Below, in pieces: positions 1-64,000 of a stretch of DNA of 64,000 bases. Made by a program: the position numbers and the translations under genes. The stretch is from Bacteroides bouchesdurhonensis (GTDB lineage: Bacteria > Bacteroidota > Bacteroidia > Bacteroidales > Bacteroidaceae), in contig NZ_LT707006.1 of assembly GCF_900155865.1 (NCBI RefSeq), forward strand, positions 2,582,577 to 2,646,576. The letters run 5' to 3'. Numbering within the stretch: the first letter of the stretch is position 1; every line of letters starts with the position of its first letter. A model generated the notes under the pieces. That model was not told where the DNA came from and searched no databases. It worked only from the letters and a program-made list of their open reading frames with translations.

Positions 1-660
1 TACAAGGAAAACGAACTGCTGGGTACACTCACCATTATCGGTGAGCGTCATATCGCACAGTATGACATCCTCTATACCGAATCACCCAAATATGCTTCTA
101 CCATCTACAATGTATCCTACAATGAGACACAGTCCTATATCAATCCGGAGGTTTCCATGCCTATGGCCGAGATTGCACGATATGCCTGGGCTGTCTATGG
201 AAGCAGAAGAAAGTTCAACCAGATTGTATCAGACAAAAACGGAATAAGGGCATACATCAACAACATCTATTCCATCGGTGACTATTTCTTTCTGGACTAT
301 ACGCTGAAGAACAGGACTAGGATTGCATACGACATTGAGGAAATAAGGGTAAAACTTACTGACAAAAAGGAGACAAAGGCAACCAACTCACAGACCATAG
401 AGCTTACTCCGGTATTCTCCATGAACAACACCCGTAAGTTCAAAAAGGACTACAGGAACGTGCTTGTGATTCCGAAGCTGACTTTCCCTGAAGAGAAGGT
501 GCTCCGTCTGGAGATTTCCGAGAACCAGATAAGTGGACGTGTAGTGGTACTCACCATCGAGTATGAGGACATTCTCAATGCAGACGGCTTCGACTCGGAT
601 ATTCTGGACGGTGCCGACTATTACCCCTACTATTATATTGATCATTCCATAAAAAGATAG
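1..660 (+). CDS. traN: Conjugative transposon protein TraN (DUF4138), 5' end cut by window edge
   Basis: TraN is an outer-membrane/periplasmic component of the Bacteroidetes conjugation machine, thought to fill a VirB9-like role in the channel core. The reading frame is open from the first base, so the gene starts outside the window; about 220 codons remain. It matches the C-terminal three quarters of the full-length copy at 58516-59391 almost residue for residue, sharing blocks such as SYINPEVSMPM, RYAWAVYGS and LTDKKETKATNSQTIELTPV. Roughly 70 N-terminal residues, including the signal peptide, are therefore missing. The stop lies 3 bases before traO, the same spacing as in the second copy. 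Identification is firm by family resemblance; the VirB9 analogy is general knowledge of these systems and cannot be read from the sequence alone. Confidence 0.93.
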   Translation, partial: YKENELLGTLTIIGERHIAQYDILYTESPKYASTIYNVSYNETQSYINPEVSMPMAEIARYAWAVYGSRRKFNQIVSDKNGIRAYINNIYSIGDYFFLDYTLKNRTRIAYDIEEIRVKLTDKKETKATNSQTIELTPVFSMNNTRKFKKDYRNVLVIPKLTFPEEKVLRLEISENQISGRVVVLTIEYEDILNADGFDSDILDGADYYPYYYIDHSIKR

Positions 661-663
661 GCC

Positions 664-1137
664 ATGAAAAAGATTCTGTTCATTCTGTTGTGCTCGGTTG
701 CATTCATCGGTACATCGGCACAGACCGGAAAGGTTTCCGTCAATGCCGGATTCCTTTTTCCAAGTACTCTGAATGCCACTTTGGGTTATGAGTTTCCGCT
801 TTCATACGGAAATGCGGTCGAAGTATACGGTGAGGTCGGGAATCACTGGCAGAAACCGGTATGTCACAATTTCTGGAAAGGATATTTCTGGGATGGAGGT
901 ATGGTTTACAAACATCGTCTGGCACGGTACAAGAACGGCATGATGCGCCTTCGTCTGGGGCCACAGTTCGGTGCAGTACAGAAGAAGTTCTTCTTCGGAC
1001 TGGAGGCCGGATTTGAATACAGCTATGTGTTCCGCAGCGGACTGGAGTTCTCTGTCATACAGAAGAACAATGTGAACTTCCTGCATGGGGATACCTTCCG
1101 CAACGGTCTGCTGTTGGGTATAAAGATTCCTTTCTGA
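664..1137 (+). CDS. traO: Conjugative transposon protein TraO
   Basis: A small outer-membrane-associated transfer protein of Bacteroidetes ICEs. The 157-residue product opens with a signal peptide (MKKILFILLCSVAFIGTSAQ) and continues with alternating aromatic and charged segments that suggest a small beta-barrel-like fold (NAGFLFPSTLNATLGYE, YKHRLARYKNG). It has the same length as the second copy at 59395-59868 and aligns with it along its whole length without gaps. It sits 3 bases after traN and 20 bases before the coupling protein gene, so all are probably one transcript. The exact role of TraO is not established; it is needed for mating in CTnDOT-type elements. Confidence 0.92.
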   Translation: MKKILFILLCSVAFIGTSAQTGKVSVNAGFLFPSTLNATLGYEFPLSYGNAVEVYGEVGNHWQKPVCHNFWKGYFWDGGMVYKHRLARYKNGMMRLRLGPQFGAVQKKFFFGLEAGFEYSYVFRSGLEFSVIQKNNVNFLHGDTFRNGLLLGIKIPF

Positions 1138-1157
1138 CAATATAAATCTTACGGCGT

Positions 1158-3467
1158 ATGGCATTTGAGGAGACAAGAGAACAGCAGCAGATGTACAACT
1201 ACTTCAGGAGCTGCATCTATATCTTTCTTATTATTGAAATCATCATGAACCTGCCTGTTTCGGCAGACAATAGGGTTACACAGTTCGTACTCGACCTGCT
1301 GGCACGGTTCAGGGTATTCAATTTCGTATCGGGATGCAAGGTGGCCGAACTTATATGCATCTGTATTGTCTGTATTGGCACAAAGGCTGAGAAGTCACTG
1401 AAGTTCAATGTAAGGACAATGGTCATCTATCCGGTACTGGCCGGTCTGACACTTGTAGGGCTTTGTTTTGTATTCCATGGCATGAGTTTCGGATTCAGCT
1501 GGCTGGGGTTTCCTGCCAACCGTCTTCTGTATGCGGTCTGTTCGGTGGTGGGTACCATGCTGGTACATCAGGGACTGGACGGCATAGCCAAGTATTACAA
1601 CTACAAGGTTGGTGAGGACCGTTTCAACTTCGAGAACGAATCGTTCCAGCAGTCGGAAACGCTGGTCTGCAATGATTACTCGGTGAACATTCCGATGATA
1701 TACTACTGGAAAAAGAAGATGCACAAAGGCTGGATCAATATCATCAATCCGTTCCGTGGCACGATTGTACTGGGTACGCCGGGTTCGGGTAAGTCTTTCG
1801 GTATTATTGACCCGTTCATCAGGCAGCATTCAGCAAAGGGATTTACCATGATGGTATATGATTTCAAGTATCCGACACTGGCCAAGACGCTTTTCTACCA
1901 GTACTGCAAGAACCGCAAGGCAGGCAAACTGCCTCAGAACTGCGGATTCCGTACCATCAACTTTACTGATGTGGAATACTCCAACCGTATCAATCCGATT
2001 CAGCGGAAATATATCCCGGATCTGGCTGCCGCTTCTGAAACGGCGGCTACTCTGCTGGCCTCACTCAATAAGGGAGGTGGAGAAAAGAAGGGCGGTTCGG
2101 AAGCTTTCTTTACCAACTCTGCGGAAAACTTTCTGGCTGCCATCATCTATTTCTTTGTAAACTTCCATCCGGTCGGGTTCAGGAACGGTAAGAAGCTCAG
2201 ACGCTTCATATCACTGGAGGGAAAGAAGCTGGAGATTGTCATACGCAACTGGGATGACTTCAATGCCATAGACAAGGACGGTAACGTGGTCCTTGACTTC
2301 GTGGATGAGAACGGCAATGATGTATCGACTGACGAGGACCGTATGTTTGTGGACCTGAACGGATACAGCTATAAGGACAGAACCGGCAGGAAGATTCTGA
2401 TTAAGAGGTGCTGGTATGAGGACGAGCATGGCAATGAGGTGGAACCGGATACCGTAACCGGCGAGTTTTCGGACATGCCGCATGTGCTTTCATTCTTGGG
2501 AAGGCCATACGACCAGGTATTCAATATCCTGATGCAGGATGACAGGATTGCTTCGCTGATGGCTCCGTTCAAGAGTGCATACGAGAACAAGGCGAATGAC
2601 CAGCTGGAAGGTATGGTCGGTACGCTTCGTGTAAATGCTGCACGTCTTGTGTCTCCGGAAGCTTACTGGGTATTCACCGGGGATGATTTCGACCTGAAGA
2701 TTTCTGACAAAGCCAATCCGAGCTATCTGGTGATTGCCAATGACCCGGAAAAGGAACAGGTTATAGGTTCTCTTAATGCCCTGGTTCTGAACCGACTTAT
2801 TACAAGGGTAAACTCAAAGGGTAACATCCCGGTTAGCATCATCGTGGATGAGCTTCCGACCCTGTACTTTCACAAGATAGACCGTCTTATCGGTACGGCT
2901 CGTTCCAACAAGGTTGCCGTAACTTTAGGTTTCCAGGAGCTTCCTCAGCTGGAGGCTGACTACGGCAAGGTCGGTATGCAGAAGATTATCACTACCTGCG
3001 GTAATATCTTCATGGGTGCGGCACGAAACAAGGAGACTCTGGAGTGGGCACAGAATGATGTGTTCGGAAAGGCAAAGCAGACCTCACGTTCCGTTTCCAT
3101 CAATGACCACAAGGTATCAACCACAATATCCGAGAAGATGGACTTTCTGGTTCCTGCAGCCAAGATTGCGGATATGGCTACCGGCTGGCTGGCCGGACAG
3201 GCGGCACGTGACTTTACGGCTACCGATGACAGTATGCTTGACCATTTTGACATTGAACAGTCGGAAGAGTTCAGGACTACAAAGTATTTCTGCAAGACGC
3301 ACTTTGACATGAAGAAGATTAAGGACGAGGAAAAGCACTATGTGGCTCTACCCAAAATCTATGAGTTCAGGAATGACAAAGAGAAGGAAATCCTGCTCAA
3401 CCGTAACTTCAAGCGTGTGAACCAGGAAGTGGAGGATATGGTAAAGGAACTTCTCGGTATCAGTTAA
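1158..3467 (+). CDS. mobC: Type IV secretion coupling protein, VirD4/TraD family (Bacteroides MobC type)
   Basis: This inner-membrane ATPase docks the relaxase-DNA complex onto the conjugation channel and powers DNA export. The 769-residue protein has N-terminal membrane segments (roughly residues 10-30, 60-120), then a Walker A motif GTPGSGKSFG near residue 210 and a Walker B IIVDELPTL in the C-terminal half. The segment YWKKKMHKGWINIINPFRG just before Walker A is typical of the Bacteroides MobC coupling protein. The copy at 59887-62196 has exactly the same number of codons and very similar sequence, but clearly different codon choices. Downstream traX follows after 11 bases. The annotation is safe; the symbol follows Bacteroides usage and should not be confused with the small MobC relaxosome proteins. 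Confidence 0.95.
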   Translation: MAFEETREQQQMYNYFRSCIYIFLIIEIIMNLPVSADNRVTQFVLDLLARFRVFNFVSGCKVAELICICIVCIGTKAEKSLKFNVRTMVIYPVLAGLTLVGLCFVFHGMSFGFSWLGFPANRLLYAVCSVVGTMLVHQGLDGIAKYYNYKVGEDRFNFENESFQQSETLVCNDYSVNIPMIYYWKKKMHKGWINIINPFRGTIVLGTPGSGKSFGIIDPFIRQHSAKGFTMMVYDFKYPTLAKTLFYQYCKNRKAGKLPQNCGFRTINFTDVEYSNRINPIQRKYIPDLAAASETAATLLASLNKGGGEKKGGSEAFFTNSAENFLAAIIYFFVNFHPVGFRNGKKLRRFISLEGKKLEIVIRNWDDFNAIDKDGNVVLDFVDENGNDVSTDEDRMFVDLNGYSYKDRTGRKILIKRCWYEDEHGNEVEPDTVTGEFSDMPHVLSFLGRPYDQVFNILMQDDRIASLMAPFKSAYENKANDQLEGMVGTLRVNAARLVSPEAYWVFTGDDFDLKISDKANPSYLVIANDPEKEQVIGSLNALVLNRLITRVNSKGNIPVSIIVDELPTLYFHKIDRLIGTARSNKVAVTLGFQELPQLEADYGKVGMQKIITTCGNIFMGAARNKETLEWAQNDVFGKAKQTSRSVSINDHKVSTTISEKMDFLVPAAKIADMATGWLAGQAARDFTATDDSMLDHFDIEQSEEFRTTKYFCKTHFDMKKIKDEEKHYVALPKIYEFRNDKEKEILLNRNFKRVNQEVEDMVKELLGIS

Positions 3468-3478
3468 ATATACAGCCT

Positions 3479-4156
3479 ATGAATCTGACTTTAAAATCAA
3501 AATCCGGACTTAGCGGCAGTGCCCTGAAAGTCATTGCCATGATTTCCATGGTGATAGACCATGTTGCTCTCTATCTGATGGAACAAGGTACATTATTATA
3601 CGAGACGATGCGCTGTATAGGGCGCATTGCTTTTCCTGTGTTTGCCTTCCTGATAGCGGAAGGGTTTATTCATACAAGGAACAGGTACAGGTATTTCTTT
3701 ACCCTGCTGGGCTTTGCCGTAATCAGTGAAATACCCTGGTATCTGCTCAATGGTGCTGACGGGACACATAATGTAATGTTTACCCTTGCCTTGGGAGTTG
3801 CCACGCTCATGGTTCTTGAAAATTTTCTGCAGCGTAGTCTAGTACTTGGATTTCTTTGGACATTTGGCATGGCCGGACTCGCTTTCTGGTTTGGAGTGGA
3901 TTATGAGTGGAGAGGAATTCTTGTTATTGTTATATTTTACCTTTTTAATGGATATGACCACTCTTTCATATATAGTAGAGGTCTGCAATTTTTTTGCATA
4001 TTTGTTTTGATGATACACTACGGGGTAATCGGCTCTGTAATGGCTTGCATAATTCTTTATGTATATAATGGAACAAGAGGATTTGTGCAGGGAAGCATAG
4101 CAAAATACGGTTTCTATGCTTTTTACCCTGTACATTTAATTGTTATTATTTTGTGA
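3479..4156 (+). CDS. traX: TraX-family integral membrane protein
   Basis: TraX of the F plasmid acetylates pilin; Bacteroidetes ICEs carry a TraX-family gene after the coupling protein. The 225 residues are mostly hydrophobic, with about seven or eight membrane segments. They include the conserved start (SGSALKVIAMISMVIDHVA), an early RIAFPVFAFLIAEGF block and a C-terminal GFYAFYPVHLIVI block. The homologue at 62203-62877 has 224 codons and keeps these blocks, while the middle loops differ more than in the neighbouring genes. The last third (after about 3840) becomes AT-rich, like the cargo that follows, so the recombination point between transfer operon and cargo may lie nearby. Whether it acetylates any pilin here is unknown. 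Confidence 0.88.
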   Translation: MNLTLKSKSGLSGSALKVIAMISMVIDHVALYLMEQGTLLYETMRCIGRIAFPVFAFLIAEGFIHTRNRYRYFFTLLGFAVISEIPWYLLNGADGTHNVMFTLALGVATLMVLENFLQRSLVLGFLWTFGMAGLAFWFGVDYEWRGILVIVIFYLFNGYDHSFIYSRGLQFFCIFVLMIHYGVIGSVMACIILYVYNGTRGFVQGSIAKYGFYAFYPVHLIVIIL

Positions 4157-4173
4157 TAAATCTTTTATTTATC
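4155..4173. terminator. Short bidirectional terminator between traX and the KAP gene
   Basis: A perfect 7-base inverted repeat (GATAAAT / ATTTATC) around the loop CTTTT overlaps the end of traX and the end of the convergent KAP NTPase gene. Convergent genes sharing a small AT-rich hairpin fit a bidirectional terminator. The stem is weak, so confidence is moderate. Confidence 0.5.
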
Positions 4174-6504
4174 GATTTCGTTAATAGAATTTTCTATCTC
4201 AACTCGTATCCTCTGTTTTAGTTTGATTCCTAGTTTTATATTATCTAAGTCATCTAAACATTCATTGCATTTTTCTAAATAAATCTTTTTATTAATTTCT
4301 TTATTCTGATACTTTTTTTTGATTGTATAAAATCTATCCCTTACTTTCTTAATATTATTTAGAAGGGTAATTAATCCTTTTAAATTATCTTTAATTTCAA
4401 TTTCCGCATTCCAATCTCCTTCTGATTCTATTATTTTAAAATCGTTATGTTTATAAATTTTCCAAAAATTTTTAACACACTCTATGTTTGTAACCGCATT
4501 ATTCTTTTCACTATAAACAAAATGACTAAAAGATTTACTAGAATTAAATATTTGAATCCAGAAAGGTTCACAAGCTATAGGCACGTACTTTGGATTACTT
4601 GAAGCACCACCTAATCGCACAAATGAATTTATATAATAATTAGGATTTTCTATTATTGCTTCCTTTATCATTGAACAGCACGTTTTATCCAATATAATTT
4701 TCCGAGAATCAGGTTCCAGGTTATCAATACATGAATAAAGCATAGACATATGTGATTCGTCTATATTACGATTTTTATTCAAATGCGCCAAGAAAAATGT
4801 TTTATTATAATTCAACAACTCTTCTTTTGAAAATAATATTTGATTTTCTCTAAATTCTCCATCACAATGATTTATTATTAATGTACTCAATAAACTGTGA
4901 CATTGAGGATTGTCTTGAATAATCTTTTTTACGATATTTAAGTATTCCTCAACATTATCAAACTTATACTTATCTACAAATAATTGGGCGGTTGATTTAT
5001 ACAATAAATTAAGAATAACCATATATATATGTATCTTGTATATATCCGAAGAAATGTAAAAGGAGCACTCGATAAATCTTTTTAGCTGGTTTTTATCTTT
5101 AAAGGTTAAAATATTTCTTGTATCAAGAAACTCAAAAAAATCATTCAATTTACCCTCATTTTTCCATTTTTCAATACGTTGTTTAAAATCTTTATTCTCT
5201 GGATTCAATACATACTTCATATCCTCTTTCTTTAACATTCCATAAATCTGATTAATGAAATATATGTCAAATGACTTTACAGAGAATATCCTTCTATAAT
5301 TATCCTCATTAGGGTTTCTTTCAGAAGGAAATAGTCTTTGGATTATATCATAATATTTATTATTTTTATCAATGTTTTTATTAATAATATAATAATTATA
5401 ATCATCTATCAAGTATTCCTTTTTATAAAGCTTTCTATGAATATCAGGATTTTTATATTTAAGCAAGCTTATTAAAAGGTAATCTCTAAAATCTACTTCA
5501 TCCTTAAGTTCATTATAATCAGTAAGAAAAAGATTTATAAATCTTTTTGCGTCTCTTATAGATAAAATATATTTAGAAAGTATGTCAATATTAGCTCGCA
5601 ATGGAGCAGTAAACAAAGCATGATTCTCATCTGATATTTTTAATCCATCTAAAATGCTTTTCTCTATATATAAATGAATAGTATTATAAGGTCTGATTGG
5701 TAAAATAAACTCATAATTAAAAAATTTATCTGAGAATAAAGATAATTCATCTGCATATTTATCACTTATGACATTATTAATTTGTTTCTTATCATATGCA
5801 GTAATAAACACTGTATTTGGAAATGAAGCATTGCCTTCTATTAGTTTAAACACCTCAATTATTTCACTTGCAAGTAATCTGTCAAGATCTTCAATTATTA
5901 TAACTACTTTACAAGGAAGTTTTTTTAATGCCTCTGATATATTGTTTTTTGAATTAGCTTTACTATTAGAATTAATGAGTTGTCTAATGGTTTCTATAAT
6001 TTTTTTATTATCTAAAACCATTAATGCCTTCATATACTCGTTGAACATTGAATTGAATTCCGAGTTATATGGTTTCAAAATATTACATAATTCAATGAAA
6101 AAATCTTTCTGAATATTTTTTACCTCATTTGAATTTCTAGGATTAAATCTAAGAAAAATAAATTTTTGTCCTTTGATTTTACTTAATTCACTTTCTAATA
6201 AATTAAGAAAGGAACTTTTACCAAAACCCCATGGAGCAACAATGCCAATACTCCATGATTTACATAAATTTAGATTGCTAATTTCTTTAGAAAGTAACGT
6301 TGCATGTGTAGAATAATCCAATAAATCTTCTGAATTATATTTTATAGGATCATCTTTTATAAGTTTATTCTCAGCATGTATAGTTATTGCATTTTTTTTG
6401 AATAATAAATTGAATATACATATACAATCTAACACGAGTAATAATGAAAATATAACATCAGTATAAGATATAAATCCTATGAATTTCTTAAAAACATATA
6501 TCAT
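4165..6504 (-). CDS. KAP-family P-loop NTPase, membrane-anchored
   Basis: KAP NTPases are STAND-like or AAA-like ATPases often tied to membranes and frequent in phage defence and mobile elements. The 779-residue product has one N-terminal membrane segment (about residues 13-35), a Walker A motif (WGFGKSS, about 92-98), a Walker B motif (VVIIIEDLDRL, about 200-210) and a long helical C-terminal half without a recognisable domain. A typical KAP sensor region (FPNTVFITAYDKKQI) follows Walker B. Its start overlaps the end of the small membrane protein gene by 17 bases, which points to translational coupling. Base composition is far more AT-rich than the transfer genes on the left, suggesting separate acquisition. 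It may work with the deaminase-fold gene upstream; that is inference from order and strand only. Confidence 0.85.
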   Translation of the reverse strand: MIYVFKKFIGFISYTDVIFSLLLVLDCICIFNLLFKKNAITIHAENKLIKDDPIKYNSEDLLDYSTHATLLSKEISNLNLCKSWSIGIVAPWGFGKSSFLNLLESELSKIKGQKFIFLRFNPRNSNEVKNIQKDFFIELCNILKPYNSEFNSMFNEYMKALMVLDNKKIIETIRQLINSNSKANSKNNISEALKKLPCKVVIIIEDLDRLLASEIIEVFKLIEGNASFPNTVFITAYDKKQINNVISDKYADELSLFSDKFFNYEFILPIRPYNTIHLYIEKSILDGLKISDENHALFTAPLRANIDILSKYILSIRDAKRFINLFLTDYNELKDEVDFRDYLLISLLKYKNPDIHRKLYKKEYLIDDYNYYIINKNIDKNNKYYDIIQRLFPSERNPNEDNYRRIFSVKSFDIYFINQIYGMLKKEDMKYVLNPENKDFKQRIEKWKNEGKLNDFFEFLDTRNILTFKDKNQLKRFIECSFYISSDIYKIHIYMVILNLLYKSTAQLFVDKYKFDNVEEYLNIVKKIIQDNPQCHSLLSTLIINHCDGEFRENQILFSKEELLNYNKTFFLAHLNKNRNIDESHMSMLYSCIDNLEPDSRKIILDKTCCSMIKEAIIENPNYYINSFVRLGGASSNPKYVPIACEPFWIQIFNSSKSFSHFVYSEKNNAVTNIECVKNFWKIYKHNDFKIIESEGDWNAEIEIKDNLKGLITLLNNIKKVRDRFYTIKKKYQNKEINKKIYLEKCNECLDDLDNIKLGIKLKQRIRVEIENSINEIDK

Positions 6505-6838
6505 CTATAAATCTATACTTTATATAAACAATACATGAAAACAATATGATTATCAATTGTTTGCTACTTAATAAATATTTATTTTTATAGCACCTTAAAA
6601 GTGTATTTATAGAAAAAAGCACCAATAAAAGAACAATTATTTTGAGTAGTAAATTATTGGGCACATCTAAAACATTAAGAAGATATTTATTAAATTTTTC
6701 TAACCAAAATTTTTCATAACCTAGCCAAGTATAGAATAATGTTAGTAATGAAATAATTAACCATAAGATATTTGATTTATTGTTCTTTTTCATAAAAGTA
6801 ACTTTATTTAATATAAAACTATCAAATAAATTCAACAT
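6488..6838 (-). CDS. Small membrane protein with three predicted segments
   Basis: A 116-residue protein that I do not recognise. It has three hydrophobic stretches (around ILWLIISLLTLFYTWLG, LLLKIIVLLLVLFSI and QLIIILFSCIVYIKY) and a basic N-terminus. The 3' end overlaps the start of the KAP NTPase by 17 bases, so the two are probably co-translated, and this protein may be a membrane partner of the ATPase. The start is uncertain: the upstream ATG at 6836-6838 lies at the foot of a long hairpin, whereas the internal ATG at 6791-6793 (MKKNNKSN) looks equally natural and would remove 15 residues. No clear ribosome binding site helps to decide, as is usual in this phylum. Confidence 0.65.
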   Translation of the reverse strand: MLNLFDSFILNKVTFMKKNNKSNILWLIISLLTLFYTWLGYEKFWLEKFNKYLLNVLDVPNNLLLKIIVLLLVLFSINTLLRCYKNKYLLSSKQLIIILFSCIVYIKYRFIDDICF

Positions 6839-6898
6839 TATATAGAATAAGGTTTTAGGGTATTGATAACCAGTAACCCTATTCCTTATTCTATATAA
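6838..6898 (-). terminator. Long hairpin between unknown gene and membrane gene (terminator or attenuator)
   Basis: A perfect 15-base inverted repeat (6838-6852 with 6884-6898) has an inner AGGG/CCCT pairing, and its lower foot touches the ATG of the next gene. It lies in the only gap of the four-gene minus-strand cluster. It could end the deaminase transcript or lower expression of the membrane protein/KAP pair. I see no separate promoter in the gap, which favours attenuation of read-through. Confidence 0.6.
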
Positions 6899-6909
6899 AC
6901 TAGATTGTA

Positions 6910-7488
6910 TTAATTCGTATCTAATTTATCAATTAAATCTACTAGTGGTATAGGACTATCGCTAGTTCTTAAAATAGATATAAGATTACTACACTTGTCA
7001 TCTTCACCAGTCAATAATGGTAAATTCTTATTAGAGTATAATTCTAAATCTTTAGCAATATTTGATTTAGGCCTTGCAACCCAATGAAACAACTGGGAGT
7101 TATTATCATTAATACCTGTAGAATCAAAAGAAATAAATCCTTTGCGAGCATATTTTGAAAATGCAGGAATATATAAATTATCCAAGTATGTATTAATAAT
7201 ATCGTTTCCTAGTGGAATATTTAATGCTTCTAAAACCAGACTATATTCATCTACGTATTCTTCTATATGTAATATTTCACGTAACAATGGATTAATTTCA
7301 ACATCAATATTAGAGTAACAATCTTGTTGTTTACGAATGAACTTAAACCTTTCTTCATTATCCTCCTTTGCATATTGAATTATTTTAGGCAGAAAAGTGC
7401 CTGCTGATGCCACATGAATAAGCTCTGACCTAACTCGAATAAACCAATCAATATCTTTATTCAACATTTCATTTTCTGTATATTCCAT
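6910..7488 (-). CDS. Hypothetical protein, coupled to deaminase-fold gene
   Basis: A 192-residue soluble protein without a recognised family. It is rich in Ile, Asn and Asp, has no signal peptide or membrane segment, and looks mixed alpha/beta. A stretch around residue 120 (KGFISFDSTGINDNNSQ) may be a loop near an active or binding site, but I cannot assign it. Its start codon overlaps the stop of the deaminase-fold gene at 7488, so the two are almost certainly made together. As the second gene of such a pair it could be an immunity factor, substrate receptor or regulator of the deaminase; none of these can be chosen from sequence alone. Confidence 0.7.
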   Translation of the reverse strand: MEYTENEMLNKDIDWFIRVRSELIHVASAGTFLPKIIQYAKEDNEERFKFIRKQQDCYSNIDVEINPLLREILHIEEYVDEYSLVLEALNIPLGNDIINTYLDNLYIPAFSKYARKGFISFDSTGINDNNSQLFHWVARPKSNIAKDLELYSNKNLPLLTGEDDKCSNLISILRTSDSPIPLVDLIDKLDTN

Positions 7489-7913
7489 TAGTTATGAATA
7501 TTAAAAGTTTTAGTACAATTTGAGCAATAAGGTACAATCTGGCATGTCCTTGGTCTATAAGCCAAACTGAATTTTATATCTTTAATTTTTGCTTTAAATT
7601 CCTTATCTTGAAGTAATACTTCATTACATGCATGTTGCTCTGCACAATTTCCTATATAATTAGGGCATCCTTTAGGTTTTGTACCTAATTGTCCTAATGG
7701 TAAAAGTGCTTTTTGAAGTCTTATATCAAATAATTTCATTAATTCTTCTGTAGTCTTATATGAAACATTCGTTTTACATGCTGAATATTTTTTCCATTTA
7801 GCTCCAGCTACTACATAAATAGATTTATGAAAGTTATCTAATAATCTAGCGGTTTTAACAACATTTTTTTCATATTTCCCTAAAGGGGGCATAGTTTTCT
7901 TGTGTGTAGTCAT
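7488..7913 (-). CDS. Small cytidine-deaminase-fold protein
   Basis: A 141-residue protein with the zinc signature of the deaminase fold: C90-A-E92-x-H94 (NCAEQHACNEVL) in the position of the Cys/His-Ala-Glu helix, and P-Y-C130-x2-C133 (VPYCSNC) in the second helix, about 40 residues later. These supply three zinc ligands and the catalytic glutamate. The spacing fits small YwqJ-like or toxin-type deaminases better than CDA, dCMP deaminase or TadA, but I cannot name the substrate. It has no secretion signal. It is the first gene of a minus-strand cluster with its own promoter, and the next gene overlaps it. Possible roles are nucleotide depletion during phage attack, nucleic acid editing, or the toxin half of a toxin-antitoxin pair. 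Confidence 0.7.
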   Translation of the reverse strand: MTTHKKTMPPLGKYEKNVVKTARLLDNFHKSIYVVAGAKWKKYSACKTNVSYKTTEELMKLFDIRLQKALLPLGQLGTKPKGCPNYIGNCAEQHACNEVLLQDKEFKAKIKDIKFSLAYRPRTCQIVPYCSNCTKTFNIHN

Positions 7914-7944
7914 ATATAAAAAGATGATTTTCAGTTAAATAAAA

Positions 7945-7975
7945 CAAATATACAGTTATTTCTTGTTTTAACAAA
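7945..7975 (-). promoter_or_regulatory. Bacteroidetes-type promoter of the deaminase/KAP cluster
   Basis: On the minus strand, TTTG (7972-7975) is followed by a 19-base spacer and TATATTTG (7945-7952), a full match to the TTTG-N19-TAnnTTTG promoter of the phylum. Transcription would begin near 7938, about 25 bases before the start codon of the deaminase-fold gene. Confidence 0.72.
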
Positions 7976-8058
7976 ATTCCTTCTTTATAAAAATAAGATT
8001 TCTATCCGGAAATCTTTTATTAAAGTAGCCTCTGAGTATTAGTGGGTTTTATTATTGA

Positions 8059-8697
8059 TTATCTTATCATTTGGAATACTTTATTTAATTGAATAATATA
8101 TTTCGGATCTTCCGCATACCCAATCTCATCAAGCCAAAGCAGATAGTTTCCACCTTTATATTTGTATTGAACTTTTGTATAGTAAGCCCGGACACTTTCT
8201 GTCCAATGATTGAATTCATAGTATTTCCCTGTGCGTGGATTGGTAAGCCCGAAAAGATTGTGCTTGTTCCGGCATACTGACGAACGGAACCATCCGGTCT
8301 CCAGTATAGCCTGAGCCAAAACTATTTTTGGGTACAGGATTCCATTTCTTATGATTTCTTTATAAAGGTTGGGGATGGTAAGTGCAGGAAGTTGATTTTC
8401 TGCTTTTATAATGTCATCTACATTCTTTTGCTGTTCTCTTTTCAGGGATGCTTTCCTGTCACTATTTCGGCTGTTACCATCCAATTTCTTCTGATTGTCC
8501 GGCCTGACAATCAGGGTATCCTTTGTCATTATCTTACTCTTTTCCCTTTTTATAACATCCTTTTCTACATGCTTGTAGGCCTCTTTTTGTCTTTCTGTTG
8601 GCAGGAGTTCCGAATCTCTGGTTATCGTATAGAACTGTGCCGATACGCTTACCGGCAGCAGTATTAACAGCAGTGAAATCAGAATAGTGTTGCGCAT
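8059..8697 (-). CDS. Glucosaminidase-domain peptidoglycan hydrolase
   Basis: A secreted cell-wall hydrolase of the glucosaminidase family (FlgJ/LytG-like), which cleaves the glycan strand of peptidoglycan. In ICEs such enzymes open the wall locally so the transfer channel can be built. I start the gene at 8697, where a clear signal peptide begins (MRNTILISLLLILLPVSVSA); an ATG 13 codons upstream would put charged residues before it. The C-terminal domain carries the conserved block LAQAILETGWFRSS with the likely catalytic Glu, followed by HNLFGL and the aromatic end of the fold. The middle (about residues 50-100) is a basic linker. It stands alone on the minus strand between cargo and the DNA-handling block. 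Confidence 0.85.
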   Translation of the reverse strand: MRNTILISLLLILLPVSVSAQFYTITRDSELLPTERQKEAYKHVEKDVIKREKSKIMTKDTLIVRPDNQKKLDGNSRNSDRKASLKREQQKNVDDIIKAENQLPALTIPNLYKEIIRNGILYPKIVLAQAILETGWFRSSVCRNKHNLFGLTNPRTGKYYEFNHWTESVRAYYTKVQYKYKGGNYLLWLDEIGYAEDPKYIIQLNKVFQMIR

Positions 8698-8722
8698 TTC
8701 TTTTTCAGGGGATTGCCGTAAA

Positions 8723-8761
8723 TACATTTGTGGCATTCAGGCGGTTAGAACCGCAAATATA
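8723..8761. promoter_or_regulatory. Candidate divergent promoter elements
   Basis: Two TAnnTTTG boxes lie back to back: TACATTTG (8723-8730) on the plus strand, facing the DUF4099/DUF3945 gene, and TATATTTG (8754-8761) on the minus strand, facing the glucosaminidase gene. Neither has a convincing -33 TTTG at the right distance, so these are candidates only. Confidence 0.35.
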
Positions 8762-8780
8762 ATAGCTTAATTACAGTAAT

Positions 8781-9566
8781 ATGGAAATGCACAACAGAAA
8801 TCAGTCCGATTTGTTGCCATACGAAAAACTGGCAATACTGGGTATCGACCGTGAAAAGGCAGACAGTTTACCCATGAAAGTGAAGGAGAAGCTGATGGCA
8901 GGTGAAGTGACTCCCATCATGCAGGTATCCATCAACGCAAGGAACGGCAGCATCATCACCATGCCGATGAAACTTCAGATGACTACAGACAAAAACGGTG
9001 CTCCGGCTCTTATAGCTTATCCGGTACGTGCCGAACTGGACTGGGAACGCAACAAGATTCTCAACCTTACTCAGCAGGAGGCTGAACGTCTGGCCAAAGG
9101 TGAGGTAATACAGAAGGCGGTCAACGTAAACGGTGAAAAGACTCAGCAGTATCTGCAGCTTGATCCGGAAACGAAATCCGTCATTCACAGGCGTGTCACT
9201 GACATAAAGCTGGAGAAGCGTCTGAAGGACATGGAGAAGGTGAACGACATTGAACTGGGTATGCAGCAGAAGCAGCAGGTACGGGAGGGAAAACCTGTTG
9301 AACTGAATGTGGGCGGCGAGAAGGTTTCGGTCGGCATTGACCTGAAGGAGCAGCAGGGATTCAAGCTTATCAAGGGAGACATGAAGGAATGGGAAAGACA
9401 GCAGAAGCTCCACTATGATGAGATTCATCCTGAATACCTCGGCCTTGTCATGACTGACAAGAACCGTTGGGAGTATAAGAAGGTGGTGGACAGACAGTCC
9501 GTTGAGCGTGCCATTTCACTCTCTCCATCCCAGAAGGGAACAAAAGCAAACAGTCTTAAACTCTAA
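8781..9566 (+). CDS. DUF4099/DUF3945 domain protein
   Basis: A 261-residue protein of the DUF4099/DUF3945 type, common in Bacteroidetes conjugative elements and found as modules in very large polyvalent proteins that enter the recipient with the DNA. The N-terminal half (LLPYEKLAILGIDREKADSL) fits DUF4099. The middle repeats (LTQQEAERLAKGEVI, LEKRLKDMEKVNDIELG, VREGKPVELNVGGEKVSVGI) fit the DUF3945 unit, in which short gatekeeper-like phrases recur. The biochemical role is unknown; the context (next to MutS-like, ArdC and TOPRIM genes) points to protection or processing of transferred DNA. The gene is the first of a plus-strand run that continues to 18726. Confidence 0.8.
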   Translation: MEMHNRNQSDLLPYEKLAILGIDREKADSLPMKVKEKLMAGEVTPIMQVSINARNGSIITMPMKLQMTTDKNGAPALIAYPVRAELDWERNKILNLTQQEAERLAKGEVIQKAVNVNGEKTQQYLQLDPETKSVIHRRVTDIKLEKRLKDMEKVNDIELGMQQKQQVREGKPVELNVGGEKVSVGIDLKEQQGFKLIKGDMKEWERQQKLHYDEIHPEYLGLVMTDKNRWEYKKVVDRQSVERAISLSPSQKGTKANSLKL

Positions 9567-9577
9567 TACTGATTCCT

Positions 9578-10909
9578 ATGGCCAAAAAGACAGATTCAGA
9601 TAATGATACCGGTATCATCCGGCAGTTCAACGAACTGAAAAAGAAGCATCCGGATGCCATGCTGCTGTTCAGACGGAACAGTTTCTATGAACTCTATAAG
9701 CAGGATGCAGTCAAGGCTGCCACAGTGCTTGCCATCGAGATTGCAAATAGGATGCTGCCTGACTACAAGAGACCTGTAAAGGTTGCATCATTCCCACAAT
9801 CGGCACTTGACGTTTATCTGCCCAGACTGATACGTTCCGGAATCAGGGTTGCAATCTGTGATGCCTTGAACAGTTCTTTGAAGAAGAAGGCCGGACAGGA
9901 TAAAACTGAAATTAATGACAGAACCATTCAAAACAATACAGATATGGGAAAGAAGAAAAAGGAACAGGGTGCGCAGGAAGCTCCTGACAGAACAGTGGAG
10001 AACACTGTTGATGTAAAACCTGCAAGGGAAAAGAAGTCGAAGGCCAAAGTTGAAACCAAAGCTGAGACCAAAGCTGAAACCGGGACGGATAATGAGGTAA
10101 AGACCGAAAAGAAGGACGAACAGAAAACGGAAACAGCCCAGGAACGAAAGCCCCGTGAGCCGCAGATGGTGACTGCCAACGGTGAAAAGGTTACTCATGG
10201 TCATGCCTACCAGAGTACTACCAATCCTGCCGACTGGTACTTTACCGCAAAGATTGACGGACAGCAGCTCAAGCCGCAGAAGATGGATGCAGCCGACCTT
10301 GCTGCCTATCAGAACAAGGAAATGACGGTGCCGCAGCTGATGGAACGCTACTATCCGACAAAGCTGATGCCGAAGGTATCTGAGGAAGCCTTCCGTATGC
10401 CGATGGAGATTGCAGGACCGGACGGTTCCATAACCGTTAACAAGTTCAATGTCTATAAGGAGAAGGACGAGCAGCGTCCTGACTTTGGGAAATACAAGTT
10501 CTATGTTCAGGTTGGGGATACCAACATGTCTGCCGTGGCTTCACGCCAGGACCTGAATGCCTACTTCGACAGGGTGGCTACTCCAAACCAGCTTATTGAG
10601 AAGAACTTCGGGGAACGTCTGCATCTGAAATCCGCATACGAGAAATATCAGCTTCCTGAAGGTGTTGACCCCAAGGGTGTGCGTGTAGCCAAGGACAGGA
10701 ATGACAACAAGTGGAAAGTGTCGGTTGACCTCGGAGAGAAAGGACAGACTTCCCGGCATGAAATCTCCTTCGATGACGGCTATTCGCTTTTCAAGACCAA
10801 GACGGCCACAAGGGAACAGATTGCAGCCAAATATCTGAATACGGAGATAACCGGTATGCTTGCTGCCAACACCGCAAAGGTGGAGAAATCGGCTTCGATG
10901 AAAATGTAA
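9578..10909 (+). CDS. MutS domain I fused to DUF3945-like regions
   Basis: The first 100 residues match domain I of the mismatch repair protein MutS, the mismatch-recognition part (QFNELKKKHPDAMLLFRR then FYELYKQDAVKAATVLAIEI, then IRSGIRVAICDAL). The clamp, lever and ATPase domains of MutS are absent, so this is not a repair enzyme. A Lys/Glu/Thr-rich linker with repeated ETKAETKAET follows (about 130-195), then two DUF3945-like segments (about 200-430). The protein has 443 residues. Domain I alone may bind distorted or hemimethylated DNA, a use known from polyvalent proteins of conjugative elements and phages. It follows the preceding gene after 11 bases and is probably co-transcribed. Confidence 0.8.
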   Translation: MAKKTDSDNDTGIIRQFNELKKKHPDAMLLFRRNSFYELYKQDAVKAATVLAIEIANRMLPDYKRPVKVASFPQSALDVYLPRLIRSGIRVAICDALNSSLKKKAGQDKTEINDRTIQNNTDMGKKKKEQGAQEAPDRTVENTVDVKPAREKKSKAKVETKAETKAETGTDNEVKTEKKDEQKTETAQERKPREPQMVTANGEKVTHGHAYQSTTNPADWYFTAKIDGQQLKPQKMDAADLAAYQNKEMTVPQLMERYYPTKLMPKVSEEAFRMPMEIAGPDGSITVNKFNVYKEKDEQRPDFGKYKFYVQVGDTNMSAVASRQDLNAYFDRVATPNQLIEKNFGERLHLKSAYEKYQLPEGVDPKGVRVAKDRNDNKWKVSVDLGEKGQTSRHEISFDDGYSLFKTKTATREQIAAKYLNTEITGMLAANTAKVEKSASMKM

Positions 10910-10938
10910 CATAATCAGAAAACTAAAATACAAGTTAT

Positions 10939-11169
10939 ATGTCAGCTAAAATGAATCATGAGGAGCTTGTGGAGCTTCTGCAGGAGGGCAAAATCGGTTT
11001 CCTCCGCTTTGTTATGGACAGTGAGAATGCAGATGATTATCTGGAGTGGTGCCGTTCACACGGTACGGACCCTTCGGATGAATCGGCTGAGTTCTATGTG
11101 GAACAGACGGACATCGAGCAGATGGACCGTCAGGTAATGGATGACGACAGCTATGGCATCTGGAACTGA
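10939..11169 (+). CDS. Small acidic hypothetical protein
   Basis: A 76-residue protein with many Glu and Asp residues and no recognised family. It contains a short helical N-terminus (MNHEELVELLQEGKIGFLRF) and an acidic C-terminal tail. Its last 29 bases overlap the start of the ardC gene in another frame, which suggests translational coupling. Small acidic proteins in this position could act as DNA mimics or as chaperones for ArdC, but nothing in the sequence proves either. Confidence 0.65.
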   Translation: MSAKMNHEELVELLQEGKIGFLRFVMDSENADDYLEWCRSHGTDPSDESAEFYVEQTDIEQMDRQVMDDDSYGIWN

Positions 11170-11597
11170 CACTCAGGGAAACAGCGGACAGGCGGCCATA
11201 GACCGATTCGCTGCAATGATGATTGAGCGTATGCAGCAGATGAAGGATACCGGATGGAAACAGGGATGGATTGGCGGCGCATCGGGTTATGCCGGACTGC
11301 CGCAGAACGTGGGTGGCCGCAACTATTCAGGTTCCAATTCCTTCTTCCTTCAGATGCATACCGCAGCCATGAACTACCAGCTTCCGGTATATCTGACCTT
11401 CAAGCAGGCACATAACCTGAAGGCTCATGTCCTGAAGGGTGAAAAGGCCTTCCCGGTGGTGTATTGGGATATGATGATAAAGGACAGTCACGGCAAGAGG
11501 ATAAGCACGGAGGAATACCGTGCAATGAGCAAGGAAGAGAAGAAGGATGTGGATGTCATTCCTTTCATCAAGTCATTCCCGGTGTACAATGTGGCGC
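11141..11597 (+). CDS. ardC: ArdC-like antirestriction protein, exon 1 (N-terminal ssDNA-binding domain)
   Basis: First part of an ArdC-type antirestriction gene split by a group II intron. ArdC protects incoming single-stranded DNA from host restriction. The 152 codons here hold the ArdC N-terminal domain: RFAAMMIERMQQMKDTGWKQGW, GRNYSGSN, YLTFKQAHNL and HVLKGEKAFPVVYW are typical. The reading frame stops eight codons into the intron. If bases 11597 and 14098 are joined, the codon CAG forms and the protein reads VYNVA-Q-TNLAEVQPE, as expected for the family, giving 445 residues. The ATG at 11153 is a possible alternative start. Full function depends on splicing. Confidence 0.88.
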
Positions 11598-14097
11598 GTG
11601 CGTCCGTAATGGTCGCGTAATAAATATCTCGATAATAAGAGATTAGGTTAGTGTTCAAAGTTTAGAGATAAACAATAGACCTATCCCCGACTGACTTACT
11701 TGGAGAGGAAACTCAAAGAGAAACACAGCACGTCAGCAAAGCGATAAGTTAGCTAATTGCCAAGCTACGACTGAATTGCAAGGGGAAAGACAGATATGAG
11801 GATGAAGCCTGATTGGTTAAACGATAGTTCAGTGACACAAGTTGTAGTTGTGGCGGAAGGCAGTTACATACGTCATATCGTGGTACTACCGCCTATTGAG
11901 CCAAGGCGAGTAGCAAGAACAAACCATGACACGACCGCAGTAAGCGGAGAAAAGAACGAAAGTCGCATCCGACAATCTGTTACCAGACGTTATTACGTGA
12001 TTAAACGGAGATTACCTAAATCGGAACGCCGAAAAGCTATGAGGATTTGCCTCTGAATATCCGACAAGGTAACGGAACTCCCGTAGTAGTCCGAGCAAGG
12101 GAAAACCTTGTACATGGCGAAGGGGAGTAGTTAGTAACTTTAATACAAACAAAAGAAAACGAGAGATTCGTTATGAGAAATCCAGAGATTGTATTAAACA
12201 CATTATGCCAACACAGTAAGGTCTCGGACTATAAGTTTGAGCGACTGTACCGCATTCTGTTCAACAAAGAGATGTTTTGCATTGCCTATCAGCGCATTTA
12301 TGCAAAGCCAGGCAATATGATTCCAGGCACGGATGGTCAGACCATAGACCAAATGAGCATTGGAAGAATCGAACGTATCATCGAAACACTTAGGAATGAA
12401 TCCTACAAACCGAATCCTGCAAAAAGGGTGTATATACCAAAGAAGAATGGCAAGAAACGCCCTCTTGGTATACCATCCGTAGAGGATAAGCTTGTGCAAG
12501 AGGTAGTTCGGATGATTCTTGAAGCCATCTATGAGGGGCACTTTGAAAGCACCTCTCATGGTTTCAGGCCTCATAAGAGCTGCCACACCGCTCTGACAAG
12601 CATTCAAAGGACTTTTACAGGTGCAAAGTGGTTTATTGAGGGAGACATAAAAGGCTTCTTCGATAACATAGACCACGATGTACTTGTCAGCATTATGCGA
12701 GAGCGTATTGCAGATGAAAGGTTTCTTCGCCTTATCAGAAAGTTTCTCAAAGCAGGGTACATCGAAGACTGGAAGTACAACAACACGTATTCGGGAACTC
12801 CTCAAGGTGGAATAATCAGCCCAATTTTGGCAAATATCTATCTTGACAAATTCGACAAGTACATGAAAAAGTACATTTCACGATTTGACAAAGGGAAAGA
12901 AAGGTCTTATAACAAAGAATACTGTTGTCTCAACACGAAAACAGTAAACCTAAGAAAGAAATGGAAAGCGGAAACAGATGAAACTGTAAAAGCTGAATTA
13001 TTGACGAAAATAAAAGCCATGCAAGAAGAGAAAAACAAGATGCCATGCAGACTTCCAATGGATGAAAATTATCGGAGATTGAAATACGTGAGGTACGCAG
13101 ATGATTTTCTGATTGGAGTTATAGGGTCCAAAGCAGATTGTGAACAAATAAAGGCGGACATCACAGAGTATATGATGAGCAACCTTAAACTTGAACTTTC
13201 TGCCGAAAAGACACTCATAACCCATGCGAAAGAGAACGCAAAGTTCCTCGGTTTTGACATCACCGTCAGGACATTGGATGTGTTTAAAAGGAACAGCAAA
13301 GGAATCAAAAAACGAGAATTTGTTGGCAAGGTCATGCTTATGCTCTCTTCTGAAACTGTGAAACAGAAGCTTCTTAGTTACGATGCTGTAAAGTTTACGA
13401 ACGAAAACGGCAAAGATGTATGGAAGCCGAAATCACGGGAGAAAATGGTCGGTATGAAACCCGAAGACATCCTTGCACAATTCAACTTGGAAATCAAAGG
13501 CTTCTACAACTATTACTGCATAGCCAACAATGTTTCGTCAACATGTGCCGATTTCGGCTACATTATGGAGTATAGTCTTTATATGACTCTTGGTCAAAAA
13601 TTAAGAAGACATGTAGGGCAAATCAGAGACAAGTACCGTAAGGGCAAGAATTTTGGCATCCCATATAAGGATGCAAAAGGCAAAGAACGGTTCAGAATAC
13701 TCTATAAAGAGGGATTCAAACGTAAAAGCGCATTAACGGACGATTTTCTCGACCGTACCCCTTGCACTATGTATGTTCCCAAACCAAGCCTCGCAGAAAG
13801 GTTGAAACAACAAACCTGTGAAATGTGTGGTGCAACTGACACTAACGTCGTGATGCACCATATACGCACTCTTGTTGGGCTAAAGGGAGATACTCCATGG
13901 GGCAAGTTGATGTTGTCGAGACATCGTAAGACACTTGTAGTGTGTGAATCCTGTTATGCTAAAATACAGCTCAATGGAAAATAATGTGAGTTTACTAATG
14001 GAGAGCCGTATACATGGAGACATGTATGTACGGTTCGGGGGCAGGTACGGAGAAACCTACTGCCGAAAGGCAGAAAGGCACTCTGTACCGAGCCTAC
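11598..14097 (+). mobile_element. Complete group II intron inserted in ardC
   Basis: A self-splicing ribozyme and retroelement of 2500 bases. The 5' end reads GTGCG, the standard group II start. Domain V is at 14003-14036 (GAGCCGTA ... TACGGTTC with a short apical loop). Domain VI follows with a bulged A at about 14091, seven bases from the 3' end, which is where the branch point should be. The end is ...GCCTAC. Removing it restores the ardC reading frame exactly, which fixes both borders. Domains I-III occupy about 11598-12172 and hold no gene. The encoded maturase lies within domain IV. Structure and open frame look intact, so it may still splice and move. Confidence 0.93.
12173..13984 (+). 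CDS. ltrA: Group II intron reverse transcriptase/maturase with HNH endonuclease
   Basis: The intron-encoded protein helps the intron RNA fold and splice, and copies it into new DNA sites. The 603 residues show the RT fingers and palm (PGTDGQTIDQMS, KRPLGIPSVEDKLVQEVVR, SHGFRPHKSCHTAL, EGDIKGFFDNIDH, GTPQGGIISPILANIYLD) with the catalytic YADDF at about residue 307. A maturase X domain follows, then a C-terminal HNH/zinc region (CEMCGATDTNVVMHHI and later CESC). All expected catalytic residues are visible, so it looks functional. The ATG at 12173 is followed by a typical group II N-terminus. The exact class (chloroplast-like or other) cannot be fixed without a tree. Confidence 0.95.
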   Translation: MRNPEIVLNTLCQHSKVSDYKFERLYRILFNKEMFCIAYQRIYAKPGNMIPGTDGQTIDQMSIGRIERIIETLRNESYKPNPAKRVYIPKKNGKKRPLGIPSVEDKLVQEVVRMILEAIYEGHFESTSHGFRPHKSCHTALTSIQRTFTGAKWFIEGDIKGFFDNIDHDVLVSIMRERIADERFLRLIRKFLKAGYIEDWKYNNTYSGTPQGGIISPILANIYLDKFDKYMKKYISRFDKGKERSYNKEYCCLNTKTVNLRKKWKAETDETVKAELLTKIKAMQEEKNKMPCRLPMDENYRRLKYVRYADDFLIGVIGSKADCEQIKADITEYMMSNLKLELSAEKTLITHAKENAKFLGFDITVRTLDVFKRNSKGIKKREFVGKVMLMLSSETVKQKLLSYDAVKFTNENGKDVWKPKSREKMVGMKPEDILAQFNLEIKGFYNYYCIANNVSSTCADFGYIMEYSLYMTLGQKLRRHVGQIRDKYRKGKNFGIPYKDAKGKERFRILYKEGFKRKSALTDDFLDRTPCTMYVPKPSLAERLKQQTCEMCGATDTNVVMHHIRTLVGLKGDTPWGKLMLSRHRKTLVVCESCYAKIQLNGK

Positions 14098-14978
14098 AGA
14101 CCAACTTAGCCGAAGTACAGCCGGAGAGGATACAGAAACTCATGGACAGGTTCAAAGTTCCGGAACTTAGGGATACGGAAGGTATGTACACCCATGCCGC
14201 ACTCGACCGTATGGTAGAGACGCAGCAGTGGCTATGTCCGATACGTGCCGATAAGCGTGAGAACGGTGCCTATTATTCTCCCTCAAAGGATATTGTAGTG
14301 CTGCCCATGAAGGCGCAGTTCAATATCGGTGATTCTCCGGAAGAAACCTACCGTGGTGGAATGGAGTATTATTCTACCATGCTCCATGAAATGACTCACT
14401 CCACCATGACACCGGAGCGTCTGAACAGGGAGATGGGCGGCAGGTTCGGTGACCCGAAATATGCCAAGGAGGAGCTGGTGGCGGAACTTACGGCTGCCAT
14501 GATCAGCCATTCCATGGGCTTTGATTCCAGGATAACGGACAACTCGGCTGCCTATCTGGACTCATGGATTGGTGTACTGAAACAGGAACCGAAGTTTATC
14601 GTATCAGTCATGGCTGACGTGAACAAAGCTTCCGACCTGATTCTTGACCATGTGGATAAACAGCGTCTGGCTCTCGGCGAACAGCCTTATCTGGCAAAGA
14701 ATGACCCGCTGACTTCAATGAGTGCTGACGAAGAGAAATCTTTCAAGAATGCGGCCATTGTCAAGACCCGTTCCGGAGACTATGCTATCCGTGCGTCATA
14801 CGATGGTGTGGAGCTGGGGCTGAAGAAGGTTTCCAGGGAAACGGCCAAAACATTCTTCCAGCTTACGGACTGGAAGGACAAGGAGGCTTTCCTGAACATG
14901 ACGGCACGGAAGACATACGAACCGGAGATTACTATGATGAGCAGGAATCGGAATGCCGGTACAGGACTTGGTATATGA
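14098..14978 (+). CDS. ardC: ArdC-like antirestriction protein, exon 2 (zincin metallopeptidase domain)
   Basis: Second part of the split ardC gene, from the 3' intron border to the stop. It encodes the C-terminal metallopeptidase-like domain: MLHEMTHSTM supplies the HExxH-type zinc motif in the form H-E-M-T-H, and KEELVAELTAAMIS supplies the third ligand glutamate. This domain is typical of ArdC homologues in Bacteroidetes elements. The region before it (LAEVQPERIQKLMDRF) joins directly to exon 1. An unspliced reading frame starting inside the intron at 13944 also runs into this exon, but its first 50 codons overlap intron domains and are unlikely to be protein. The gene ends 29 bases before the TOPRIM gene. 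Confidence 0.88.
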
Positions 14979-15007
14979 AATCTGTATAACATCTTAAATC
15001 GGAAAGC

Positions 15008-16195
15008 ATGAGTGACTACAAGGTTAATTTCAGGGAAATGAAATCCCGTGTGGGGATTGATGACATTGCATATGCTCTGGGATACCGTCTGGACAGGAAA
15101 GCCGGTATCGGACGTTACATCGAGCTGGTACTCGGTGAAGGTGGTAACAAAAGGGATACGCTGATTGTCAGCCATCCGAACGACAAGGCGGCACAGACCT
15201 TCTTCCGCCGTGATGGTTCCAAGGGCGATGTGGTGACACTCATACGTGAGAATCTGTCTTCCTTTACCATTTCGGGAAAGGATGAATGGCAGAAGATAGC
15301 CAAGGTCATGGCACGCTTTGCCAACATGCCGGAACCGGAATACAGGGAGGACAGGGAGTATGTTAAATCGGCAGGAAAATCATCCGGTGTGTTTGACGCT
15401 TCCAGATATGAGGTGAAGCCGGTTGATACCGAAAAAATACCGGGACTGTTCTTCCGGCGCGGACTGTCCAAAGCGACCGTTACGGTTCTTTCACCCTTTA
15501 TTTCCCTTATAAGGGACAGGAACAACGGAAAGTTTGAAGGCTACAATATCGGATTCCCATATACTGACGGAAAGGGAAATGAAGTCAGGGGGTATGAAAT
15601 CAGAGGACATGGCGGTTACAAGTCGAAGGCTGCCGGTACGGATTCGTCATCTTCGGCATGGGTGGCTGTTCCTTCGGGTATCAGTCCGGACAATGTTAGA
15701 AGCGTGTTCTTCTGTGAATCGGCTTTTGATGCCATGGCCTTCTACCAGATGAACCGGATACAGATTGGGGACAGTGCGGCTCTGGTTTCACTGGGCGGCA
15801 CATTTTCCGACCGGCAGATAACCGGAGTCATGGAACGGTTTCCCAATGCACGTGCCTTCGACTGTTTTGACAACGACCTGGCCGGGCGAATATACGGACT
15901 GCGCATGATGGCCCTGCAGGAAGGCATTCAGATGAAGATAAGCAGGACTGACGGCGGCATCCGGATTGAAACGAAGGGAAAGGTATTCGAGCCTGACATG
16001 GAGCGTCCCCTACTGGCCCAGGTTGCCAGGCAGCTGAACATCCGGTACCGTATGGGACAGTGGCTTCCTCCGAAGGCTTTCAAGGACTGGAACGACTGTC
16101 TGCTGAACAGGCCGATGGAGCCGGTGATTTTACCTCATAAGGAGGAACGTGAACAGAATCTGAGTGAACAAAGGAATAAAGGACGTAAAATCTAA
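15008..16195 (+). CDS. TOPRIM domain protein with DUF3991-like N-terminus
   Basis: A 395-residue protein with a primase-like N-terminal region (DIAYALGYRLDRKAG; ERDTL-like core; FFRRDGSKGDVVTLI) that resembles the zinc-free DUF3991 module, and a TOPRIM domain in the middle. The latter shows VFFCESAFDAMAFY (Glu of the first metal site) and AFDCFDNDLAGRIYGL (the DxD-like second site). Such proteins are common in conjugative elements and are thought to act as primase or nickase-like helpers when single-stranded DNA enters the recipient. No helicase domain is present. The gene follows ardC and precedes the TraI-like gene by 5 bases; all probably belong to one transcript. Confidence 0.8.
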   Translation: MSDYKVNFREMKSRVGIDDIAYALGYRLDRKAGIGRYIELVLGEGGNKRDTLIVSHPNDKAAQTFFRRDGSKGDVVTLIRENLSSFTISGKDEWQKIAKVMARFANMPEPEYREDREYVKSAGKSSGVFDASRYEVKPVDTEKIPGLFFRRGLSKATVTVLSPFISLIRDRNNGKFEGYNIGFPYTDGKGNEVRGYEIRGHGGYKSKAAGTDSSSSAWVAVPSGISPDNVRSVFFCESAFDAMAFYQMNRIQIGDSAALVSLGGTFSDRQITGVMERFPNARAFDCFDNDLAGRIYGLRMMALQEGIQMKISRTDGGIRIETKGKVFEPDMERPLLAQVARQLNIRYRMGQWLPPKAFKDWNDCLLNRPMEPVILPHKEEREQNLSEQRNKGRKI

Positions 16196-16200
16196 ATGAG

Positions 16201-16941
16201 ATGGACAGAATCAAGTTAAGAATAACGGTAGTGATTGCTTTGGCGGTTTTTCTGCTGAAAGGTACGGACACTTTTGCACAACAGACAGACCCGACTCTGA
16301 CGGGTGCTGTCTTTGCACAGACTTCCACTCTGAAGAATATCTATGACAAGCGTCAGAAGGCTCATGAGAAAATCATTGCTGCCGAGACTGCCGTAACGGT
16401 CGCTCTCGACAGGGTACACAGTGTGGAGGAGAAGATGCTGGAATATCTTTCCAATGCACAGGGTGCCATGCAGAATCTCTATCAGATTAAGCGTGCCGGG
16501 GAACTGGTGGCCACGGAGATACCTCAGAACTGCAGCCTGCTGCTCAAATCGGTCGGCAGTAACCTGAAGGGAACGGCAATTGCTGCAATCGTCTCGGACG
16601 AGCTGGCTGATGCCGCAACCCAGATGGCTGCGCTTTATCCGTTCATGAAGCAACTGGTGACTTCCGGAAGCTATGATACAGGCGGTTCTGACGGAGGCAA
16701 GGAGAAGCACAAGGTAAACCTGCTCAGTTCTTCCGAACGGTACTACATAGCAAACGAGGTACTGACCAGACTGGAGGCTGTCAATACCGACCTTTTTATC
16801 CTGGCATGGCAGGTACGCACACTCTCATGGAACGACCTCTGGTTCTCTCTTGACCCGGAAGGATGGGCAAGCGTGATGTCCGGCAAGAACATAATAGGTG
16901 GAATCGTTGCGGACTGGAACCGGGGATTCTCATTCAATTAA
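16201..16941 (+). CDS. Secreted protein related to the TraI-like gene of the transfer operon
   Basis: A 246-residue exported protein with an N-terminal signal peptide (about residues 1-26, ending TDTFAQ). The C-terminal motif LDPEGWASVM ... IVADWNRGF matches the C-terminus of the ICE-2 transfer gene at 52882-53622 (IDPEGWANIM ... LVMDWNRLV), which has the same length. The helical middle also has the same layout. It is therefore probably a periplasmic conjugation protein related to the DUF4141/TrbJ-like group, lying outside the main transfer operon in ICE-1. The role is inferred from this resemblance only. Confidence 0.7.
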   Translation: MDRIKLRITVVIALAVFLLKGTDTFAQQTDPTLTGAVFAQTSTLKNIYDKRQKAHEKIIAAETAVTVALDRVHSVEEKMLEYLSNAQGAMQNLYQIKRAGELVATEIPQNCSLLLKSVGSNLKGTAIAAIVSDELADAATQMAALYPFMKQLVTSGSYDTGGSDGGKEKHKVNLLSSSERYYIANEVLTRLEAVNTDLFILAWQVRTLSWNDLWFSLDPEGWASVMSGKNIIGGIVADWNRGFSFN

Positions 16942-16967
16942 TTCAAACAATGTAACTTATCAGGAAT

Positions 16968-17513
16968 ATGGATTCAGAAAAGAAGATTATAGGACGCTGT
17001 CCGTTCTGCGGCGGCAACGTGGTGAAGACCTGCAAGGGGTATCGCTGCGAAAACAACACAGGTGAGCATCCTTCTTGTGTGCTCAACATCAATGCCATCA
17101 TCGGCAACCGGAAAATGAATGACGGGGAGATTGCCGAATTTCTGGAGAAACGCCATATCCTTCTGGACGGCTTTGCCACCAAGGAAGGAAAGACTTTCCC
17201 GACAGTTCTGGAACTTGCTGATGACGGTGTAGTCAATATGCAGTCTGTTATCGGCAGGTGTCCGCACTGCGGCGGCGAGGTACGTGTGGGAACAAGGGCT
17301 TTCAACTGTTCCAACTACAGCAATCAGGAAGCACCGTGTTCATTCGCCATCTGGAGGAATATAGGAGGCCATCAGCTGACACTGGAAGAGGCGAAGGAAC
17401 TTTGTGAGAAGAACATTACTTCATCCGAACTGGAGATGTACCGGGAGGACGGTTCCATTTACCGCAAGCGTCTCGGTCTGGCTCCGGACAAACTTCAAAT
17501 CGTAAAGATATGA
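16968..17513 (+). CDS. Zinc-ribbon protein resembling topoisomerase C-terminal repeats
   Basis: A 181-residue protein with two similar cysteine clusters: GRCPFCGGNVVKTCKGYRC near the N-terminus and GRCPHCGGEVRVGTRAFNC near residue 90. Each has the form CPxCGGxV-x(8-10)-C-x(n)-C, like the topoisomerase IA C4 zinc ribbons and the C-terminal repeats of topoisomerase III homologues in Bacteroides elements. No catalytic toprim or tyrosine domain is present, so it may bind single-stranded DNA or help a topoisomerase encoded elsewhere. The last four bases overlap the next gene (ATGA), a sign of coupling. Confidence 0.7.
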   Translation: MDSEKKIIGRCPFCGGNVVKTCKGYRCENNTGEHPSCVLNINAIIGNRKMNDGEIAEFLEKRHILLDGFATKEGKTFPTVLELADDGVVNMQSVIGRCPHCGGEVRVGTRAFNCSNYSNQEAPCSFAIWRNIGGHQLTLEEAKELCEKNITSSELEMYREDGSIYRKRLGLAPDKLQIVKI

Positions 17514-18055
17514 AACAGGGAAAGAAACTATTGATACTGCCTGCAGTGGCAGTTCTGCTCGGAATGGGAAGTGCCTGTTCCGGCAACAGCGAGAATAAGG
17601 CTCAGGATATGGCAAGAAAGGCACTGATGGCTTCGGTGGATAACCCGGAAGCTGTAAAGATTGTCGGTATCAGCAAACCTGACTCTGTATTTGGCCGTGA
17701 GTATGTTACCATGGAGGAGAAGATGGCTCTTTCTGTGGCCATGATGAAAATCAGCCGCAGGTTTATGGAGGATACGGATTTTGATAATCCGGATTCAGAA
17801 TGTCACGGGATGTCCGGAAAGATGAAACGTCAGATGGATGCCATGACGGCACTCCGCTCTCTGATGGTTACGGGGGAACTGAAGCCTGCAGGTGATGAAG
17901 CCAGCCATGAACGCAAGCCGTTCAGCGGCTGGAAGGTAAAGATAGAATATGAAGCCACTGATTCTGACGGACAGCCATACCGTTCTGAATACTGGTTCAT
18001 TATGGACAAGGAAGCGCAATGTGTAATCAGGTCATTTGAAATTCCACTGTTATGA
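17510..18055 (+). CDS. Predicted lipoprotein, unknown function
   Basis: A 181-residue protein with a lipoprotein signal (LLGMGSACSG, Cys near residue 23), so it is likely anchored in a membrane on the periplasmic or outer side. The mature part begins with a charged helical stretch (NSENKAQDMARKALMASV), and the C-terminal half looks like a small beta domain (FSGWKVKIEYEATDSDGQ; YWFIMDKEAQCVIRSFEI). I do not recognise the family. It overlaps the genes before and after by four bases each (ATGA), so all three are made together. A role at the surface of the mating pair or in entry exclusion is possible but unproven. Confidence 0.65.
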   Translation: MKQGKKLLILPAVAVLLGMGSACSGNSENKAQDMARKALMASVDNPEAVKIVGISKPDSVFGREYVTMEEKMALSVAMMKISRRFMEDTDFDNPDSECHGMSGKMKRQMDAMTALRSLMVTGELKPAGDEASHERKPFSGWKVKIEYEATDSDGQPYRSEYWFIMDKEAQCVIRSFEIPLL

Positions 18056-18726
18056 AGCTGAAAAGATTTTTATTACCGATTCTGGCATGGAGTGGGCTGA
18101 TGCTCACTTCCTGTCATTGTGAGCATGAAGAAGATGACGGTCTTTTATCTTCCCTCCAAGTCGGCAATGTGGTTTGTTCGGACGGCAATATATTGTCCAT
18201 GGACAAATTCAAGCAATCTGACAAAGAAGCTGTTGCCATAGTTTTCCATGTAAACCGTAGTGCTGAAGCTGACAATCTTGGTTATGCAGTTTACATTCAT
18301 GATATTGAACCGCTGGCTTTTGCCGACAGTCTTGGAATTGACCAGGGTACTTCTGCATCATTGACTGACGAGGACGGAAATGAGAACACCTATTCTTTGT
18401 TCAATAACGATGAAGTCAAGTCACCGATGGCTATCAGGACTTTTGATTTGTGGAGTTATGGGCAATCGGCATATATTCCTTCTGTCCGGCAACTCTCTTA
18501 TCTGTTCGCTGTCCGGCATCAGATTAATAAGTGTATAACCGAAGTCGGTGGAACTTCGATTAATCTGAATCCTGGTGAATGCTGGTTATGGTCTTCTACT
18601 GAAGTGGAAGGGCAAAAGGAGAATAAGGCCTGGCTTTACTCTATGCAGTCAGGAACTATTCAGGAGACACCGAAAGATCAACCTCATAAATCCAGGCCGA
18701 TAATTTCTATATATACAACCAAATAA
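18052..18726 (+). CDS. Predicted lipoprotein with DUF1566-like C-terminus
   Basis: A 224-residue protein with a lipoprotein signal (LMLTSCHCEHEEDD, Cys near residue 21). The part from about residue 130 (AYIPSVRQLSYLFAV ... CWLWSSTEVEG) resembles the DUF1566/Fibrobacter-paralogue fold, where a Trp-rich WSSTE motif is typical of surface proteins. The substrate or partner is unknown. It overlaps the upstream lipoprotein gene by four bases and is the last gene of the long plus-strand run from 8781; a strong terminator follows at once. Confidence 0.65.
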   Translation: MKLKRFLLPILAWSGLMLTSCHCEHEEDDGLLSSLQVGNVVCSDGNILSMDKFKQSDKEAVAIVFHVNRSAEADNLGYAVYIHDIEPLAFADSLGIDQGTSASLTDEDGNENTYSLFNNDEVKSPMAIRTFDLWSYGQSAYIPSVRQLSYLFAVRHQINKCITEVGGTSINLNPGECWLWSSTEVEGQKENKAWLYSMQSGTIQETPKDQPHKSRPIISIYTTK

Positions 18727-18729
18727 ATA

Positions 18730-18780
18730 AAAGTCTAAATATAGTCATCTGTGAAGTTTCAGATACTATATTTAGACTTT
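18730..18780. terminator. Strong bidirectional terminator
   Basis: A perfect 16-base stem (18730-18745 with 18765-18780) continues into an inner ATCTG/CAGAT pairing. It starts with an A run and ends with a T run, so it can act on both strands. It separates the plus-strand lipoprotein genes from the convergent restriction operon. Confidence 0.8.
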
Positions 18781-18798
18781 CTTCTTAACAGACATTTA

Positions 18799-19296
18799 TC
18801 AGTCACAATCAGGTTCAGCAGCCAACAAATGCTCACTCTCATAATCCTCATAAGGTTTTACCCTTCTGTCACTCAAAAAAATATGATTAAGCGTATACTC
18901 CAGTGATTTTAAAGTCTGTTCACGAAGTGCTGGTTTCAGTTGACATTCCCATACTGTTATGCAGTGCCATCCCATGGAAGCCAGCTCTTTTTGCTCTTTT
19001 ATGTCACGCTCCTTATTTTTCTGGATTTTATTCTTCCAAAACTCAGAGTTTGTTTTGGGTAATACAAAATATTTGCATCCGTCATGGCCATGCCAAAAAC
19101 AGCCGTTTACAAATATTACAGTTCTGTATTTCCGCAATACAAGATCAGGATGCCCCGGCAGACGAGGATGATTAAGCCGATAGCGAAAGCCTCGGCTGAA
19201 CAAGAACTTACGGACCAGTAACTCCGGCTTGGTATTCTTACTACGAACTGCGGACATATTTTTATGTCGTTGTTCTCTAGTCAATCGGTCTGCCAT
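18799..19296 (-). CDS. vsr: Vsr-type very short patch repair endonuclease
   Basis: Vsr nicks DNA next to T:G mismatches formed when 5-methylcytosine deaminates, starting their repair, and often accompanies cytosine-5 methyltransferases. The 165-residue product has the whole fold: MSAVRSKNTKPELLVRKFLF at the N-terminus, the catalytic region FRYRLNHPRLPGHPDLVL with the active-site Asp, then VFVNGCFWHGHDGCKYF-like zinc ligands (seen as FVNGCFWHGHDGC) and a C-terminal TVWECQL. It is the last gene of an eight-gene minus-strand operon containing a cytosine-5 methyltransferase. In MORC-type restriction systems Vsr-like enzymes may instead be the cutting subunit. Confidence 0.93.
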   Translation of the reverse strand: MADRLTREQRHKNMSAVRSKNTKPELLVRKFLFSRGFRYRLNHPRLPGHPDLVLRKYRTVIFVNGCFWHGHDGCKYFVLPKTNSEFWKNKIQKNKERDIKEQKELASMGWHCITVWECQLKPALREQTLKSLEYTLNHIFLSDRRVKPYEDYESEHLLAAEPDCD

Positions 19297-19302
19297 AAAT
19301 GA

Positions 19303-20127
19303 TTATTTCAGTTTAATTATTTCCTTTAATTCTTCCACACTATAAGGTGGATTCCTCCTGTGAGTCATAGAATGACAATTGGAACAAAGTGGTACTAGAT
19401 CTCGCTCAATATCTAAGTTATACCCTTCGCCCATTTTAGAAACAGGTGTTGTATGATGTACTTCTATAAATCCTTTTCCTATATCCCCATATACATCTTG
19501 AAAATTCATACCGCAGACAGCACAAGTATATCCTTTTTTATAAAGACATAGTTTTCGATTAATAGGGTTACGTTCGTATCTAATAGATTTAATTTCTTGA
19601 ATGGTACCTTCAGTCTGAACAGCTTTTTGTAAGAACTCTTCCTCACTTATATCAGTTATAGTGAGAAGAGAGAATATTAATTCAAAGCTGTATCTTACCA
19701 ATTCAACAAGAATAGACTCACATTCATTAACATTATCCGGTATAGGTATTTTAGTCATTTTAAAATCAAATGTTCTCCACGTAATTGGCCATTTATTTTC
19801 CAATAAATCAGATTTATTTACTGAATAACAAGATTTTAATCCTTTATCCACAAGCATCTGTTTATACGAAAAGAAAGTAGATTGCTTTTCTTCTGGTGCA
19901 TGAGCCATTTCATTGAGAATATACCCACCGTGTTTTTGTGGGTATATTTCAATAACTAGCCTGATTTTATTGTGTATATAAACTTCTACACTGAAATACA
20001 TCTGGTCTTCATTATAAGGAGAACACACATAATGTACCTCTCCATCTTTAAAGACAGGTTGTATTTCAAATGGCATTGAAAAGTAGTTCTCTAAATCTTG
20101 TTTTAGTTTAAGACACAGCTCTTCCAT
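19303..20127 (-). CDS. HNH endonuclease
   Basis: A 274-residue protein whose C-terminal 80 residues form an HNH nuclease: CAVCGMNFQDVYG, then IEVHHTTPVSKMG, then LVPLCSNCHSMTHRR, giving the two CxxC zinc pairs and the catalytic HH. The N-terminal 190 residues are a separate domain (DUF-like, possibly DNA-reading) that I do not recognise. It sits between the GHKL ATPase and Vsr genes with spacings of 1 and 6 bases, so it is a subunit of the same system and probably one of its cutting enzymes. Which nuclease, HNH or Vsr, is the main effector cannot be told from sequence. Confidence 0.88.
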   Translation of the reverse strand: MEELCLKLKQDLENYFSMPFEIQPVFKDGEVHYVCSPYNEDQMYFSVEVYIHNKIRLVIEIYPQKHGGYILNEMAHAPEEKQSTFFSYKQMLVDKGLKSCYSVNKSDLLENKWPITWRTFDFKMTKIPIPDNVNECESILVELVRYSFELIFSLLTITDISEEEFLQKAVQTEGTIQEIKSIRYERNPINRKLCLYKKGYTCAVCGMNFQDVYGDIGKGFIEVHHTTPVSKMGEGYNLDIERDLVPLCSNCHSMTHRRNPPYSVEELKEIIKLK

Positions 20128-20128
20128 A

Positions 20129-21742
20129 TTATTCTTCTATTGGGAGTTCAGGATCAGGTAAATCTGCTACAAGCCTCTTTAAAATTCTAGATACTGTATA
20201 TCTCATATCTTCGTAGTTCTCGATTGATGACTGTGATACTGTCGTATTTTCAGCCTCTGCAAGTGCCCATAACAGATCATCAAGACCTTCAACAACTAAA
20301 TTTTGAGCTAAATAAGGTCCATATATTTTTTTATAGAATGGATGGCTTTCATTGATATTAACAGCATGTTTTCCATCAGCAAGTGCTGGCTCCCATAATG
20401 CATTACCCTCAATGGTTTTAACTGGTATAACACGATTCTCCTGAGGATTTACATTATGAAGAATTGATATAGCTTTGGTAAACTTACCATTGCTATTAAC
20501 TATTTCAGCACTTTCATCATCAATAGGAGTAATAGTTGAACCTTCTAGTTCGGGAGCTTTACTGTCAATATTTTGATTGGATGAGATGTGCGCACCTCTA
20601 CCAGTATTATGAACATTTTTATTCTCCGTATCTCTGTATCTTTTTTCAGCTTCACGTCTGGGTGCTCCTAAAAATTTCATTATAAAGCTTGCCAATTCTC
20701 CTATTAGAAGAATACGGGACTTTTTAATATCGATACTAAGTAGTTCATCAAGTGTATAATCGAATGAAAAATCAACTCTCAGTAATGAATAGTGTGGTTC
20801 TTTCTTCAAAAGGCTGAACCAATCTCCACTGTGTATCAAACGATTTTCTCTATAAACATAAATTCCTTGAAAATCATTACTACCACGGGCAGATTTCTCA
20901 GCCTCTATGCTGGAATATTCTCCTTTTTTGGGAATAATATAAGCTGCAATATGGAATTTAAGCTGTGTACCATCTGGCATATCAACCGGTACATCTTCTT
21001 CCTGTAAGAGTTCTGTATTTTTCTCTTTAGTACAAAATGGATCCCATGGAGAAACTGATTGTGTATTTACTGTTATCTCAACATTTTGTGCACGGCTATC
21101 GTTTTTATCTAGATAGCGTTGAAATACCATAGACAGATGAAATCGAAGTTCTTCTAAGATTTTATTCAACCCATTTTGTGCATTCTTAAAATTCTTATAA
21201 TTTTTCATCAGACGGTCTATCTTCTCCCAAACAAGAAGAGTACCAGAACTTCCTTCTGCTACCATATTCAACATATCCTCTTCATCTGAATCAATAACAG
21301 GAAATTGTAATAACCAAGAACCGTTATTTGCTATATAATCTAAATCCCACTGAACCTTCCTCAATTCTGAATCAGGTGAATTTCTGGAAATCAATGAGAA
21401 TTGTTTGCAGAATGCTGTTGATGCAGTTTTCAGTCCTAATCCAAATTTACCTAAAGAATTTTTCTCTATTCGTTCTTTTGAACCGTATTTCATTGCATTC
21501 TTCAAACCGTCCAAATCCATTCCACAACCATTATCCGCAAAATAGACTTTAACTTGCATGTTTGGATCCATGTTTACTTCTATATTGATTTTTGTTGCAT
21601 TTGCCGCAATTGAATTATCAACGATATCGGCAACTGCTGTATTAAAATTGTAACCAGTATCCCTTAATCCGTTTACAATTCTCTCAGGATCAGGAAGTAA
21701 CTCAAAATCCTCTTCTGTTTTTTGTTGAACTGTCGTAATCAT
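20129..21742 (-). CDS. GHKL ATPase of the MORC/MutL-like group
   Basis: A 537-residue ATPase of the GHKL fold (shared by Hsp90, MutL and MORC). Visible ATP-binding motifs are ADIVDNSIAA (N box, about residue 40), YFADNGCGMD (DxGxG, about 70) and GKFGLGLKTAS (G2 box, about 102). The arrangement and length match prokaryotic MORC-like proteins that occur in restriction operons together with SNF2 helicases, HNH or Vsr nucleases and methyltransferases. It may act as an ATP-driven clamp linking recognition to cleavage. It lies 11 bases downstream of the helicase gene. The C-terminal 200 residues are low in recognised motifs. Confidence 0.87.
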   Translation of the reverse strand: MITTVQQKTEEDFELLPDPERIVNGLRDTGYNFNTAVADIVDNSIAANATKINIEVNMDPNMQVKVYFADNGCGMDLDGLKNAMKYGSKERIEKNSLGKFGLGLKTASTAFCKQFSLISRNSPDSELRKVQWDLDYIANNGSWLLQFPVIDSDEEDMLNMVAEGSSGTLLVWEKIDRLMKNYKNFKNAQNGLNKILEELRFHLSMVFQRYLDKNDSRAQNVEITVNTQSVSPWDPFCTKEKNTELLQEEDVPVDMPDGTQLKFHIAAYIIPKKGEYSSIEAEKSARGSNDFQGIYVYRENRLIHSGDWFSLLKKEPHYSLLRVDFSFDYTLDELLSIDIKKSRILLIGELASFIMKFLGAPRREAEKRYRDTENKNVHNTGRGAHISSNQNIDSKAPELEGSTITPIDDESAEIVNSNGKFTKAISILHNVNPQENRVIPVKTIEGNALWEPALADGKHAVNINESHPFYKKIYGPYLAQNLVVEGLDDLLWALAEAENTTVSQSSIENYEDMRYTVSRILKRLVADLPDPELPIEE

Positions 21743-21753
21743 ATATATGTTTT

Positions 21754-23652
21754 TTAATTATTTTTTATTGAAGGTACTAATTCTAAAGCTCTAAGAATGT
21801 CTGCCTTATCTTGGCTCTTACCATCATTCCCTATAATTGCGTATGAAGCAATATCACGTTTCCTTTCAATCCTTTCATTTACAACCTCTTCTACTGTATC
21901 AGTGTAATATAATCTATAAACAAATACAGTCTTCTCTTGACCTCGTCTGTATGCACGTGCTGAGGACTGGTCTTCAAGAGAGGGATTCCACTCCAGATTA
22001 TAGTGTATTACGTGATTCGCTCCTGTTATATTAAGTCCTGTTCCAGCTGCCCTCGGGTTAAGGACCAGCATTGCCGGTTCATCTAAATGATTGAATTTAT
22101 CAACTATACACTGCCTGTCTTCTATTGGTGTCTCTCCATTTATAGACCATATTTTAATTCCAAACCTGACAGGTATATCCTCTTCAAATATTTCGAACAT
22201 ACGTTTATATGAAGTAAAAACAATTACTTTTTCTTTCCGACTTATAATTTCTTCAACAATTTCACAAAATCTTTGATACTTAACCGACACTACAGATGGA
22301 TCATCTTTACAAGAACTATCCTTTACTGCATACGGGTGTGTACAATATATGCGTAGTTGTTGTAACATTCCAAGAGAAGGATTTTCTGTATCCATTCCAT
22401 CCTTCAATGCTTCCAGATAATTACAATATTGTTGACACTCTATCTCCGACATTCGAAGAGGCTGTGTAGATACTATCTTCTCAGGCAAGTCTTTAGCTAC
22501 ATCTGAAACAAGTCTACGTACCATTAGTGCAGAGAGTATTGGCTCAATTTTCTTACCACCTTCAATGTCATCAGTAATGTTTTTCTTGAATGTATTAAGT
22601 GTGCCAAGCAAACCAGGCTGAATAAAGTCTACCAATGACCATATATCCGTTATATGATTTTCAAAAGGGGTTCCAGAAACCGCAAGGCTTCTTACTCTAT
22701 TCAACTGCTTACAGGCTCTAGTTCTGGAACTGTCAGGGTTCTTTATACTTTGAGCTTCATCCAAAACAACCATTTTCCACTTAATCATATTAAGCATATG
22801 AATATCACTTATTACAGTAGTATAGGAAGTTATGATCACATCAAATTCAGAAAAATCCCGAAAATTGCTTATCCTGTAAGGCCCATAATGAACTATAACA
22901 TTAAGTGACGGTGCAAACTTCTTACATTCCCTTTGCCAGTTAGTAAGAAGTGATATTGGTGCAACAACGATTATTGGGGTCATAAACTGACTTTTCAAAT
23001 ATAACATTTCAGTTATTACCTGCATAGTTTTCCCCAATCCCATTTCATCTCCAAGGATACATCCGTTATTTACTTCTAACATAGTCCTTATCCATGAATA
23101 TCCAGATTCTTGATAAGGGAATAATGTGGCTTTAAGGTCCTTTGGTATACTTGAATCTGTAACTACTGGCTTATGTAAAACGGATTGCTCTACATGATTC
23201 TCAACAACATCTAAGTCACCAAATATACTTTGTTCAATAACGCTTAAATACTGTTTTAAATTAATACGCCCAGAAGATACTATTCCAGACTTTGTAATTA
23301 TCTCCTGAATTATACTGCTTGTTTCTGTTATATAGAACCATATATTGTCACATATGCACTGATCTATAAGCAATCCATTTACAATATCTACAGTTATCTG
23401 TTTACCTTTACGAATAGCATAAACATTGAAATATATATCACCTTCGACACTGCTGGTCAACATGATTTTTGCAGCAGCTCCTATTTTAGAGAAACGAGTA
23501 GCCGGTAAATCTACTAAAGGGCTTTCACATTCTATTCCGTCTATTCTATTCATATCAGAGAAAGAATAAATCTCTGAAGCACTTAGATGGTAAATATTGT
23601 TACCATCCTTCAGCGCCAAATGGTTATCACATATAATCCAGTTTGCCTTCAT
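21754..23652 (-). CDS. SNF2-family DNA translocase/helicase
   Basis: A 632-residue superfamily II enzyme of the SNF2 type. Motif I is GDEMGLGKTMQ (about residue 205), motif II DEAQ occurs in VVLDEAQSIKN, motif III in LAVSGTPFEN, and the C-terminal lobe has VLNPRAAGTGLNITGA and QSSARAYRRGQ (motifs V and VI). The first 180 residues form a specific N-terminal domain, perhaps for partner binding. Such enzymes move along double-stranded DNA without separating strands and serve as the motor in multi-gene restriction systems. It lies 2 bases from the upstream unknown gene and 11 bases from the MORC-like gene. Confidence 0.92.
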   Translation of the reverse strand: MKANWIICDNHLALKDGNNIYHLSASEIYSFSDMNRIDGIECESPLVDLPATRFSKIGAAAKIMLTSSVEGDIYFNVYAIRKGKQITVDIVNGLLIDQCICDNIWFYITETSSIIQEIITKSGIVSSGRINLKQYLSVIEQSIFGDLDVVENHVEQSVLHKPVVTDSSIPKDLKATLFPYQESGYSWIRTMLEVNNGCILGDEMGLGKTMQVITEMLYLKSQFMTPIIVVAPISLLTNWQRECKKFAPSLNVIVHYGPYRISNFRDFSEFDVIITSYTTVISDIHMLNMIKWKMVVLDEAQSIKNPDSSRTRACKQLNRVRSLAVSGTPFENHITDIWSLVDFIQPGLLGTLNTFKKNITDDIEGGKKIEPILSALMVRRLVSDVAKDLPEKIVSTQPLRMSEIECQQYCNYLEALKDGMDTENPSLGMLQQLRIYCTHPYAVKDSSCKDDPSVVSVKYQRFCEIVEEIISRKEKVIVFTSYKRMFEIFEEDIPVRFGIKIWSINGETPIEDRQCIVDKFNHLDEPAMLVLNPRAAGTGLNITGANHVIHYNLEWNPSLEDQSSARAYRRGQEKTVFVYRLYYTDTVEEVVNERIERKRDIASYAIIGNDGKSQDKADILRALELVPSIKNN

Positions 23653-23654
23653 AA

Positions 23655-24491
23655 TTAACTCATAGATTGAAACCTTTCCAGACTTGCCGCACTTATAGAG
23701 ATACCTTTATTGGCTTTATAAATCTCGTTTGATTCACAAAGTTTAGTATCAGTTTGAGGCTCTGTTTTATATGGTTTTACAGTTATAGTTTTCTTTTTCA
23801 AGTCAATAGTAAAATTATCTGTATTATCTACCAACAACCTTAAAGAAAGAACACAGGAATAATACCATGCTATTGTTGCCAAATATCCAGCACTTGCATT
23901 CACTACATTCATTTGATTAAGAAGCGCAGAGAAATAAAAGTCATTTCTGTCCACAGTTTTATTTCCCGCCCACCAGGAATAATCACTTACAAATTTCCAA
24001 AGATATGTTGCAACTTTATGTTTATCATCATGTACATCAGAGTAATCATCATTAAGCATTTCCAATGCTGTAGCCATAAAACTGGATTTATCTTCCATAG
24101 TTGGAGCCTCTTTTAATCTGGTCGCATATTCTTTCATTCCTTTATGATTAAGCCCAATACGCTCACAAATCTTAAAGAACAGACTCTGATAGCTTAACAT
24201 CTCCGAACAAAAATCAACAAAATATGAAGCAATTACAAACCATTGGTTAGCTATATAAATTTGTTGTCCAAAAGTATTATTTACAACTGTAGTATAACTG
24301 AAATATTCTACCGTACAGTTTTTTTTATTCAACATGTTACGAAAGGTAACTTTGAATGTATCACTCAGCTTAACCTCCTGCGCTATGAACTCATCAGTAA
24401 ATCTTTTCTTTGCATCTACAAGAACCTGATGTAAATCTTTCAGAATCTGTTTTGATTCAATGACTTGTTCCGTATCTATCACTTTGTTCAT
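23655..24491 (-). CDS. Unknown subunit of the restriction operon
   Basis: A 278-residue protein that I do not recognise. It appears mostly alpha-helical and is soluble (no signal or strong membrane segment), with a Trp/Tyr-rich middle region (FVSDYSWWAGNKTVDRNDF) and a charged C-terminus. It lies between the methyltransferase gene (4 bases away) and the SNF2 gene (2 bases away), so it is almost certainly a part of the same system. It might be a target-recognition or scaffold protein. The gene has the same AT-rich composition as its neighbours. Confidence 0.7.
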   Translation of the reverse strand: MNKVIDTEQVIESKQILKDLHQVLVDAKKRFTDEFIAQEVKLSDTFKVTFRNMLNKKNCTVEYFSYTTVVNNTFGQQIYIANQWFVIASYFVDFCSEMLSYQSLFFKICERIGLNHKGMKEYATRLKEAPTMEDKSSFMATALEMLNDDYSDVHDDKHKVATYLWKFVSDYSWWAGNKTVDRNDFYFSALLNQMNVVNASAGYLATIAWYYSCVLSLRLLVDNTDNFTIDLKKKTITVKPYKTEPQTDTKLCESNEIYKANKGISISAASLERFQSMS

Positions 24492-24495
24492 ATGC

Positions 24496-25623
24496 CTATA
24501 TTTTTAATAATTGTTCGACAATTTCTTTTGATAATCTTTTGATAACAGGTATTGCGACACTATTTCCAAACTGATGATATGCCTCCTTTCTTGGAACAAC
24601 TATATGAAATTCCAGATTATCAGAATTATAATTTTGGTTATCTGCATTTTCCGGATATTTCCAGCCATTCCCTATAATTCGATAACCCTGTAAACGACCT
24701 GCTTCAGTTGGAGTTAGTTTTCTGGGATTTAATCCTTTATCAGATTGATCAATAAGAATTTCGCTACCATCTTTCCAATATCTTGCAGATATTGTACTGC
24801 TATATACGCTATTTTCATTAAAAAGTGAATAGCCAAATCCCTTACCGTTAGCCTTGTTCCTTTTCTTTCTCTCTTGATGACCAATCCATAACCTATCACT
24901 AATAGTATAGTAACTATCAATAGAATCTTCTGGCTCGAAAATATCTGAAACTTTGGTCTTTATTACCTTATCTCCAAGATCTTTCGATTTTTCATATATT
25001 GTACTACCATCAGGTGCTATTCCATAGGGGAATTTAAAAGTTGTAGCTTTAACAATGTCTTTATACCATGCAACAATAAACAATCTTTCTCTATTTTGAG
25101 GTACCCCAAAATATTTTGCATTTAAAACATCATAGTTATATGCATACCCCAATTCATCTAATGTTGCTAAAATCGTTTTAAGTGTTTCGCCTTTCATATG
25201 AGTCTTCAATCCTTTTACATTTTCCAGGAACAACACTTTTGGTGGAATACCTGAATCAATTTTTTGCTTAACAATATTAGCTATATTAAAGAACAAAGTT
25301 CCACGAGTATCTTCAAACCCACGTCTTAAACCTGCAATAGAAAAGGGTTGACAAGGAAAGCCTCCACAACAGACATCAAATGCAGGAATACTTTCTGGTA
25401 TTGCTTCTGTTATATCGTTGTTAAAAAACAGATAATTCCCATAACTATCTTTTTGGAAAAGATCTGGTTCTATATCTTTATAGTTAGCTTCATATGAAAT
25501 TCGTGCATATTTATCCCATTCACTGGCAAACACACATTTTCCTCCAACACTATGCATTGCAGTATGAAAGCCTCCAATACCAGCAAACAAATCTATAAAT
25601 GTAAATTTATTTTTCTTCATCAA
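24496..25623 (-). CDS. dcm: DNA (cytosine-5-)-methyltransferase
   Basis: This enzyme adds a methyl group to C5 of cytosine in the host's recognition sites, marking self DNA. The 375-residue protein shows all the main motifs in order: FIDLFAGIGGFHTAM (motif I, SAM binding), GGFPCQPFSIAG (motif IV with the catalytic Cys), LFLENVKGL (VI), QNRERLFIVAW (VIII), TPTEAGRLQGY (IX) and FGNSVAIPV (X). The target-recognition region (about 230-310) is of ordinary length. The start overlaps the upstream gene by 4 bases; a second ATG lies one codon later. The recognition sequence cannot be predicted. Confidence 0.96.
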   Translation of the reverse strand: MMKKNKFTFIDLFAGIGGFHTAMHSVGGKCVFASEWDKYARISYEANYKDIEPDLFQKDSYGNYLFFNNDITEAIPESIPAFDVCCGGFPCQPFSIAGLRRGFEDTRGTLFFNIANIVKQKIDSGIPPKVLFLENVKGLKTHMKGETLKTILATLDELGYAYNYDVLNAKYFGVPQNRERLFIVAWYKDIVKATTFKFPYGIAPDGSTIYEKSKDLGDKVIKTKVSDIFEPEDSIDSYYTISDRLWIGHQERKKRNKANGKGFGYSLFNENSVYSSTISARYWKDGSEILIDQSDKGLNPRKLTPTEAGRLQGYRIIGNGWKYPENADNQNYNSDNLEFHIVVPRKEAYHQFGNSVAIPVIKRLSKEIVEQLLKI

Positions 25624-26777
25624 CTTTTCTTTTTAACAAACGATTGTAAAGATTCCTTGGAAATCTGCAATACTGATTTATGTAAATGTTCAGGAATATC
25701 ATCTATTACATCATTATTTTTTTTATCACTATTTACAATATACATGGACTGAGCAATTTCCAGAAATTTATTAAATTGTTTCAACCCCCATTGGTTGTAA
25801 ACAGTATACTGAAGTCCGTCATTTAGTGTTATTAATTCATCTGATTCAAGAAAATATCTTGAAGACAAATCAGCATTGTCTTTCATCCATTCCTGTACAA
25901 CTGATAATGGACGTATGACACCTCTTTGTTTACTTATTATGCCCGATGGGAACACTCTTTCAAGTTCATTATATGTGATACCAGGATGTTCTTTAACATA
26001 TTGCTTTACTACAGCAAGAACAAACCTTTTTTTAGGATAAAACTGGCTTCCATTAAAAGAGAAACGTGTTGTATCCTTTGTACTCGCAGAATGATTTTCC
26101 ATTTCTTTAGAACAAAGCTGTTTTTGCGATACAACAATTTCAAGATTCCGCATTTCTTCTTCAATCAACACCCTGTCATATCCCTGTTGCACGAGAAAAT
26201 CTGAGAATATGGATTTAAGTATATTCCTGTCCTCTGAAATACGTTTAATATCCAAACGTAATTTAGATAAAACCTCATTTTTTTCATTTAGTGAAGTTAT
26301 ATAGTCATGAACTAAAGACTTTTTGAAATGTTGAAACAAAAGTAAATCTGATATTTGTATTCCTTCGTGATTACTTTCCTCTAATAGGATTTCTTTACTA
26401 AGGATTATATCTTGATTATTACGATAGAAAAACTTAATACAACTACCGAAGGATATGGCTGCCTCTGTCAATAATTCATCCATTGCAAAGCTTACATTAT
26501 CTGTTTCATTATACTGAAATTCTCCACACTGGATAAAAACAGGAATATAATCGGATTGCACATTTTCTCCATAAGTTTTAGACAATACAATATCAACATT
26601 AGAGCCATTAGGTAAATTATAATTCTTAATCAAAGAGCCATTAGTCTTCCTCCATCCTAGGACTCTAAAACAGTTTTCTACTGCAGAAACAAATTCAGCT
26701 TTGCTGTAATTACTGTCTAATGTATTTCTTAATATCTCAACTATTTCAAACCAATTCTCATTCATATTTAAGCCCAT
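25620..26777 (-). CDS. Restriction-like protein with degenerate PD-(D/E)xK-type N-terminus
   Basis: A 385-residue protein. The first 140 residues resemble the N-terminal domain seen in type I HsdR-like and other restriction proteins (WFEIVEILRNTLDS; GSNVDIVLSK; IPVFIQCGEFQ). The strand that usually ends in ExK reads IQCGE here, so the nuclease active site appears altered. A helical/coiled middle follows, and the last 100 residues (YVKEHPGITYNELERVFP; YFLESDELITLNDGLQYTVYNQWG) look like a winged-helix DNA-binding domain. It is the first structural gene of the operon, after the XRE regulator. A likely role is DNA binding or specificity, not cutting. The start may be at the fifth codon (MNENWFEI). 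Confidence 0.68.
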   Translation of the reverse strand: MGLNMNENWFEIVEILRNTLDSNYSKAEFVSAVENCFRVLGWRKTNGSLIKNYNLPNGSNVDIVLSKTYGENVQSDYIPVFIQCGEFQYNETDNVSFAMDELLTEAAISFGSCIKFFYRNNQDIILSKEILLEESNHEGIQISDLLLFQHFKKSLVHDYITSLNEKNEVLSKLRLDIKRISEDRNILKSIFSDFLVQQGYDRVLIEEEMRNLEIVVSQKQLCSKEMENHSASTKDTTRFSFNGSQFYPKKRFVLAVVKQYVKEHPGITYNELERVFPSGIISKQRGVIRPLSVVQEWMKDNADLSSRYFLESDELITLNDGLQYTVYNQWGLKQFNKFLEIAQSMYIVNSDKKNNDVIDDIPEHLHKSVLQISKESLQSFVKKKS

Positions 26778-26929
26778 ACAATACTTTCTTAATCATCCCG
26801 TTTTAATAACCAGAATAATGTTTTAAAGATATTTTTATCTATAAAAATCATACTCTTATTATTATGATTCTTACATTATCATGGGTGATAACCATATAAT
26901 AGAAAATCTATCGGGGAATCACTATTTAA

Positions 26930-27166
26930 TCATACTTTAGGTATCTTTATATAAACAGAGTCATTGGTGGTAGACACCAATAAATCCTTAACATCGACCT
27001 CAAGTACTCTTGCAATCTCAACTAAAGTTTCTATTGATGGTTGTGAAACGTTTGTACACCATTTTGAAACAGTAGCAGGGTCTTTTTGCAAAGCTTCTGC
27101 AAGCCATTTGTTAGTTCGTTTTTTCTCCACTAAAACGACCTTAATACGATTTATATCTTTTGCCAT
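26930..27166 (-). CDS. XRE-family transcriptional regulator (control protein)
   Basis: A 78-residue protein consisting of one helix-turn-helix domain of the Xre/Cro type (NRIKVVLVEKKRTNKWLAEA, then DPATVSKWCTNVSQPSIETL). It is transcribed in the same direction as, and 152 bases ahead of, the restriction operon, the usual position of a C (controller) protein that times expression of methyltransferase and nuclease. The 152-base gap holds short inverted repeats (for example TATCA/TGATA near 26877) that could be its operators. Confidence 0.88.
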   Translation of the reverse strand: MAKDINRIKVVLVEKKRTNKWLAEALQKDPATVSKWCTNVSQPSIETLVEIARVLEVDVKDLLVSTTNDSVYIKIPKV

Positions 27167-27185
27167 AAGTATATAATTGTTTGTG

Positions 27186-27193
27186 CAAAAATA
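27186..27193 (-). promoter_or_regulatory. Candidate -7 box upstream of the restriction operon
   Basis: TATTTTTG on the minus strand fits the TAnnTTTG box and lies about 20 bases ahead of the XRE start codon. No good -33 TTTG is found 19-21 bases further upstream. An inverted repeat ATAGC/GCTAT nearby (about 27222-27242) could be a regulator site. Confidence 0.35.
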
Positions 27194-27251
27194 ATATAAA
27201 AAGATGTATATATGTAAGATTTATAGCCATATTTTCGAGCTATATCTCCAT

Positions 27252-27276
27252 TTCTATTGCGTTTTATGCAATAGAA
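27252..27276. terminator. Perfect 9-base inverted repeat at the left border of the hairpin array
   Basis: TTCTATTGC (27252-27260) pairs with GCAATAGAA (27268-27276) around a 7-base loop. It could be an operator for the XRE gene, a terminator, or the first member of the hairpin series to its right. Another short inverted repeat ACCATT/AATGGT lies at 27362-27376. Confidence 0.5.
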
Positions 27277-27374
27277 TAAAGTGGTTGTCAGATTTGAGTG
27301 ACTCTTGCTGCACTGAATAGCTTTACAGTATTTTAGGCATATGACATTAACAACTTATGTTACCATTAGAAATG

Positions 27375-27702
27375 GTCTGAAAAACGGAGACAAACAGTCC
27401 GCTCCGTTGATACAGGCTAGAGCTTGCACTTCCGAAACGGACAATTTCCTTGAAGACTTACCTTTAAATACAGGCAAGCTGTTCAGACTGTTCGTATTTC
27501 ATGCGATACAGGAACAACTTGCCTTCTAAAACGGAAACTTACCGGTTGACTTATCTCGTATCTCGATACTAGGCAAGTTTCAGCCGACAGGTTTATACAA
27601 CCATACAGATAAATCAGGACAGTTGCCAAAGACAGAACCATTAAGGTTGCGCTACTCTTCACTTCAAAGACTCTGACATTGGCAACTGATTATCGATAAC
27701 AT
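27375..27702. repeat. Hairpin-rich tandem repeat, unit 1
   Basis: First copy of a repeat of about 328 bases, beginning near TCTGAAAAACGG. It contains four inverted repeats in a row: one around 27396-27442 (TCCGTT/AACGGA core), one at 27473-27523 (GGCAAG/CTTGCC outer stem with GTTC/GAAC inside), one at about 27543-27586 (CGGTTGA/TCAGCCG), and one at 27620-27688 (CAGTTGCCA/TGGCAACTG outer stem). Short AT-rich linkers separate them. No credible reading frame runs through. Stems are better kept than loops when compared with unit 2, which suggests selection for structure as RNA or single-stranded DNA. Confidence 0.85.
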
Positions 27703-28029
27703 GTCTGAAAACGAAAACAAGCAGGCCGTTCCGATGATGCAGGCTAAAGCTTGCAATGCCGGAACGTCCTATATCCCTGAATACTCGTCTTAAAATACAG
27801 GCAAGCTGTTCCGACTGTTCGTATTTCATGCGATGCCGGAACAACTTGCCTTATGCTACGAAAACTTACCGGCTGACTTGCTTCGTATCCCGATACCAGG
27901 CAAGTTTCAACCGACAGATTCATACAATCATGCAGATAAATCAGGACTGTTGCCAAAGACAGAGCCTTTAAGGTTGCGCTGCTCTTCACTTCAAAGGCTC
28001 TGACATTGGCAACCGGTTACCGGTGGTTT
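27703..28029. repeat. Hairpin-rich tandem repeat, unit 2
   Basis: Second copy, starting at the same TCTGAAAACG phrase (27704, offset 328 from unit 1). The four hairpins recur: 27727-27766 (CGTTCCG/CGGAACG with an inner GCAGGCT/AGCTTGC), 27800-27850 (GGCAAGCTGTTCCG with CGGAACAACTTGCC), 27870-27913 (CGGCTGACTTGC with GCAAGTTTCAACCG) and 27949-28013 (GTTGCCA/TGGCAAC with a long inner GAGCCTTT/AAAGGCTC arm). In hairpins 1, 2 and 4 this unit pairs better than unit 1, and some differences are compensatory (for example TGTTCAG...CAGGAACA in unit 1 and TGTTCCG...CGGAACA in unit 2). Confidence 0.85.
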
Positions 28030-28100
28030 GTCTGAAAACGGATACTATGCTCCTCAGAAATCTTTGAATACTGAATATCAGGAAATCATTGGAGCATCAT
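28030..28100. repeat. Partial third repeat unit with one hairpin
   Basis: The phrase TCTGAAAACGG appears a third time at 28031, offset 327 from unit 2, but only one hairpin follows: ATGCTCC (28047-28053) with GGAGCAT (28091-28097) around an AT-rich loop. The hairpin stem sequence differs from the first hairpin of units 1 and 2. After it the similarity ends. Confidence 0.7.
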
Positions 28101-28424
28101 AGCCGGAACCGTTTCTTATGTGCAAAGGTACTGCGGACTGGAGAAACGCCAAGTGACGCTTGCGCTTTCAGTCGGAGGACTTGACGGCAGCCTTCCGCAA
28201 ATTTTCTCATACCTCAAAAATTTGGGTATTCCGTCTGCATTCTCTGACTTCACACTTGTCTTTTTCTCCCTTTGGTCCGCAGTCACAAATGCACATAAAA
28301 CGGTTTTTCCCGGCCATGAAGCTCAATGAGCTTTACTGGAGGGAAAAGAACTGGAACTTCAAAATTCAAGTGTTATGCGAGCAAGAAGAATGAGTATCAA
28401 ACAATCTTTTAAATTTTTACTGAT
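28101..28424. other. Gap without a supported gene
   Basis: This 324-base stretch between the hairpin array and the DUF2958 gene holds short open frames (for example 28120-28329) that look non-coding: they lack a start context and a recognisable protein. A perfect inverted repeat AAGCTC-AAT-GAGCTT is at 28318-28332. Base composition is mixed and includes a T-rich tract near 28260. It may be leader sequence for the downstream gene. Confidence 0.5.
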
Positions 28425-28784
28425 ATGTGCAGATTGATGACGACACAACTGGCGGAAGCTCTGGAGGGTTATCCGCTCTACTCCCAGGACGGCAAGGGAA
28501 AAGAGGCTGTTTGCCGTGCGGTTTTTGCCCTTGGTTCTGTAAGGTGGTTTATCCTTGAAGGAAACAGGGAGGATGACGATGTGATTCTATTCGGTATCGT
28601 AGTCGGACTCATGGAGGATGAATACGGGTATGTTTCCCTCAATGAGCTTTCTGATGTGGAGCTTGACCTGAGTGCTCAGGGGCTTGGCAAGCTTCAGGTA
28701 AGACAGCAGCAGAACTTTAAGCCGGTTCCGCTAAAACTGATTAAAGACAGCAGACTTCAGGAATTTCTTGCAAGGTTTGAATAG
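28425..28784 (+). CDS. DUF2958 family protein
   Basis: A 119-residue protein of the DUF2958 family, small proteins common on plasmids and ICEs. The typical order of motifs is seen: a short N-terminal helix with LPLY-like phrase (EGYPLYSQDGKG), a central strand WFILEGNREDDDVILFGIVVG, and the family hallmark EYGYVSLNELSDVELD. Function unknown; association with transfer and antirestriction regions is usual. An alternative start is the ATG at 28437 (MTTQLAEALEG). A terminator-like hairpin follows at 28805. Confidence 0.8.
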   Translation: MCRLMTTQLAEALEGYPLYSQDGKGKEAVCRAVFALGSVRWFILEGNREDDDVILFGIVVGLMEDEYGYVSLNELSDVELDLSAQGLGKLQVRQQQNFKPVPLKLIKDSRLQEFLARFE

Positions 28785-28804
28785 GCTGTATGAAAACAGA
28801 AGTG

Positions 28805-28835
28805 GCCGGTCCTATCCGTCACGGACAAGACCGGC
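28805..28835 (+). terminator. Hairpin after the DUF2958 gene
   Basis: GCCGGTC (28805-28811) pairs with GACCGGC (28829-28835), with an inner CCGT/ACGG pairing. The stem is GC-rich but the T run after it is short, so termination may be partial. Confidence 0.55.
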
Positions 28836-28883
28836 TGCTTATTATAGCAGGTAAATGAAAACAAAACTATAATTGTATGGTAA

Positions 28884-29267
28884 ATGGAAAATTGTCGTAA
28901 TATTTTTAATATCTCTGCCCGGCATGGATGGAGCGTTTCTATGGAAAACATGGATGGAATCCAGTTTCTCAATTTCAAACGGAAGACTTCGAGCGGTGTG
29001 CCGTTCTGCTTTACCATTGAAGCCGGTGACGGTACAGCCGGCTGCATAGCAAAAGAAATATTCTCTTTCGTCAGTGCCGTTGTCCCTGAACAATGTGCAA
29101 GGGAATGGATGATTCAGTCAGGAGCAATGGAGCCGACGGAGTTCCTTCAGGCCGTGGCTGACATGGAGGATGTCAGGTTAAGGGCATGGCTGCTGGCTCT
29201 TGAACTTGCAGCTATGAATGCAAAATGTAATCTTCTGGATACCATTCCATGGGACAGACTGAACTAA
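28884..29267 (+). CDS. Hypothetical protein of ICE accessory region
   Basis: A 127-residue soluble protein that I do not recognise. It seems mixed in structure, with an N-terminal aromatic region (NISARHGWSVSMENMDGIQF) and a C-terminal helical part rich in Ala, Leu and Met (MEDVRLRAWLLALELAAMNA). It shares the GC content and codon style of the flanking ICE genes, which supports a real gene. The 3' end overlaps by 4 bases the end of the convergent excisionase-like gene. Confidence 0.65.
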   Translation: MENCRNIFNISARHGWSVSMENMDGIQFLNFKRKTSSGVPFCFTIEAGDGTAGCIAKEIFSFVSAVVPEQCAREWMIQSGAMEPTEFLQAVADMEDVRLRAWLLALELAAMNAKCNLLDTIPWDRLN

Positions 29268-29485
29268 CGGTGTTTCTTACGCTTGCGGCCACGTTTGGGC
29301 AGACCGGTTTCCTTGTAGGCTATCAGGTCAATTCCTCTGAACACCCTTTTTGCCTTATCAGGTATCTTCAGGAAAGCCAGCGGCTTATCCATATAACGGA
29401 TATAGGCATAGATGGTGCAGCGATGAACACCCAGGTAGCGTGCTGCCTCCTTTACTGAATATGTCTTTTCCGGAACGACTTTCAT
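29264..29485 (-). CDS. Excisionase/MerR-type helix-turn-helix protein
   Basis: A 73-residue DNA-binding protein of the excisionase family, with the signature YSVKEAARYLGVHRCTIYAYI at residues 8-28 and a very basic C-terminus (GRKRKKHR). Xis-like proteins bend DNA at attachment sites and help the integrase to excise the element; others only regulate transcription. It has its own well-formed promoter and lies next to a cluster of TGTCAACG repeats, which may be its binding sites. The integrase gene itself is 13 kb away, so the partnership is uncertain. Confidence 0.82.
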   Translation of the reverse strand: MKVVPEKTYSVKEAARYLGVHRCTIYAYIRYMDKPLAFLKIPDKAKRVFRGIDLIAYKETGLPKRGRKRKKHR

Positions 29486-29526
29486 TATATCTCATGCTGG
29501 TTAATCTTTTCGTTTATGGGATATCG

Positions 29527-29556
29527 CAAATGTAAATAACTGATTATTAGCTGTCA
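29527..29556 (-). promoter_or_regulatory. Promoter of the excisionase-like gene
   Basis: On the minus strand, TTG (29554-29556), a 19-base spacer and TACATTTG (29527-29534) form a good Bacteroidetes promoter. Transcription would start near 29520, 35 bases before the start codon. Confidence 0.65.
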
Positions 29557-29693
29557 ATACGTCAAATATGGGATTATTCCGGAGATTGTGGGATTTGTAT
29601 GGATTATGTGTTACCGGTCATATTCAATATGACTGGATTAAGGCGGTTGATAACGAATCTGTTTTACGGAAATCAGGAAAGCATATATTTGAC

Positions 29694-29936
29694 GGTTGAC
29701 AGCGTTGACAGCAAATCCAATGAAAATCCGTTATAAAGTCTATCTAGGAAGTTTCTGTAATACAGTACATTATATTCTTTCTGATTTTTCTTATAAAGAA
29801 TAGAGTATTATAATGTGTCAACGTTTGGCTATGGATTTTTAGCGGACTGAAAATTATGGCTACACTTGTCAACGTTTGTCAACGCATGATTTCTATATGA
29901 AGTATCTGATAAACTGGCAGATACTCTCTGTCAACA
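29694..29936. repeat. Cluster of six TGTCAAC(G/A/C) motifs
   Basis: Two copies on the minus strand (29694-29701 and 29703-29710, 9 bases apart) and four on the plus strand (29816-29823, 29867-29874, 29877-29884, 29929-29936). Members of the tight pairs are 9-10 bases apart, about one helical turn. This spacing is typical of binding sites for a protein that binds several times on the same face of DNA. Confidence 0.65.
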
Positions 29937-30249
29937 CTGTCACCCCTGAAACGGGTGCATTTTATTATCTGAAAACATCTGATGCGAAAGGGATACGTGG
30001 TTATCCTAATGTACCATTACAGCCACAGGTTTGTTCAGCATGCCTCTTCAGATATTTTTTTGCAAAAGTATCTCCGGCATTGCAAACGTCAAACACAGGG
30101 CTGAAAATCTTCCTCAAACGGGGTTGAGCGTATTTTCAGCTTTCCTTGAAGTTTGCCTTATTGAATGCCTGCGCTTCTGAGAACTGCAAAAAATATCCTT
30201 CGGGCAAGCTGAAAAAACTTGCAGACAGAAGGGAAAAAAATCAGAGCGT

Positions 30250-30810
30250 ATGGTACAGATGGACGAAAGCATCAGAAAACAGTTGGAAAAGCCTCAGACA
30301 TGGTTCTGCAAGTATTTTCCCAAACGTATTCAGAATGTGGGCGAGAAGGAAATCGCCGACAGACAGTTGGTTTATGACTTCAAGGACGGAAGGTCTCATG
30401 AAGCGGTGGCACAGATGACGGCAGCAAGAATGATTGAGGAACACGGCAGCAGATGCTCACAGTTGGTATTCATTCCGGTTCCGGCATCATCGGTAAGAAA
30501 GAATGAAATCCGGTATATGGACTTCTGCAAAAGGGTATGTGAACTCACAGGAGCAATAAACGGGTATGACCATGTAAGGGTATGCGGAGAAAGACTTGCT
30601 ATTCATGAAAACCGTAAGGCTGAAAAGGAAATCAGAAGGGTGAGCATCATCGAGTTTGATGAAGAGTGGTTCAGAGGCAAGGCAGTCATAGTCTTCGATG
30701 ATGTAATAACACGCGGATTAAGTTTCGGTATATATGCGAATCAGTTGGAGAGTTTCGGAGCGAATGTCATTGAAGGCATCTTCCTTGCAAGAACCCATTA
30801 TAAAGTATAG
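30250..30810 (+). CDS. Phosphoribosyltransferase-fold protein (ComF-like)
   Basis: A 186-residue protein with the PRPP-binding signature VIVFDDVITRGLSF near residue 150, typical of type I phosphoribosyltransferases and ComF-like proteins. Other PRTase landmarks are the N-terminal helical part and the FIPVPASS strand near residue 75, which is similar to the pyrophosphate loop in ComF proteins. The substrate is unknown. Just 4 bases separate it from the SLOG gene, so the two are co-expressed. This pair is seen in several Bacteroidetes mobile elements, but its function is not established. Alternative upstream starts are not supported. Confidence 0.82.
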   Translation: MVQMDESIRKQLEKPQTWFCKYFPKRIQNVGEKEIADRQLVYDFKDGRSHEAVAQMTAARMIEEHGSRCSQLVFIPVPASSVRKNEIRYMDFCKRVCELTGAINGYDHVRVCGERLAIHENRKAEKEIRRVSIIEFDEEWFRGKAVIVFDDVITRGLSFGIYANQLESFGANVIEGIFLARTHYKV

Positions 30811-30814
30811 AACT

Positions 30815-31303
30815 ATGAACGGAATATTATCAGAAAAATCAAAGTCACTGGCTTTCACGGGACACAGAACTGTTCCCGTAGAAAGGCAGGATGAAATAAG
30901 TGCACGGCTTGTTGAAGCCGTGTCCGTCGCCTGCAAATCGGGTATAACTTGCTTCTTCTCAGGCATGGCCATGGGATTCGACCTGATGGCCGCTGAAACT
31001 ATATTGTCACTGAAGGGGAAGTATCCGGAAATCCGGCTAATTGCCGTTGTACCTTTCAGAAGACAGAGCTGCCGGTGGCCGTCAATGGAAAAGGAACGTT
31101 ATCAGAATATAATTTCCAGGGCTGACCAGGTTATCGTATTGAGTGAACACTATTTTCACGGGTGTCTTCTAAGGCGCAATGACTTCATGCTGGAGCATTC
31201 ATGTGGCGTGATAGCCTTTTATGACGGCAAGCCTTATGGAGGAACATTCTATACCTGCAGGGAGGCAAGGAAAAGATGTATGGATATAATCAATCTGTAC
31301 TGA
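30815..31303 (+). CDS. SLOG-domain protein (DUF1273/YpsA-like)
   Basis: A 162-residue protein of the SLOG superfamily, which binds nucleotides or nucleotide-derived signals. The signature starts with SLAFTGHRTVP at residue 10, then FFSGMAMGFDLMAAE near residue 48, and VIVLSEHY near residue 107. The DUF1273/YpsA branch is widespread in Firmicutes and Bacteroidetes, and SLOG proteins are often parts of defence or signalling systems. The start at 30815 gives a short spacing of 4 bases from the phosphoribosyltransferase gene; earlier starts would overlap it deeply. Confidence 0.85.
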   Translation: MNGILSEKSKSLAFTGHRTVPVERQDEISARLVEAVSVACKSGITCFFSGMAMGFDLMAAETILSLKGKYPEIRLIAVVPFRRQSCRWPSMEKERYQNIISRADQVIVLSEHYFHGCLLRRNDFMLEHSCGVIAFYDGKPYGGTFYTCREARKRCMDIINLY

Positions 31304-31341
31304 AAACCTGCCCGGATTATAGTGAAAATATTGTACAAAAC

Positions 31342-31366
31342 AGATATGCAAATTTCTTGCATATCT
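31342..31366. promoter_or_regulatory. Perfect palindrome upstream of the WYL regulator gene
   Basis: AGATATGCAA (31342-31351) and TTGCATATCT (31357-31366) form a perfect 10-base inverted repeat around ATTTC. It is 50 bases ahead of the WYL gene and about 40 bases behind the SLOG gene. WYL-type repressors (BrxR/CapW group) bind such inverted repeats, so autoregulation is plausible; a terminator role for the SLOG gene is also possible. Confidence 0.55.
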
Positions 31367-31418
31367 CATTTATAATGCTTATATTTAGATAGTTAAACAA
31401 GTTATAAGGGGTAGTTTT

Positions 31419-32318
31419 ATGAATAACATCTACAACCGGTACATTTGGCTGCTGCATACAGTCTACCAGGAAAGAAAGGTCACTTTTGAAAGGCTTTGTG
31501 ATATTTGGAAGCACCATTTCCTGTACAATGGGAAGCCGCTGAGTCTTCGTACATTCCACCATCACAGAAAAATGATTGAGGAGAATTTTGATATAGTTAT
31601 TGCGTGCAACAGAAAGGACTATACATACTACATCCAGAATCTGGATGAAATACTCGGTGACAGCTGCCGGAACTGGCTGTTCAACAGCCGTATCATTGAT
31701 GTGGCTCTGAAAAGCAGTCCGTGTCTGTTCCATCGTGTTGTACTGCCTGACATGTCTGGCGGTATTGAATACCTTCCTGATATATCGGAATGTATCAGCG
31801 ATGGACATGAGCTGTACATATTCTACACCAATGACAAGGGCAATGAAGTGGAAGGCCGTTTCCGACCGGAAGGTTTGAAGCTGTTCCATAACCGCTGGTA
31901 TCTGCTCGGGTACAGGAACGGATCAGAGTTCTGTGCTGTTCCTCTTGATGCACTGACAAGAATCTATCTCAGCGGAAACAGGTTTCAGACTGACTGCAGA
32001 TTTTCGCTGGCCAAACGTCTTTCAGACTCTATTGGTGTTGTGGCTCCAACCGGACAGCAGCCGGAAGAGGTTACACTAAGGGCTTATGGTCCATTTGCCG
32101 ATTATCTAAGAAAACATCCTTTCCACCATTCGCAGGTAGAAAGGAATGATATGGGGAGTTTCACTTCATTTGATTACACACTTCTTGTGACTGACGAGCT
32201 AGTGGATGAAATCCTGGCTCTTGGTGATAAGGTGGAGATTACTTTTCCGGAAAAGTTGAGAATGAAATTGCTTCAGAAGATTGGGCGTATCAGGAATAGA
32301 TACAATGTCTCTTTTTAG
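31419..32318 (+). CDS. WYL-domain transcriptional regulator
   Basis: A 299-residue regulator with an N-terminal winged helix (about 1-70; RYIWLLHTVYQERKVTFERL and LRTFHHHRKMIEENF), a central WYL domain (about 120-200; LYIFYTNDKGNEVEGRFRPE, then FHNRWYLLGYRNG), and a C-terminal WCX-like extension. WYL proteins sense nucleic-acid or nucleotide ligands and commonly control phage-defence genes. This one lies between the SLOG gene and the convergent DUF262/HEPN pair. It may control itself, the genes upstream, or the defence island; only its own upstream palindrome gives direct support. Confidence 0.9.
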   Translation: MNNIYNRYIWLLHTVYQERKVTFERLCDIWKHHFLYNGKPLSLRTFHHHRKMIEENFDIVIACNRKDYTYYIQNLDEILGDSCRNWLFNSRIIDVALKSSPCLFHRVVLPDMSGGIEYLPDISECISDGHELYIFYTNDKGNEVEGRFRPEGLKLFHNRWYLLGYRNGSEFCAVPLDALTRIYLSGNRFQTDCRFSLAKRLSDSIGVVAPTGQQPEEVTLRAYGPFADYLRKHPFHHSQVERNDMGSFTSFDYTLLVTDELVDEILALGDKVEITFPEKLRMKLLQKIGRIRNRYNVSF

Positions 32319-32339
32319 ATAATTTTTATTATCTAAAAA
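32312..32339. terminator. Bidirectional terminator after the WYL gene
   Basis: TTTTTAGATAA (32312-32322) pairs with TTATCTAAAAA (32329-32339); the stem ends in A and T runs and overlaps the WYL stop codon. It can serve the convergent HEPN gene as well. Confidence 0.7.
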
Positions 32340-32393
32340 ATTAATCCAGTATTATTCCCATTTTGTCATTAATTTAATACATTAATCTCGATA

Positions 32394-33023
32394 TTAATGA
32401 ATACTATAATAAAAAATATTACTAGATTTCTTTGCTAATTCAACCATTATTTCATATACATCTCTAACATATGTTCTTGAATCTTCAGGAGATAAACTTC
32501 TAATATTTCTATGGGATGAATGTGCATAACCTCCTCTATATTTAGTCAAATTTTCTAAAGATGGTTTAAGTCTAATATCTATAGGGGTATATAATCCTAA
32601 TGGTACTAATAGTTTTTTCAGATATTTTAATCCAACACCATGATTTTGATTCATTATGTATCTAGAAAATTCGCTCTTTATACTTTTTATTTGTCCTAAT
32701 AGATAATCATATATTCTATCATTATCATCCCAACTATCATCATCTATTGTCTTAGTATTACCATTAAAATGTAATAAACACAATGTAGAATAACTAATAC
32801 GCTGTGTGTTTATAAATTTATCTTCTATCTCATTTAAAGTGTACAGGCATATATTCTCCACAAACTCTTCAAAAGCAGCATGAGAAAGAACACAATAACT
32901 TCTAACATCAAGTTTATATTTATCCGGATCCTCTAAAGGATCATCATGGGTATCTATATATTTCTCTTCGAGTTCCAATAAATACAATTCCAACTTATCA
33001 AGAGAATCTTTTATACTTACCAT
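32394..33023 (-). CDS. HEPN-like nuclease of the MAE_28990/MAE_18760 type
   Basis: A 209-residue, mostly helical protein with features of the HEPN family: a helix with Cys/His/Phe residues (RSYCVLSHAAFEEFVENIC) in the first third, and the motif R-G-G-Y-A-H-S near residue 165, which fits the catalytic Rx4-6H of HEPN RNases. These enzymes usually cut RNA when a partner senses infection. It is the second gene of a pair with DUF262, 4 bases downstream. Identification rests on these motifs and on the partner; a remote-homology search would settle it. Confidence 0.72.
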   Translation of the reverse strand: MVSIKDSLDKLELYLLELEEKYIDTHDDPLEDPDKYKLDVRSYCVLSHAAFEEFVENICLYTLNEIEDKFINTQRISYSTLCLLHFNGNTKTIDDDSWDDNDRIYDYLLGQIKSIKSEFSRYIMNQNHGVGLKYLKKLLVPLGLYTPIDIRLKPSLENLTKYRGGYAHSSHRNIRSLSPEDSRTYVRDVYEIMVELAKKSSNIFYYSIH

Positions 33024-33027
33024 ATAT

Positions 33028-34191
33028 TTATAAAAAAGGATTTATAGATAAATTCAAGCCAAAAGAATTATTTATTAAATCTTGGAATTTAGTATATCTT
33101 ATTTTGTAATTTTCGATATTCTTTGTAGAACTTTCAATAGAAGATCTAAAATCAATATCTTCTAAACAAAGTTTCTTAAATGCATCAATGAAGTTTTGTT
33201 TATGTTCGATAATTTTATTATCCAAATGCAGAAAATAAAAAACTTCCACTTCAAATAAGACTTTATTAAATCTATTAGAAAAATCATTTTCATCATATTT
33301 TCGACCAATAAATTTATAGTCTCCAAATATATCTTTAAGTAAATTAATTGTAGAATTTATTTTATCATATTGATCCATTATTTCAGAATCAATTTCTGCC
33401 CATTTGCTATTTATTTCACCCATTTTTTCATCCAAAAACCTTTTTAAATTACCTTTGTATTCCTTGGGATACTTTATAAAAGCAAAAAGTCTTAATAGAA
33501 TTTCAATATCCCTAAATCTTTTATCAGGTTCAGATAAATTCATTACGGAATGAATGGGTTGCAATGTATTTGTAATTTCTACTAGATAATCAGCAAATTT
33601 CCCTCTATTAAGAGCTTGTCTTAATTCTTGAGTAGACAAAGATTCAGAACCTGAATTAAGTCGGTAAAAAATATCATATAAAATTTGAATATCCTTGAAA
33701 TTCGTTATAACAGTACAGCGCAATGAAGAGTTATCAAATTCACGTTTAGATTTATCATCTAAATCTATATATTTTGTTCTGTTTAACTCTTTTAATACCT
33801 TAAGTCCCTTCAGTACTGGTCTATCCCAATACTTATACTTTTCGTTATCAATAAATCCTGCAAGCGTAAGCAATCTCTGTTTTCCATCTATAACAATAAA
33901 AGAACGTTTTTTATTAGGATTCTCAGCTAGAACAATCTCAGGAACCGGATACCCCATTATTATAGATTCTATAAGTTTACTTCTTTTATCATCGTTCCAT
34001 GCATTTCTTCTTTGAAATTTTGGATTAAGATCTATATTACCAATATTAATCTGATTAAATATTGTTTCTATAGTCCAATCCCTAGCATATACAACAACAT
34101 CAGAAATATCTATATTTTGTATATCTTCACTATCTGATTGATTATCAATAATTATTTCAGTTTCTATATTTCTATTTTCAATATCACACAT
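33028..34191 (-). CDS. DUF262 (ParB/GmrS-like) domain protein
   Basis: A 387-residue protein with an N-terminal DUF262 domain, the ParB/Srx-like nucleotidase fold also found in GmrSD restriction enzymes. The signature parts are DLNPKFQRRNAWNDDKRSKL (about 55-75), the substrate loop IIMGYPVPEIVLAE, and FIVIDGKQRLLTLAGF (DGxQR motif, about 103-118). The C-terminal 200 residues are helical and specific to this group; the GmrD-type HNH domain (DUF1524) is missing. The HEPN gene downstream may supply the nuclease activity. The pair forms a small AT-rich defence-like unit with its own promoter. Confidence 0.85.
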   Translation of the reverse strand: MCDIENRNIETEIIIDNQSDSEDIQNIDISDVVVYARDWTIETIFNQINIGNIDLNPKFQRRNAWNDDKRSKLIESIIMGYPVPEIVLAENPNKKRSFIVIDGKQRLLTLAGFIDNEKYKYWDRPVLKGLKVLKELNRTKYIDLDDKSKREFDNSSLRCTVITNFKDIQILYDIFYRLNSGSESLSTQELRQALNRGKFADYLVEITNTLQPIHSVMNLSEPDKRFRDIEILLRLFAFIKYPKEYKGNLKRFLDEKMGEINSKWAEIDSEIMDQYDKINSTINLLKDIFGDYKFIGRKYDENDFSNRFNKVLFEVEVFYFLHLDNKIIEHKQNFIDAFKKLCLEDIDFRSSIESSTKNIENYKIRYTKFQDLINNSFGLNLSINPFL

Positions 34192-34217
34192 AACAATTAA
34201 TACATTTAAGTTTTATA

Positions 34218-34225
34218 CAAAGTTA
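34218..34225 (-). promoter_or_regulatory. Candidate -7 box of the DUF262/HEPN pair
   Basis: TAACTTTG on the minus strand fits the TAnnTTTG box, 27 bases ahead of the DUF262 start. No TTTG at the best distance is seen. The rest of the AT-rich gap (34192-34444) shows nothing else I can support. Confidence 0.4.
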
Positions 34226-34444
34226 ATGATTATTTTTTCAAATTCCCGTCCAATACTAAGTATTTGCTCTTATTAAATATAAAACAATTCAATATAGAAT
34301 TAAATAATTTACATAAATCGTTTGAACAAAAACAATATAAACACAAATGTAACCATTACTTTAGAACAATGAAACACTCTTATCTATAAAGTATATAATT
34401 ATATCATTTTTTTAGAAGAGCTTATATAATTGTATATTAATTAC

Positions 34445-35542
34445 TTAAATAATAAAGTTAGGTAACAATAGGACCTCTTTTTCATGACTAACCTTAATAG
34501 ATATAACCTGGCTATCAGTTAGAGTACAGGACAACAAATCAGTTTCTCCGGAACCCAACAGCAGCACCTTCTCATTCAGTTCCTTTCTGGTATTTTTCTC
34601 CCAATCATATATCATAAACATCCCTCTTTGGAATAATTCAGAACCATTCTTGTTGTTTGTCAGGTTTAAGCCTCTCTCGTCAAGTCTTACAGACCAGTCA
34701 GAGCCATAGTCTCTGAAGGTATATGTAGTACCATAGCTTACCGTTTCTTTTCCTATCAGTCTACCAACAAGAATATCTACATTCGTATAAGGATTGCGTT
34801 TATAAATCGGTTCATCGGTTTTTGAGTCACTTTCCGTTCTCAACCGACATGCATTGATCATGCCTTTCAGTAATTTGTCCTTAACCAGCGGAAAGGTAGA
34901 AACTGATGATTTGCTTTCCATCCAGTATCCGTGTTTCCTCGCATATCCGTTGATACATTTCTTACCGTCACAATCCTTATCAGGATTCTTACCAGTACCA
35001 CATTCGTATATCTGCTTTTTGCCTTTTATTCTCTCGCCGCATTCCGTTGCTTCAAAACCGTAATACAGGTACTCAAAATGAAGCAGCAAATAATATTCAA
35101 AACTACGACTTGAAAAAGCAATATTTACCTTTTTGCCATCTATTATCTTATTGGCTTCGGCCATGCCTTCCTCATGTTTAGGATGTTCGTCCTTATCATA
35201 TACTGCCCAAGATTCATCCACTCCTTCAGACATGATTTTTCTTGCATACAACACCCATTTTAATGGTGGAACACCGGTTATAACTTCATCTTCAGCAACA
35301 TCTTTCTGTCCACCTGACTTGACTTTACGTTTCTTCCCTTTATAGCTTCCTCTGGAAGAATCCGCTTCAGCATCTTCAACCGGTATATTAGGCTGAGGAA
35401 TTGTACGTACATCAAAATCCTTGCTGTCACCATAAAACTGGTCACACAAGTCTGTAAAGAATAATGGTTCGGTCTTATCGCCTTCACACACTATTCTTAT
35501 GACATACTTACTATGACGTTTATTTTCACTCGTTCTTGCCAT
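34445..35542 (-). CDS. RloB-like protein, partner of AAA ATPase (AbiL-like system)
   Basis: A 365-residue protein of the RloB group: YVIRIVCEGDKTEPLFFTDL at residues 13-32 is the typical start, in which the Glu is part of a TOPRIM-like metal site. A later SSRSFEYYLLLHFEY block (near 150) fits the second part of that fold. RloB-type effectors occur beside ABC-like ATPases in the AbiL abortive-infection system. The first 17 bases overlap the end of the ATPase gene, so both are co-translated. This example has a long insertion (about 50-115) and a C-terminal domain not seen in the smallest RloB proteins. Confidence 0.85.
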   Translation of the reverse strand: MARTSENKRHSKYVIRIVCEGDKTEPLFFTDLCDQFYGDSKDFDVRTIPQPNIPVEDAEADSSRGSYKGKKRKVKSGGQKDVAEDEVITGVPPLKWVLYARKIMSEGVDESWAVYDKDEHPKHEEGMAEANKIIDGKKVNIAFSSRSFEYYLLLHFEYLYYGFEATECGERIKGKKQIYECGTGKNPDKDCDGKKCINGYARKHGYWMESKSSVSTFPLVKDKLLKGMINACRLRTESDSKTDEPIYKRNPYTNVDILVGRLIGKETVSYGTTYTFRDYGSDWSVRLDERGLNLTNNKNGSELFQRGMFMIYDWEKNTRKELNEKVLLLGSGETDLLSCTLTDSQVISIKVSHEKEVLLLPNFII

Positions 35543-36773
35543 AGTCTACAAACAGTTTCTCCAGTGGTTTTAATGAAGGAACACCTCCAAATTTATTATT
35601 CAAATACCATTTGGCAAACAATGTATCCTCTCTTACGTCCTCAAAATCGGAAAGAGAGAATATCTCTGATACTCCCTGCCCATTCTTTTCCGTAAACCAT
35701 ACCTGGTCTTTACGGATAGTATTCTGGTCAAGCAGATTCACATCATGGGTTGTAAAAATCAATTGGGCATTATTCCTGTTTATTCTTTCATTTCTGAAAA
35801 TGTCCACAATAAGCTGTGTTATGTAGGAATGTAGCCCGGAATCCATTTCATCTATAAAAAACGGACTTCCATTCTGCAGTGCCTGTAATATATAACAGCC
35901 TATAAGGAAAAGTGATCTTGTACCAAAAGATTCTTCTTTTAAAGGCAAATCTGCTATTTTGCCCAAATCCTCACCATCATTATATAGACCATGCAGGCTT
36001 GTAACTTCAACGCCATCACTGCGCTTTTCCAGCTGGAAACCGGTCATACCAGTATCCGCAAATGCCAGAAATTCAGCAAGCAGTTTCTTGTTTTCAGGTC
36101 GTGAATAAAGCCATCTGACCATTTCCTTATCTTCACCCAACATGGTATCTTCATGATAACCGTTGGAAACAATCATATCTGCCAGATATTTTGCGGCATT
36201 TGTTATCGGTTCGCATGGTGTATCCTTCAGGAACTTGGAAATCAGCAACTGGTTCTTGAACACATTGAAAGGCTTTGAAGAAGAAAGGCTTGATCCGAAT
36301 TTAATAGTATCTGATTCTTTATCTTCTGAAAGCAAAGTGCGTTCATAAAGTTGTGTCTGTTTACCGTTTGGATAATAAATCAGCGACTCTGACTCTATCT
36401 GCAATCTGGTAAAACTGACTTCATATTTATATCTGATTCTCTGAGTTATAAACTCCATTGAAAAACCTATTGGTGCATCAGCCGTAGTATTGTCAAATTT
36501 GAACGGCTGATACAATGGAATATCATCACCAACCCTGTTGTCAAGATTGTGAACCCATCGTCTGAACCTATATAAAAACTTTATGATATTAGTCTTACCT
36601 GAAGCATTTGCTCCATAAATCAAAGAGATTTTCAAAGCCTTCTTTAATCCTTCTGCATTGGTCTCAACTTCACATATATTATCAACCTTAGCCTTTGAAG
36701 AGGTCGGCTCTGTCGTAAAGGAACATACATCCTTAAATGAACGGTAATTCTTAATTTCTAAATTTAATATCAT
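35526..36773 (-). CDS. AAA/ABC-type ATPase, RloA/AbiLi-like
   Basis: A 415-residue ATPase of the SMC/RecF-like (AAA_15/AAA_21) group. I start at 36773, where the typical N-terminus MILNLEIKNYRSFKD begins; the longer frame would add a basic, unlikely leader. Walker A is YGANASGKTNI (about 55), Walker B is FFIDEMDSGLHSY (about 305) and the H-loop FTTHDVNLLD is near 345. With RloB it forms an AbiL-like pair, expected to kill or arrest the host when phage interferes. A complete promoter stands in front of it, separating it from the primase gene upstream. Confidence 0.87.
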   Translation of the reverse strand: MILNLEIKNYRSFKDVCSFTTEPTSSKAKVDNICEVETNAEGLKKALKISLIYGANASGKTNIIKFLYRFRRWVHNLDNRVGDDIPLYQPFKFDNTTADAPIGFSMEFITQRIRYKYEVSFTRLQIESESLIYYPNGKQTQLYERTLLSEDKESDTIKFGSSLSSSKPFNVFKNQLLISKFLKDTPCEPITNAAKYLADMIVSNGYHEDTMLGEDKEMVRWLYSRPENKKLLAEFLAFADTGMTGFQLEKRSDGVEVTSLHGLYNDGEDLGKIADLPLKEESFGTRSLFLIGCYILQALQNGSPFFIDEMDSGLHSYITQLIVDIFRNERINRNNAQLIFTTHDVNLLDQNTIRKDQVWFTEKNGQGVSEIFSLSDFEDVREDTLFAKWYLNNKFGGVPSLKPLEKLFVDYGKNE

Positions 36774-36791
36774 ATTCTTGCATCTTTTCCA

Positions 36792-36822
36792 CAAAAATAG
36801 CCTTTTAAATTTTCTATTCAAA
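36792..36822 (-). promoter_or_regulatory. Promoter of the AbiL-like pair
   Basis: On the minus strand, TTTG (36819-36822), a 19-base spacer and TATTTTTG (36792-36799) form an excellent Bacteroidetes promoter. Transcription would begin near 36785, giving a 12-base leader before the ATG at 36773. This supports the start chosen for the ATPase gene. Confidence 0.7.
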
Positions 36823-36912
36823 GTTTTTTCTTCGTTTTTTGCGCTTTTTCTTCGCAATTTCAGTTTTAAATTCTTATCCATGGATTTCATTGAGTCTTTT
36901 AAGATGAGTTTA

Positions 36913-39900
36913 TTAAAAAGGCAGTTCATTCTGTTTGAGCTGTTGCAGGTTTATGACATTGCTTTCCGCTGGAATTTCCTCCTGGTTTTCTGCTACAACC
37001 TCAGTTTCAAGATCCAGTCCGAAAGTCTCTTTCAGCTGGAGATAATCAAAGCACAATGCCTTTGGTCGGTTTACCTTTACCTTCTTAACCTGCTCTCCAT
37101 TCACAATGTCGATGGTATAGTCAGGAAGTCCGCTTGGCAGAAGTATGGTGAATCTGTCCTGTTTCAGTCCCAGATATGAAGCATGGGATTTCAGGTACGA
37201 CATGATGGTGGACCAGTTCGAGCGGTTGGAGGTGGAACCTGCATTCCGGCTGTTGAACAGTGATGCTACGGCTGCTGTGTTCAGATAGAGAATCGGACGT
37301 GCCTCCTTAAATTCTATATCTTCTTTTACAGACAATGGGCGGAAGGATTTCATATACCTTATACGGTAATGTGCCTTCTCAATACATTTCCCTGAAGTCT
37401 GGAATCCCTGAAGCATACTCCAGAAGTCCGCTATTTCCGAACTTTCCTGAGCCAGTTCATTCTGATTGCGTATTCCCCTGACTGCCGTATCAAACAATTC
37501 TGCATAGCTGAAAGGCACGTCAATTACTGTCTCCAGCGTTCTGAAGGTGGCCAATGGAATAACCCAGTTTCCGAATATACGGTCATGGATGGTTTCATTC
37601 TCCAGTTTTGCAGCCAACTCACGCTTTGTTATGGAATATATTTCCGGAAAGTTCTTCTCAAACAGTTCCCGGCGTCCCAGTATCTCCAGGGTGAGGTGGG
37701 TTAGTCCCATGTTGCAGACTGATACAAGGTCTTCATAGGCCCTTTTCTCATTCTGGTTGAATGATGTCTTTGAAAAGGCAAGGAAGATGACACGGGTATA
37801 GAGTGCCATATCCTGGGTAGGCTTGTCCTGGCCGCAAAGGGCTACACCTGTTGTGACAATGGTCTGTGCTGCCATCCCGTCTGTATTCGTATTCTTCTTG
37901 GTCTGGCCGCCACCGCCCCAGAGTCCTTTCAGATAGGCTATCTTGCGGATGTCAAGGTCATTCTTGTATTCATCCAGTACGGCAAGGGTGTTGACGGCCT
38001 GTGATACACGGTCGTTCATGGCCGGTACGGAAGTTACTCCGAGATTGGGCGGATCTACTCCGTGCAGGAAGAAAGACTGGAGGGAAGTAGCCAGGGTTGT
38101 CTTACCGGTTCCTTTCTCACCGAAAAGGTTCAGGATGGGAAAGTGGCGGGTACGTCTGAATATGATGTCACGGAAGAGTGTGGCAAGCAGGTAACAGAAG
38201 GCTACGCTTGCATTCTCACCGAATACTTCCATCAGTCTTTTTACGTAATCATACAGCTTTATTCCGTTGCGGTTCTCATGTACCATAAGTCTCTCAAACT
38301 GGAATATCTCCGGGTTGTTGAGATATATTTTTGAAGTGGCCGGTATAAAGAAGGCCTTGCCGTTTATACTACGGACTATACCCAAATCATCAACGGTATT
38401 GAATGTACCTGCAAAAAATATTCCGTTACCGAAAACAAAGAATCCTTCAGCTGCATTCCAGCCGAGCTTTCTGATACGTTCTGCCGTATCGGTCTTTGAA
38501 TACAGGTATTCCTTTACACGGTTGAGTTTGTCTATCTTGGCCAGCCATACATAATTGCCCAGTGAGCCTACCTTCTGCTGGAAGTTGCTCAGCGAGCAGA
38601 GTTCCGACTCCTTCAGTTCTATGACCCTGCATACATTGTACATATTCCTCATGCGGAAGATTCTGGTTCCGTTTATCTCATCCTCGATATGGAATAGCGG
38701 TTCCATGATGAAGTTGGAGATTCTTGACGGTTCATCATCATCTTCACCGATGGAGTAGTAACAGTTTTCCCTGACGAACAGACCGAACTGGCGCAGCAGT
38801 TCAGCTTCACGCTGCATCTCGTTCATGGCCGCAGGTTTGTCGTTCCTTCTCCTGGCTTCCCCACGTGCCTGTGTAACGGCATCACGCCATAGCTTTACCT
38901 TGCCGTGCAGTCTGGAGAGCTGTTCTATGCACTGGTCATACACAAGCTGGTCTTTTATATAGCGCAACAGGTCTGCTATTTCCGCAACACACTTTCTTTC
39001 CTCTACCATGGAACCGGCTACCAGGAAACGTTTCTGTGCCAGCCAGATGATAAAATGTTTTTCCGGCAGTGAAGTATAGTCCTCCCTGCTGCGGATATAG
39101 CTGTCGGCATCATTCTTGGTATATTGTACTTCTCCTTCTGTCTCGGATGGTATTTCAGCGAAAGGAAGTTCTCTTACTGTCACATGGAATCCTTTTCTTA
39201 TGGCTGCAGCCCCGTTGGTCATCACCGCTTCAAATCCCGGTCCGTATGGCTTGCCTTCCGCAATATCTGAATCAGGAATGAAACAGAGTGAGGATACATA
39301 CTTCTTCAGCTGCTCAAACTGGCTGTCACTCCAGGCTGTTCCAAGTGACGCTACTGTATTGTCGTATCCAATTGACTGCATTCTAAGGACATCAGGAGCA
39401 CCTTCCACAATGATATAATAGTCGGCATCACGCAGTCTGGCGGCACGGTCAATACCGAATACTGTTTCCCCCTTGGAGTAAATCATGCTTGTTACCGAGT
39501 TGATATACTTGGGAGCTTTCCTGTTGTCTCCGATGTATCTGGCCGTATAGGCAATGATGCGTCCCCATCTGTTTCTTATGGGAATCATGATACGCTGGCG
39601 GAACATGGCGTATGTGTTGCCGTCCTCACCACGCTTGAACATGCCGAGTTCATACAGCAGTTCTTCGTTCAAAGCCTTGCTTCTGCAGAAATCCATAAAG
39701 GCCTGACCGTCCTTCGGTGCATATCCTATTCCGGCAAAGGCACAGAACTCCTCATGCCATCTGCTGTATGCATAGGCCCTGGCATCAAGGCTCTCTTCCT
39801 TGTCTGTTGCCCTGAGACATTGAAGGAAGAAGGTCTGAACTGTATCGAGAACTGTCAGAAGTGATTCCCGGTGTCTGGCTTCAGCCATCTGTTCCTCACT

Positions 39901-40200
39901 GCGCTCTTCACTGATGTATTCTACCGGAATATTATGGTTTTTGGCAATAAATTCCACAGCGGAACTGAAGGAAAGATTTTCCTTTTCCATTGTAAACGTA
40001 ATGGAATCACCGCCACGGTTACAACTGAAACAGTGGAAGAGATTCTTGCTGGGAGTGACAGCAAAGGAACCAGTCTTTTCGGAATGAAAAGGACAAAGTC
40101 CCATCAGGGTTAAGCCTTTTCTGGACAGTCTGACATAAGGACTGAGTACGTCTTCTATGGCAAGTTCCCTTACTTTCCGTATGGTTGTTTCGCTTATCAT
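36913..40200 (-). CDS. Large primase-like protein with CHC2 zinc finger, TOPRIM and P-loop domains
   Basis: A 1095-residue protein that probably makes primers for replication of the element or of transferred single strands. The N-terminus has a DnaG-type CHC2 zinc finger (CPFHSEKTGSFAV, then HCFSCNRGGD), followed by the primase catalytic core (AYSRWHEEFCAFAGIGYAPKD-like region; MIPIRNRWGRIIAYTARYIG) and a TOPRIM domain (YYIIVEGAPDVLRMQ; LCFIPDSDIAEG). The C-terminal half carries a helicase-type P loop (FGEKGTGKTTLA) and Walker B-like LAVLDEYKND, as in primase-helicases. The start at 40200 forms an ATGA overlap with the upstream HTH gene, so translation is coupled. Confidence 0.88.
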   Translation of the reverse strand: MISETTIRKVRELAIEDVLSPYVRLSRKGLTLMGLCPFHSEKTGSFAVTPSKNLFHCFSCNRGGDSITFTMEKENLSFSSAVEFIAKNHNIPVEYISEERSEEQMAEARHRESLLTVLDTVQTFFLQCLRATDKEESLDARAYAYSRWHEEFCAFAGIGYAPKDGQAFMDFCRSKALNEELLYELGMFKRGEDGNTYAMFRQRIMIPIRNRWGRIIAYTARYIGDNRKAPKYINSVTSMIYSKGETVFGIDRAARLRDADYYIIVEGAPDVLRMQSIGYDNTVASLGTAWSDSQFEQLKKYVSSLCFIPDSDIAEGKPYGPGFEAVMTNGAAAIRKGFHVTVRELPFAEIPSETEGEVQYTKNDADSYIRSREDYTSLPEKHFIIWLAQKRFLVAGSMVEERKCVAEIADLLRYIKDQLVYDQCIEQLSRLHGKVKLWRDAVTQARGEARRRNDKPAAMNEMQREAELLRQFGLFVRENCYYSIGEDDDEPSRISNFIMEPLFHIEDEINGTRIFRMRNMYNVCRVIELKESELCSLSNFQQKVGSLGNYVWLAKIDKLNRVKEYLYSKTDTAERIRKLGWNAAEGFFVFGNGIFFAGTFNTVDDLGIVRSINGKAFFIPATSKIYLNNPEIFQFERLMVHENRNGIKLYDYVKRLMEVFGENASVAFCYLLATLFRDIIFRRTRHFPILNLFGEKGTGKTTLATSLQSFFLHGVDPPNLGVTSVPAMNDRVSQAVNTLAVLDEYKNDLDIRKIAYLKGLWGGGGQTKKNTNTDGMAAQTIVTTGVALCGQDKPTQDMALYTRVIFLAFSKTSFNQNEKRAYEDLVSVCNMGLTHLTLEILGRRELFEKNFPEIYSITKRELAAKLENETIHDRIFGNWVIPLATFRTLETVIDVPFSYAELFDTAVRGIRNQNELAQESSEIADFWSMLQGFQTSGKCIEKAHYRIRYMKSFRPLSVKEDIEFKEARPILYLNTAAVASLFNSRNAGSTSNRSNWSTIMSYLKSHASYLGLKQDRFTILLPSGLPDYTIDIVNGEQVKKVKVNRPKALCFDYLQLKETFGLDLETEVVAENQEEIPAESNVINLQQLKQNELPF

Positions 40201-40400
40201 AACGTACTGAGCAGGTTCCAACAATCGATTATTGACTGGCCGGAGTATTTCGGACGGCTGACATTATTAGGATTGAGCGGTTGGATATACCCGTTTTCTC
40301 TGTATTTTTTGAGTGTCTTGTTGCTGATACCGAGTTCAGCACAGGTGCGCTTGACTGAATAGACACCGTTTGGATCGCACGCTGGTCTGATTTCTTTCAT
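40197..40400 (-). CDS. Small helix-turn-helix (MerR/excisionase-like) protein
   Basis: A 67-residue DNA-binding protein with the motif YSVKRTCAELGISNKTLKKY at residues 14-33, followed by the short wing NGYIQPLNPN. Such proteins act as excisionase or as repressors. The stop overlaps the start of the primase gene by four bases, implying that it controls or is co-expressed with the primase. Confidence 0.78.
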   Translation of the reverse strand: MKEIRPACDPNGVYSVKRTCAELGISNKTLKKYRENGYIQPLNPNNVSRPKYSGQSIIDCWNLLSTL

Positions 40401-40586
40401 TATTATAAAATCATTATGAATGTGCGATACAAATATCTGTCCGGCTTTATTGTTAAGCTGGTGAACAAAGGTTACTGACGCACATTCCTGTACCTACTAT
40501 AATTGCTTTCTTTATATTTCATAGAGTATCACGGCTAAACTAAACAAATAAAGTTTATCAATATTAGAGTATTAGCCATAATATGT

Positions 40587-40904
40587 TTACCACTTATCTT
40601 TCTTGACCGGTTTTTCTGCCTGTTTCGGCTGACTTTCATCAAAATAGTCCTGGGTGGTTCGCTGCAAGAGCCTGAGGTCTGCCGTGCGGTATTCCACCTT
40701 ACCGGGTCTTTTATAGGTGACCACCTTTCCCTGACGTTTCCATCGTTCTACATTCCTGCGGCCAAAAAGTTCGTAAGCCTTCCTCTGGCTGATGAATTCA
40801 GGATCATCCTTGTCGGCTTTCAATTGCCTGACAATTCTGGAGGAGAGGTCATTCAGGAATGTTTCGTATGGTATAAGATGGTCCAGAAACTGTAATATCT
40901 TCAT
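40587..40904 (-). CDS. Small DNA-binding-like ICE protein
   Basis: A 105-residue basic protein. The central part (FISQRKAYELFGRRNVERWKRQGKV) resembles the helix-turn-helix of excisionase-type proteins, and the last 25 residues are Lys/Gln-rich. Not assigned to a family with certainty. It shares strand and composition with the genes on both sides; a gap of 186 bases with no supported gene lies between it and the next HTH gene. Confidence 0.68.
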   Translation of the reverse strand: MKILQFLDHLIPYETFLNDLSSRIVRQLKADKDDPEFISQRKAYELFGRRNVERWKRQGKVVTYKRPGKVEYRTADLRLLQRTTQDYFDESQPKQAEKPVKKDKW

Positions 40905-40922
40905 ATAAACCTGATTTGGTTT

Positions 40923-41114
40923 CTATACTGTTCGTTTGACCGTAATGGTATGGTTTTCCCTGTCAGTCCTGGTCTTGAACTGACGGTTGTAGATGGCACC
41001 AAGCTCTGAGGCCTGTGTACGGACGCTTTTCAAACGTGAAATGGGGAATGAAACGGATTCACCTACTTCAAGGGCAACAAGTACCGGACGGATTTTTTCT
41101 AAGTTTTCAGACAT
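40923..41114 (-). CDS. Hypothetical small protein
   Basis: A 63-residue protein with two short halves: a LEVGESVSFPISRLKSVRTQ stretch and a strand-rich end (RQFKTRTDRENHTITVKRTV). Proteins of this size and pattern precede the excisionase-like genes in many Bacteroidetes ICEs. I do not know the function. It is 18 bases ahead of the 40587-40904 gene and divergent from the XRE gene at 41259. Confidence 0.68.
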   Translation of the reverse strand: MSENLEKIRPVLVALEVGESVSFPISRLKSVRTQASELGAIYNRQFKTRTDRENHTITVKRTV

Positions 41115-41119
41115 AATTG

Positions 41120-41150
41120 TTGGATGTTTAATATTTAATGTTTAACTTTG
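41120..41150 (+). promoter_or_regulatory. Promoter facing the XRE/coiled-coil gene
   Basis: TTG (41120-41122), a 20-base spacer and TAACTTTG (41143-41150) match the phylum's promoter. Transcription would start near 41157, about 100 bases before the gene. The AT-rich leader has TTTAATATTTAATGTTTAA-like repeats. Confidence 0.6.
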
Positions 41151-41258
41151 TATTCATCAAATGAATAGGTTATACCACAAAGTAACATAAAATGGTTTAT
41201 ATAACCAAATATTTGTTTGATGATTTATTGTTTAAGATGTATTTATTGAAGGAATCGC

Positions 41259-41711
41259 ATGGATAATGACATAAAACACGTGCATGTAGGTCAGGCTATC
41301 GACAAAAGACGCAACGAGCTTGGATTAAGCAAATCTGAGCTTGGGCGCAAAATAGGTGTACCGCAGCAGCACATAAACCGCATACTGGAAAGGGAGACAA
41401 TGGAAACGAACAGGCTTATTAAAGTCAGCGAAGCATTGGACTTCAATTTCTTTTCCCTTTTCTGTCCGAAACAACATCATATATCGGCACACCTTGCAGC
41501 CGTTTCATTGGATGGAAATGCAAATAATCTGATAGGTGATGCAGAACTGGCCGTACAGTTATCCAGCGAAAAGAAAGAAACAGAGAACCTGAGGGAAACA
41601 ATCAAGCTTCTGAAAGAGCAGATAGAGAGTCTGAACTCACAGATTTTACGTCTTGATTCAAACCTGAAGGATAAGGACGTGATTATTGAACTATTGAAAG
41701 ATAGGAAATAA
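41259..41711 (+). CDS. XRE-family regulator with coiled-coil tail
   Basis: A 150-residue protein. Residues 10-70 form an Xre-type helix-turn-helix (GQAIDKRRNELGLSKSELGR, then VPQQHINRILERETMETNRL). Residues about 105-150 form a coiled coil rich in Glu, Lys and Leu (KKETENLRETIKLLKEQIES), likely for dimerisation. Bacteroides elements often carry such proteins near their ends. It is divergent from the small minus-strand genes and is the last gene before the attachment-like repeats at 41.8 kb, so it may control the element's state. Confidence 0.85.
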   Translation: MDNDIKHVHVGQAIDKRRNELGLSKSELGRKIGVPQQHINRILERETMETNRLIKVSEALDFNFFSLFCPKQHHISAHLAAVSLDGNANNLIGDAELAVQLSSEKKETENLRETIKLLKEQIESLNSQILRLDSNLKDKDVIIELLKDRK

Positions 41712-41819
41712 ACAATACTGAAATTTAAATGAATGCGTCATCTCGTTACAGAGAGGTCAAATCATTCATCCTTAATATCTATTGCAACTGTTCCAAGCAT
41801 TGTATAGGATTGTATCAAG

Positions 41820-42034
41820 ATGCATACAGATTACATACACAAATATTGCATCTTATTGAAATACAGATATGTATTGGAGACGCGCAAGCTGCAGTTGAAG
41901 AATAATGCTTAAAAAGTAGCAGTTTTAGGAAAAAGTCATACCAAAGCGCATACACTTCACATACACCGGTAATGTAACCTATTGGGGAATAATCGTTTAT
42001 GAAAGTGGCTCAGGCTGCAATAGAGGAATAACAC
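41820..42034. repeat. Degenerate direct repeat with period 126 bases (attachment-like region)
   Basis: Two related stretches, about 41822-41905 and 41948-42031. Matching points are GCATACA(G/C)-x3-ACATACAC (41822-41840 and 41948-41966), TATTG, and GCTGCA(G/A)-T/A-GA(A/G)GAATAA (41888-41905 and 42014-42031); all are offset by 126 bases. No gene is present. Within each copy two CATACA(C/G) words start 11 bases apart. The region stands between the last ICE-1 gene and the integrase gene of ICE-2, as expected for an att or recombinase arm-site region. Confidence 0.7.
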
Positions 42035-42055
42035 TCTAATATAAACATTCTTAAT

Positions 42056-42098
42056 ATCAGGCTGTAATTCACTGCTTTAGCAGTAATTACAGCCTGAT
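42056..42098. terminator. Strong hairpin upstream of the integrase gene
   Basis: ATCAGGCTGTAATT (42056-42069) pairs perfectly with AATTACAGCCTGAT (42085-42098); an inner CTGC/GCAG pairing closes the loop. It is followed by TTTGCGC. It may insulate the integrase gene from transcription coming from ICE-1 or be part of the attachment site. Confidence 0.7.
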
Positions 42099-42116
42099 TT
42101 GCGCTTGGGCGGTTCG

Positions 42117-42124
42117 TACATTTG
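42117..42124 (+). promoter_or_regulatory. Candidate -7 box of the integrase gene
   Basis: TACATTTG matches TAnnTTTG; transcription would start near 42131, and the four GCTTACAC repeats would lie in the leader. The nearest TTTG (42098-42101) is 15 bases away, shorter than usual. The same bases (GTACATTTGA) also match nine of ten positions of the GTAnnTTTGC core known from CTnDOT-type sites, so the reading is ambiguous. Confidence 0.4.
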
Positions 42125-42155
42125 ACCGCAAAAAATGAGCCAAATGAACGTATTT

Positions 42156-42205
42156 GCTTACACTATGCTTACACCAAATTACCCGTTGCTTACACCTGCT
42201 TACAC
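42156..42205 (+). repeat. Four direct GCTTACAC repeats before the integrase gene
   Basis: GCTTACAC occurs at 42156, 42167, 42188 and 42198. Spacings of 11, 21 and 10 bases put all copies on the same face of the helix. They end 46 bases before the integrase start. They resemble recombinase arm-type sites and share the C(A/T)TACAC core with the repeats at 41.82 and 41.95 kb. Confidence 0.75.
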
Positions 42206-42250
42206 CAAGGAAAAAGTCTATTGCAGCAGTAAAATTAAAATTCAAAAAGT

Positions 42251-43744
42251 ATGACAACATTAAAAGCAATGGTGAGAAAGCCGAGAACAGACGGTCTTTA
42301 CTCAGTGTACATCCGAATCGTACACAACCGCAAGCCCGGTTACATCAAGACAGATAAAATTGTCGATGCGAACCATGTATCTAATGGTGAAATTACAGAC
42401 CCGGTAGTGAATGAATTCTGTGCCATGATCATCAGGCAATACAGTGACCGACTGAATAGAGTTGATGCTTCTCTTTGGAGCGTCAGCGAAGTCGTAGATT
42501 ATTTGCTAAAGGCAGATGAAGAACTCTGCTTTAGCGAATATGCTCAATTTTTCATCAGAAAGATTGAATCAGAGGGGCGAGACCGTACCGCAAAGAACTA
42601 CAAACTTGCCGTCTGCCATCTTGAACGCTATCTGGGAACAACCCAAATCATGTTTGGGCACATGTCATCCACTGTATTGAAAAAGTGGATTGAGTCTCTT
42701 GCCTTGACCAACAGAGCCAAAGAAATGTACCCTACTTGCATCCGGCAAATTTTTAACAGTGCGATAACGGAGTACAACGACGAGGAGCGTGACATAGTGC
42801 GTATCAAGTTCAATCCTTGGCATAAGATTAAAATTCCCAAGGCAGACACAACATTAAAGCGGGCCATCAGTGCGGAGGCTTGTCGTGAGTTCTTCAATCG
42901 ACCGCTCCCTGTAAGCAAAATGATTTCATCTCTGCCGGAATTGGGAAGAGACGTAGCACTCCTTTCTATTTGTTTAGGTGGAATGAATTCCGTTGACCTG
43001 TATGAACTTAAAAAGATAAATTACCGCAATGGTATCATTAGCTATAAGAGAGCAAAGGTTCGGAACAGTCGTCGAGACGAGGGATATATGGAAATGAGGG
43101 TTGAGCCTTTTATCCAATCCACCTTTGACAAGTATCTTTCTACTGATGAAAATGAAGAATACCTGTTTAACTTTCATAGCAGATACAGCAATTCGGACAG
43201 CTTCAATGCCAATGTAAATATCGGTATTCGGAAAATATGTAAAGATATGGGTATGACAAAAGATGATTGCTATCGTTTTTATACCTTTAGGCATACATGG
43301 GCTACTATTGCACAAAACGATTGTCATGCCAATCTCTATGAAGTAGCATTTGGCATGAATCACAGTCATGGGTTTAAGGTCACAAGAGGTTATGTGAAAT
43401 TAGATTTCACTCCGGCATGGGAACTCAATGCGAAGATTATTGATTTCATTTTCTTTAGTGACGAGAAAAGTAAGCAAGGTAAGGCTCTTGACCTTGAAGA
43501 ATCCAAAGATGCTCTGTTCCGTATATCTCCCAAGAGAATGATTTACGGACGTGCCTATTTCAAAGGTAAAATAGTTGGCGAGCTGACCGATGTAGGTTTT
43601 AGCAATGTAGATGAAGTAATAGACCGACTTGCCAAACAACTGCCCAAAGACATCCCTACCGGCTGTAACGTCCAGTTCCGTTTAGTAAACTGCGACACAC
43701 AGAAAGAAGCGGTCTATGAAAGAAGCAAAGGCAAAGGGTTTTAG
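42251..43744 (+). CDS. int: Tyrosine recombinase (integrase) with C-terminal extension
   Basis: A 497-residue site-specific recombinase. It has an arm-binding-like N-terminus (residues 1-95), a SAM-like core-binding domain (about 100-200; RTAKNYKLAVCHLERYL) and a catalytic domain (about 215-410). The latter holds the box YTFRHTWATIA (HxxR region written here as RHTW), a conserved MNHSHGFKVTRGYVK and the nucleophile Tyr in RGYV. The usual first Arg (as in LRGM or GLRxSEL) is not obvious: the sequence reads CLGGMNSVDL. About 85 extra residues follow the catalytic domain (GRAYFKGKIVGELTDVGF). This length and tail differ from IntDOT. It likely integrates ICE-2. Confidence 0.9.
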   Translation: MTTLKAMVRKPRTDGLYSVYIRIVHNRKPGYIKTDKIVDANHVSNGEITDPVVNEFCAMIIRQYSDRLNRVDASLWSVSEVVDYLLKADEELCFSEYAQFFIRKIESEGRDRTAKNYKLAVCHLERYLGTTQIMFGHMSSTVLKKWIESLALTNRAKEMYPTCIRQIFNSAITEYNDEERDIVRIKFNPWHKIKIPKADTTLKRAISAEACREFFNRPLPVSKMISSLPELGRDVALLSICLGGMNSVDLYELKKINYRNGIISYKRAKVRNSRRDEGYMEMRVEPFIQSTFDKYLSTDENEEYLFNFHSRYSNSDSFNANVNIGIRKICKDMGMTKDDCYRFYTFRHTWATIAQNDCHANLYEVAFGMNHSHGFKVTRGYVKLDFTPAWELNAKIIDFIFFSDEKSKQGKALDLEESKDALFRISPKRMIYGRAYFKGKIVGELTDVGFSNVDEVIDRLAKQLPKDIPTGCNVQFRLVNCDTQKEAVYERSKGKGF

Positions 43745-43803
43745 CCTACTGAACGGAGAAACACCTCATTAACAGAGAGGGAAAATTTAGCACATCTTCC
43801 ACT

Positions 43804-43838
43804 AAGCCGTATTCGTCATTTCTTGATGGGTACGGCTT
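43804..43838. terminator. Terminator after the integrase gene
   Basis: AAGCCGTA (43804-43811) pairs with TACGGCTT (43831-43838), with an inner CGTCA/TGATG pairing and a following T run. It lies between the integrase gene and the convergent small membrane gene and can serve both. Confidence 0.7.
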
Positions 43839-43841
43839 TTA

Positions 43842-44057
43842 TCATCCCTCTTCCCTATGGTTGGGTGGTACCACATTCGCAATGGCAAGGGTGAAAGCCA
43901 GCACCAATCCCTTCCACAAAAGGGCAAAGAAAGACTTGACCAACCACCAAGCCAGCGCAAACAGCTTCTTGACAAGCCATATCGCAAACCTACACAGATA
44001 CGCGGCAATCAGAATGACCGGTAACAGGTATATTATCAATAACAATTCAAATAACAT
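43842..44057 (-). CDS. Small membrane protein
   Basis: A 71-residue hydrophobic protein with two or three membrane segments (MLFELLLIIYLLPVILIAAY, FAIWLVKKLFALAWWLVKSF, LLWKGLVLAFTLAIANVV) and many Trp and Lys residues. No family is recognised. Its start follows no clear ribosome site. It stands alone, opposite to the integrase and mobilisation genes. The composition suits a real gene, but a chance frame cannot be excluded. Confidence 0.5.
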   Translation of the reverse strand: MLFELLLIIYLLPVILIAAYLCRFAIWLVKKLFALAWWLVKSFFALLWKGLVLAFTLAIANVVPPNHREEG

Positions 44058-44890
44058 GATACTCCATTTTAGTGTGTACTAACTTCTATTCTTACAGGTA
44101 TTTTACTATATAAATGTAGTAAAAATCAGCGATATACAGAAATATGCCGACTATTATTTTCGGAGAAATTTGACATTTTTATCTTGTTTCCCGGCTTCTG
44201 TTATTCCTGATTTTTCGGTGATAATACCTCCAAACATCCGGCATCACCATTCATCCGTTGGTGCGTATTCAGTTTATTGGCTTCTCTGTATTTTTGATGT
44301 GGATGACATCGGATATACCGATACACATTTCCCTCTTAGTCAGAATAACTTGTGTTCAAAGTAGCAGGGTATCGTTATATCGGGAGCGATATATTATCCA
44401 CTCCCATATCTTGCGAAACTAAAGTTTCTCGGTTGTCCGTAATCATGATTTTGAGGTAACATAGAACTAAACCGCTTGGGAATATGAAACAATGTCCACC
44501 CGATTCTTTTATTCAAGTAATCCGGTAAACAAACCGCTTCGTGCTTCCGAAAACCAGCATCGGCTATCCCGACACATCGGAAACCAAGGTGCAAGCGTTC
44601 TCGGACATCCGCTTCTTGAAACTCTGGCTGCAATGACAAGCCACCCAAAGTATTCTGTTGCCAATTTCATTGCATGGCGCATGGTTGTGGTAATTTTGGT
44701 TCAGGAATGACCCCGGAAGGCATCGAACTGCGTTACAGGATTTGTCAAGCAAGTTGTACCCTTGTGGCCGCAAAACGGAGTTTCGCATCCCAAGGGTGAC
44801 TTGCCGACTGCTCCGCATCGGGGCGATTTCATCGCTGTTTCGCCTTGCGAAAAGTGTAACCGGAATATCAACCAACTAAAATATCATGAT
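44058..44890. other. Gene-free control region before the mobilisation genes, possible oriT
   Basis: No supported gene lies in this 833-base stretch. It contains inverted repeats that could be operators: ATCGG/CCGAT at 44308-44322 and ATATCG/CGATAT at 44377-44392. A longer imperfect one (GCAAGT..ACCTTG / CAAGGGTGACTTGC, 44750-44804) lies about 90 bases ahead of the mobilisation accessory gene. In Bacteroidetes elements the transfer origin usually lies just upstream of the mob genes, so this last repeat is the best oriT candidate. Confidence 0.5.
44750..44804. other. oriT: Candidate origin of transfer (oriT) inverted repeat
   Basis: The arms 44750-44764 and 44791-44804 pair with one bulge around a GC-rich loop. 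Next to it are GGGCGAT/ATCGC and TTTCGCC/GGCGAAA-like words (44820-44860). The location just upstream of the relaxosome and relaxase genes fits an oriT. The nick site cannot be recognised. Confidence 0.4.
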
Positions 44891-45277
44891 ATGAAGAACC
44901 AAAAGACAAAGTACGTCAAGATAAGAGTGACATTGGACGAAGCAGCTCAGATTAAGGACAAAGCGGCTTCCTACACCTCCATAACCCACTATGTGCGCTC
45001 CGCACTGGCAGAGTATTCCAACACCAATGCCAAACAAAGGCTTGAACTCATCAACGAACTCGGTTCATTTTACCGAAAGTTCCAGAACGAACTGTCTTGG
45101 GCAGGTGGAAACCTGAACCAGTCGGTCAAACGGGCCAATGAACTGGCGGTAGCCGGATTGCTTGCGCCCAGCTATATCCAAGAGGTCTTGTTACCTACCA
45201 TCCGGGTAACCCAAGAAACACTTTACAAGCTAAAACGTGAACTGGATAAGGTTACGAAAGAGGCCACCAAGCTCTGA
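44891..45277 (+). CDS. mobA: Mobilisation accessory (relaxosome) protein, MobA/MobC-like
   Basis: A 128-residue DNA-binding protein expected to help the relaxase at oriT. The N-terminus has the ribbon-helix-helix pattern of relaxosome proteins (KYVKIRVTLDEAAQIKDKAA, then YVRSALAEYS), and the rest is helical (NELSWAGGNLNQSVKRANEL, a family hallmark, then a C-terminal coiled region). I place the start at the ATG at 44891; the open frame continues upstream without an ATG to 44762. The relaxase gene begins 87 bases later. In Bacteroides usage the name is MobA; other systems call it MobC. Confidence 0.85.
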   Translation: MKNQKTKYVKIRVTLDEAAQIKDKAASYTSITHYVRSALAEYSNTNAKQRLELINELGSFYRKFQNELSWAGGNLNQSVKRANELAVAGLLAPSYIQEVLLPTIRVTQETLYKLKRELDKVTKEATKL

Positions 45278-45364
45278 ATATCCCCATACCTTATTACATA
45301 GAACCTCGGAATCCGAATACTCGGTTATCAAGAGTACCAAGACTACTAATAAACAGAACCCAAG

Positions 45365-46933
45365 ATGATAGCAACCATATTACCCGGAAGCCCGAACTTC
45401 CATGCTGTCGGTTACAATGAACGGAAAGTCTCGAAAGGTGTAGCCCGACTGATTGAGATGCAAAACTTCGGCACACTCGGAACATTCGGTAAACCTACCC
45501 CCGATGAACTGGTCAAGTATCTCCAAGAATACACTTCCCGGAACAACCGAATCCAGAAAGCACAATTCCATGTTGCCATATCGTGCAAAGGCCACGAACT
45601 GTCGGAATCGGAGTTGCTGGAGTTCGCGTACCGTTATCTCTCGGAAATGGGATATGCGGAAGCCGGGCAACCTCTGCTCATCTATTCCCATTACGACACC
45701 GACAACACTCACCTGCACATCGTCACCTCACGGATTGAGCCCGATGGCAGGAAGATAGTCCACGACCACGAGCGGAGACGTTCCCAAGAAGCCATTGACC
45801 GCATACTCGGAAACGACAGAAGGCAAAAGACCGACAAGGCTGTGGATGTCGCCAAGCAATACACCTTCTCTTCCTTCGCCCAGTTTAAGGCAGTCCTCAC
45901 CTCGATGGGCTATGAAGTCTATCAGAAGAACGGCAAGGTATGTGTCAAACATGGTGGCAAGGTACAGAAAGAACTCTCTCTTTCCGAAATCGAAGCATTG
46001 TTCAAAGGCGGCTACCGGGACAGGGCACGCTGCCGCCAACTCAGAAGCATCCTAAAAAAGTACCGGGATGTAAGCTCCACCAAAGAAGAACTGCAAAAGG
46101 AACTGAAAAGCAAGTTCGGCATCGACCTCGTCTTCTTCGGCAAGAAAGATGCGGCATACGGCTACATGATTGTTGACCATGCGAACAAGACTGTCATCAA
46201 CGGGGCAAGGGTTCTGGCAATGGACGAACTGCTGGACTTCGCCACCCCGGAGCAACGCTTCGACCGCATTGAGGACTTCATAGACCGGCTTCTGACACTC
46301 AACCCCAAGATTACGCAGGGCGAGATATACAAGAAGCTCCGCAAACAGCGGGCCTATATAAAGAAAGGTGTCATCTATTCATACGATGGCAAGTCCCGAC
46401 CCCTGAAAGCGTTTATGGCGGAAACCATCGACCGGAACAACCGCATCGAGCGAGTGGAACAGTTCAAGCCCATGACCGAGGCGGAACGGGATATGCTCTG
46501 CAAAATCTTCAAGGTGAACCGCCCCGAACTTGTTTCCCTCTCGCCGGACAGACCGCAATCCCATACGGATGCCGTCAACCAGCTGCATGAAATCTTTGCC
46601 GACAAGGAAGCGGCCACTTCGACCAGAAGCCGCCTCCGTGAAGAAGGGTTCATTATACGCCAAGAGGAAGATACGGTCTATGCCATCGACTTCAAACGGC
46701 ATATACTGATAGACCTGAACGCGGAAGGATTCAACGTGGAATTGCTGCAACGCAAGCCGAAGATAAACAAACAGACTAAATCTCAGCAAGCGACTCCAAA
46801 ATCCCAAAAACTTTTACGCCATGCCGGACTACGTGATGCCGGAGGCGGCAGCCAGAGCGAGAAACGGGAATGGGAAGTCGGGCATAACGGCAATTACGAT
46901 GAGATTGATGACGGGCGCACATTGAAACGATAG
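45365..46933 (+). CDS. mobB: Relaxase (MobB, MOBP-type mobilisation nuclease)
   Basis: The relaxase cuts one strand at oriT, stays bound to its 5' end and is led into the recipient. The 522-residue protein carries the relaxase domain in its first 170 residues: an N-terminal YNERKVSKGVARLI with a candidate active Tyr, then the three-histidine motif region YSHYDTDNTHLHIVTSRI near residue 120 (HxD-x-HLH). The remaining 350 residues are charged and helical, with a possible partner-binding function, and the last 60 are polar and low in order. It has the same strand as the mob accessory gene before it and is followed by a gap of 194 bases. Confidence 0.92.
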   Translation: MIATILPGSPNFHAVGYNERKVSKGVARLIEMQNFGTLGTFGKPTPDELVKYLQEYTSRNNRIQKAQFHVAISCKGHELSESELLEFAYRYLSEMGYAEAGQPLLIYSHYDTDNTHLHIVTSRIEPDGRKIVHDHERRRSQEAIDRILGNDRRQKTDKAVDVAKQYTFSSFAQFKAVLTSMGYEVYQKNGKVCVKHGGKVQKELSLSEIEALFKGGYRDRARCRQLRSILKKYRDVSSTKEELQKELKSKFGIDLVFFGKKDAAYGYMIVDHANKTVINGARVLAMDELLDFATPEQRFDRIEDFIDRLLTLNPKITQGEIYKKLRKQRAYIKKGVIYSYDGKSRPLKAFMAETIDRNNRIERVEQFKPMTEAERDMLCKIFKVNRPELVSLSPDRPQSHTDAVNQLHEIFADKEAATSTRSRLREEGFIIRQEEDTVYAIDFKRHILIDLNAEGFNVELLQRKPKINKQTKSQQATPKSQKLLRHAGLRDAGGGSQSEKREWEVGHNGNYDEIDDGRTLKR

Positions 46934-47094
46934 CCCAAAACAACGTGGGAAGATCTGGGAATGGACTTTCTCACGTTACTATTTTGGCCACTTCCACCCC
47001 GCAAACCTGAGTTTCCCACCATTACAATCATTCGGAAACCCCAACCGAAAGCGCATAAATGTTGCGAATTTCGTTTTCCGGGTTACGGAGAATC

Positions 47095-47102
47095 TAATTT
47101 TG
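47095..47102 (+). promoter_or_regulatory. Candidate promoter box of the ICE-2 transfer operon
   Basis: TAATTTTG matches the TAnnTTTG box, 25 bases ahead of the ParA start. The -33 part is not clear. If used, transcription would start near 47109 and read the whole transfer operon. Confidence 0.45.
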
Positions 47103-47127
47103 TTGTGTAATTAAACCCGCATACGAA

Positions 47128-47904
47128 ATGATACAGACACCGGTTATCGTGACATTCGCCAACCAAAAAGGAGGAGTCGGCAAGACCACCCTCTGCGTGA
47201 CCTTCGCCAACTATCTGGTGACGAAGGGTGTCCGTGTGGTGGTCATCGACTGCGATTTCCAGCACTCCATCATGAAGTGCCGCAAGGCGGACATCAAGAA
47301 GTACGGAGAACAGCCGATGCCCTACGAAGTATGGGATTGCGAAGCCACTGACAAGGACATGATGGTTTCCCTGATGGAGAAGCTGCACAACGACCCGGAG
47401 ATAGACATCGTGCTGATGGATTCGCCCGGCAGCCTGAAAGCCGAAGGACTGGTGCCGATGTTCGTCAACTCGGACATCATCGTCGTCCCGTTCCATTACG
47501 ACCTGATGACCGTCCCCTCCACCGCCAGCTTCCTGCTGTTCGTTGACCGCCTGAAGAAAGCCGTGGGCGACCGGATGAAGGCAAGGCTCTTCATTATCCC
47601 CAACCTGAATGACGGCAGGGTCGGCAAACGGGCGGAACTGGTGCTCTGGGAAAACGCCAGAGACACCTTCTCCAACTACGGGTACGTGACGGCGAAGATA
47701 CCCAAACGGGCGGATATGGAACGGTTCAGCACAATGGCGGCGTTGGACATGCAGGCAAGCATCGTCACCCCGGTCTTTGAGAAAATCTATACCGCCATCT
47801 TCGATACGGCAAAGCCCATCCGGGAAATAGAACTCACCGGCATCCAACTGACGGAGAACCTGAATCCCAAACCGCAGAAGAAAGAAGACAAGAATAATCA
47901 GTAA
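47128..47904 (+). CDS. traA: ParA/Soj-type ATPase (TraA)
   Basis: A 258-residue P-loop ATPase of the ParA family. Deviant Walker A is FANQKGGVGKTTLC (residues 10-23), Walker A' is VVVIDCDFQHS, and Walker B is VLMDSPGSLKAE. In Bacteroidetes ICEs this gene heads the tra operon and may help place or maintain the element or the transfer complex. No ParB-like gene is next to it. The following tra gene starts 20 bases later. Confidence 0.92.
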   Translation: MIQTPVIVTFANQKGGVGKTTLCVTFANYLVTKGVRVVVIDCDFQHSIMKCRKADIKKYGEQPMPYEVWDCEATDKDMMVSLMEKLHNDPEIDIVLMDSPGSLKAEGLVPMFVNSDIIVVPFHYDLMTVPSTASFLLFVDRLKKAVGDRMKARLFIIPNLNDGRVGKRAELVLWENARDTFSNYGYVTAKIPKRADMERFSTMAALDMQASIVTPVFEKIYTAIFDTAKPIREIELTGIQLTENLNPKPQKKEDKNNQ

Positions 47905-47924
47905 TCACCCATAATCAGAACGCA

Positions 47925-48302
47925 ATGGCAAATATCATTCCTGAAATAGACGACCTTACCAAAGGCATCAATGACCCCGACATGATTCTGGCGGGTACAC
48001 AAGAGACAGAAGAACCGCAATCACAGGCAGACACCCAATCCTCTTTGCCCCTTGACGACTGTTGGGAGAGCTTCCTGAACTATCTGGAATCTTCCGGCAC
48101 ACGGGACGACAAGGCAGAGCGGCTGGTATGCAAGTTGGACCGTGACCTTGCCGATTCCCTCGATGACTGCGACATCCACAACCGCTGCCGTTCCGATTTG
48201 GTGAACGCCATCGTCAGGGCCTTCTTTGAGACATTCCTGCCCCAACTGGCACAATACAAGAGAGAGAAGAAGTCACTGTTTATGAACCTCAAACAGAATT
48301 GA
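47925..48302 (+). CDS. TraB-position protein (DUF3408-like)
   Basis: A 125-residue acidic protein with a disordered N-terminal 45 residues (rich in Glu, Gln and Ser) and a helical C-terminal domain (CDIHNRCRSDLVNAIVRAFF). The position between ParA and the HTH gene matches TraB of CTnDOT-type operons, which often has a DUF3408 domain. I see only general resemblance to that domain, so the family name is tentative. It may partner ParA as a centromere-type or adaptor protein. Confidence 0.65.
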   Translation: MANIIPEIDDLTKGINDPDMILAGTQETEEPQSQADTQSSLPLDDCWESFLNYLESSGTRDDKAERLVCKLDRDLADSLDDCDIHNRCRSDLVNAIVRAFFETFLPQLAQYKREKKSLFMNLKQN

Positions 48303-48306
48303 TACC

Positions 48307-48894
48307 ATGAGACATCACAAATGGACGGAGGAAAAACTGTCCGCCCTTGCCAAACTCTTCCCCGTAGAATCAACGAAGCATACGGCAACCGTCCTGCAAA
48401 TGAGCGTCACGGCGGTAAAAGGCAAAGCCAAGGAACTGGGCCTTAAAAAAGAGACCAAGTCGGAATGGGCGAAACGTGCGGACTATGTGCGCAGCCACTT
48501 CTACCATTGCTCGTTATCCGAAATGGCGGGCAAACTGGGCATCAGCAGGACATCCGTCATCCGCATCATCGAAAAGCTGGGACTCAAACGCACCAAGGAA
48601 CAGAACTTCCAAGTGACCTCCCGTGTCCGCAGTGAAATCATTCGCAGGGAAAGGCGGCACGTGCTTTTCGGATTGGCCCCGGTCACCAAAATCAAGGTGG
48701 TGTCGAACAGGGCGCGTATTCAGATCCGGGCGCAGTTGAAATCCATCGGCTATATCGTAAGCCGGGATTCCAACACGCTGTACTACACCGATAAGATTGA
48801 ACGGAAAGGCAATCTGGAAACCCGTGGCATCCGGCAAGGGCTTCGTTTCCTGCCTTTTTCCGAGAGAGAGCCATTCATATTGACAGCCATATAA
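48307..48894 (+). CDS. Helix-turn-helix protein of the transfer operon
   Basis: A 195-residue basic protein that appears to contain two tandem DNA-binding parts: KWTEEKLSALAKLFPVES with VLQMSVTAVKGKAKELGL in the first 45 residues, and MAGKLGISRTSVIRIIEKLG at about 75-95. The last 80 residues have mixed structure. It lies 4 bases after the previous gene and 11 bases before the next, all in the tra operon. It may regulate transfer genes or bind oriT. Position fits TraC, but similarity cannot be claimed. Confidence 0.7.
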   Translation: MRHHKWTEEKLSALAKLFPVESTKHTATVLQMSVTAVKGKAKELGLKKETKSEWAKRADYVRSHFYHCSLSEMAGKLGISRTSVIRIIEKLGLKRTKEQNFQVTSRVRSEIIRRERRHVLFGLAPVTKIKVVSNRARIQIRAQLKSIGYIVSRDSNTLYYTDKIERKGNLETRGIRQGLRFLPFSEREPFILTAI

Positions 48895-48905
48895 AAAAGA
48901 GAACC

Positions 48906-49301
48906 ATGCAATACGGACAAATAGTATTTCTTCTCTTCGTGGTACTGCTGTTCTACTACGCCGCCCTGATTGTGATGGACATCCTACGGGCAAAGGCAGC
49001 GCAAGCGGCAGAACAGGAAAACCACACCGAGGAAGACATAGACATATCGGATGAAGCGCAGACCTTCAAGCCCGTCAAGGTCAGCCGTGACGAACCGGGA
49101 AAACAGAACGATGGCTCAGAAAACGATAAGCCCAAAGAGGATGATGGTGAAGAGAAGCCTTCACAACCTTCCGGCTATCGGGAAGCCATCATGACAGACG
49201 GTATTTTAGTAGAAAACCTCATGGTTGAAATCGAGCGGTTGGTGGAAACCGGCTCCTGCGATTTAGGTGCCGTCATCTTCAACTGCGAAAACGCACGATA
49301 A
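48906..49301 (+). CDS. TraD-position membrane protein
   Basis: A 131-residue protein with one N-terminal membrane segment (VFLLFVVLLFYYAALIVMDIL in part), followed by a charged, acidic linker (EENHTEEDIDISDEAQ-like) and a C-terminal helical part (LVENLMVEIERLVETGS). It follows the HTH gene by 11 bases and precedes the DUF4134 gene by about 60. It fits TraD of CTnDOT-like operons by location. Function unknown; probably a small cytoplasm-facing membrane part of the transfer complex. Confidence 0.68.
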   Translation: MQYGQIVFLLFVVLLFYYAALIVMDILRAKAAQAAEQENHTEEDIDISDEAQTFKPVKVSRDEPGKQNDGSENDKPKEDDGEEKPSQPSGYREAIMTDGILVENLMVEIERLVETGSCDLGAVIFNCENAR

Positions 49302-49362
49302 TAACCGTTCCTTTAGCGACACCTGTTCCTTTGGCGATAGAATCCATTAATCATTTTATAAG

Positions 49363-49719
49363 ATGAAACAAGTAAAGAAAAAAGTACAATGCGCATGGGA
49401 GCGTTTCTTGGGCTCCAAGTTCGCTCGGAACAGTGTCGTGGCACTCTGCGCACTCACCGTATCAGTCGGTGAAGCGATGGCTTCGAGTAAAGGGGCGGCC
49501 GGTTTTACCAAGGCGACACAGGAAGTCAGCTCGTACCAGACACCCGTCTCCAACCTGATGAAAGCCATTGCAGCGGTCATTGTCCTGGTTGGAGCGTTCA
49601 ATGTCTATTTCAAGATGCAGAACGGTGATCAGGATGTAAAAAAGACCATCATGCTGACCATCGGCGGCTGTATCGCGTTCATCGCATTGTCAGAGGCTCT
49701 GCCGCTGTTCTTTAAGTAG
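49363..49719 (+). CDS. traE: Conjugal transfer protein TraE (DUF4134)
   Basis: A 118-residue membrane protein of the DUF4134 family. It starts with a basic segment and a signal/membrane stretch (VVALCALTVSVGEAMASSKG), then a second and third membrane part (MKAIAAVIVLVGAFNVYFKM, IMLTIGGCIAFIALSEAL). The family is thought to resemble VirB2 pilin-like parts of other type IV systems. It is followed by the DUF4133 gene after 26 bases, the standard order TraE-TraF. Confidence 0.92.
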   Translation: MKQVKKKVQCAWERFLGSKFARNSVVALCALTVSVGEAMASSKGAAGFTKATQEVSSYQTPVSNLMKAIAAVIVLVGAFNVYFKMQNGDQDVKKTIMLTIGGCIAFIALSEALPLFFK

Positions 49720-49745
49720 TTGCAATACAGAAAAGGCATACCATC

Positions 49746-50036
49746 ATGGCGATGAATCAGGAGGGCTACCCCGTCTTCAAGGGCTTGCAAAAACCGTTGG
49801 AATTCATGGGCATACGCGGACGGTTCCTCACGCTGTCGGCTGCGGCTGTCGGCGTGTCATTTGTCGGCTTTATCGTATTCTCCATAGTCTTGGGCAAGCT
49901 CGCCGGTTTCATCGCCATGCTGGTCATGGCGGTTGCCGGACTGGTGACGATTTACATCAAGCAGCGTGGCGGACTACATAACAAGAAACGGCACAAAGGC
50001 ATCTTTGTCTACAAAGGCCTGAGGCATCATTCATAA
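49746..50036 (+). CDS. traF: Conjugal transfer protein TraF (DUF4133)
   Basis: A 96-residue protein of the DUF4133 family, VirB3-like: an N-terminal amphipathic part (PVFKGLQKPLEFMGIRGRF), two membrane segments (LSAAAVGVSFVGFIVFSIVL, FIAMLVMAVAGLVTIYI) and a basic C-terminus (HNKKRHKGIFVYKGLRHH). VirB3-like proteins pair with the VirB4-like ATPase TraG, whose gene starts 17 bases later. Confidence 0.92.
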   Translation: MAMNQEGYPVFKGLQKPLEFMGIRGRFLTLSAAAVGVSFVGFIVFSIVLGKLAGFIAMLVMAVAGLVTIYIKQRGGLHNKKRHKGIFVYKGLRHHS

Positions 50037-50053
50037 AACAAATTCAAAAGGAT

Positions 50054-52888
50054 ATGGCACAAGCAAAGAAGAAACCGTTTGACGGGCTATATGCGCAGTT
50101 GGAAGAGGCGGGCGGCAATGTCGTCCTTTTTTCAGCCAAAGGCGAGGCGTCCGTCATTTTTGAAATGACCAACCCCGTACAGCAGTTATGCACCGATGCG
50201 GAACAATACCAACTCTTCCAAGACGTGTTTTCCAATGTCGTGCAGACGCTTGGGGAGGGCTACGCCTTGCAGAAACAGGACATCTTCTGCAAGCAGGCCT
50301 ACCACCATGAAGTGCCGAAAGACGCGCCTTTCTTGACACGGTGCTACTTCAAGTACTTTGAGGGAAGGGAGTTTACGGAAATACGGACTTACCTGATTGT
50401 CACGCAGGAGGCACAACGCAACCAGTTCGTGCAGTACGACCCCAAGAAATGGCTGGACTTCCACGCCAAGGTGTCCAAGGTGGACGACATCCTCACGGAG
50501 AAACACATCCGGCACCGCAAGCTCAATAAAGAGGAAGTCAACGAGTACTGCCACCGCTTCATGGCGTTCAACTTCCGGCACGGCTCCTTCTCGATGACCA
50601 ACTTCAAGGCATCGGACGAATACCTGAAAACCGGGAAACGGGTCATCCGTTCCTTCCCTTTGGTGGACATAGACGAAATCAACCTGCCGTCCGTCATCAA
50701 GCCATACACGCAGATGAGCGTCAACGGCTATGCCATCGCCACCGACCTGTTCTCATTTTTGACAAATGTGCCCCATTCCGATTGCGTGGTGTTCAACCAA
50801 GTGATACAGATACCCGGACAGCGGAAGCTGCTCCGCAAGCTGGAAGCCAAGGCGAAGCGTCACGATTCCATGCCCGACCCAAGCAACAAGATAGCCAAGG
50901 CGGACATCGAGGAAGTGCTGGAACGGTTGACCATCGACAGCACGATGCTGGTCTATTCCAACTTCAACATACTGGTAAGCTGCCCGGCAGACAAGATGAC
51001 ACCCGTGACCTCCTTTCTAGAAACCAAGCTGTACGAGTGCGGCATCATGCCCTCCCGTACCGCCTACAACCAACTGGAGCTGTTTACGGACAGCTTCCCC
51101 GGCAACGCCTACACCTTCAATCCTGACTACGACCTGTTTCTGACCCTTTCCGATGCGGCACTCTGCTTCTTCTTCAAGGAGCATCTGAAAGCCTCCGAGG
51201 TGACACCGCTGACCACGTATTACACCGACCGTCAGGGGCTTCCGGTGTGCATCGACTTTACCGGCAAGGAAGGCAAGGTCAAGATGACCGACAACGCCAA
51301 CTTTTTCTGTATCGGGCCAAGCGGCAGCGGCAAGTCGTTCCACATGAACAGTGTCGTGCGCCAGTTGCTCGAACAGCATACGGACGTGGTGATGGTAGAT
51401 ACGGGTGACTCTTACGAAGGCATCTGCCGTTATTTCAACGGCACCTACATATCCTACTCCAAGGAGAAGCCCATCTCGATGAACCCCTTCAAGGTAACGC
51501 AGGAAGAATATGACCTGAACTTTGGTGAGAAGAAGAACTTCCTCAAATCACTGATATTTCTCATCTTCAAGGGCAACCAGTTCCCCGACAAGATTGAGGA
51601 CATGCTGATTAACCAGACCTTGGTGGAGTATTACGACACCTATTTCCATCCTTTCACCCACTTCAACGAGCAGGAACGGAAGAACCTGCGGCGGAAATTG
51701 TTGCTGGAAGCCCGGATGGAGGATGACATCGAAAAGTACACCAAGGACATGGAGAACATCGAACGGCTGATAGAGAGCGAGGAAGTCATCGTGAAGCCGG
51801 AAAGCCGTGCGCTGATGCTGCCCTCGGAAGCCAGACGCTTCAAGCTCATCCGGCAATGCAAGTCGCTGACCGCCCTGAAGAACGACCCCGGAGCGACCCC
51901 CTCCGAAAGAGAAAGGGCTTTCCACATCGTGGAGAAGTTCAAGAAAGAGCTGTACGATAACTCGATGCTTATCAAGATAGACAAGCGGATAACCCGCATG
52001 GAGGAACAGAGACGCAGGCTGAAAGTGAAGGAACTCTCGTTCAACTCCTACTACGAGTTCGCTTTGGAACGTATTCCGCAGATAATGAAGCAGGACAAAA
52101 TCGATTTCAAGGTGAACGACTTCGCATCCATCCTGAAACAGTTCTACCGGGGCGGCGAACAGGAAAAGACCCTGAACTCCGACTTGGACGTAAACCTGTT
52201 CGATGAGCGGTTCATCGTCTTTGAAATTGATAAAATAAAAGATGACCCCGTCCTTTTCCCCATTGTGGTGCTGATAATCATGGACGTTTTCTTACAGAAG
52301 ATGCGCATCAAGAAAGGGCGCAAGGCACTGATAATCGAGGAAGCGTGGAAAGCCATCGCTTCGCCCACTATGGCAGAATACATAAAATATTTGTACAAGA
52401 CCGTCCGCAAGTTCCACGGCATCGCCGGAGTGGTCACGCAGGAATTGAACGATGTGATAGACTCCCCCATAGTCAAGGAAGCCATCATCAACAATTCCGA
52501 TGTGAAGGTATTGCTTGACCAGTCGAAGTTCAAGGACAGGTACAATGACATCGCAGCCATCCTCGGCCTGACCCCGATACAGAAGCAGCAGATATTCACC
52601 GTCAACGCGCTCAACAACAAGGAAGGACGCAGCTACTTCAAGGAAGTGTGGATATGCCGGGGGCAACAGTCGGATGTCTATGGTGTCGAGGAAGCCCCGG
52701 AATGTTACTGGGCATACACCACGGAACGCAACGAGAAGGAAGCCCTGAAGATATACCTCGCCCATTACGGGGATTTGCAGGAAGCGATAACCCATATCGA
52801 GGCAGACCGCCAACAGGACGGCGGCCCGCTTTATCTGGAGTTCGCAAGGAAAGTCAACCAGAAACAAAAAGTGATGTCATTATGGTAA
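50054..52888 (+). CDS. traG: Conjugation ATPase TraG (VirB4-like)
   Basis: This large inner-membrane-associated ATPase powers assembly of the transfer channel. The 944-residue protein has an N-terminal VirB4 domain (about 1-400; YFEGREFTEIRTYLIVTQEA) and a C-terminal ATPase with Walker A FCIGPSGSGKSFHMN (about 420), a GDSYEGICRYFNGTYIS block, and Walker B ALIIEEAWKAIASP (about 755) followed by VVTQELND. The middle has a long charged helix (about 530-670). The last seven bases overlap the next gene (ATGGTAA). All family motifs are intact. Confidence 0.95.
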   Translation: MAQAKKKPFDGLYAQLEEAGGNVVLFSAKGEASVIFEMTNPVQQLCTDAEQYQLFQDVFSNVVQTLGEGYALQKQDIFCKQAYHHEVPKDAPFLTRCYFKYFEGREFTEIRTYLIVTQEAQRNQFVQYDPKKWLDFHAKVSKVDDILTEKHIRHRKLNKEEVNEYCHRFMAFNFRHGSFSMTNFKASDEYLKTGKRVIRSFPLVDIDEINLPSVIKPYTQMSVNGYAIATDLFSFLTNVPHSDCVVFNQVIQIPGQRKLLRKLEAKAKRHDSMPDPSNKIAKADIEEVLERLTIDSTMLVYSNFNILVSCPADKMTPVTSFLETKLYECGIMPSRTAYNQLELFTDSFPGNAYTFNPDYDLFLTLSDAALCFFFKEHLKASEVTPLTTYYTDRQGLPVCIDFTGKEGKVKMTDNANFFCIGPSGSGKSFHMNSVVRQLLEQHTDVVMVDTGDSYEGICRYFNGTYISYSKEKPISMNPFKVTQEEYDLNFGEKKNFLKSLIFLIFKGNQFPDKIEDMLINQTLVEYYDTYFHPFTHFNEQERKNLRRKLLLEARMEDDIEKYTKDMENIERLIESEEVIVKPESRALMLPSEARRFKLIRQCKSLTALKNDPGATPSERERAFHIVEKFKKELYDNSMLIKIDKRITRMEEQRRRLKVKELSFNSYYEFALERIPQIMKQDKIDFKVNDFASILKQFYRGGEQEKTLNSDLDVNLFDERFIVFEIDKIKDDPVLFPIVVLIIMDVFLQKMRIKKGRKALIIEEAWKAIASPTMAEYIKYLYKTVRKFHGIAGVVTQELNDVIDSPIVKEAIINNSDVKVLLDQSKFKDRYNDIAAILGLTPIQKQQIFTVNALNNKEGRSYFKEVWICRGQQSDVYGVEEAPECYWAYTTERNEKEALKIYLAHYGDLQEAITHIEADRQQDGGPLYLEFARKVNQKQKVMSLW

Positions 52889-53622
52889 AGTTACGGTACA
52901 CACTCATCTTGGTATTTGTAATTACCGCTTCAACCCAAGCCTTTGCCGGCTGGAGAGTGGTGATTGACAAGAACTGCCTGAAAATAGTGGCAAGCAACAC
53001 CGCTTCCCAAAAGCTGATAGAAGACAAGCATAACCAACGGCTGGATTCCATCGCTTTCAAAAAGAAGAAGGTGGAGCTGTATTCGGTGAGCATGGCCACC
53101 ATCAAGGAACTCTACAAACTCTCTATGGAAAACGTGTCGGGCTTCGGAGCGGAAAGCCGCTATTACAAGGAAATCGGACTGTGCGCTTTCGATATAGTCC
53201 GCAACGTGCCGGAACTGGTCAAGACCGTGAGCAAGGCGAAGTTCTCCAACAAGCTGCTGTGCCTGAACGAGCTGGGCAATCTGGTCGCGGAAACGCAGCA
53301 GTTGGTGGGCAATTTTGTGAACATCGTCAACAACGGCAAGGTTTCCAATCCCTTGAAAGGGGAAGCGACCGCAGAGAAGAAGAATGACGGCTACAACCTG
53401 CTTGACCGCTATGAGCGGATGTCGCTGGCCAACGGTATCTATACCAACCTGATGGAGATACGCTACAAGGTGGAAGGTATGCTCCTGATGGCGCGTTATG
53501 CCACGATGAACGACCTGTTCTTTGCGATAGACCCGGAGGGCTGGGCCAACATCATGACGATGCGCAACAGCGTGGACGGTCTGGTAATGGATTGGAACAG
53601 GTTGGTAGCCACTAACAACTGA
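52882..53622 (+). CDS. TraI-like exported transfer protein
   Basis: A 246-residue protein with a signal peptide (VKLRYTLILVFVITASTQAF). The mature part is helical and ends with IDPEGWANIM ... LVMDWNRLV, a motif shared with the ICE-1 gene at 16201-16941. The start is the ATG at 52882, which overlaps the traG stop; a longer in-frame extension inside traG is not credible. By location and type it fits the DUF4141/TraI group, which resembles VirB5/TrbJ proteins that touch the pilus or mating partner. Confidence 0.8.
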   Translation: MVKLRYTLILVFVITASTQAFAGWRVVIDKNCLKIVASNTASQKLIEDKHNQRLDSIAFKKKKVELYSVSMATIKELYKLSMENVSGFGAESRYYKEIGLCAFDIVRNVPELVKTVSKAKFSNKLLCLNELGNLVAETQQLVGNFVNIVNNGKVSNPLKGEATAEKKNDGYNLLDRYERMSLANGIYTNLMEIRYKVEGMLLMARYATMNDLFFAIDPEGWANIMTMRNSVDGLVMDWNRLVATNN

Positions 53623-53637
53623 TGAAGGAGGCAGGCT

Positions 53638-54342
53638 ATGAAACACAGGAATATAAAAGTACACGTTTGCAGTTGGGTATTGGCTTTGTCATTCGTACTT
53701 CCGGCAAAGTCCTTCGCTTATGTCATCCCGAAAGACCTTCCCACCATAGAAGCCTTGATAGCCCTGCACAAAGCCATCAAGAAAGATGAAGACAAGGCGT
53801 TGCAACGGGTGGCAATGAGTTTCGGGGAGCAATCGCTGATAACCAAGGGAGCGGACAAGTTCAATGACGTGCGCACCACCTTGGACACCCGGTTGAGCAA
53901 TGCGAATTCCTACCTCGTATTAGCCGGTGCCATTTCATCGACCGCCAACTCCTTGTACCAACTTGTAAGGGACTACAAGAACTTTACGACCCATACCTTC
54001 AAGTATGTGTCCGACAAACCTTTTGTCGCCTGGTACTATGCCGATGCCAACGTAGCCATCGCCCGTGAGATCAAGCATTGCTACAAGCTCTATGCAACGG
54101 TGGCCGCTTCCGGCATCAACCTGATGAAAGCCTCGATGGACGAGAAACTGAATCTGGTGCTGACCTTGAAAACCACCATCGACCGGGCACGCGGCATCAT
54201 AGACAATGCGAACCTCTACTGCTACCTGGTCACCGACTGCGGATGGAAACCCGATTACATCTGGGAGATACTGAACTCCACCGTCAAGGAAGAGATAGCC
54301 AATCGGATCATCAACCAATGGAACAAAGGATATGCGATTTAA
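53638..54342 (+). CDS. Second exported helical transfer protein
   Basis: A 234-residue protein with a signal peptide (SWVLALSFVLPAKSFAY). The helical rest and the end IWEILNSTVKEEIANRIINQ follow the plan of the preceding gene product, so the two may be distant paralogues. It begins 15 bases after the previous gene, and its last 11 bases overlap the next. A role in the periplasmic or pilus part of the transfer apparatus is likely by location. Family not certain. Confidence 0.75.
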   Translation: MKHRNIKVHVCSWVLALSFVLPAKSFAYVIPKDLPTIEALIALHKAIKKDEDKALQRVAMSFGEQSLITKGADKFNDVRTTLDTRLSNANSYLVLAGAISSTANSLYQLVRDYKNFTTHTFKYVSDKPFVAWYYADANVAIAREIKHCYKLYATVAASGINLMKASMDEKLNLVLTLKTTIDRARGIIDNANLYCYLVTDCGWKPDYIWEILNSTVKEEIANRIINQWNKGYAI

Positions 54343-55018
54343 GAATAAGATTATCAAGATGTTTTGTGCAATCATCCTCAGCTTTCCTTTAACGGGGAAC
54401 GCACAGAAAGTAGTCCGTGACAACGAGAAGAAGAAACAGTGGCAGTCAATGGAAAACGGCCCTTGGGACTTCGCCCCGGACTGGTACTATTTTTTCCTGC
54501 ACAAAAGATATTCAGGAGCGGAAATGTACTGGAAGTGGGCGGGCTTCAACTCCGGTTTCCGGGTACGCTTCAAAGAACCCAAGTCCAACATCAGGCGCAT
54601 CATGCCTGTTCGTGTGACTTCCGAAGAGACCCAACGGCAGAAGGTCGAAAAGGTGGAAAAGGAACGCAAGTACGTGGAAGAACTCTATAAGGAAGAGCTG
54701 CTACGGGAGGCGGACAGAGCCGTGGATCTGATGTACGGTGCCTATAAGAACGAGTTCAACCGTATGCAGGAATGTATTACGGACGGTCTGCTATACTCGA
54801 TGCGGAAAAGCGGCGGCAAGCTCAAATACCAAGTGGACGAGCTGAGCCGGCAGAACGAGATCCTTTGTGCGGACATAGCCTATATCCACAAGACCGGAGT
54901 CGGCTATGGACTGGAGAACGCCAAACGGCAGAAGGCTTACGAGGAAGCTAAGGAGAAGATGAACGAACTGGTAAACCGGACTGCCCATCTGTGTGCGGTG
55001 GCGGCCACCCATTATTAA
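54332..55018 (+). CDS. DUF5045-like exported transfer protein
   Basis: A 228-residue protein with an N-terminal signal (KMFCAIILSFPLTGNAQ), a Trp/Tyr-rich domain (WDFAPDWYYFFLHKRYSGAE, then MYWKWAGFNSGF) and a long coiled coil (about 100-215; SEETQRQKVEKVEKERKYVE). The Trp-rich part fits the DUF5045 family found in Bacteroidetes tra operons, as far as I can recall. It overlaps the previous gene by 11 bases and is followed by traJ after 24. Confidence 0.72.
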   Translation: MRFKNKIIKMFCAIILSFPLTGNAQKVVRDNEKKKQWQSMENGPWDFAPDWYYFFLHKRYSGAEMYWKWAGFNSGFRVRFKEPKSNIRRIMPVRVTSEETQRQKVEKVEKERKYVEELYKEELLREADRAVDLMYGAYKNEFNRMQECITDGLLYSMRKSGGKLKYQVDELSRQNEILCADIAYIHKTGVGYGLENAKRQKAYEEAKEKMNELVNRTAHLCAVAATHY

Positions 55019-55042
55019 GCAAGAACATAAAAAACGAAGAAT

Positions 55043-56161
55043 ATGAATTTACTATTAGTTCCCCTGACCATCGGCCTGCCGGTGATAGACGAAAGTTTAG
55101 ACAAGTTGTTGGTCGCCATGGAAACCTTCCCGAATGTGGCGGTACTGGGTGATGCGGTCGGGCTGGCGCGTGTCATCGGACTGTGCCTTGCCCTCTGTGT
55201 CGGCTCATACGAGTGCTGGATGATGATGCTCGGACGGCGGGGCATGGACGTGATGAAACTGCTCCGCATCATCGGTATCTCCATGTGCATCTCCTCGTCC
55301 TCGTGGATTTGTTCCGCCCTGCAGGTACCCGGCAAAGGGCTGGAATCCGCCACCAAAGCGATGGCACACGCCAAGAACAAGGAAGTCGCGGCTTTCGAGT
55401 TGAAAGTGGCGCAGAAACAGAGCGAATACCTCGACCGGCTGAGAGCCGTTCAGGATTCCATCTCGACGGCCAAGCAGATAGCGGAGATCGGCGAGGATGC
55501 CAATTGGTGGGACAAGCTCATCTACAACGTGGAGAACTTGGGCAACACCATCAACAACTATGCGCAACGGGCGGCGGTGGCCACGGAAACCAAAATCAGC
55601 GAATGGATCAACGATGTCATCCGCTTTGTCGGCGAACTGGTGTTCCAGATGTCCTACTACGGCATCCTTGTGGCACAGCGGATATTCATGGCCATCATGA
55701 TGATATTCTGCCCCATCATGTTCGCACTTTCATTAGCACCGCCTTGGAACTCGGCTTGGAGCCAGTGGATGTCGAAATACCTTTCCCTCTCGTTATGGGG
55801 CTTCGTGACCTATATGTGCATGTACTACGTTGACTTCATCCTGCTGTATAATCTCCAACAGGACATGGTGGCCTACAACCATCTGCTTCACGGCTCGGTC
55901 AATTCATGGGAACAGATTGGCGCACTGGGATTGCAAGGTATCGGCTCCAACTGCATGTACGCGATGGGTATGCTCGTGGGAGCTTACATCATCCGCTTTG
56001 TCCCCGAAGTGGCCTCATGGCTGATACCGGGCGGTGTCAGTTCAGGTGCAGGCTCTGTGGCTGGCGCAACGGCTATGGGCATGACGACAGCAGCGGGTGC
56101 GGCAGCCGGAAGCATAGCCGGTTCTGCGGTCGGCGGCATAGCAGGAGGAAAGAAGAAATAA
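55043..56161 (+). CDS. traJ: Conjugative transposon protein TraJ (VirB6-like)
   Basis: A 372-residue polytopic inner-membrane protein. It has membrane segments near residues 40-60, 70-95, about 190-225, 235-260 and 290-320, with a central helical region (about 110-180) on one side of the membrane. The C-terminus is a Gly/Ala-rich tail (GGVSSGAGSVAGATAMGM). TraJ of these elements is related to VirB6/TrbL channel proteins. The gene is in the standard place, ahead of traK by 19 bases. Confidence 0.92.
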   Translation: MNLLLVPLTIGLPVIDESLDKLLVAMETFPNVAVLGDAVGLARVIGLCLALCVGSYECWMMMLGRRGMDVMKLLRIIGISMCISSSSWICSALQVPGKGLESATKAMAHAKNKEVAAFELKVAQKQSEYLDRLRAVQDSISTAKQIAEIGEDANWWDKLIYNVENLGNTINNYAQRAAVATETKISEWINDVIRFVGELVFQMSYYGILVAQRIFMAIMMIFCPIMFALSLAPPWNSAWSQWMSKYLSLSLWGFVTYMCMYYVDFILLYNLQQDMVAYNHLLHGSVNSWEQIGALGLQGIGSNCMYAMGMLVGAYIIRFVPEVASWLIPGGVSSGAGSVAGATAMGMTTAAGAAAGSIAGSAVGGIAGGKKK

Positions 56162-56180
56162 CATCAACATACGGAAGAAT

Positions 56181-56777
56181 ATGCTTATAGAATCATTAGC
56201 ACAGAAAACCAAACTTGCCATGATGACGGTACTGGCAAGCATAGCAGGCAGTGTCATCATCTGCGGCTTCACCGTCTGGTGTTGCGTGTCGCTGGTCAAC
56301 AAGGAGCGGCAGCAAATCTATGTACTGGACGGCGACATTCCGTTTCTTGCGGAACGGGCGCAGTTGGAAGCGAACTTCACGATGGAGGCGAAAGCGCATA
56401 TCCAACTTTTTCACCAGTACTTTTTCAACCTGCCCCCCGACAACGACTATATCAAGTGGACGGTCGGCAAGGCGATGTATATGGCGGACGGTACGGCCCT
56501 GAAACAGAAACAGGCGATGGACGAAAACGGCTTTTACACCGACATCATATCCTCGTCCGCTGTTTGTACCATCATGTGTGATTCCATCCAATTTGACGAA
56601 CATGAGCGGAAGTTTACCTACTACGGTACCCAGCTCATTAAACGCCGTACCCGTGATTTGAAACGGACGATGGTGACAACCGGCTATATCGAGAACGTGC
56701 CGAGGACGAGGAACAATCCGCACGGGCTGATGATTGTAAACTGGAGAACATTGGAAAACAAGGATTTGGATTACTAA
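56181..56777 (+). CDS. traK: Conjugative transposon protein TraK (VirB8-like)
   Basis: A 198-residue protein with a short cytoplasmic part, one membrane segment (MTVLASIAGSVIICGFTVW) and a periplasmic domain (about 45-198; VLDGDIPFLAERAQLEANFT and QYFFNLPPDNDYIKWTVG are family hallmarks). The domain resembles VirB8, which bridges inner-membrane and core complexes. The gene is intact and stands between traJ and traL by standard order. Confidence 0.93.
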   Translation: MLIESLAQKTKLAMMTVLASIAGSVIICGFTVWCCVSLVNKERQQIYVLDGDIPFLAERAQLEANFTMEAKAHIQLFHQYFFNLPPDNDYIKWTVGKAMYMADGTALKQKQAMDENGFYTDIISSSAVCTIMCDSIQFDEHERKFTYYGTQLIKRRTRDLKRTMVTTGYIENVPRTRNNPHGLMIVNWRTLENKDLDY

Positions 56778-56789
56778 AAAGGCATAAGT

Positions 56790-57281
56790 ATGAAATCATT
56801 TAAGAAAACGATACAAGACGGTAAGCAGAAGACATGGAATTTCTTCCAATCCCGATTGCAACCCAAGTTGGGTGCTATCGGAACGAGATACCGCTTGGCT
56901 GCAAGAATCCGAATGGCCAATGCTTGGGCGATGAAACATCCCAAACGCACCTTTATTTATGTGGTAGGCGCATTGTTGTTCTTTCTGATTGGTGATATAG
57001 TTTGGAACGGTAGCCGGGCAGACAAGGCACAAGAACCGAATGTAGCCATCATTGGAAATATCGAACCGGTATTCCAAGGTTTCCATACTATCCAGTCCAA
57101 CAAGGACATTCACCGGCAGACCCTTATGGAACTGGCAGGTCAAGGGCAGGTCATCCGTCAGGAACTGGACTCGTTGATAGCCAAGCCCCATAAGTCCCAT
57201 GTGGATTCCATCCATATTATCCGGCAATACAAGCAGTTGGAGAATATTGTCAAATCATTAAAAAACAACGATAAGCCATGA
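56790..57281 (+). CDS. traL: TraL-position membrane protein
   Basis: A 163-residue protein with a basic cytoplasmic N-terminus (about 1-50), one membrane segment (RTFIYVVGALLFFLIGDIVW) and a helical periplasmic rest. Its length and place between traK and traM match TraL of CTnDOT-type systems, but little is known about the function. The stop overlaps the traM start by four bases. Confidence 0.78.
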   Translation: MKSFKKTIQDGKQKTWNFFQSRLQPKLGAIGTRYRLAARIRMANAWAMKHPKRTFIYVVGALLFFLIGDIVWNGSRADKAQEPNVAIIGNIEPVFQGFHTIQSNKDIHRQTLMELAGQGQVIRQELDSLIAKPHKSHVDSIHIIRQYKQLENIVKSLKNNDKP

Positions 57282-58477
57282 TTAAAATCAATTTCAAACA
57301 ACCCAAGTACATCTTTCCGCTGGTGGTATTCGTGCCGCTATGCGCTTTGGTGTACTTCGTGATGCAGACCTTTGGGGAAGATGGTGAAACGGAGCAGACG
57401 GTAGCCACCGACCGCATCAACATGGAACTGCCCCAAGCCAATGCCGAAGAAGCCGGCGACAAACTCTATGAAATGTCACGCCGCTTCGATGACGAGGATG
57501 CCTTTACCGCAGTCGGTGGCATTGGCGAAGAGAAAAAGGAAGAGAGTAATTTGGAACACGGTTACAGCGAAGAAGAACTGAACCGTCTGGATGCCGCCGA
57601 AGCGGAACGCATCCGCCAGCAAAAAGAGCTGGAGGAACTGGAACGTTCCTTGGCAGAATCCCGAAAGCATATCAATTCATACGCATACGACAATCCACCT
57701 TCAGGAGATAACAGACGTAACGGCTACTCCTCACAGGAGGAGTTCGCCAACGACCTTGAAGAGATACAAAGGCGAAGCTATGAGCGTCAGAAAGCCATCG
57801 AGAGCGGATTGGGATATGGCAACACGGAGGAGGAAGAAGCCCGGCAAAAGCAACGGGCAGATTCCATTGCCAAAGTTCGGGCAGAGGAAAAAGAACGCAA
57901 CCGTCCTAATTTGGTCATCAAGTCGAAGGACACCAATGCCGACAAGTTCCATACCGTATCGGCTTCGGATGAAACGGTGGATGCCCGGCTGATACGGGCA
58001 ATGATAGACCAGACGACCAAAGCCCGTGAAGGCACAAGGCTTCGCTTTAAGCTCTTGGATGATGTGACGGTCAGCGGTACGAAGCTGAAGAAGGGCACAT
58101 ACCTCTATGGTACGGTCAGCGGTTTCGGCCAGCAGCGTGTCCGTGCCACGATTACCAGCATCCTTGTCGGCGACAAGTTCATCAAAGTCAAGTTGTCGGT
58201 GTTCGACAATGACGGCATGGAGGGCTTCTATGTCCCCGAATCCGCTTTCCGTGATTTCGTGGAGGATGCCGGGGCCAGTACGGTACAGCAGAACATCAGC
58301 TTTGAATCGGAAGACGGTTACGGTTCGGGCATATCGGGAGAGGCAATCGCTCTGCAAGCCTTGCAGAATATGTACAACTCCGCTACATCGGCTATCTCTT
58401 CCAACATCCGCAAGAACAAGGCGAAAATCAAGTACAACACCATCGTTTACCTGATTAACTCGGATGAAGCCCGGTAA
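57278..58477 (+). CDS. traM: Conjugative transposon protein TraM (VirB10-like)
   Basis: A 399-residue protein with one N-terminal membrane segment (IFPLVVFVPLCALVYFVMQT), a long charged, Glu/Arg-rich linker (about 45-215) and a C-terminal TraM domain (about 225-399; LRFKLLDDVTVSGTKLKKG, then YLYGTVSGFGQQRVRATI). VirB10-type proteins span from inner to outer membrane and gate the channel. The gene is intact and overlaps traL by four bases. The traN gene follows after 38 bases. Confidence 0.94.
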   Translation: MIKINFKQPKYIFPLVVFVPLCALVYFVMQTFGEDGETEQTVATDRINMELPQANAEEAGDKLYEMSRRFDDEDAFTAVGGIGEEKKEESNLEHGYSEEELNRLDAAEAERIRQQKELEELERSLAESRKHINSYAYDNPPSGDNRRNGYSSQEEFANDLEEIQRRSYERQKAIESGLGYGNTEEEEARQKQRADSIAKVRAEEKERNRPNLVIKSKDTNADKFHTVSASDETVDARLIRAMIDQTTKAREGTRLRFKLLDDVTVSGTKLKKGTYLYGTVSGFGQQRVRATITSILVGDKFIKVKLSVFDNDGMEGFYVPESAFRDFVEDAGASTVQQNISFESEDGYGSGISGEAIALQALQNMYNSATSAISSNIRKNKAKIKYNTIVYLINSDEAR

Positions 58478-58515
58478 ACAACAAAAAATAATCAGTAACT
58501 CAAAAATCATCTAAT

Positions 58516-59391
58516 ATGAAATTCAAGATTCTTTCAGCCGTATGCTGTATGCTCGGCTTTATCAGTTCGGCTTTCGCCAACGAGAAAATCTATGTAAACC
58601 GCGAGGTAACGACCCACATCGTGATGCCGGAGAACATCAAGTTAGTAGATATTTCCACCACGAAGATAATCGGCAATCAGTGTGCCGACAACATCGTCCG
58701 TATCAAACCGTACCAAGAAAACGATTCCATTCCAAGCACAGAATATAAGGAAGCGGAGTTGTTGGGGACACTGACCTTGATCGGTGAACGTCATATCGCC
58801 CAGTATGACATTCTTTATACCACTTCTCCGAACATGGCTGCATCCATCTACCAAGTGGCATACAGCGATACGAAATCCTACATCAATCCGGAAGTGTCCA
58901 TGCCCATGTCTGAAATGGCCCGTTACGCTTGGGCGGTCTATGGCAGCAAGCGCAAGTTCAATCAGGTGGTGTCAAAGGCGCACGGAATGAAAGCCGTTGT
59001 CAACAACATCTATTCCATCGGGGACTTCTTCTTTATTGACTACTCGTTGCAGAACAAGACGAAGATAGCCTATGACATCGAGGAAATCCGGGTGAAGCTG
59101 ACCGACAAGAAAGAAACCAAGGCCACCAATTCGCAGACCATTGAACTGACCCCTGTGTTCTCGCTGAACCACGCCAAGAAGTTCAAGAAGGATTACCGCA
59201 ACGTGCTGGTACTGCCCAAACTGACTTTCCCGGATGAGAAGGTGCTTCGGCTGGAAATCTCTGAGAACCAAATCAGCGGTCGTGTCATCACACTCACGAT
59301 TGAATATGAGGATATTCTTCATGCCGATGGCTTTGATTCCGACATCTTGAAAAAGACATCCTATTATCCGTATTACTACATATCCTATTAA
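58516..59391 (+). CDS. traN: Conjugative transposon protein TraN (DUF4138), ICE-2 copy
   Basis: A complete 291-residue TraN, with a signal peptide (VCCMLGFISSAFANEK) and DUF4138 domain, the VirB9-like outer core component of the Bacteroidetes system. It includes the same SYINPEVSMPM and LTDKKETKATNSQTIELTPV blocks as the partial copy at 1-660, with only scattered substitutions but very different third codon positions. The two genes are thus homologues from related ICEs and not a recent duplication. Confidence 0.94.
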   Translation: MKFKILSAVCCMLGFISSAFANEKIYVNREVTTHIVMPENIKLVDISTTKIIGNQCADNIVRIKPYQENDSIPSTEYKEAELLGTLTLIGERHIAQYDILYTTSPNMAASIYQVAYSDTKSYINPEVSMPMSEMARYAWAVYGSKRKFNQVVSKAHGMKAVVNNIYSIGDFFFIDYSLQNKTKIAYDIEEIRVKLTDKKETKATNSQTIELTPVFSLNHAKKFKKDYRNVLVLPKLTFPDEKVLRLEISENQISGRVITLTIEYEDILHADGFDSDILKKTSYYPYYYISY

Positions 59392-59394
59392 GCC

Positions 59395-59868
59395 ATGAAG
59401 AAAGTATTATTCCTATTGCTGTGTGCTGTTTTTACATTCAATGTATCGGCACAAGACAAGAAGCTGACGCTCAATGCCGGTTTCCTGTTTCCCAACACGC
59501 TGAACGCAACCATCGGTTACGAGCATCCGCTATCCTACGGCAATGCCGTGGAACTGTACGGAGAAGCGGGCAACCATTGGCAACAACCGACAAGTTCCCG
59601 TTTTTGGAAAGGCTACTACTGGGATGCCGGATTGGTGTACAAGCACCGTCTGGCCAGATATAAGAACGGGATGCTTCGCTTCCGCTTCGGGCCGCAGTTC
59701 GGAGCGGACAAGCGCAAGTTCTTCTTGGGACTGGAGGCAGGGTTTGAGTATAGCTATGTCTTTCAGAACGGTTGGGAGTTTGCGTTGATTCAGAAGAATA
59801 ACGTGAACTTCATTCATGGGGACACCTTCCGAAACGGACTATTATTGGGCATGAAAATCCCGTTTTAA
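59395..59868 (+). CDS. traO: Conjugative transposon protein TraO, ICE-2 copy
   Basis: A 157-residue protein with a signal peptide (VLFLLLCAVFTFNVSAQ) and the same layout as the copy at 664-1137. The 3-base gap to traN is the same in both copies. Differences are spread through the protein, with long matches such as LARYKNGM, GLEAGFEYSYVF and IQKNNVNF. Role in the outer membrane is inferred for the family. Confidence 0.92.
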   Translation: MKKVLFLLLCAVFTFNVSAQDKKLTLNAGFLFPNTLNATIGYEHPLSYGNAVELYGEAGNHWQQPTSSRFWKGYYWDAGLVYKHRLARYKNGMLRFRFGPQFGADKRKFFLGLEAGFEYSYVFQNGWEFALIQKNNVNFIHGDTFRNGLLLGMKIPF

Positions 59869-59886
59869 TCTTTAATTCAATCGGAT

Positions 59887-62196
59887 ATGGCATTTGAGGA
59901 AACAAGGGAACAGCAGCAGATGTACAACTACTTCCGAAGCTGCATCTACATCTTTCTCATCATCGAGATAGTGATGAACCTGCCTGTAACGGCAGACAAC
60001 CGTATCACGCAATTCATACTGGATTTGTTGGGACGCTTCGCCGTGTTCAACTCCGTTTCCGGTTGCAAGGTCGTGGAACTGGTCTGCATCTGTGTGGTCT
60101 GCATCGGCACAAAGGCCAAGAAAGCGTTGAAGTTCAACGTGAAGACAATGGTCATCTACCCGGTGCTGATTGGATTGACCTTGGTCGGACTCTGCTTCGT
60201 CTTTCACGGTATGAACTTCGGCATCAGTTGGATGGGATTCCCTGCCAACCGCATCCTCTATGCCGTTTGTTCGGTGGTGGGTACGATGTTGGTGCATCAA
60301 GGGCTGGACGGCATCGCCAAGTATTACAACTACAAAGTAGGTGATGACCGCTTCAACTTCGAGAACGAATCGTTCCAACAATCGGAAGCGTTGGCAGGCA
60401 ACGACTATTCGGTAAACATCCCGATGATTTATTACTGGAAGCGGAAGATGCACAAGGGCTGGATCAATATCATCAACCCTTTCCGGGGAACAATCGTATT
60501 GGGTACACCCGGTTCGGGCAAGTCTTTCGGCATCATTGACCCCTTTATCCGTCAGCACTCGGCCAAAGGTTTCGCCCTTATGGTGTACGATTTTAAGTTT
60601 CCAACACTTGCCAAGACACTGTTTTATCAGTATTGTAAGAATAGGAAGGCAGGTAAACTGCCTGAACATTGTGGATTCAGGATAGTGAACTTTACCGATG
60701 TGGAGTATTCCAACCGCATCAATCCAATCCAACGAAAATACATTCCCGACTTGGCGGCAGCTTCGGAAACGGCGGCAACGCTGTTGGCTTCTCTGAACAA
60801 AGGAGGCGGTGAGAAGAAAGGCGGTTCGGAAGCGTTCTTCACCAACTCGGCGGAGAACTTCTTGGCGGCCATCATCTATTTCTTCGTCAACTTCCATCCG
60901 GTAGGCTTCAAGAACGGAAAGAAGCTGAAACGGTTCATCTTACACAAGGGAAACAGATTGGAGATTGTCATTCGGAACTGGGATGATTTCAACGCCATAG
61001 ACAAGGACGGCAACGTGGTGCTGGACTTCATCGACGAGAAAGGGAACGATGTATCTACGGACGAGGATAGGATGTTTGTGGACTTGAACGGCTTCCGCTA
61101 CAAAGACCATACGGGCAAACTGATAACCATCGACCGCTGCTGGTATGAGGACGAGGACGGCAACGAGGTGGAACCGGACACCATCACGGGTGAGTTTTCG
61201 GATATGCCACACGTGCTGTCGTTCTTGGGCAGACCTTACGACCAAGTCTTCAATATTCTGATGCAGGATGATAAGATAGCTTCCCTGATGGCTCCCTTCA
61301 AGAGTGCCTACGAGAACAAGGCGAATGACCAGTTGGAAGGTATGGTGGGTACGCTCCGTGTCAATGCCGCCCGGCTGGTATCTCCCGAAGCCTATTGGGT
61401 GTTCACCGGGGACGATTTTGACTTGAAGATTTCGGACAAGGCGAACCCCAGTTACCTGGTCATCGCCAACGACCCGGAGAAAGAACAGGTTATCGGCTCA
61501 CTCAATGCACTTGTCCTGAACCGCCTGATAACAAGGGTGAACTCCAAAGGTAACATTCCGGTGAGCATCATCGTGGATGAGTTACCCACCTTATACTTTC
61601 ACAAGATAGACCGGCTGATTGGTACGGCACGAAGTAACAAGGTAGCCGTGACATTGGGCTTTCAGGAACTACCCCAGTTGGAGGCGGACTATGGCAAGGT
61701 GGGTATGCAGAAGATTATCACTACCTGCGGTAACATCTTCATGGGTGCAGCCCGTAACAAGGAAACACTGGAGTGGGCACAGAACGATGTGTTCGGCAAG
61801 GCGAAGCAGACCTCACGCTCCATTTCCATCAACGACCAGAAGGTATCTACCACCATATCGGAGAAGATGGACTACCTCGTTCCGGCGGCTAAGATTGCGG
61901 ACATGGCGACAGGCTGGCTGGCAGGTCAGGCGGCTCGTGACTTCACGGCTACGGACGATAAGATGCTTGACCGTTTCGACATTGAGCAATCCGAGGAGTT
62001 CAAGACCACGAAATACTTCTGCAAGACGCATTTCGACATGCAGAAGATTAAGGAGGAGGAAGAGCATTATGTGCCGCTCCCCAAAATCTATGAGTTCAAG
62101 AATGACCGGGAAAAAGAAGTCCTGCTGAACCGTAACTTCAAAAGGGTCAATCAGGAGGTGGAGAATATGGTGAAGGAATTGCTGGGAATGAGCTGA
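59887..62196 (+). CDS. mobC: Coupling protein, VirD4/TraD family, ICE-2 copy
   Basis: A 769-residue T4CP with the same number of codons as the copy at 1158-3467. Walker A (GTPGSGKSFG) and Walker B (IIVDELPTL) are unchanged, and most differences are conservative and concentrated in the N-terminal membrane region and a variable segment near residues 355-430. The variable segment (about KRFILHKGNRLEI to IDRCWYEDEDGNE) may contact the relaxase or other ICE-specific partners. The gene sits between traO and traX as in ICE-1. Confidence 0.95.
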   Translation: MAFEETREQQQMYNYFRSCIYIFLIIEIVMNLPVTADNRITQFILDLLGRFAVFNSVSGCKVVELVCICVVCIGTKAKKALKFNVKTMVIYPVLIGLTLVGLCFVFHGMNFGISWMGFPANRILYAVCSVVGTMLVHQGLDGIAKYYNYKVGDDRFNFENESFQQSEALAGNDYSVNIPMIYYWKRKMHKGWINIINPFRGTIVLGTPGSGKSFGIIDPFIRQHSAKGFALMVYDFKFPTLAKTLFYQYCKNRKAGKLPEHCGFRIVNFTDVEYSNRINPIQRKYIPDLAAASETAATLLASLNKGGGEKKGGSEAFFTNSAENFLAAIIYFFVNFHPVGFKNGKKLKRFILHKGNRLEIVIRNWDDFNAIDKDGNVVLDFIDEKGNDVSTDEDRMFVDLNGFRYKDHTGKLITIDRCWYEDEDGNEVEPDTITGEFSDMPHVLSFLGRPYDQVFNILMQDDKIASLMAPFKSAYENKANDQLEGMVGTLRVNAARLVSPEAYWVFTGDDFDLKISDKANPSYLVIANDPEKEQVIGSLNALVLNRLITRVNSKGNIPVSIIVDELPTLYFHKIDRLIGTARSNKVAVTLGFQELPQLEADYGKVGMQKIITTCGNIFMGAARNKETLEWAQNDVFGKAKQTSRSISINDQKVSTTISEKMDYLVPAAKIADMATGWLAGQAARDFTATDDKMLDRFDIEQSEEFKTTKYFCKTHFDMQKIKEEEEHYVPLPKIYEFKNDREKEVLLNRNFKRVNQEVENMVKELLGMS

Positions 62197-62202
62197 TAGC
62201 CT

Positions 62203-62877
62203 ATGAGTATGTCAATTACATTACCCAAACTGAGCGGTAGCGCATTGAAGGTCATCGCCATTTTCTCAATGGTGATTGACCATTGCGCTTATTACTTGAT
62301 GGACGGGAATACGGTACACTATGAGGTGATGCGCTGTTTGGGGCGCATTGCCTTCCCGGTGTTCGCTTTCTTGGTAGCAGAGGGTTTTGCCCATACCCGA
62401 AATCGGAAGATATACTTTGGGCAACTGTTGTTTTTTGCTGTGGTAAGTGAAATTCCGTGGTATCTGCTGAATGGTGCAGACGGTACGCACAATGTGATGT
62501 TTACATTGGCTTTGGGAGTGGTAGCGTTAGCGGTATTTGAGAAACTGAAAAAGGACAGTACGCTTTGTATCTGTACCATCCTTTTTATCGCTTGGTTCGC
62601 CACTTGGTCAGGTGTCGATTATGAGTGGCGGGGTATTTCTGTCATCGTCATCTTCCATCTGTTGGGAACAAGTATGACTCCTTTTCCCTTTGGTAGAACG
62701 GCTCAGTTACTTTGTGCCTTTCCCTTGATGATGCACTATGGGATAATAGGTGCCATGCTTGCCTGTATGGTCATCTTCTTGTACGATGGAACAAGAGGAT
62801 TTATACAAGGAAGCATAGCCAAGTATGGATTCTATGCATTTTATCCAATACATTTAATGATAATTAGGTGTCTGTAA
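62203..62877 (+). CDS. traX: TraX-family membrane protein, ICE-2 copy
   Basis: A 224-residue polytopic membrane protein, homologue of the gene at 3479-4156. It shares SGSALKVIAIFSMVIDHCAY-like N-terminal and GFYAFYPIHLMII-like C-terminal blocks, and differs more in the middle. It starts 6 bases after the coupling protein gene and ends the transfer operon; its stop codon is inside a large terminator hairpin. Confidence 0.88.
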   Translation: MSMSITLPKLSGSALKVIAIFSMVIDHCAYYLMDGNTVHYEVMRCLGRIAFPVFAFLVAEGFAHTRNRKIYFGQLLFFAVVSEIPWYLLNGADGTHNVMFTLALGVVALAVFEKLKKDSTLCICTILFIAWFATWSGVDYEWRGISVIVIFHLLGTSMTPFPFGRTAQLLCAFPLMMHYGIIGAMLACMVIFLYDGTRGFIQGSIAKYGFYAFYPIHLMIIRCL

Positions 62878-62930
62878 TTCAATGATAGAAGGTGTCATTT
62901 TTGATGATACATCTGCTCATTGAATTACAG
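62872..62930. terminator. Terminator of the ICE-2 transfer operon
   Basis: CTGTAATTCAATGA (62872-62885) pairs perfectly with TCATTGAATTACAG (62917-62930); the loop holds a second stem (GGTGTCAT with ATGATACATC, using G-U pairs). It overlaps the traX stop and stands just before the convergent XRE gene, so it can act on both. Confidence 0.75.
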
Positions 62931-62939
62931 TTGCCTATA

Positions 62940-63242
62940 TTATAGATTTTGGATTAAATCTTCCTTTATGGATTCGCACAAAGTTTTGTATAGAATCCGT
63001 TTATTTTCAGGAATATCTTCTTCAGAAATGCTGAATAATAATAGATATGACTCCGGAATCCCCAACGCATTGCATATTTTGGTAATAGTACTTTTTGAAG
63101 GGAAAGTCCCCCCTGATTCAATACTGCATAATGCATTAGCTGAAATTCCACACATACTAGATAAATCCTTTTGAGAAATCTCTTTTTTCTTTCTAAGTAT
63201 TTTTACGGCACTTCCTATATCCATATTTTTTTTGTTTTTCAA
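62940..63242 (-). CDS. XRE-family transcriptional regulator
   Basis: A 100-residue protein with a helix-turn-helix domain of the Xre type in its first 65 residues (GSAVKILRKKKEISQKDLSS, then GISANALCSIESGGTFPSKS). The rest (EEDIPENKRILYKTLCESIK) is a helical tail. The start could be at the internal Met 7 (MDIGSAVK). It overlaps by four bases the gene upstream (63239-63418), so the two are probably expressed together. AT-rich composition suggests cargo distinct from the transfer genes. Confidence 0.85.
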   Translation of the reverse strand: MKNKKNMDIGSAVKILRKKKEISQKDLSSMCGISANALCSIESGGTFPSKSTITKICNALGIPESYLLLFSISEEDIPENKRILYKTLCESIKEDLIQNL

Positions 63243-63418
63243 CCTTGAAGGAAAAATTTGATGATGTCAGCTCCAAGTCCAATCACTTTGAACACATCAA
63301 TCAGAAGTTCTTCAATGTTTTTTTTATCATATTGGTTTATGATACGAATAACTTCTTGTTTGCAATCTTCCGATAGGTTGCTTTCTCGTATTTTGTTTAA
63401 TAAAACTTCTTTGTTCAT
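63239..63418 (-). CDS. Small hypothetical protein
   Basis: A 59-residue protein starting at MNKEVLLNKIRESN; the longer frame would add hydrophobic residues without support. It has a charged helical front (SEDCKQEVIRIINQYDKKN) and a hydrophobic end (LLIDVFKVIGLGADIIKFFL). It is coupled to the XRE gene. Its function is unknown; size and pairing with an HTH gene could fit a small toxin-antitoxin unit, but this is a guess. Confidence 0.55.
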   Translation of the reverse strand: MNKEVLLNKIRESNLSEDCKQEVIRIINQYDKKNIEELLIDVFKVIGLGADIIKFFLQG

Positions 63419-63452
63419 ATATCTAAGTTGAATGTAACAATAAAAAAACAAT

Positions 63453-64000
63453 TTAACACGTAATTGGATTTATATTGCTGTTTTCATCCTCAGATTCGGA
63501 AACAAATATATGATACCTTGCAGCTATATAAATTTTCTTTAGTCGAATATTTATATGCTTTCTTGGTTTAAGATAAGTTGATTTTGCTACATAATAATAG
63601 CTATGGGTAACTATGTCTAAGATTTGTTGCTCTTTTTCTACAACAATTTCGTTTATGTTTTCCCTATGGGCAAAATTATGAAGTAGTGAAGAAGAAGTAG
63701 AAACGGAATGGTATTCTACTTTTATCTTCTTTGAGGCTACAACTAATATGTGCTTTGCTAAATCTATGTAACAAGGCGCACTTAATTCAAAGGGGGTTTT
63801 TCTTCTAACTTTTTCAATGAAAGCCTCTTTCAGATGTTCTGTGTCTATATCAGACCATTTAGATGGCTCTTTTTGTAAATCTTTGTTTTTAAAGAGTTTA
63901 ATAAACTGTTCAAGAACTTCAAGTTCTTTTTGGCTCAGCTTGCTAATATTGCGAAGAGAACTTGTAAAATAACTTCGGATTTTACGCACGTAGGCATCTG
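63453..64000 (-). CDS. Hypothetical protein, 5' end cut by window edge
   Basis: A frame of at least 180 codons that stays open to the right edge of the window, so its start is probably outside. Inside the window there is a GTG at 63987-63989 but no ATG before it. The product is basic and mixed in structure (SQKELEVLEQFIKLFKNKDL; KHILVVASKKIKVEYHSVST; LKPRKHINIRLKKIYIAARY) and has no recognised motif. It runs in the same direction as the two small genes to its left, with a gap of 34 bases, and may belong to the same unit. Confidence 0.6.
   Translation of the reverse strand, partial: DAYVRKIRSYFTSSLRNISKLSQKELEVLEQFIKLFKNKDLQKEPSKWSDIDTEHLKEAFIEKVRRKTPFELSAPCYIDLAKHILVVASKKIKVEYHSVSTSSSLLHNFAHRENINEIVVEKEQQILDIVTHSYYYVAKSTYLKPRKHINIRLKKIYIAARYHIFVSESEDENSNINPITC

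Follow-up and report, generated by a model that had tools for sequence, protein, structure and literature searches.

The locus described here lies in a 64,000-nucleotide stretch of the Bacteroides bouchesdurhonensis genome (the window), within an integrative conjugative element (ICE) of ~70 kb. At its centre is a tandem array of hairpins. The array is bordered on its left by a gene for a Cro/C1-type HTH protein and a restriction-modification operon, and on its right by a conserved noncoding block followed by a module of plus-strand genes (Table 1; genes are cited by their first position). Consistent with an earlier, sequence-only reading of the region, the array contains no plausible gene. Its single ORF of at least 80 aa is an 81-aa ORF with a GTG start on the minus strand. 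The DUF2958-like gene is the constant neighbour of the block, and its product has a structure model with a pLDDT of 42. The product of 28884 has no match in Pfam, NCBIfam or PHROGs; its AlphaFold model reaches a pLDDT of 86, with a best PDB match of just E 0.016, which is not a good one.

Table 1. Features of the array locus and its ICE family. Positions refer to the window, except those marked C1, which are host-genome coordinates.
Feature	Position	Strand	Details
Restriction-modification operon	26777 down to 18799	-	cargo in the window
Cro/C1-type HTH gene	26930..27166	-	head of the variable cargo
Array unit 1 (H1-H4)	27375..27702	+	328 nt
Array unit 2 (H1-H4)	27703..28029	+	327 nt; short partial third unit follows, to about 28100
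H1	~27397-27442 (unit 1, by eye), 27725-27768 (unit 2)	+	GCAGGCTAAAGCTTGC as apical motif; other types have a similar one
H2	27473-27525 (unit 1), 27800-27852 (unit 2)	+	inner part near-invariant, outer stem covaries
H3	~27547-27582 (unit 1, by eye), 27874-27909 (unit 2)	+	
H4	27620-27686 (unit 1), 27947-28013 (unit 2)	+	covarying stem, A.A / G-C / A.A interruption
Conserved noncoding block, candidate single-strand promoter A (Frpo-like)	28108..28304	-	~200-base imperfect hairpin
Sigma-ABfr promoter, left arm of block	28123..28153	-	-33 CTTG (28150-28153), N19, -7 TACCTTTG (28123-28130)
DUF2958-like gene	28413..28784	+	weak Pfam match, 22.1 bits (cutoff 21), 119-aa reading
Conserved 127-aa gene	28884..29267	+	
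Candidate single-strand promoter B	30051..30196	-	-33 TTTG 30090-30093, -7 TACTTTTG 30063-30070; directly before 30250
ComF/phosphoribosyltransferase-like gene	30250..30810	+	matches far below cutoff; behind candidate promoter B
SLOG (YpsA) protein gene	30734..31303	+	also a below-cutoff match to DNA-processing protein A
DnaG-type primase gene, ICE-borne	36913..40224	-	dnaG 281.7 bits, just under the 283.6 cutoff
Relaxases of the three ICEs	C1:2,557,995; 2,627,941; 3,870,348	+; +; -	
DUF2958-like genes of the three ICEs	C1:2,610,989; 2,680,911; 3,819,580	+; +; -	

The host genome carries three ICEs of one family. Two are arranged in tandem and meet at about 41.7-42.0 kb of the window, and the third is at C1:3.82-3.87 Mb. 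In all three, the relaxase and the DUF2958-like gene are on the same strand, 50-53 kb apart. The array had been placed at the head of the restriction operon, which it does adjoin, but its steady partner is the block together with the gene module. The array thus sits between changing cargo and a steadier backbone (the block and relatives of 28413, 28884, 30250 and 30734). By eye, the cargo side of related loci (L024, L025, L028, L029, L030 and L051) holds type I restriction, Fic-like, AbiE-like and lipid-synthesis genes. Because the same backbone junction carries different cargo, the array marks a spot of cargo exchange. A second defence-like cluster in the ICE, with GmrSD-type, RloB and AAA ATPase genes, occupies 33028-36929 of the window. 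Close relatives of the ICE primase (59-97% identical) are found in 16 of 17 genomes, array-less loci included, while the 17th (G790) has a match of 37% only. A search of these 17 genomes for a tie between primase and array found none; since the primase is present with or without an array, it argues neither for nor against a role.

Two full repeat units of about 328 bases had been proposed from the letters alone, and this was confirmed by two programs. Tandem Repeats Finder reports a repeat at 27375-28013 with a period of 327, 2.0 copies and 85% matches, and a repeat search of the window found a 300-nt pair, spaced by 327, that is 85% identical. The proposed partial third unit has the start phrase in common with the full units; it is short, and Tandem Repeats Finder counts just 2.0 copies. 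All four hairpins (H1-H4) were located in both full units in the same order. H4 has a 19-nt loop with conserved letters, ending in TTCACTT in most aligned rows, and its stem keeps an interruption in which two A.A mismatches flank one G-C pair. Folded as RNA, each unit is more stable than all 100 of its shuffles (z -4.7 for unit 1, z -5.2 for unit 2). Folded as DNA, the region 27252-28130 has a z of -7.8, with none of 20 shuffles as good. We conclude that the array is a real tandem structure of conserved hairpins. It matches no described family among the 4227 of Rfam, in which, at gathering thresholds, the sole match of the window is a group II intron at 14001-14097. That intron, with a reverse transcriptase/maturase ORF, spans 12173-14097 and lies beside a PolyVal metallopeptidase gene.

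The array also has copies elsewhere. Two relatives lie in the host genome itself: near C1:3,821,000 an array of a diverged type (type B, about 60% identical), and near C1:2,677,000 a single unit. The H4 matches of this genome are confined to the three ICE modules and are not dispersed. When the unit was scanned as DNA against 301 genomes, nine had matches, one of which (G264; 37 nt, 89%) we judge to be chance. A covariance model of H4 found matches in 17 of 399 genomes. Two of these are weak (L106 and L107, E 2.6e-4 and 9.1e-4), have no promoter or DUF2958-like match, and were likewise rejected as chance. Array region and block gave no blastn match among 72,556 plasmid records, in which the DUF2958-like protein has two matches below 60% identity. 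In viral contigs, a block-motif scan found none, and the single hit of an H2-motif scan reads as a chance match in unrelated sequence.

Searching at the protein level for relatives of the DUF2958-like gene returned 33 named loci, including loci of Phocaeicola vulgatus ATCC 8482, Bacteroides finegoldii and Prevotella. The block alignment comprises 27 loci. Outside it are L055, L061, L062 and the distant L064, two loci with too little upstream sequence (L056 and L063), and L054, which carries both block boxes but escaped the block pattern. H4 is present in 22 of the 27 block loci, which are related to one another and are not independent events, and it is always on the DUF2958 strand (in L032 as judged by motif). 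No H4 match was found in the other five (L051, L052, L053, L057 and L059), so the block does not depend on an array. Strong H4 matches (at least 54 bits) are all on the strand of the DUF2958-like gene, and the antisense matches are the same hairpins read backwards, with lower scores. Arrays have one to four units and always stand in one orientation relative to the block. At L006, in the second ICE, what appears by eye to be an IS21-like transposase and helper pair (9634-11987) lies between the block and the single-unit array.

Between diverged types, stem bases of the array change pairwise while loop letters and interruptions are kept. In H4, 91.4% of alignment cells are paired, compared to 30-44% in slid controls, a figure that is raised by dropping rows from the alignment (A3, 16 of 27 loop-pattern sequences, after removal of six near-duplicates and of five rows from L048/L050, which align out of register). 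Ten of the 21 H4 pairs changed on both sides. None of 500 shuffles, which ignore the relatedness of the sequences and whose counts are not probabilities, was as high as H4 in cells paired, in pairs changed on both sides or in covariation score. H2 and H3, whose rows were picked by motif patterns and are biased to conserved loops (2 of 16 H2 hits were dropped), changed on both sides at 8 of 20 and 4 of 11 pairs (5 and 106 of 500 shuffles as high), and no shuffle equalled the covariation score of either. Over H2, H3 and H4, between 87.5 and 91.4% of cells are paired, compared to 25-45% in slid controls. The number of further pair types is not outstanding, with 93 (H4), 62 (H2), 500 (H3) and 35 (block) of 500 shuffles as high. 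H1 was left out of the cross-type counts because its register shifts by one base. The sequence-only reading had described stem bases kept or changed on both sides; change on both sides holds among diverged relatives and is rare between the near-identical type-A units (1 of 66 pairs). Taken with the copies in other genomes, the covariation supports the view that the array hairpins are a functional structure, as judged by sequence comparison.

The block, which the sequence-only reading had not set apart, offers a clue to that function. For the conjugative plasmids F and ColIb-P9, the cited passages describe Frpo/ssi elements in which single-stranded DNA (ssDNA) folds to form a promoter; these elements serve genes of the leading region and can also prime second-strand synthesis (PMC9849209, PMC7690428, PMC8708921). 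Every block sequence that was folded as DNA forms one long hairpin. The left arm bears a promoter of the sigma-ABfr type, for which the consensus given in the cited passage is TTTG / TAnnTTTG (PMC7366714). Both boxes match in the block of 24 of the 27 loci; in L051, L052 and L053, TATCTTCG stands in place of the -7 consensus, and their other box matches lie elsewhere. In the block stem, 95.1% of cells are paired, compared to 40-55% in slid controls, and 15 of 54 pairs changed on both sides (none of 500 shuffles as high). The bases facing the -7 box vary widely, and 5 of the 8 bases of this box are unpaired in the consensus fold. Openness of the box varies between single folds, from 1 to 6 of the 8 bases, or 1 to 7 when the further hairpin sites described below are included, and is 0 of 8 in the second hairpin of L024. 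Frpo is also mispaired at its -10.

In double-stranded DNA, the block promoter points leftward, away from the adjoining gene 28413 and into the array. This direction would be the expected one were the minus strand to fold as ssDNA, in the manner of the Frpo/ssi promoters of F. By prediction, then, the block has two properties expected of an Frpo-like element: its fold rebuilds the promoter boxes, and its stem shows compensatory change. Comparison among relatives supports this reading well, and we consider the block likely to be a single-strand promoter. The role of the array itself is one that we infer.

For the array, the sequence-only reading had offered a structured RNA, ssDNA hairpins or protein-binding sites. 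The second option is the best supported of the three, because the Frpo-like hairpin promoter adjoins the array and because the array mismatch counts lack the clear G.U skew by which an RNA strand could be told. Read on the plus strand, the stem mismatches are 18 A.C to 11 G.T among rows at least 72% identical to a reference unit (leaving aside 6 of 18 type A and 4 of 17 type B), and 21 to 10 in an overlapping count, a weak lean to the minus strand. A G.T pair on the plus strand (A.C on the minus) is conserved in H1 and H2, which fits folding of the minus strand less well. The mismatch tally of the block is biased, as its structure was derived with G.U allowed, and an unbiased version has too few events. 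DNA energies give a slightly better fold to the minus strand in 14 of 19 arrays and favour it in 18 of 27 blocks. The lean of the array mismatches and of the array energies is the one expected if the minus strand folds.

The main rival is a structured RNA. The block promoter, in double-stranded DNA, would read leftward through the array and yield a minus-strand hairpin RNA serving as a sponge, a regulator or the leader of the cargo operon. It keeps this standing because the promoter would also read through the array in double-stranded DNA and because the tests of strand have little force. In its favour, the minus strand has a conserved sigma-ABfr promoter (N19 spacing) immediately before the array, to which the array keeps a constant orientation; the hairpins covary, and the slight lean of the mismatches is to G.U on the minus strand. 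RNA energies cut both ways: they favour the minus strand in all eight type-A arrays but the plus strand in all six type-B arrays, and the other five split two to three. Moreover, there is neither a clear G.U skew nor an Rfam match, and in at least one relative (L038) a separate promoter-like match stands between the array and the HTH gene. An RNA of this kind would not include the block stem, leaving the covariation of that stem unexplained. We regard a structured RNA as unlikely, though well short of negligible.

Further hairpins of the same build bear on the reading of the block as a single-strand promoter. The box pair TTG-N18-20-TAnnTTTG has just eight matches in the window, and one of them, at 30093 on the minus strand, lies within a second hairpin ~1.9 kb from the block (candidate promoter B). 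A second hairpin of this build occurs in 12 of 25 sequences scanned, the window included. In double-stranded DNA, candidate promoter B would point leftward, antisense to 28413-29267, and might silence these genes after establishment. A search with the hairpin loop motif found sites in 21 of 349 genomes, and the reversed pattern in none. Among 24 distinct sites, 20 have a promoter behind the hairpin arm and four have no promoter match. All 20 promoter-bearing sites, which are related and are not independent trials, are accompanied by an ORF start on the opposite strand close to the arm, in 19 cases at 52-147 nt. Of 4200 random positions, 2036 (48%) passed the wide ORF-start test and 1002 (24%) the one limited to 50-150 nt. 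A single-strand promoter requires this arrangement of site and ORF, whereas an ordinary promoter has no need of it. At 7 of the 20 sites, a same-strand ORF start lies at most 320 nt downstream, and an ordinary promoter could serve it. Eight elements carry at least two sites within 26 kb of one contig, and in each of the eight the sites share a single direction.

By itself, the promoter motif is widespread, occurring in 172 of 349 genomes, and a strict hairpin was present at only 4 of 30 bare-motif sites, two of which are blocks of this family; the motif alone therefore proves nothing. The strict test (at least 15 and 9 paired bases) was passed by 26 of 85 promoter matches, many of them relatives, compared to 48 of 1980 random positions, and 22 of those 26 have an opposite-strand ORF start. 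A looser test was passed by 34 of the 85, compared to 193 of 1760 and 217 of 1980 random positions. An element represented by L068 and L121, with SSB-like and ArdC-like genes by eye, has three such hairpins, each before an opposite-strand ORF; three proteins behind the L068 hairpins have no Pfam match. Hairpin promoters of the same family were also seen before ORFs beginning MHSRIFQ or MPNWC in L068, L121 (G033), L140 (G701), L138/L153 (G149) and L152 (C1:3482073). In the second ICE, at C1:2654742 (L177), another precedes, in the same strand sense as the others, a 141-aa ORF (MKGTAQFKE...) that we take to be PcfK-like.

Together, these observations suggest a model of what may happen at the locus during mating. 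The ICE would enter the recipient as one strand, the T-strand, which should be the minus strand of the window, as we infer from gene order and promoter logic. In the passage cited, the relaxase usually lags (PMC11541004). The array is ~14 kb from the right end of its ICE; if relaxase and tra genes lag in this usual order, the array and the module would be leading in the circle. The presumed polarity of the relaxase and the strand needed by the hairpin promoters agree, giving two separate lines of evidence for a minus T-strand. On this strand, the block would fold into a double-stranded sigma-ABfr promoter with a largely open -7 box. In such a minus-strand hairpin, the 3' arm would be the non-template strand and RNA polymerase would leave the stem on its 5' side. 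It could then transcribe the plus-strand genes 28413 and 28884, moving along the T-strand in the direction of its 5' end, before a second strand exists. The hairpin of candidate promoter B would similarly allow transcription of 30250 and 30734 from the T-strand.

The array, which would lie just 3' of promoter A on the T-strand, may be a single-strand origin of the sso/ssi kind. As in such origins, several stem-loops are kept by shape in a fixed orientation. Its hairpins, kept for both shape and loop sequence, would bring in an enzyme to prime second-strand synthesis, which might be host RNA polymerase, host DnaG or the DnaG-type primase of the ICE. We put the chance that the array acts on ssDNA at about even, and that of the whole model, with T-strand promoters and the array as single-strand origin, at slightly under even. 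Priming of the second strand by the array is a tentative proposal that we hold to be rather doubtful. To a similar degree, we would only speculate that the locus has two parts: a direction switch set by strandedness, with transcription rightward into establishment genes from ssDNA and leftward through the array from double-stranded DNA, and a tandem four-hairpin single-strand origin whose architecture would be new.

Other explanations of the array fare worse than a structured RNA. The hairpins could form an insulator that stops or slows RNA polymerase coming from the block promoter in double-stranded DNA, shielding the cargo operon from the backbone. The placement of the array between promoter and changing cargo is what an insulator would have, but the conserved loop letters and internal mismatches exceed the needs of a terminator, and we find this explanation improbable. 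It is just as improbable, in our judgement, that the array provides double-stranded binding sites or cruciforms for a protein such as the adjoining HTH protein. An HTH gene does flank the array of the window, and by eye the arrays of several relatives too; however, among ORFs of at least 100 aa the neighbours in type-B loci L005 and L028 are others, and the stem letters are replaced pairwise rather than kept, which a reader of double-stranded DNA would not demand. Finally, a decaying transposon or a functionless integron attC-like or REP-like repeat would account for tandem units of variable copy number, hairpins and mobile surroundings, but is very unlikely given the compensatory change across diverged types, the lack of cassette genes between units, and H4 matches that are limited to the ICE modules of the host genome instead of being scattered like REP/BIME sequences.

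Single-strand promoters are already known from conjugative plasmids such as F and ColIb-P9. Bacteroidales have a main sigma factor of their own and exchange ICEs in the gut. If our reading of the block is true, sigma-ABfr hairpin promoters would explain how ICE genes could be expressed before the second strand is made, and would reveal which genes are the earliest to act; the adjoining array would be a candidate single-strand origin. Among the titles and abstract openings of the open-access literature, we found no such hairpin promoters, arrays or single-strand origin in Bacteroidales, and the word stem 'bacteroid' is absent from the main text of a 2024 survey of leading regions.

The array resembles the structured noncoding RNA families of Rfam in its covarying hairpins, conserved loops and adjoining promoter; unlike them, it matches none of the families searched. 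It also resembles the sso elements of ICEBs1 and pBAA1, as the cited passages present them, in that several stem-loops stand together in a conjugative element (PMC4595007). In such elements, shape can matter more than sequence: according to the same passages, the sso of pBAA1, with a different sequence and the same shape, still worked (PMC4595007). In contrast to these, the array has four hairpins per 327-nt unit in tandem, has conserved loops, and is found in Bacteroidales. The block, for its part, is like Frpo/ssi of F and ColIb-P9 in build. As far as the cited passages go, both would turn ssDNA into a double-stranded host promoter by means of a hairpin, both precede genes templated by the T-strand (here, the presumed one), and both occur as more than one hairpin per element (PMC9849209, PMC7690428, PMC11541004, PMC8708921). 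This likeness is one of hairpin-promoter build. Unlike Frpo/ssi, the block carries Bacteroides sigma-ABfr boxes instead of a -35/-10 pair, the hairpins described here share a loop motif of their own, and a hairpin array adjoins one of them.
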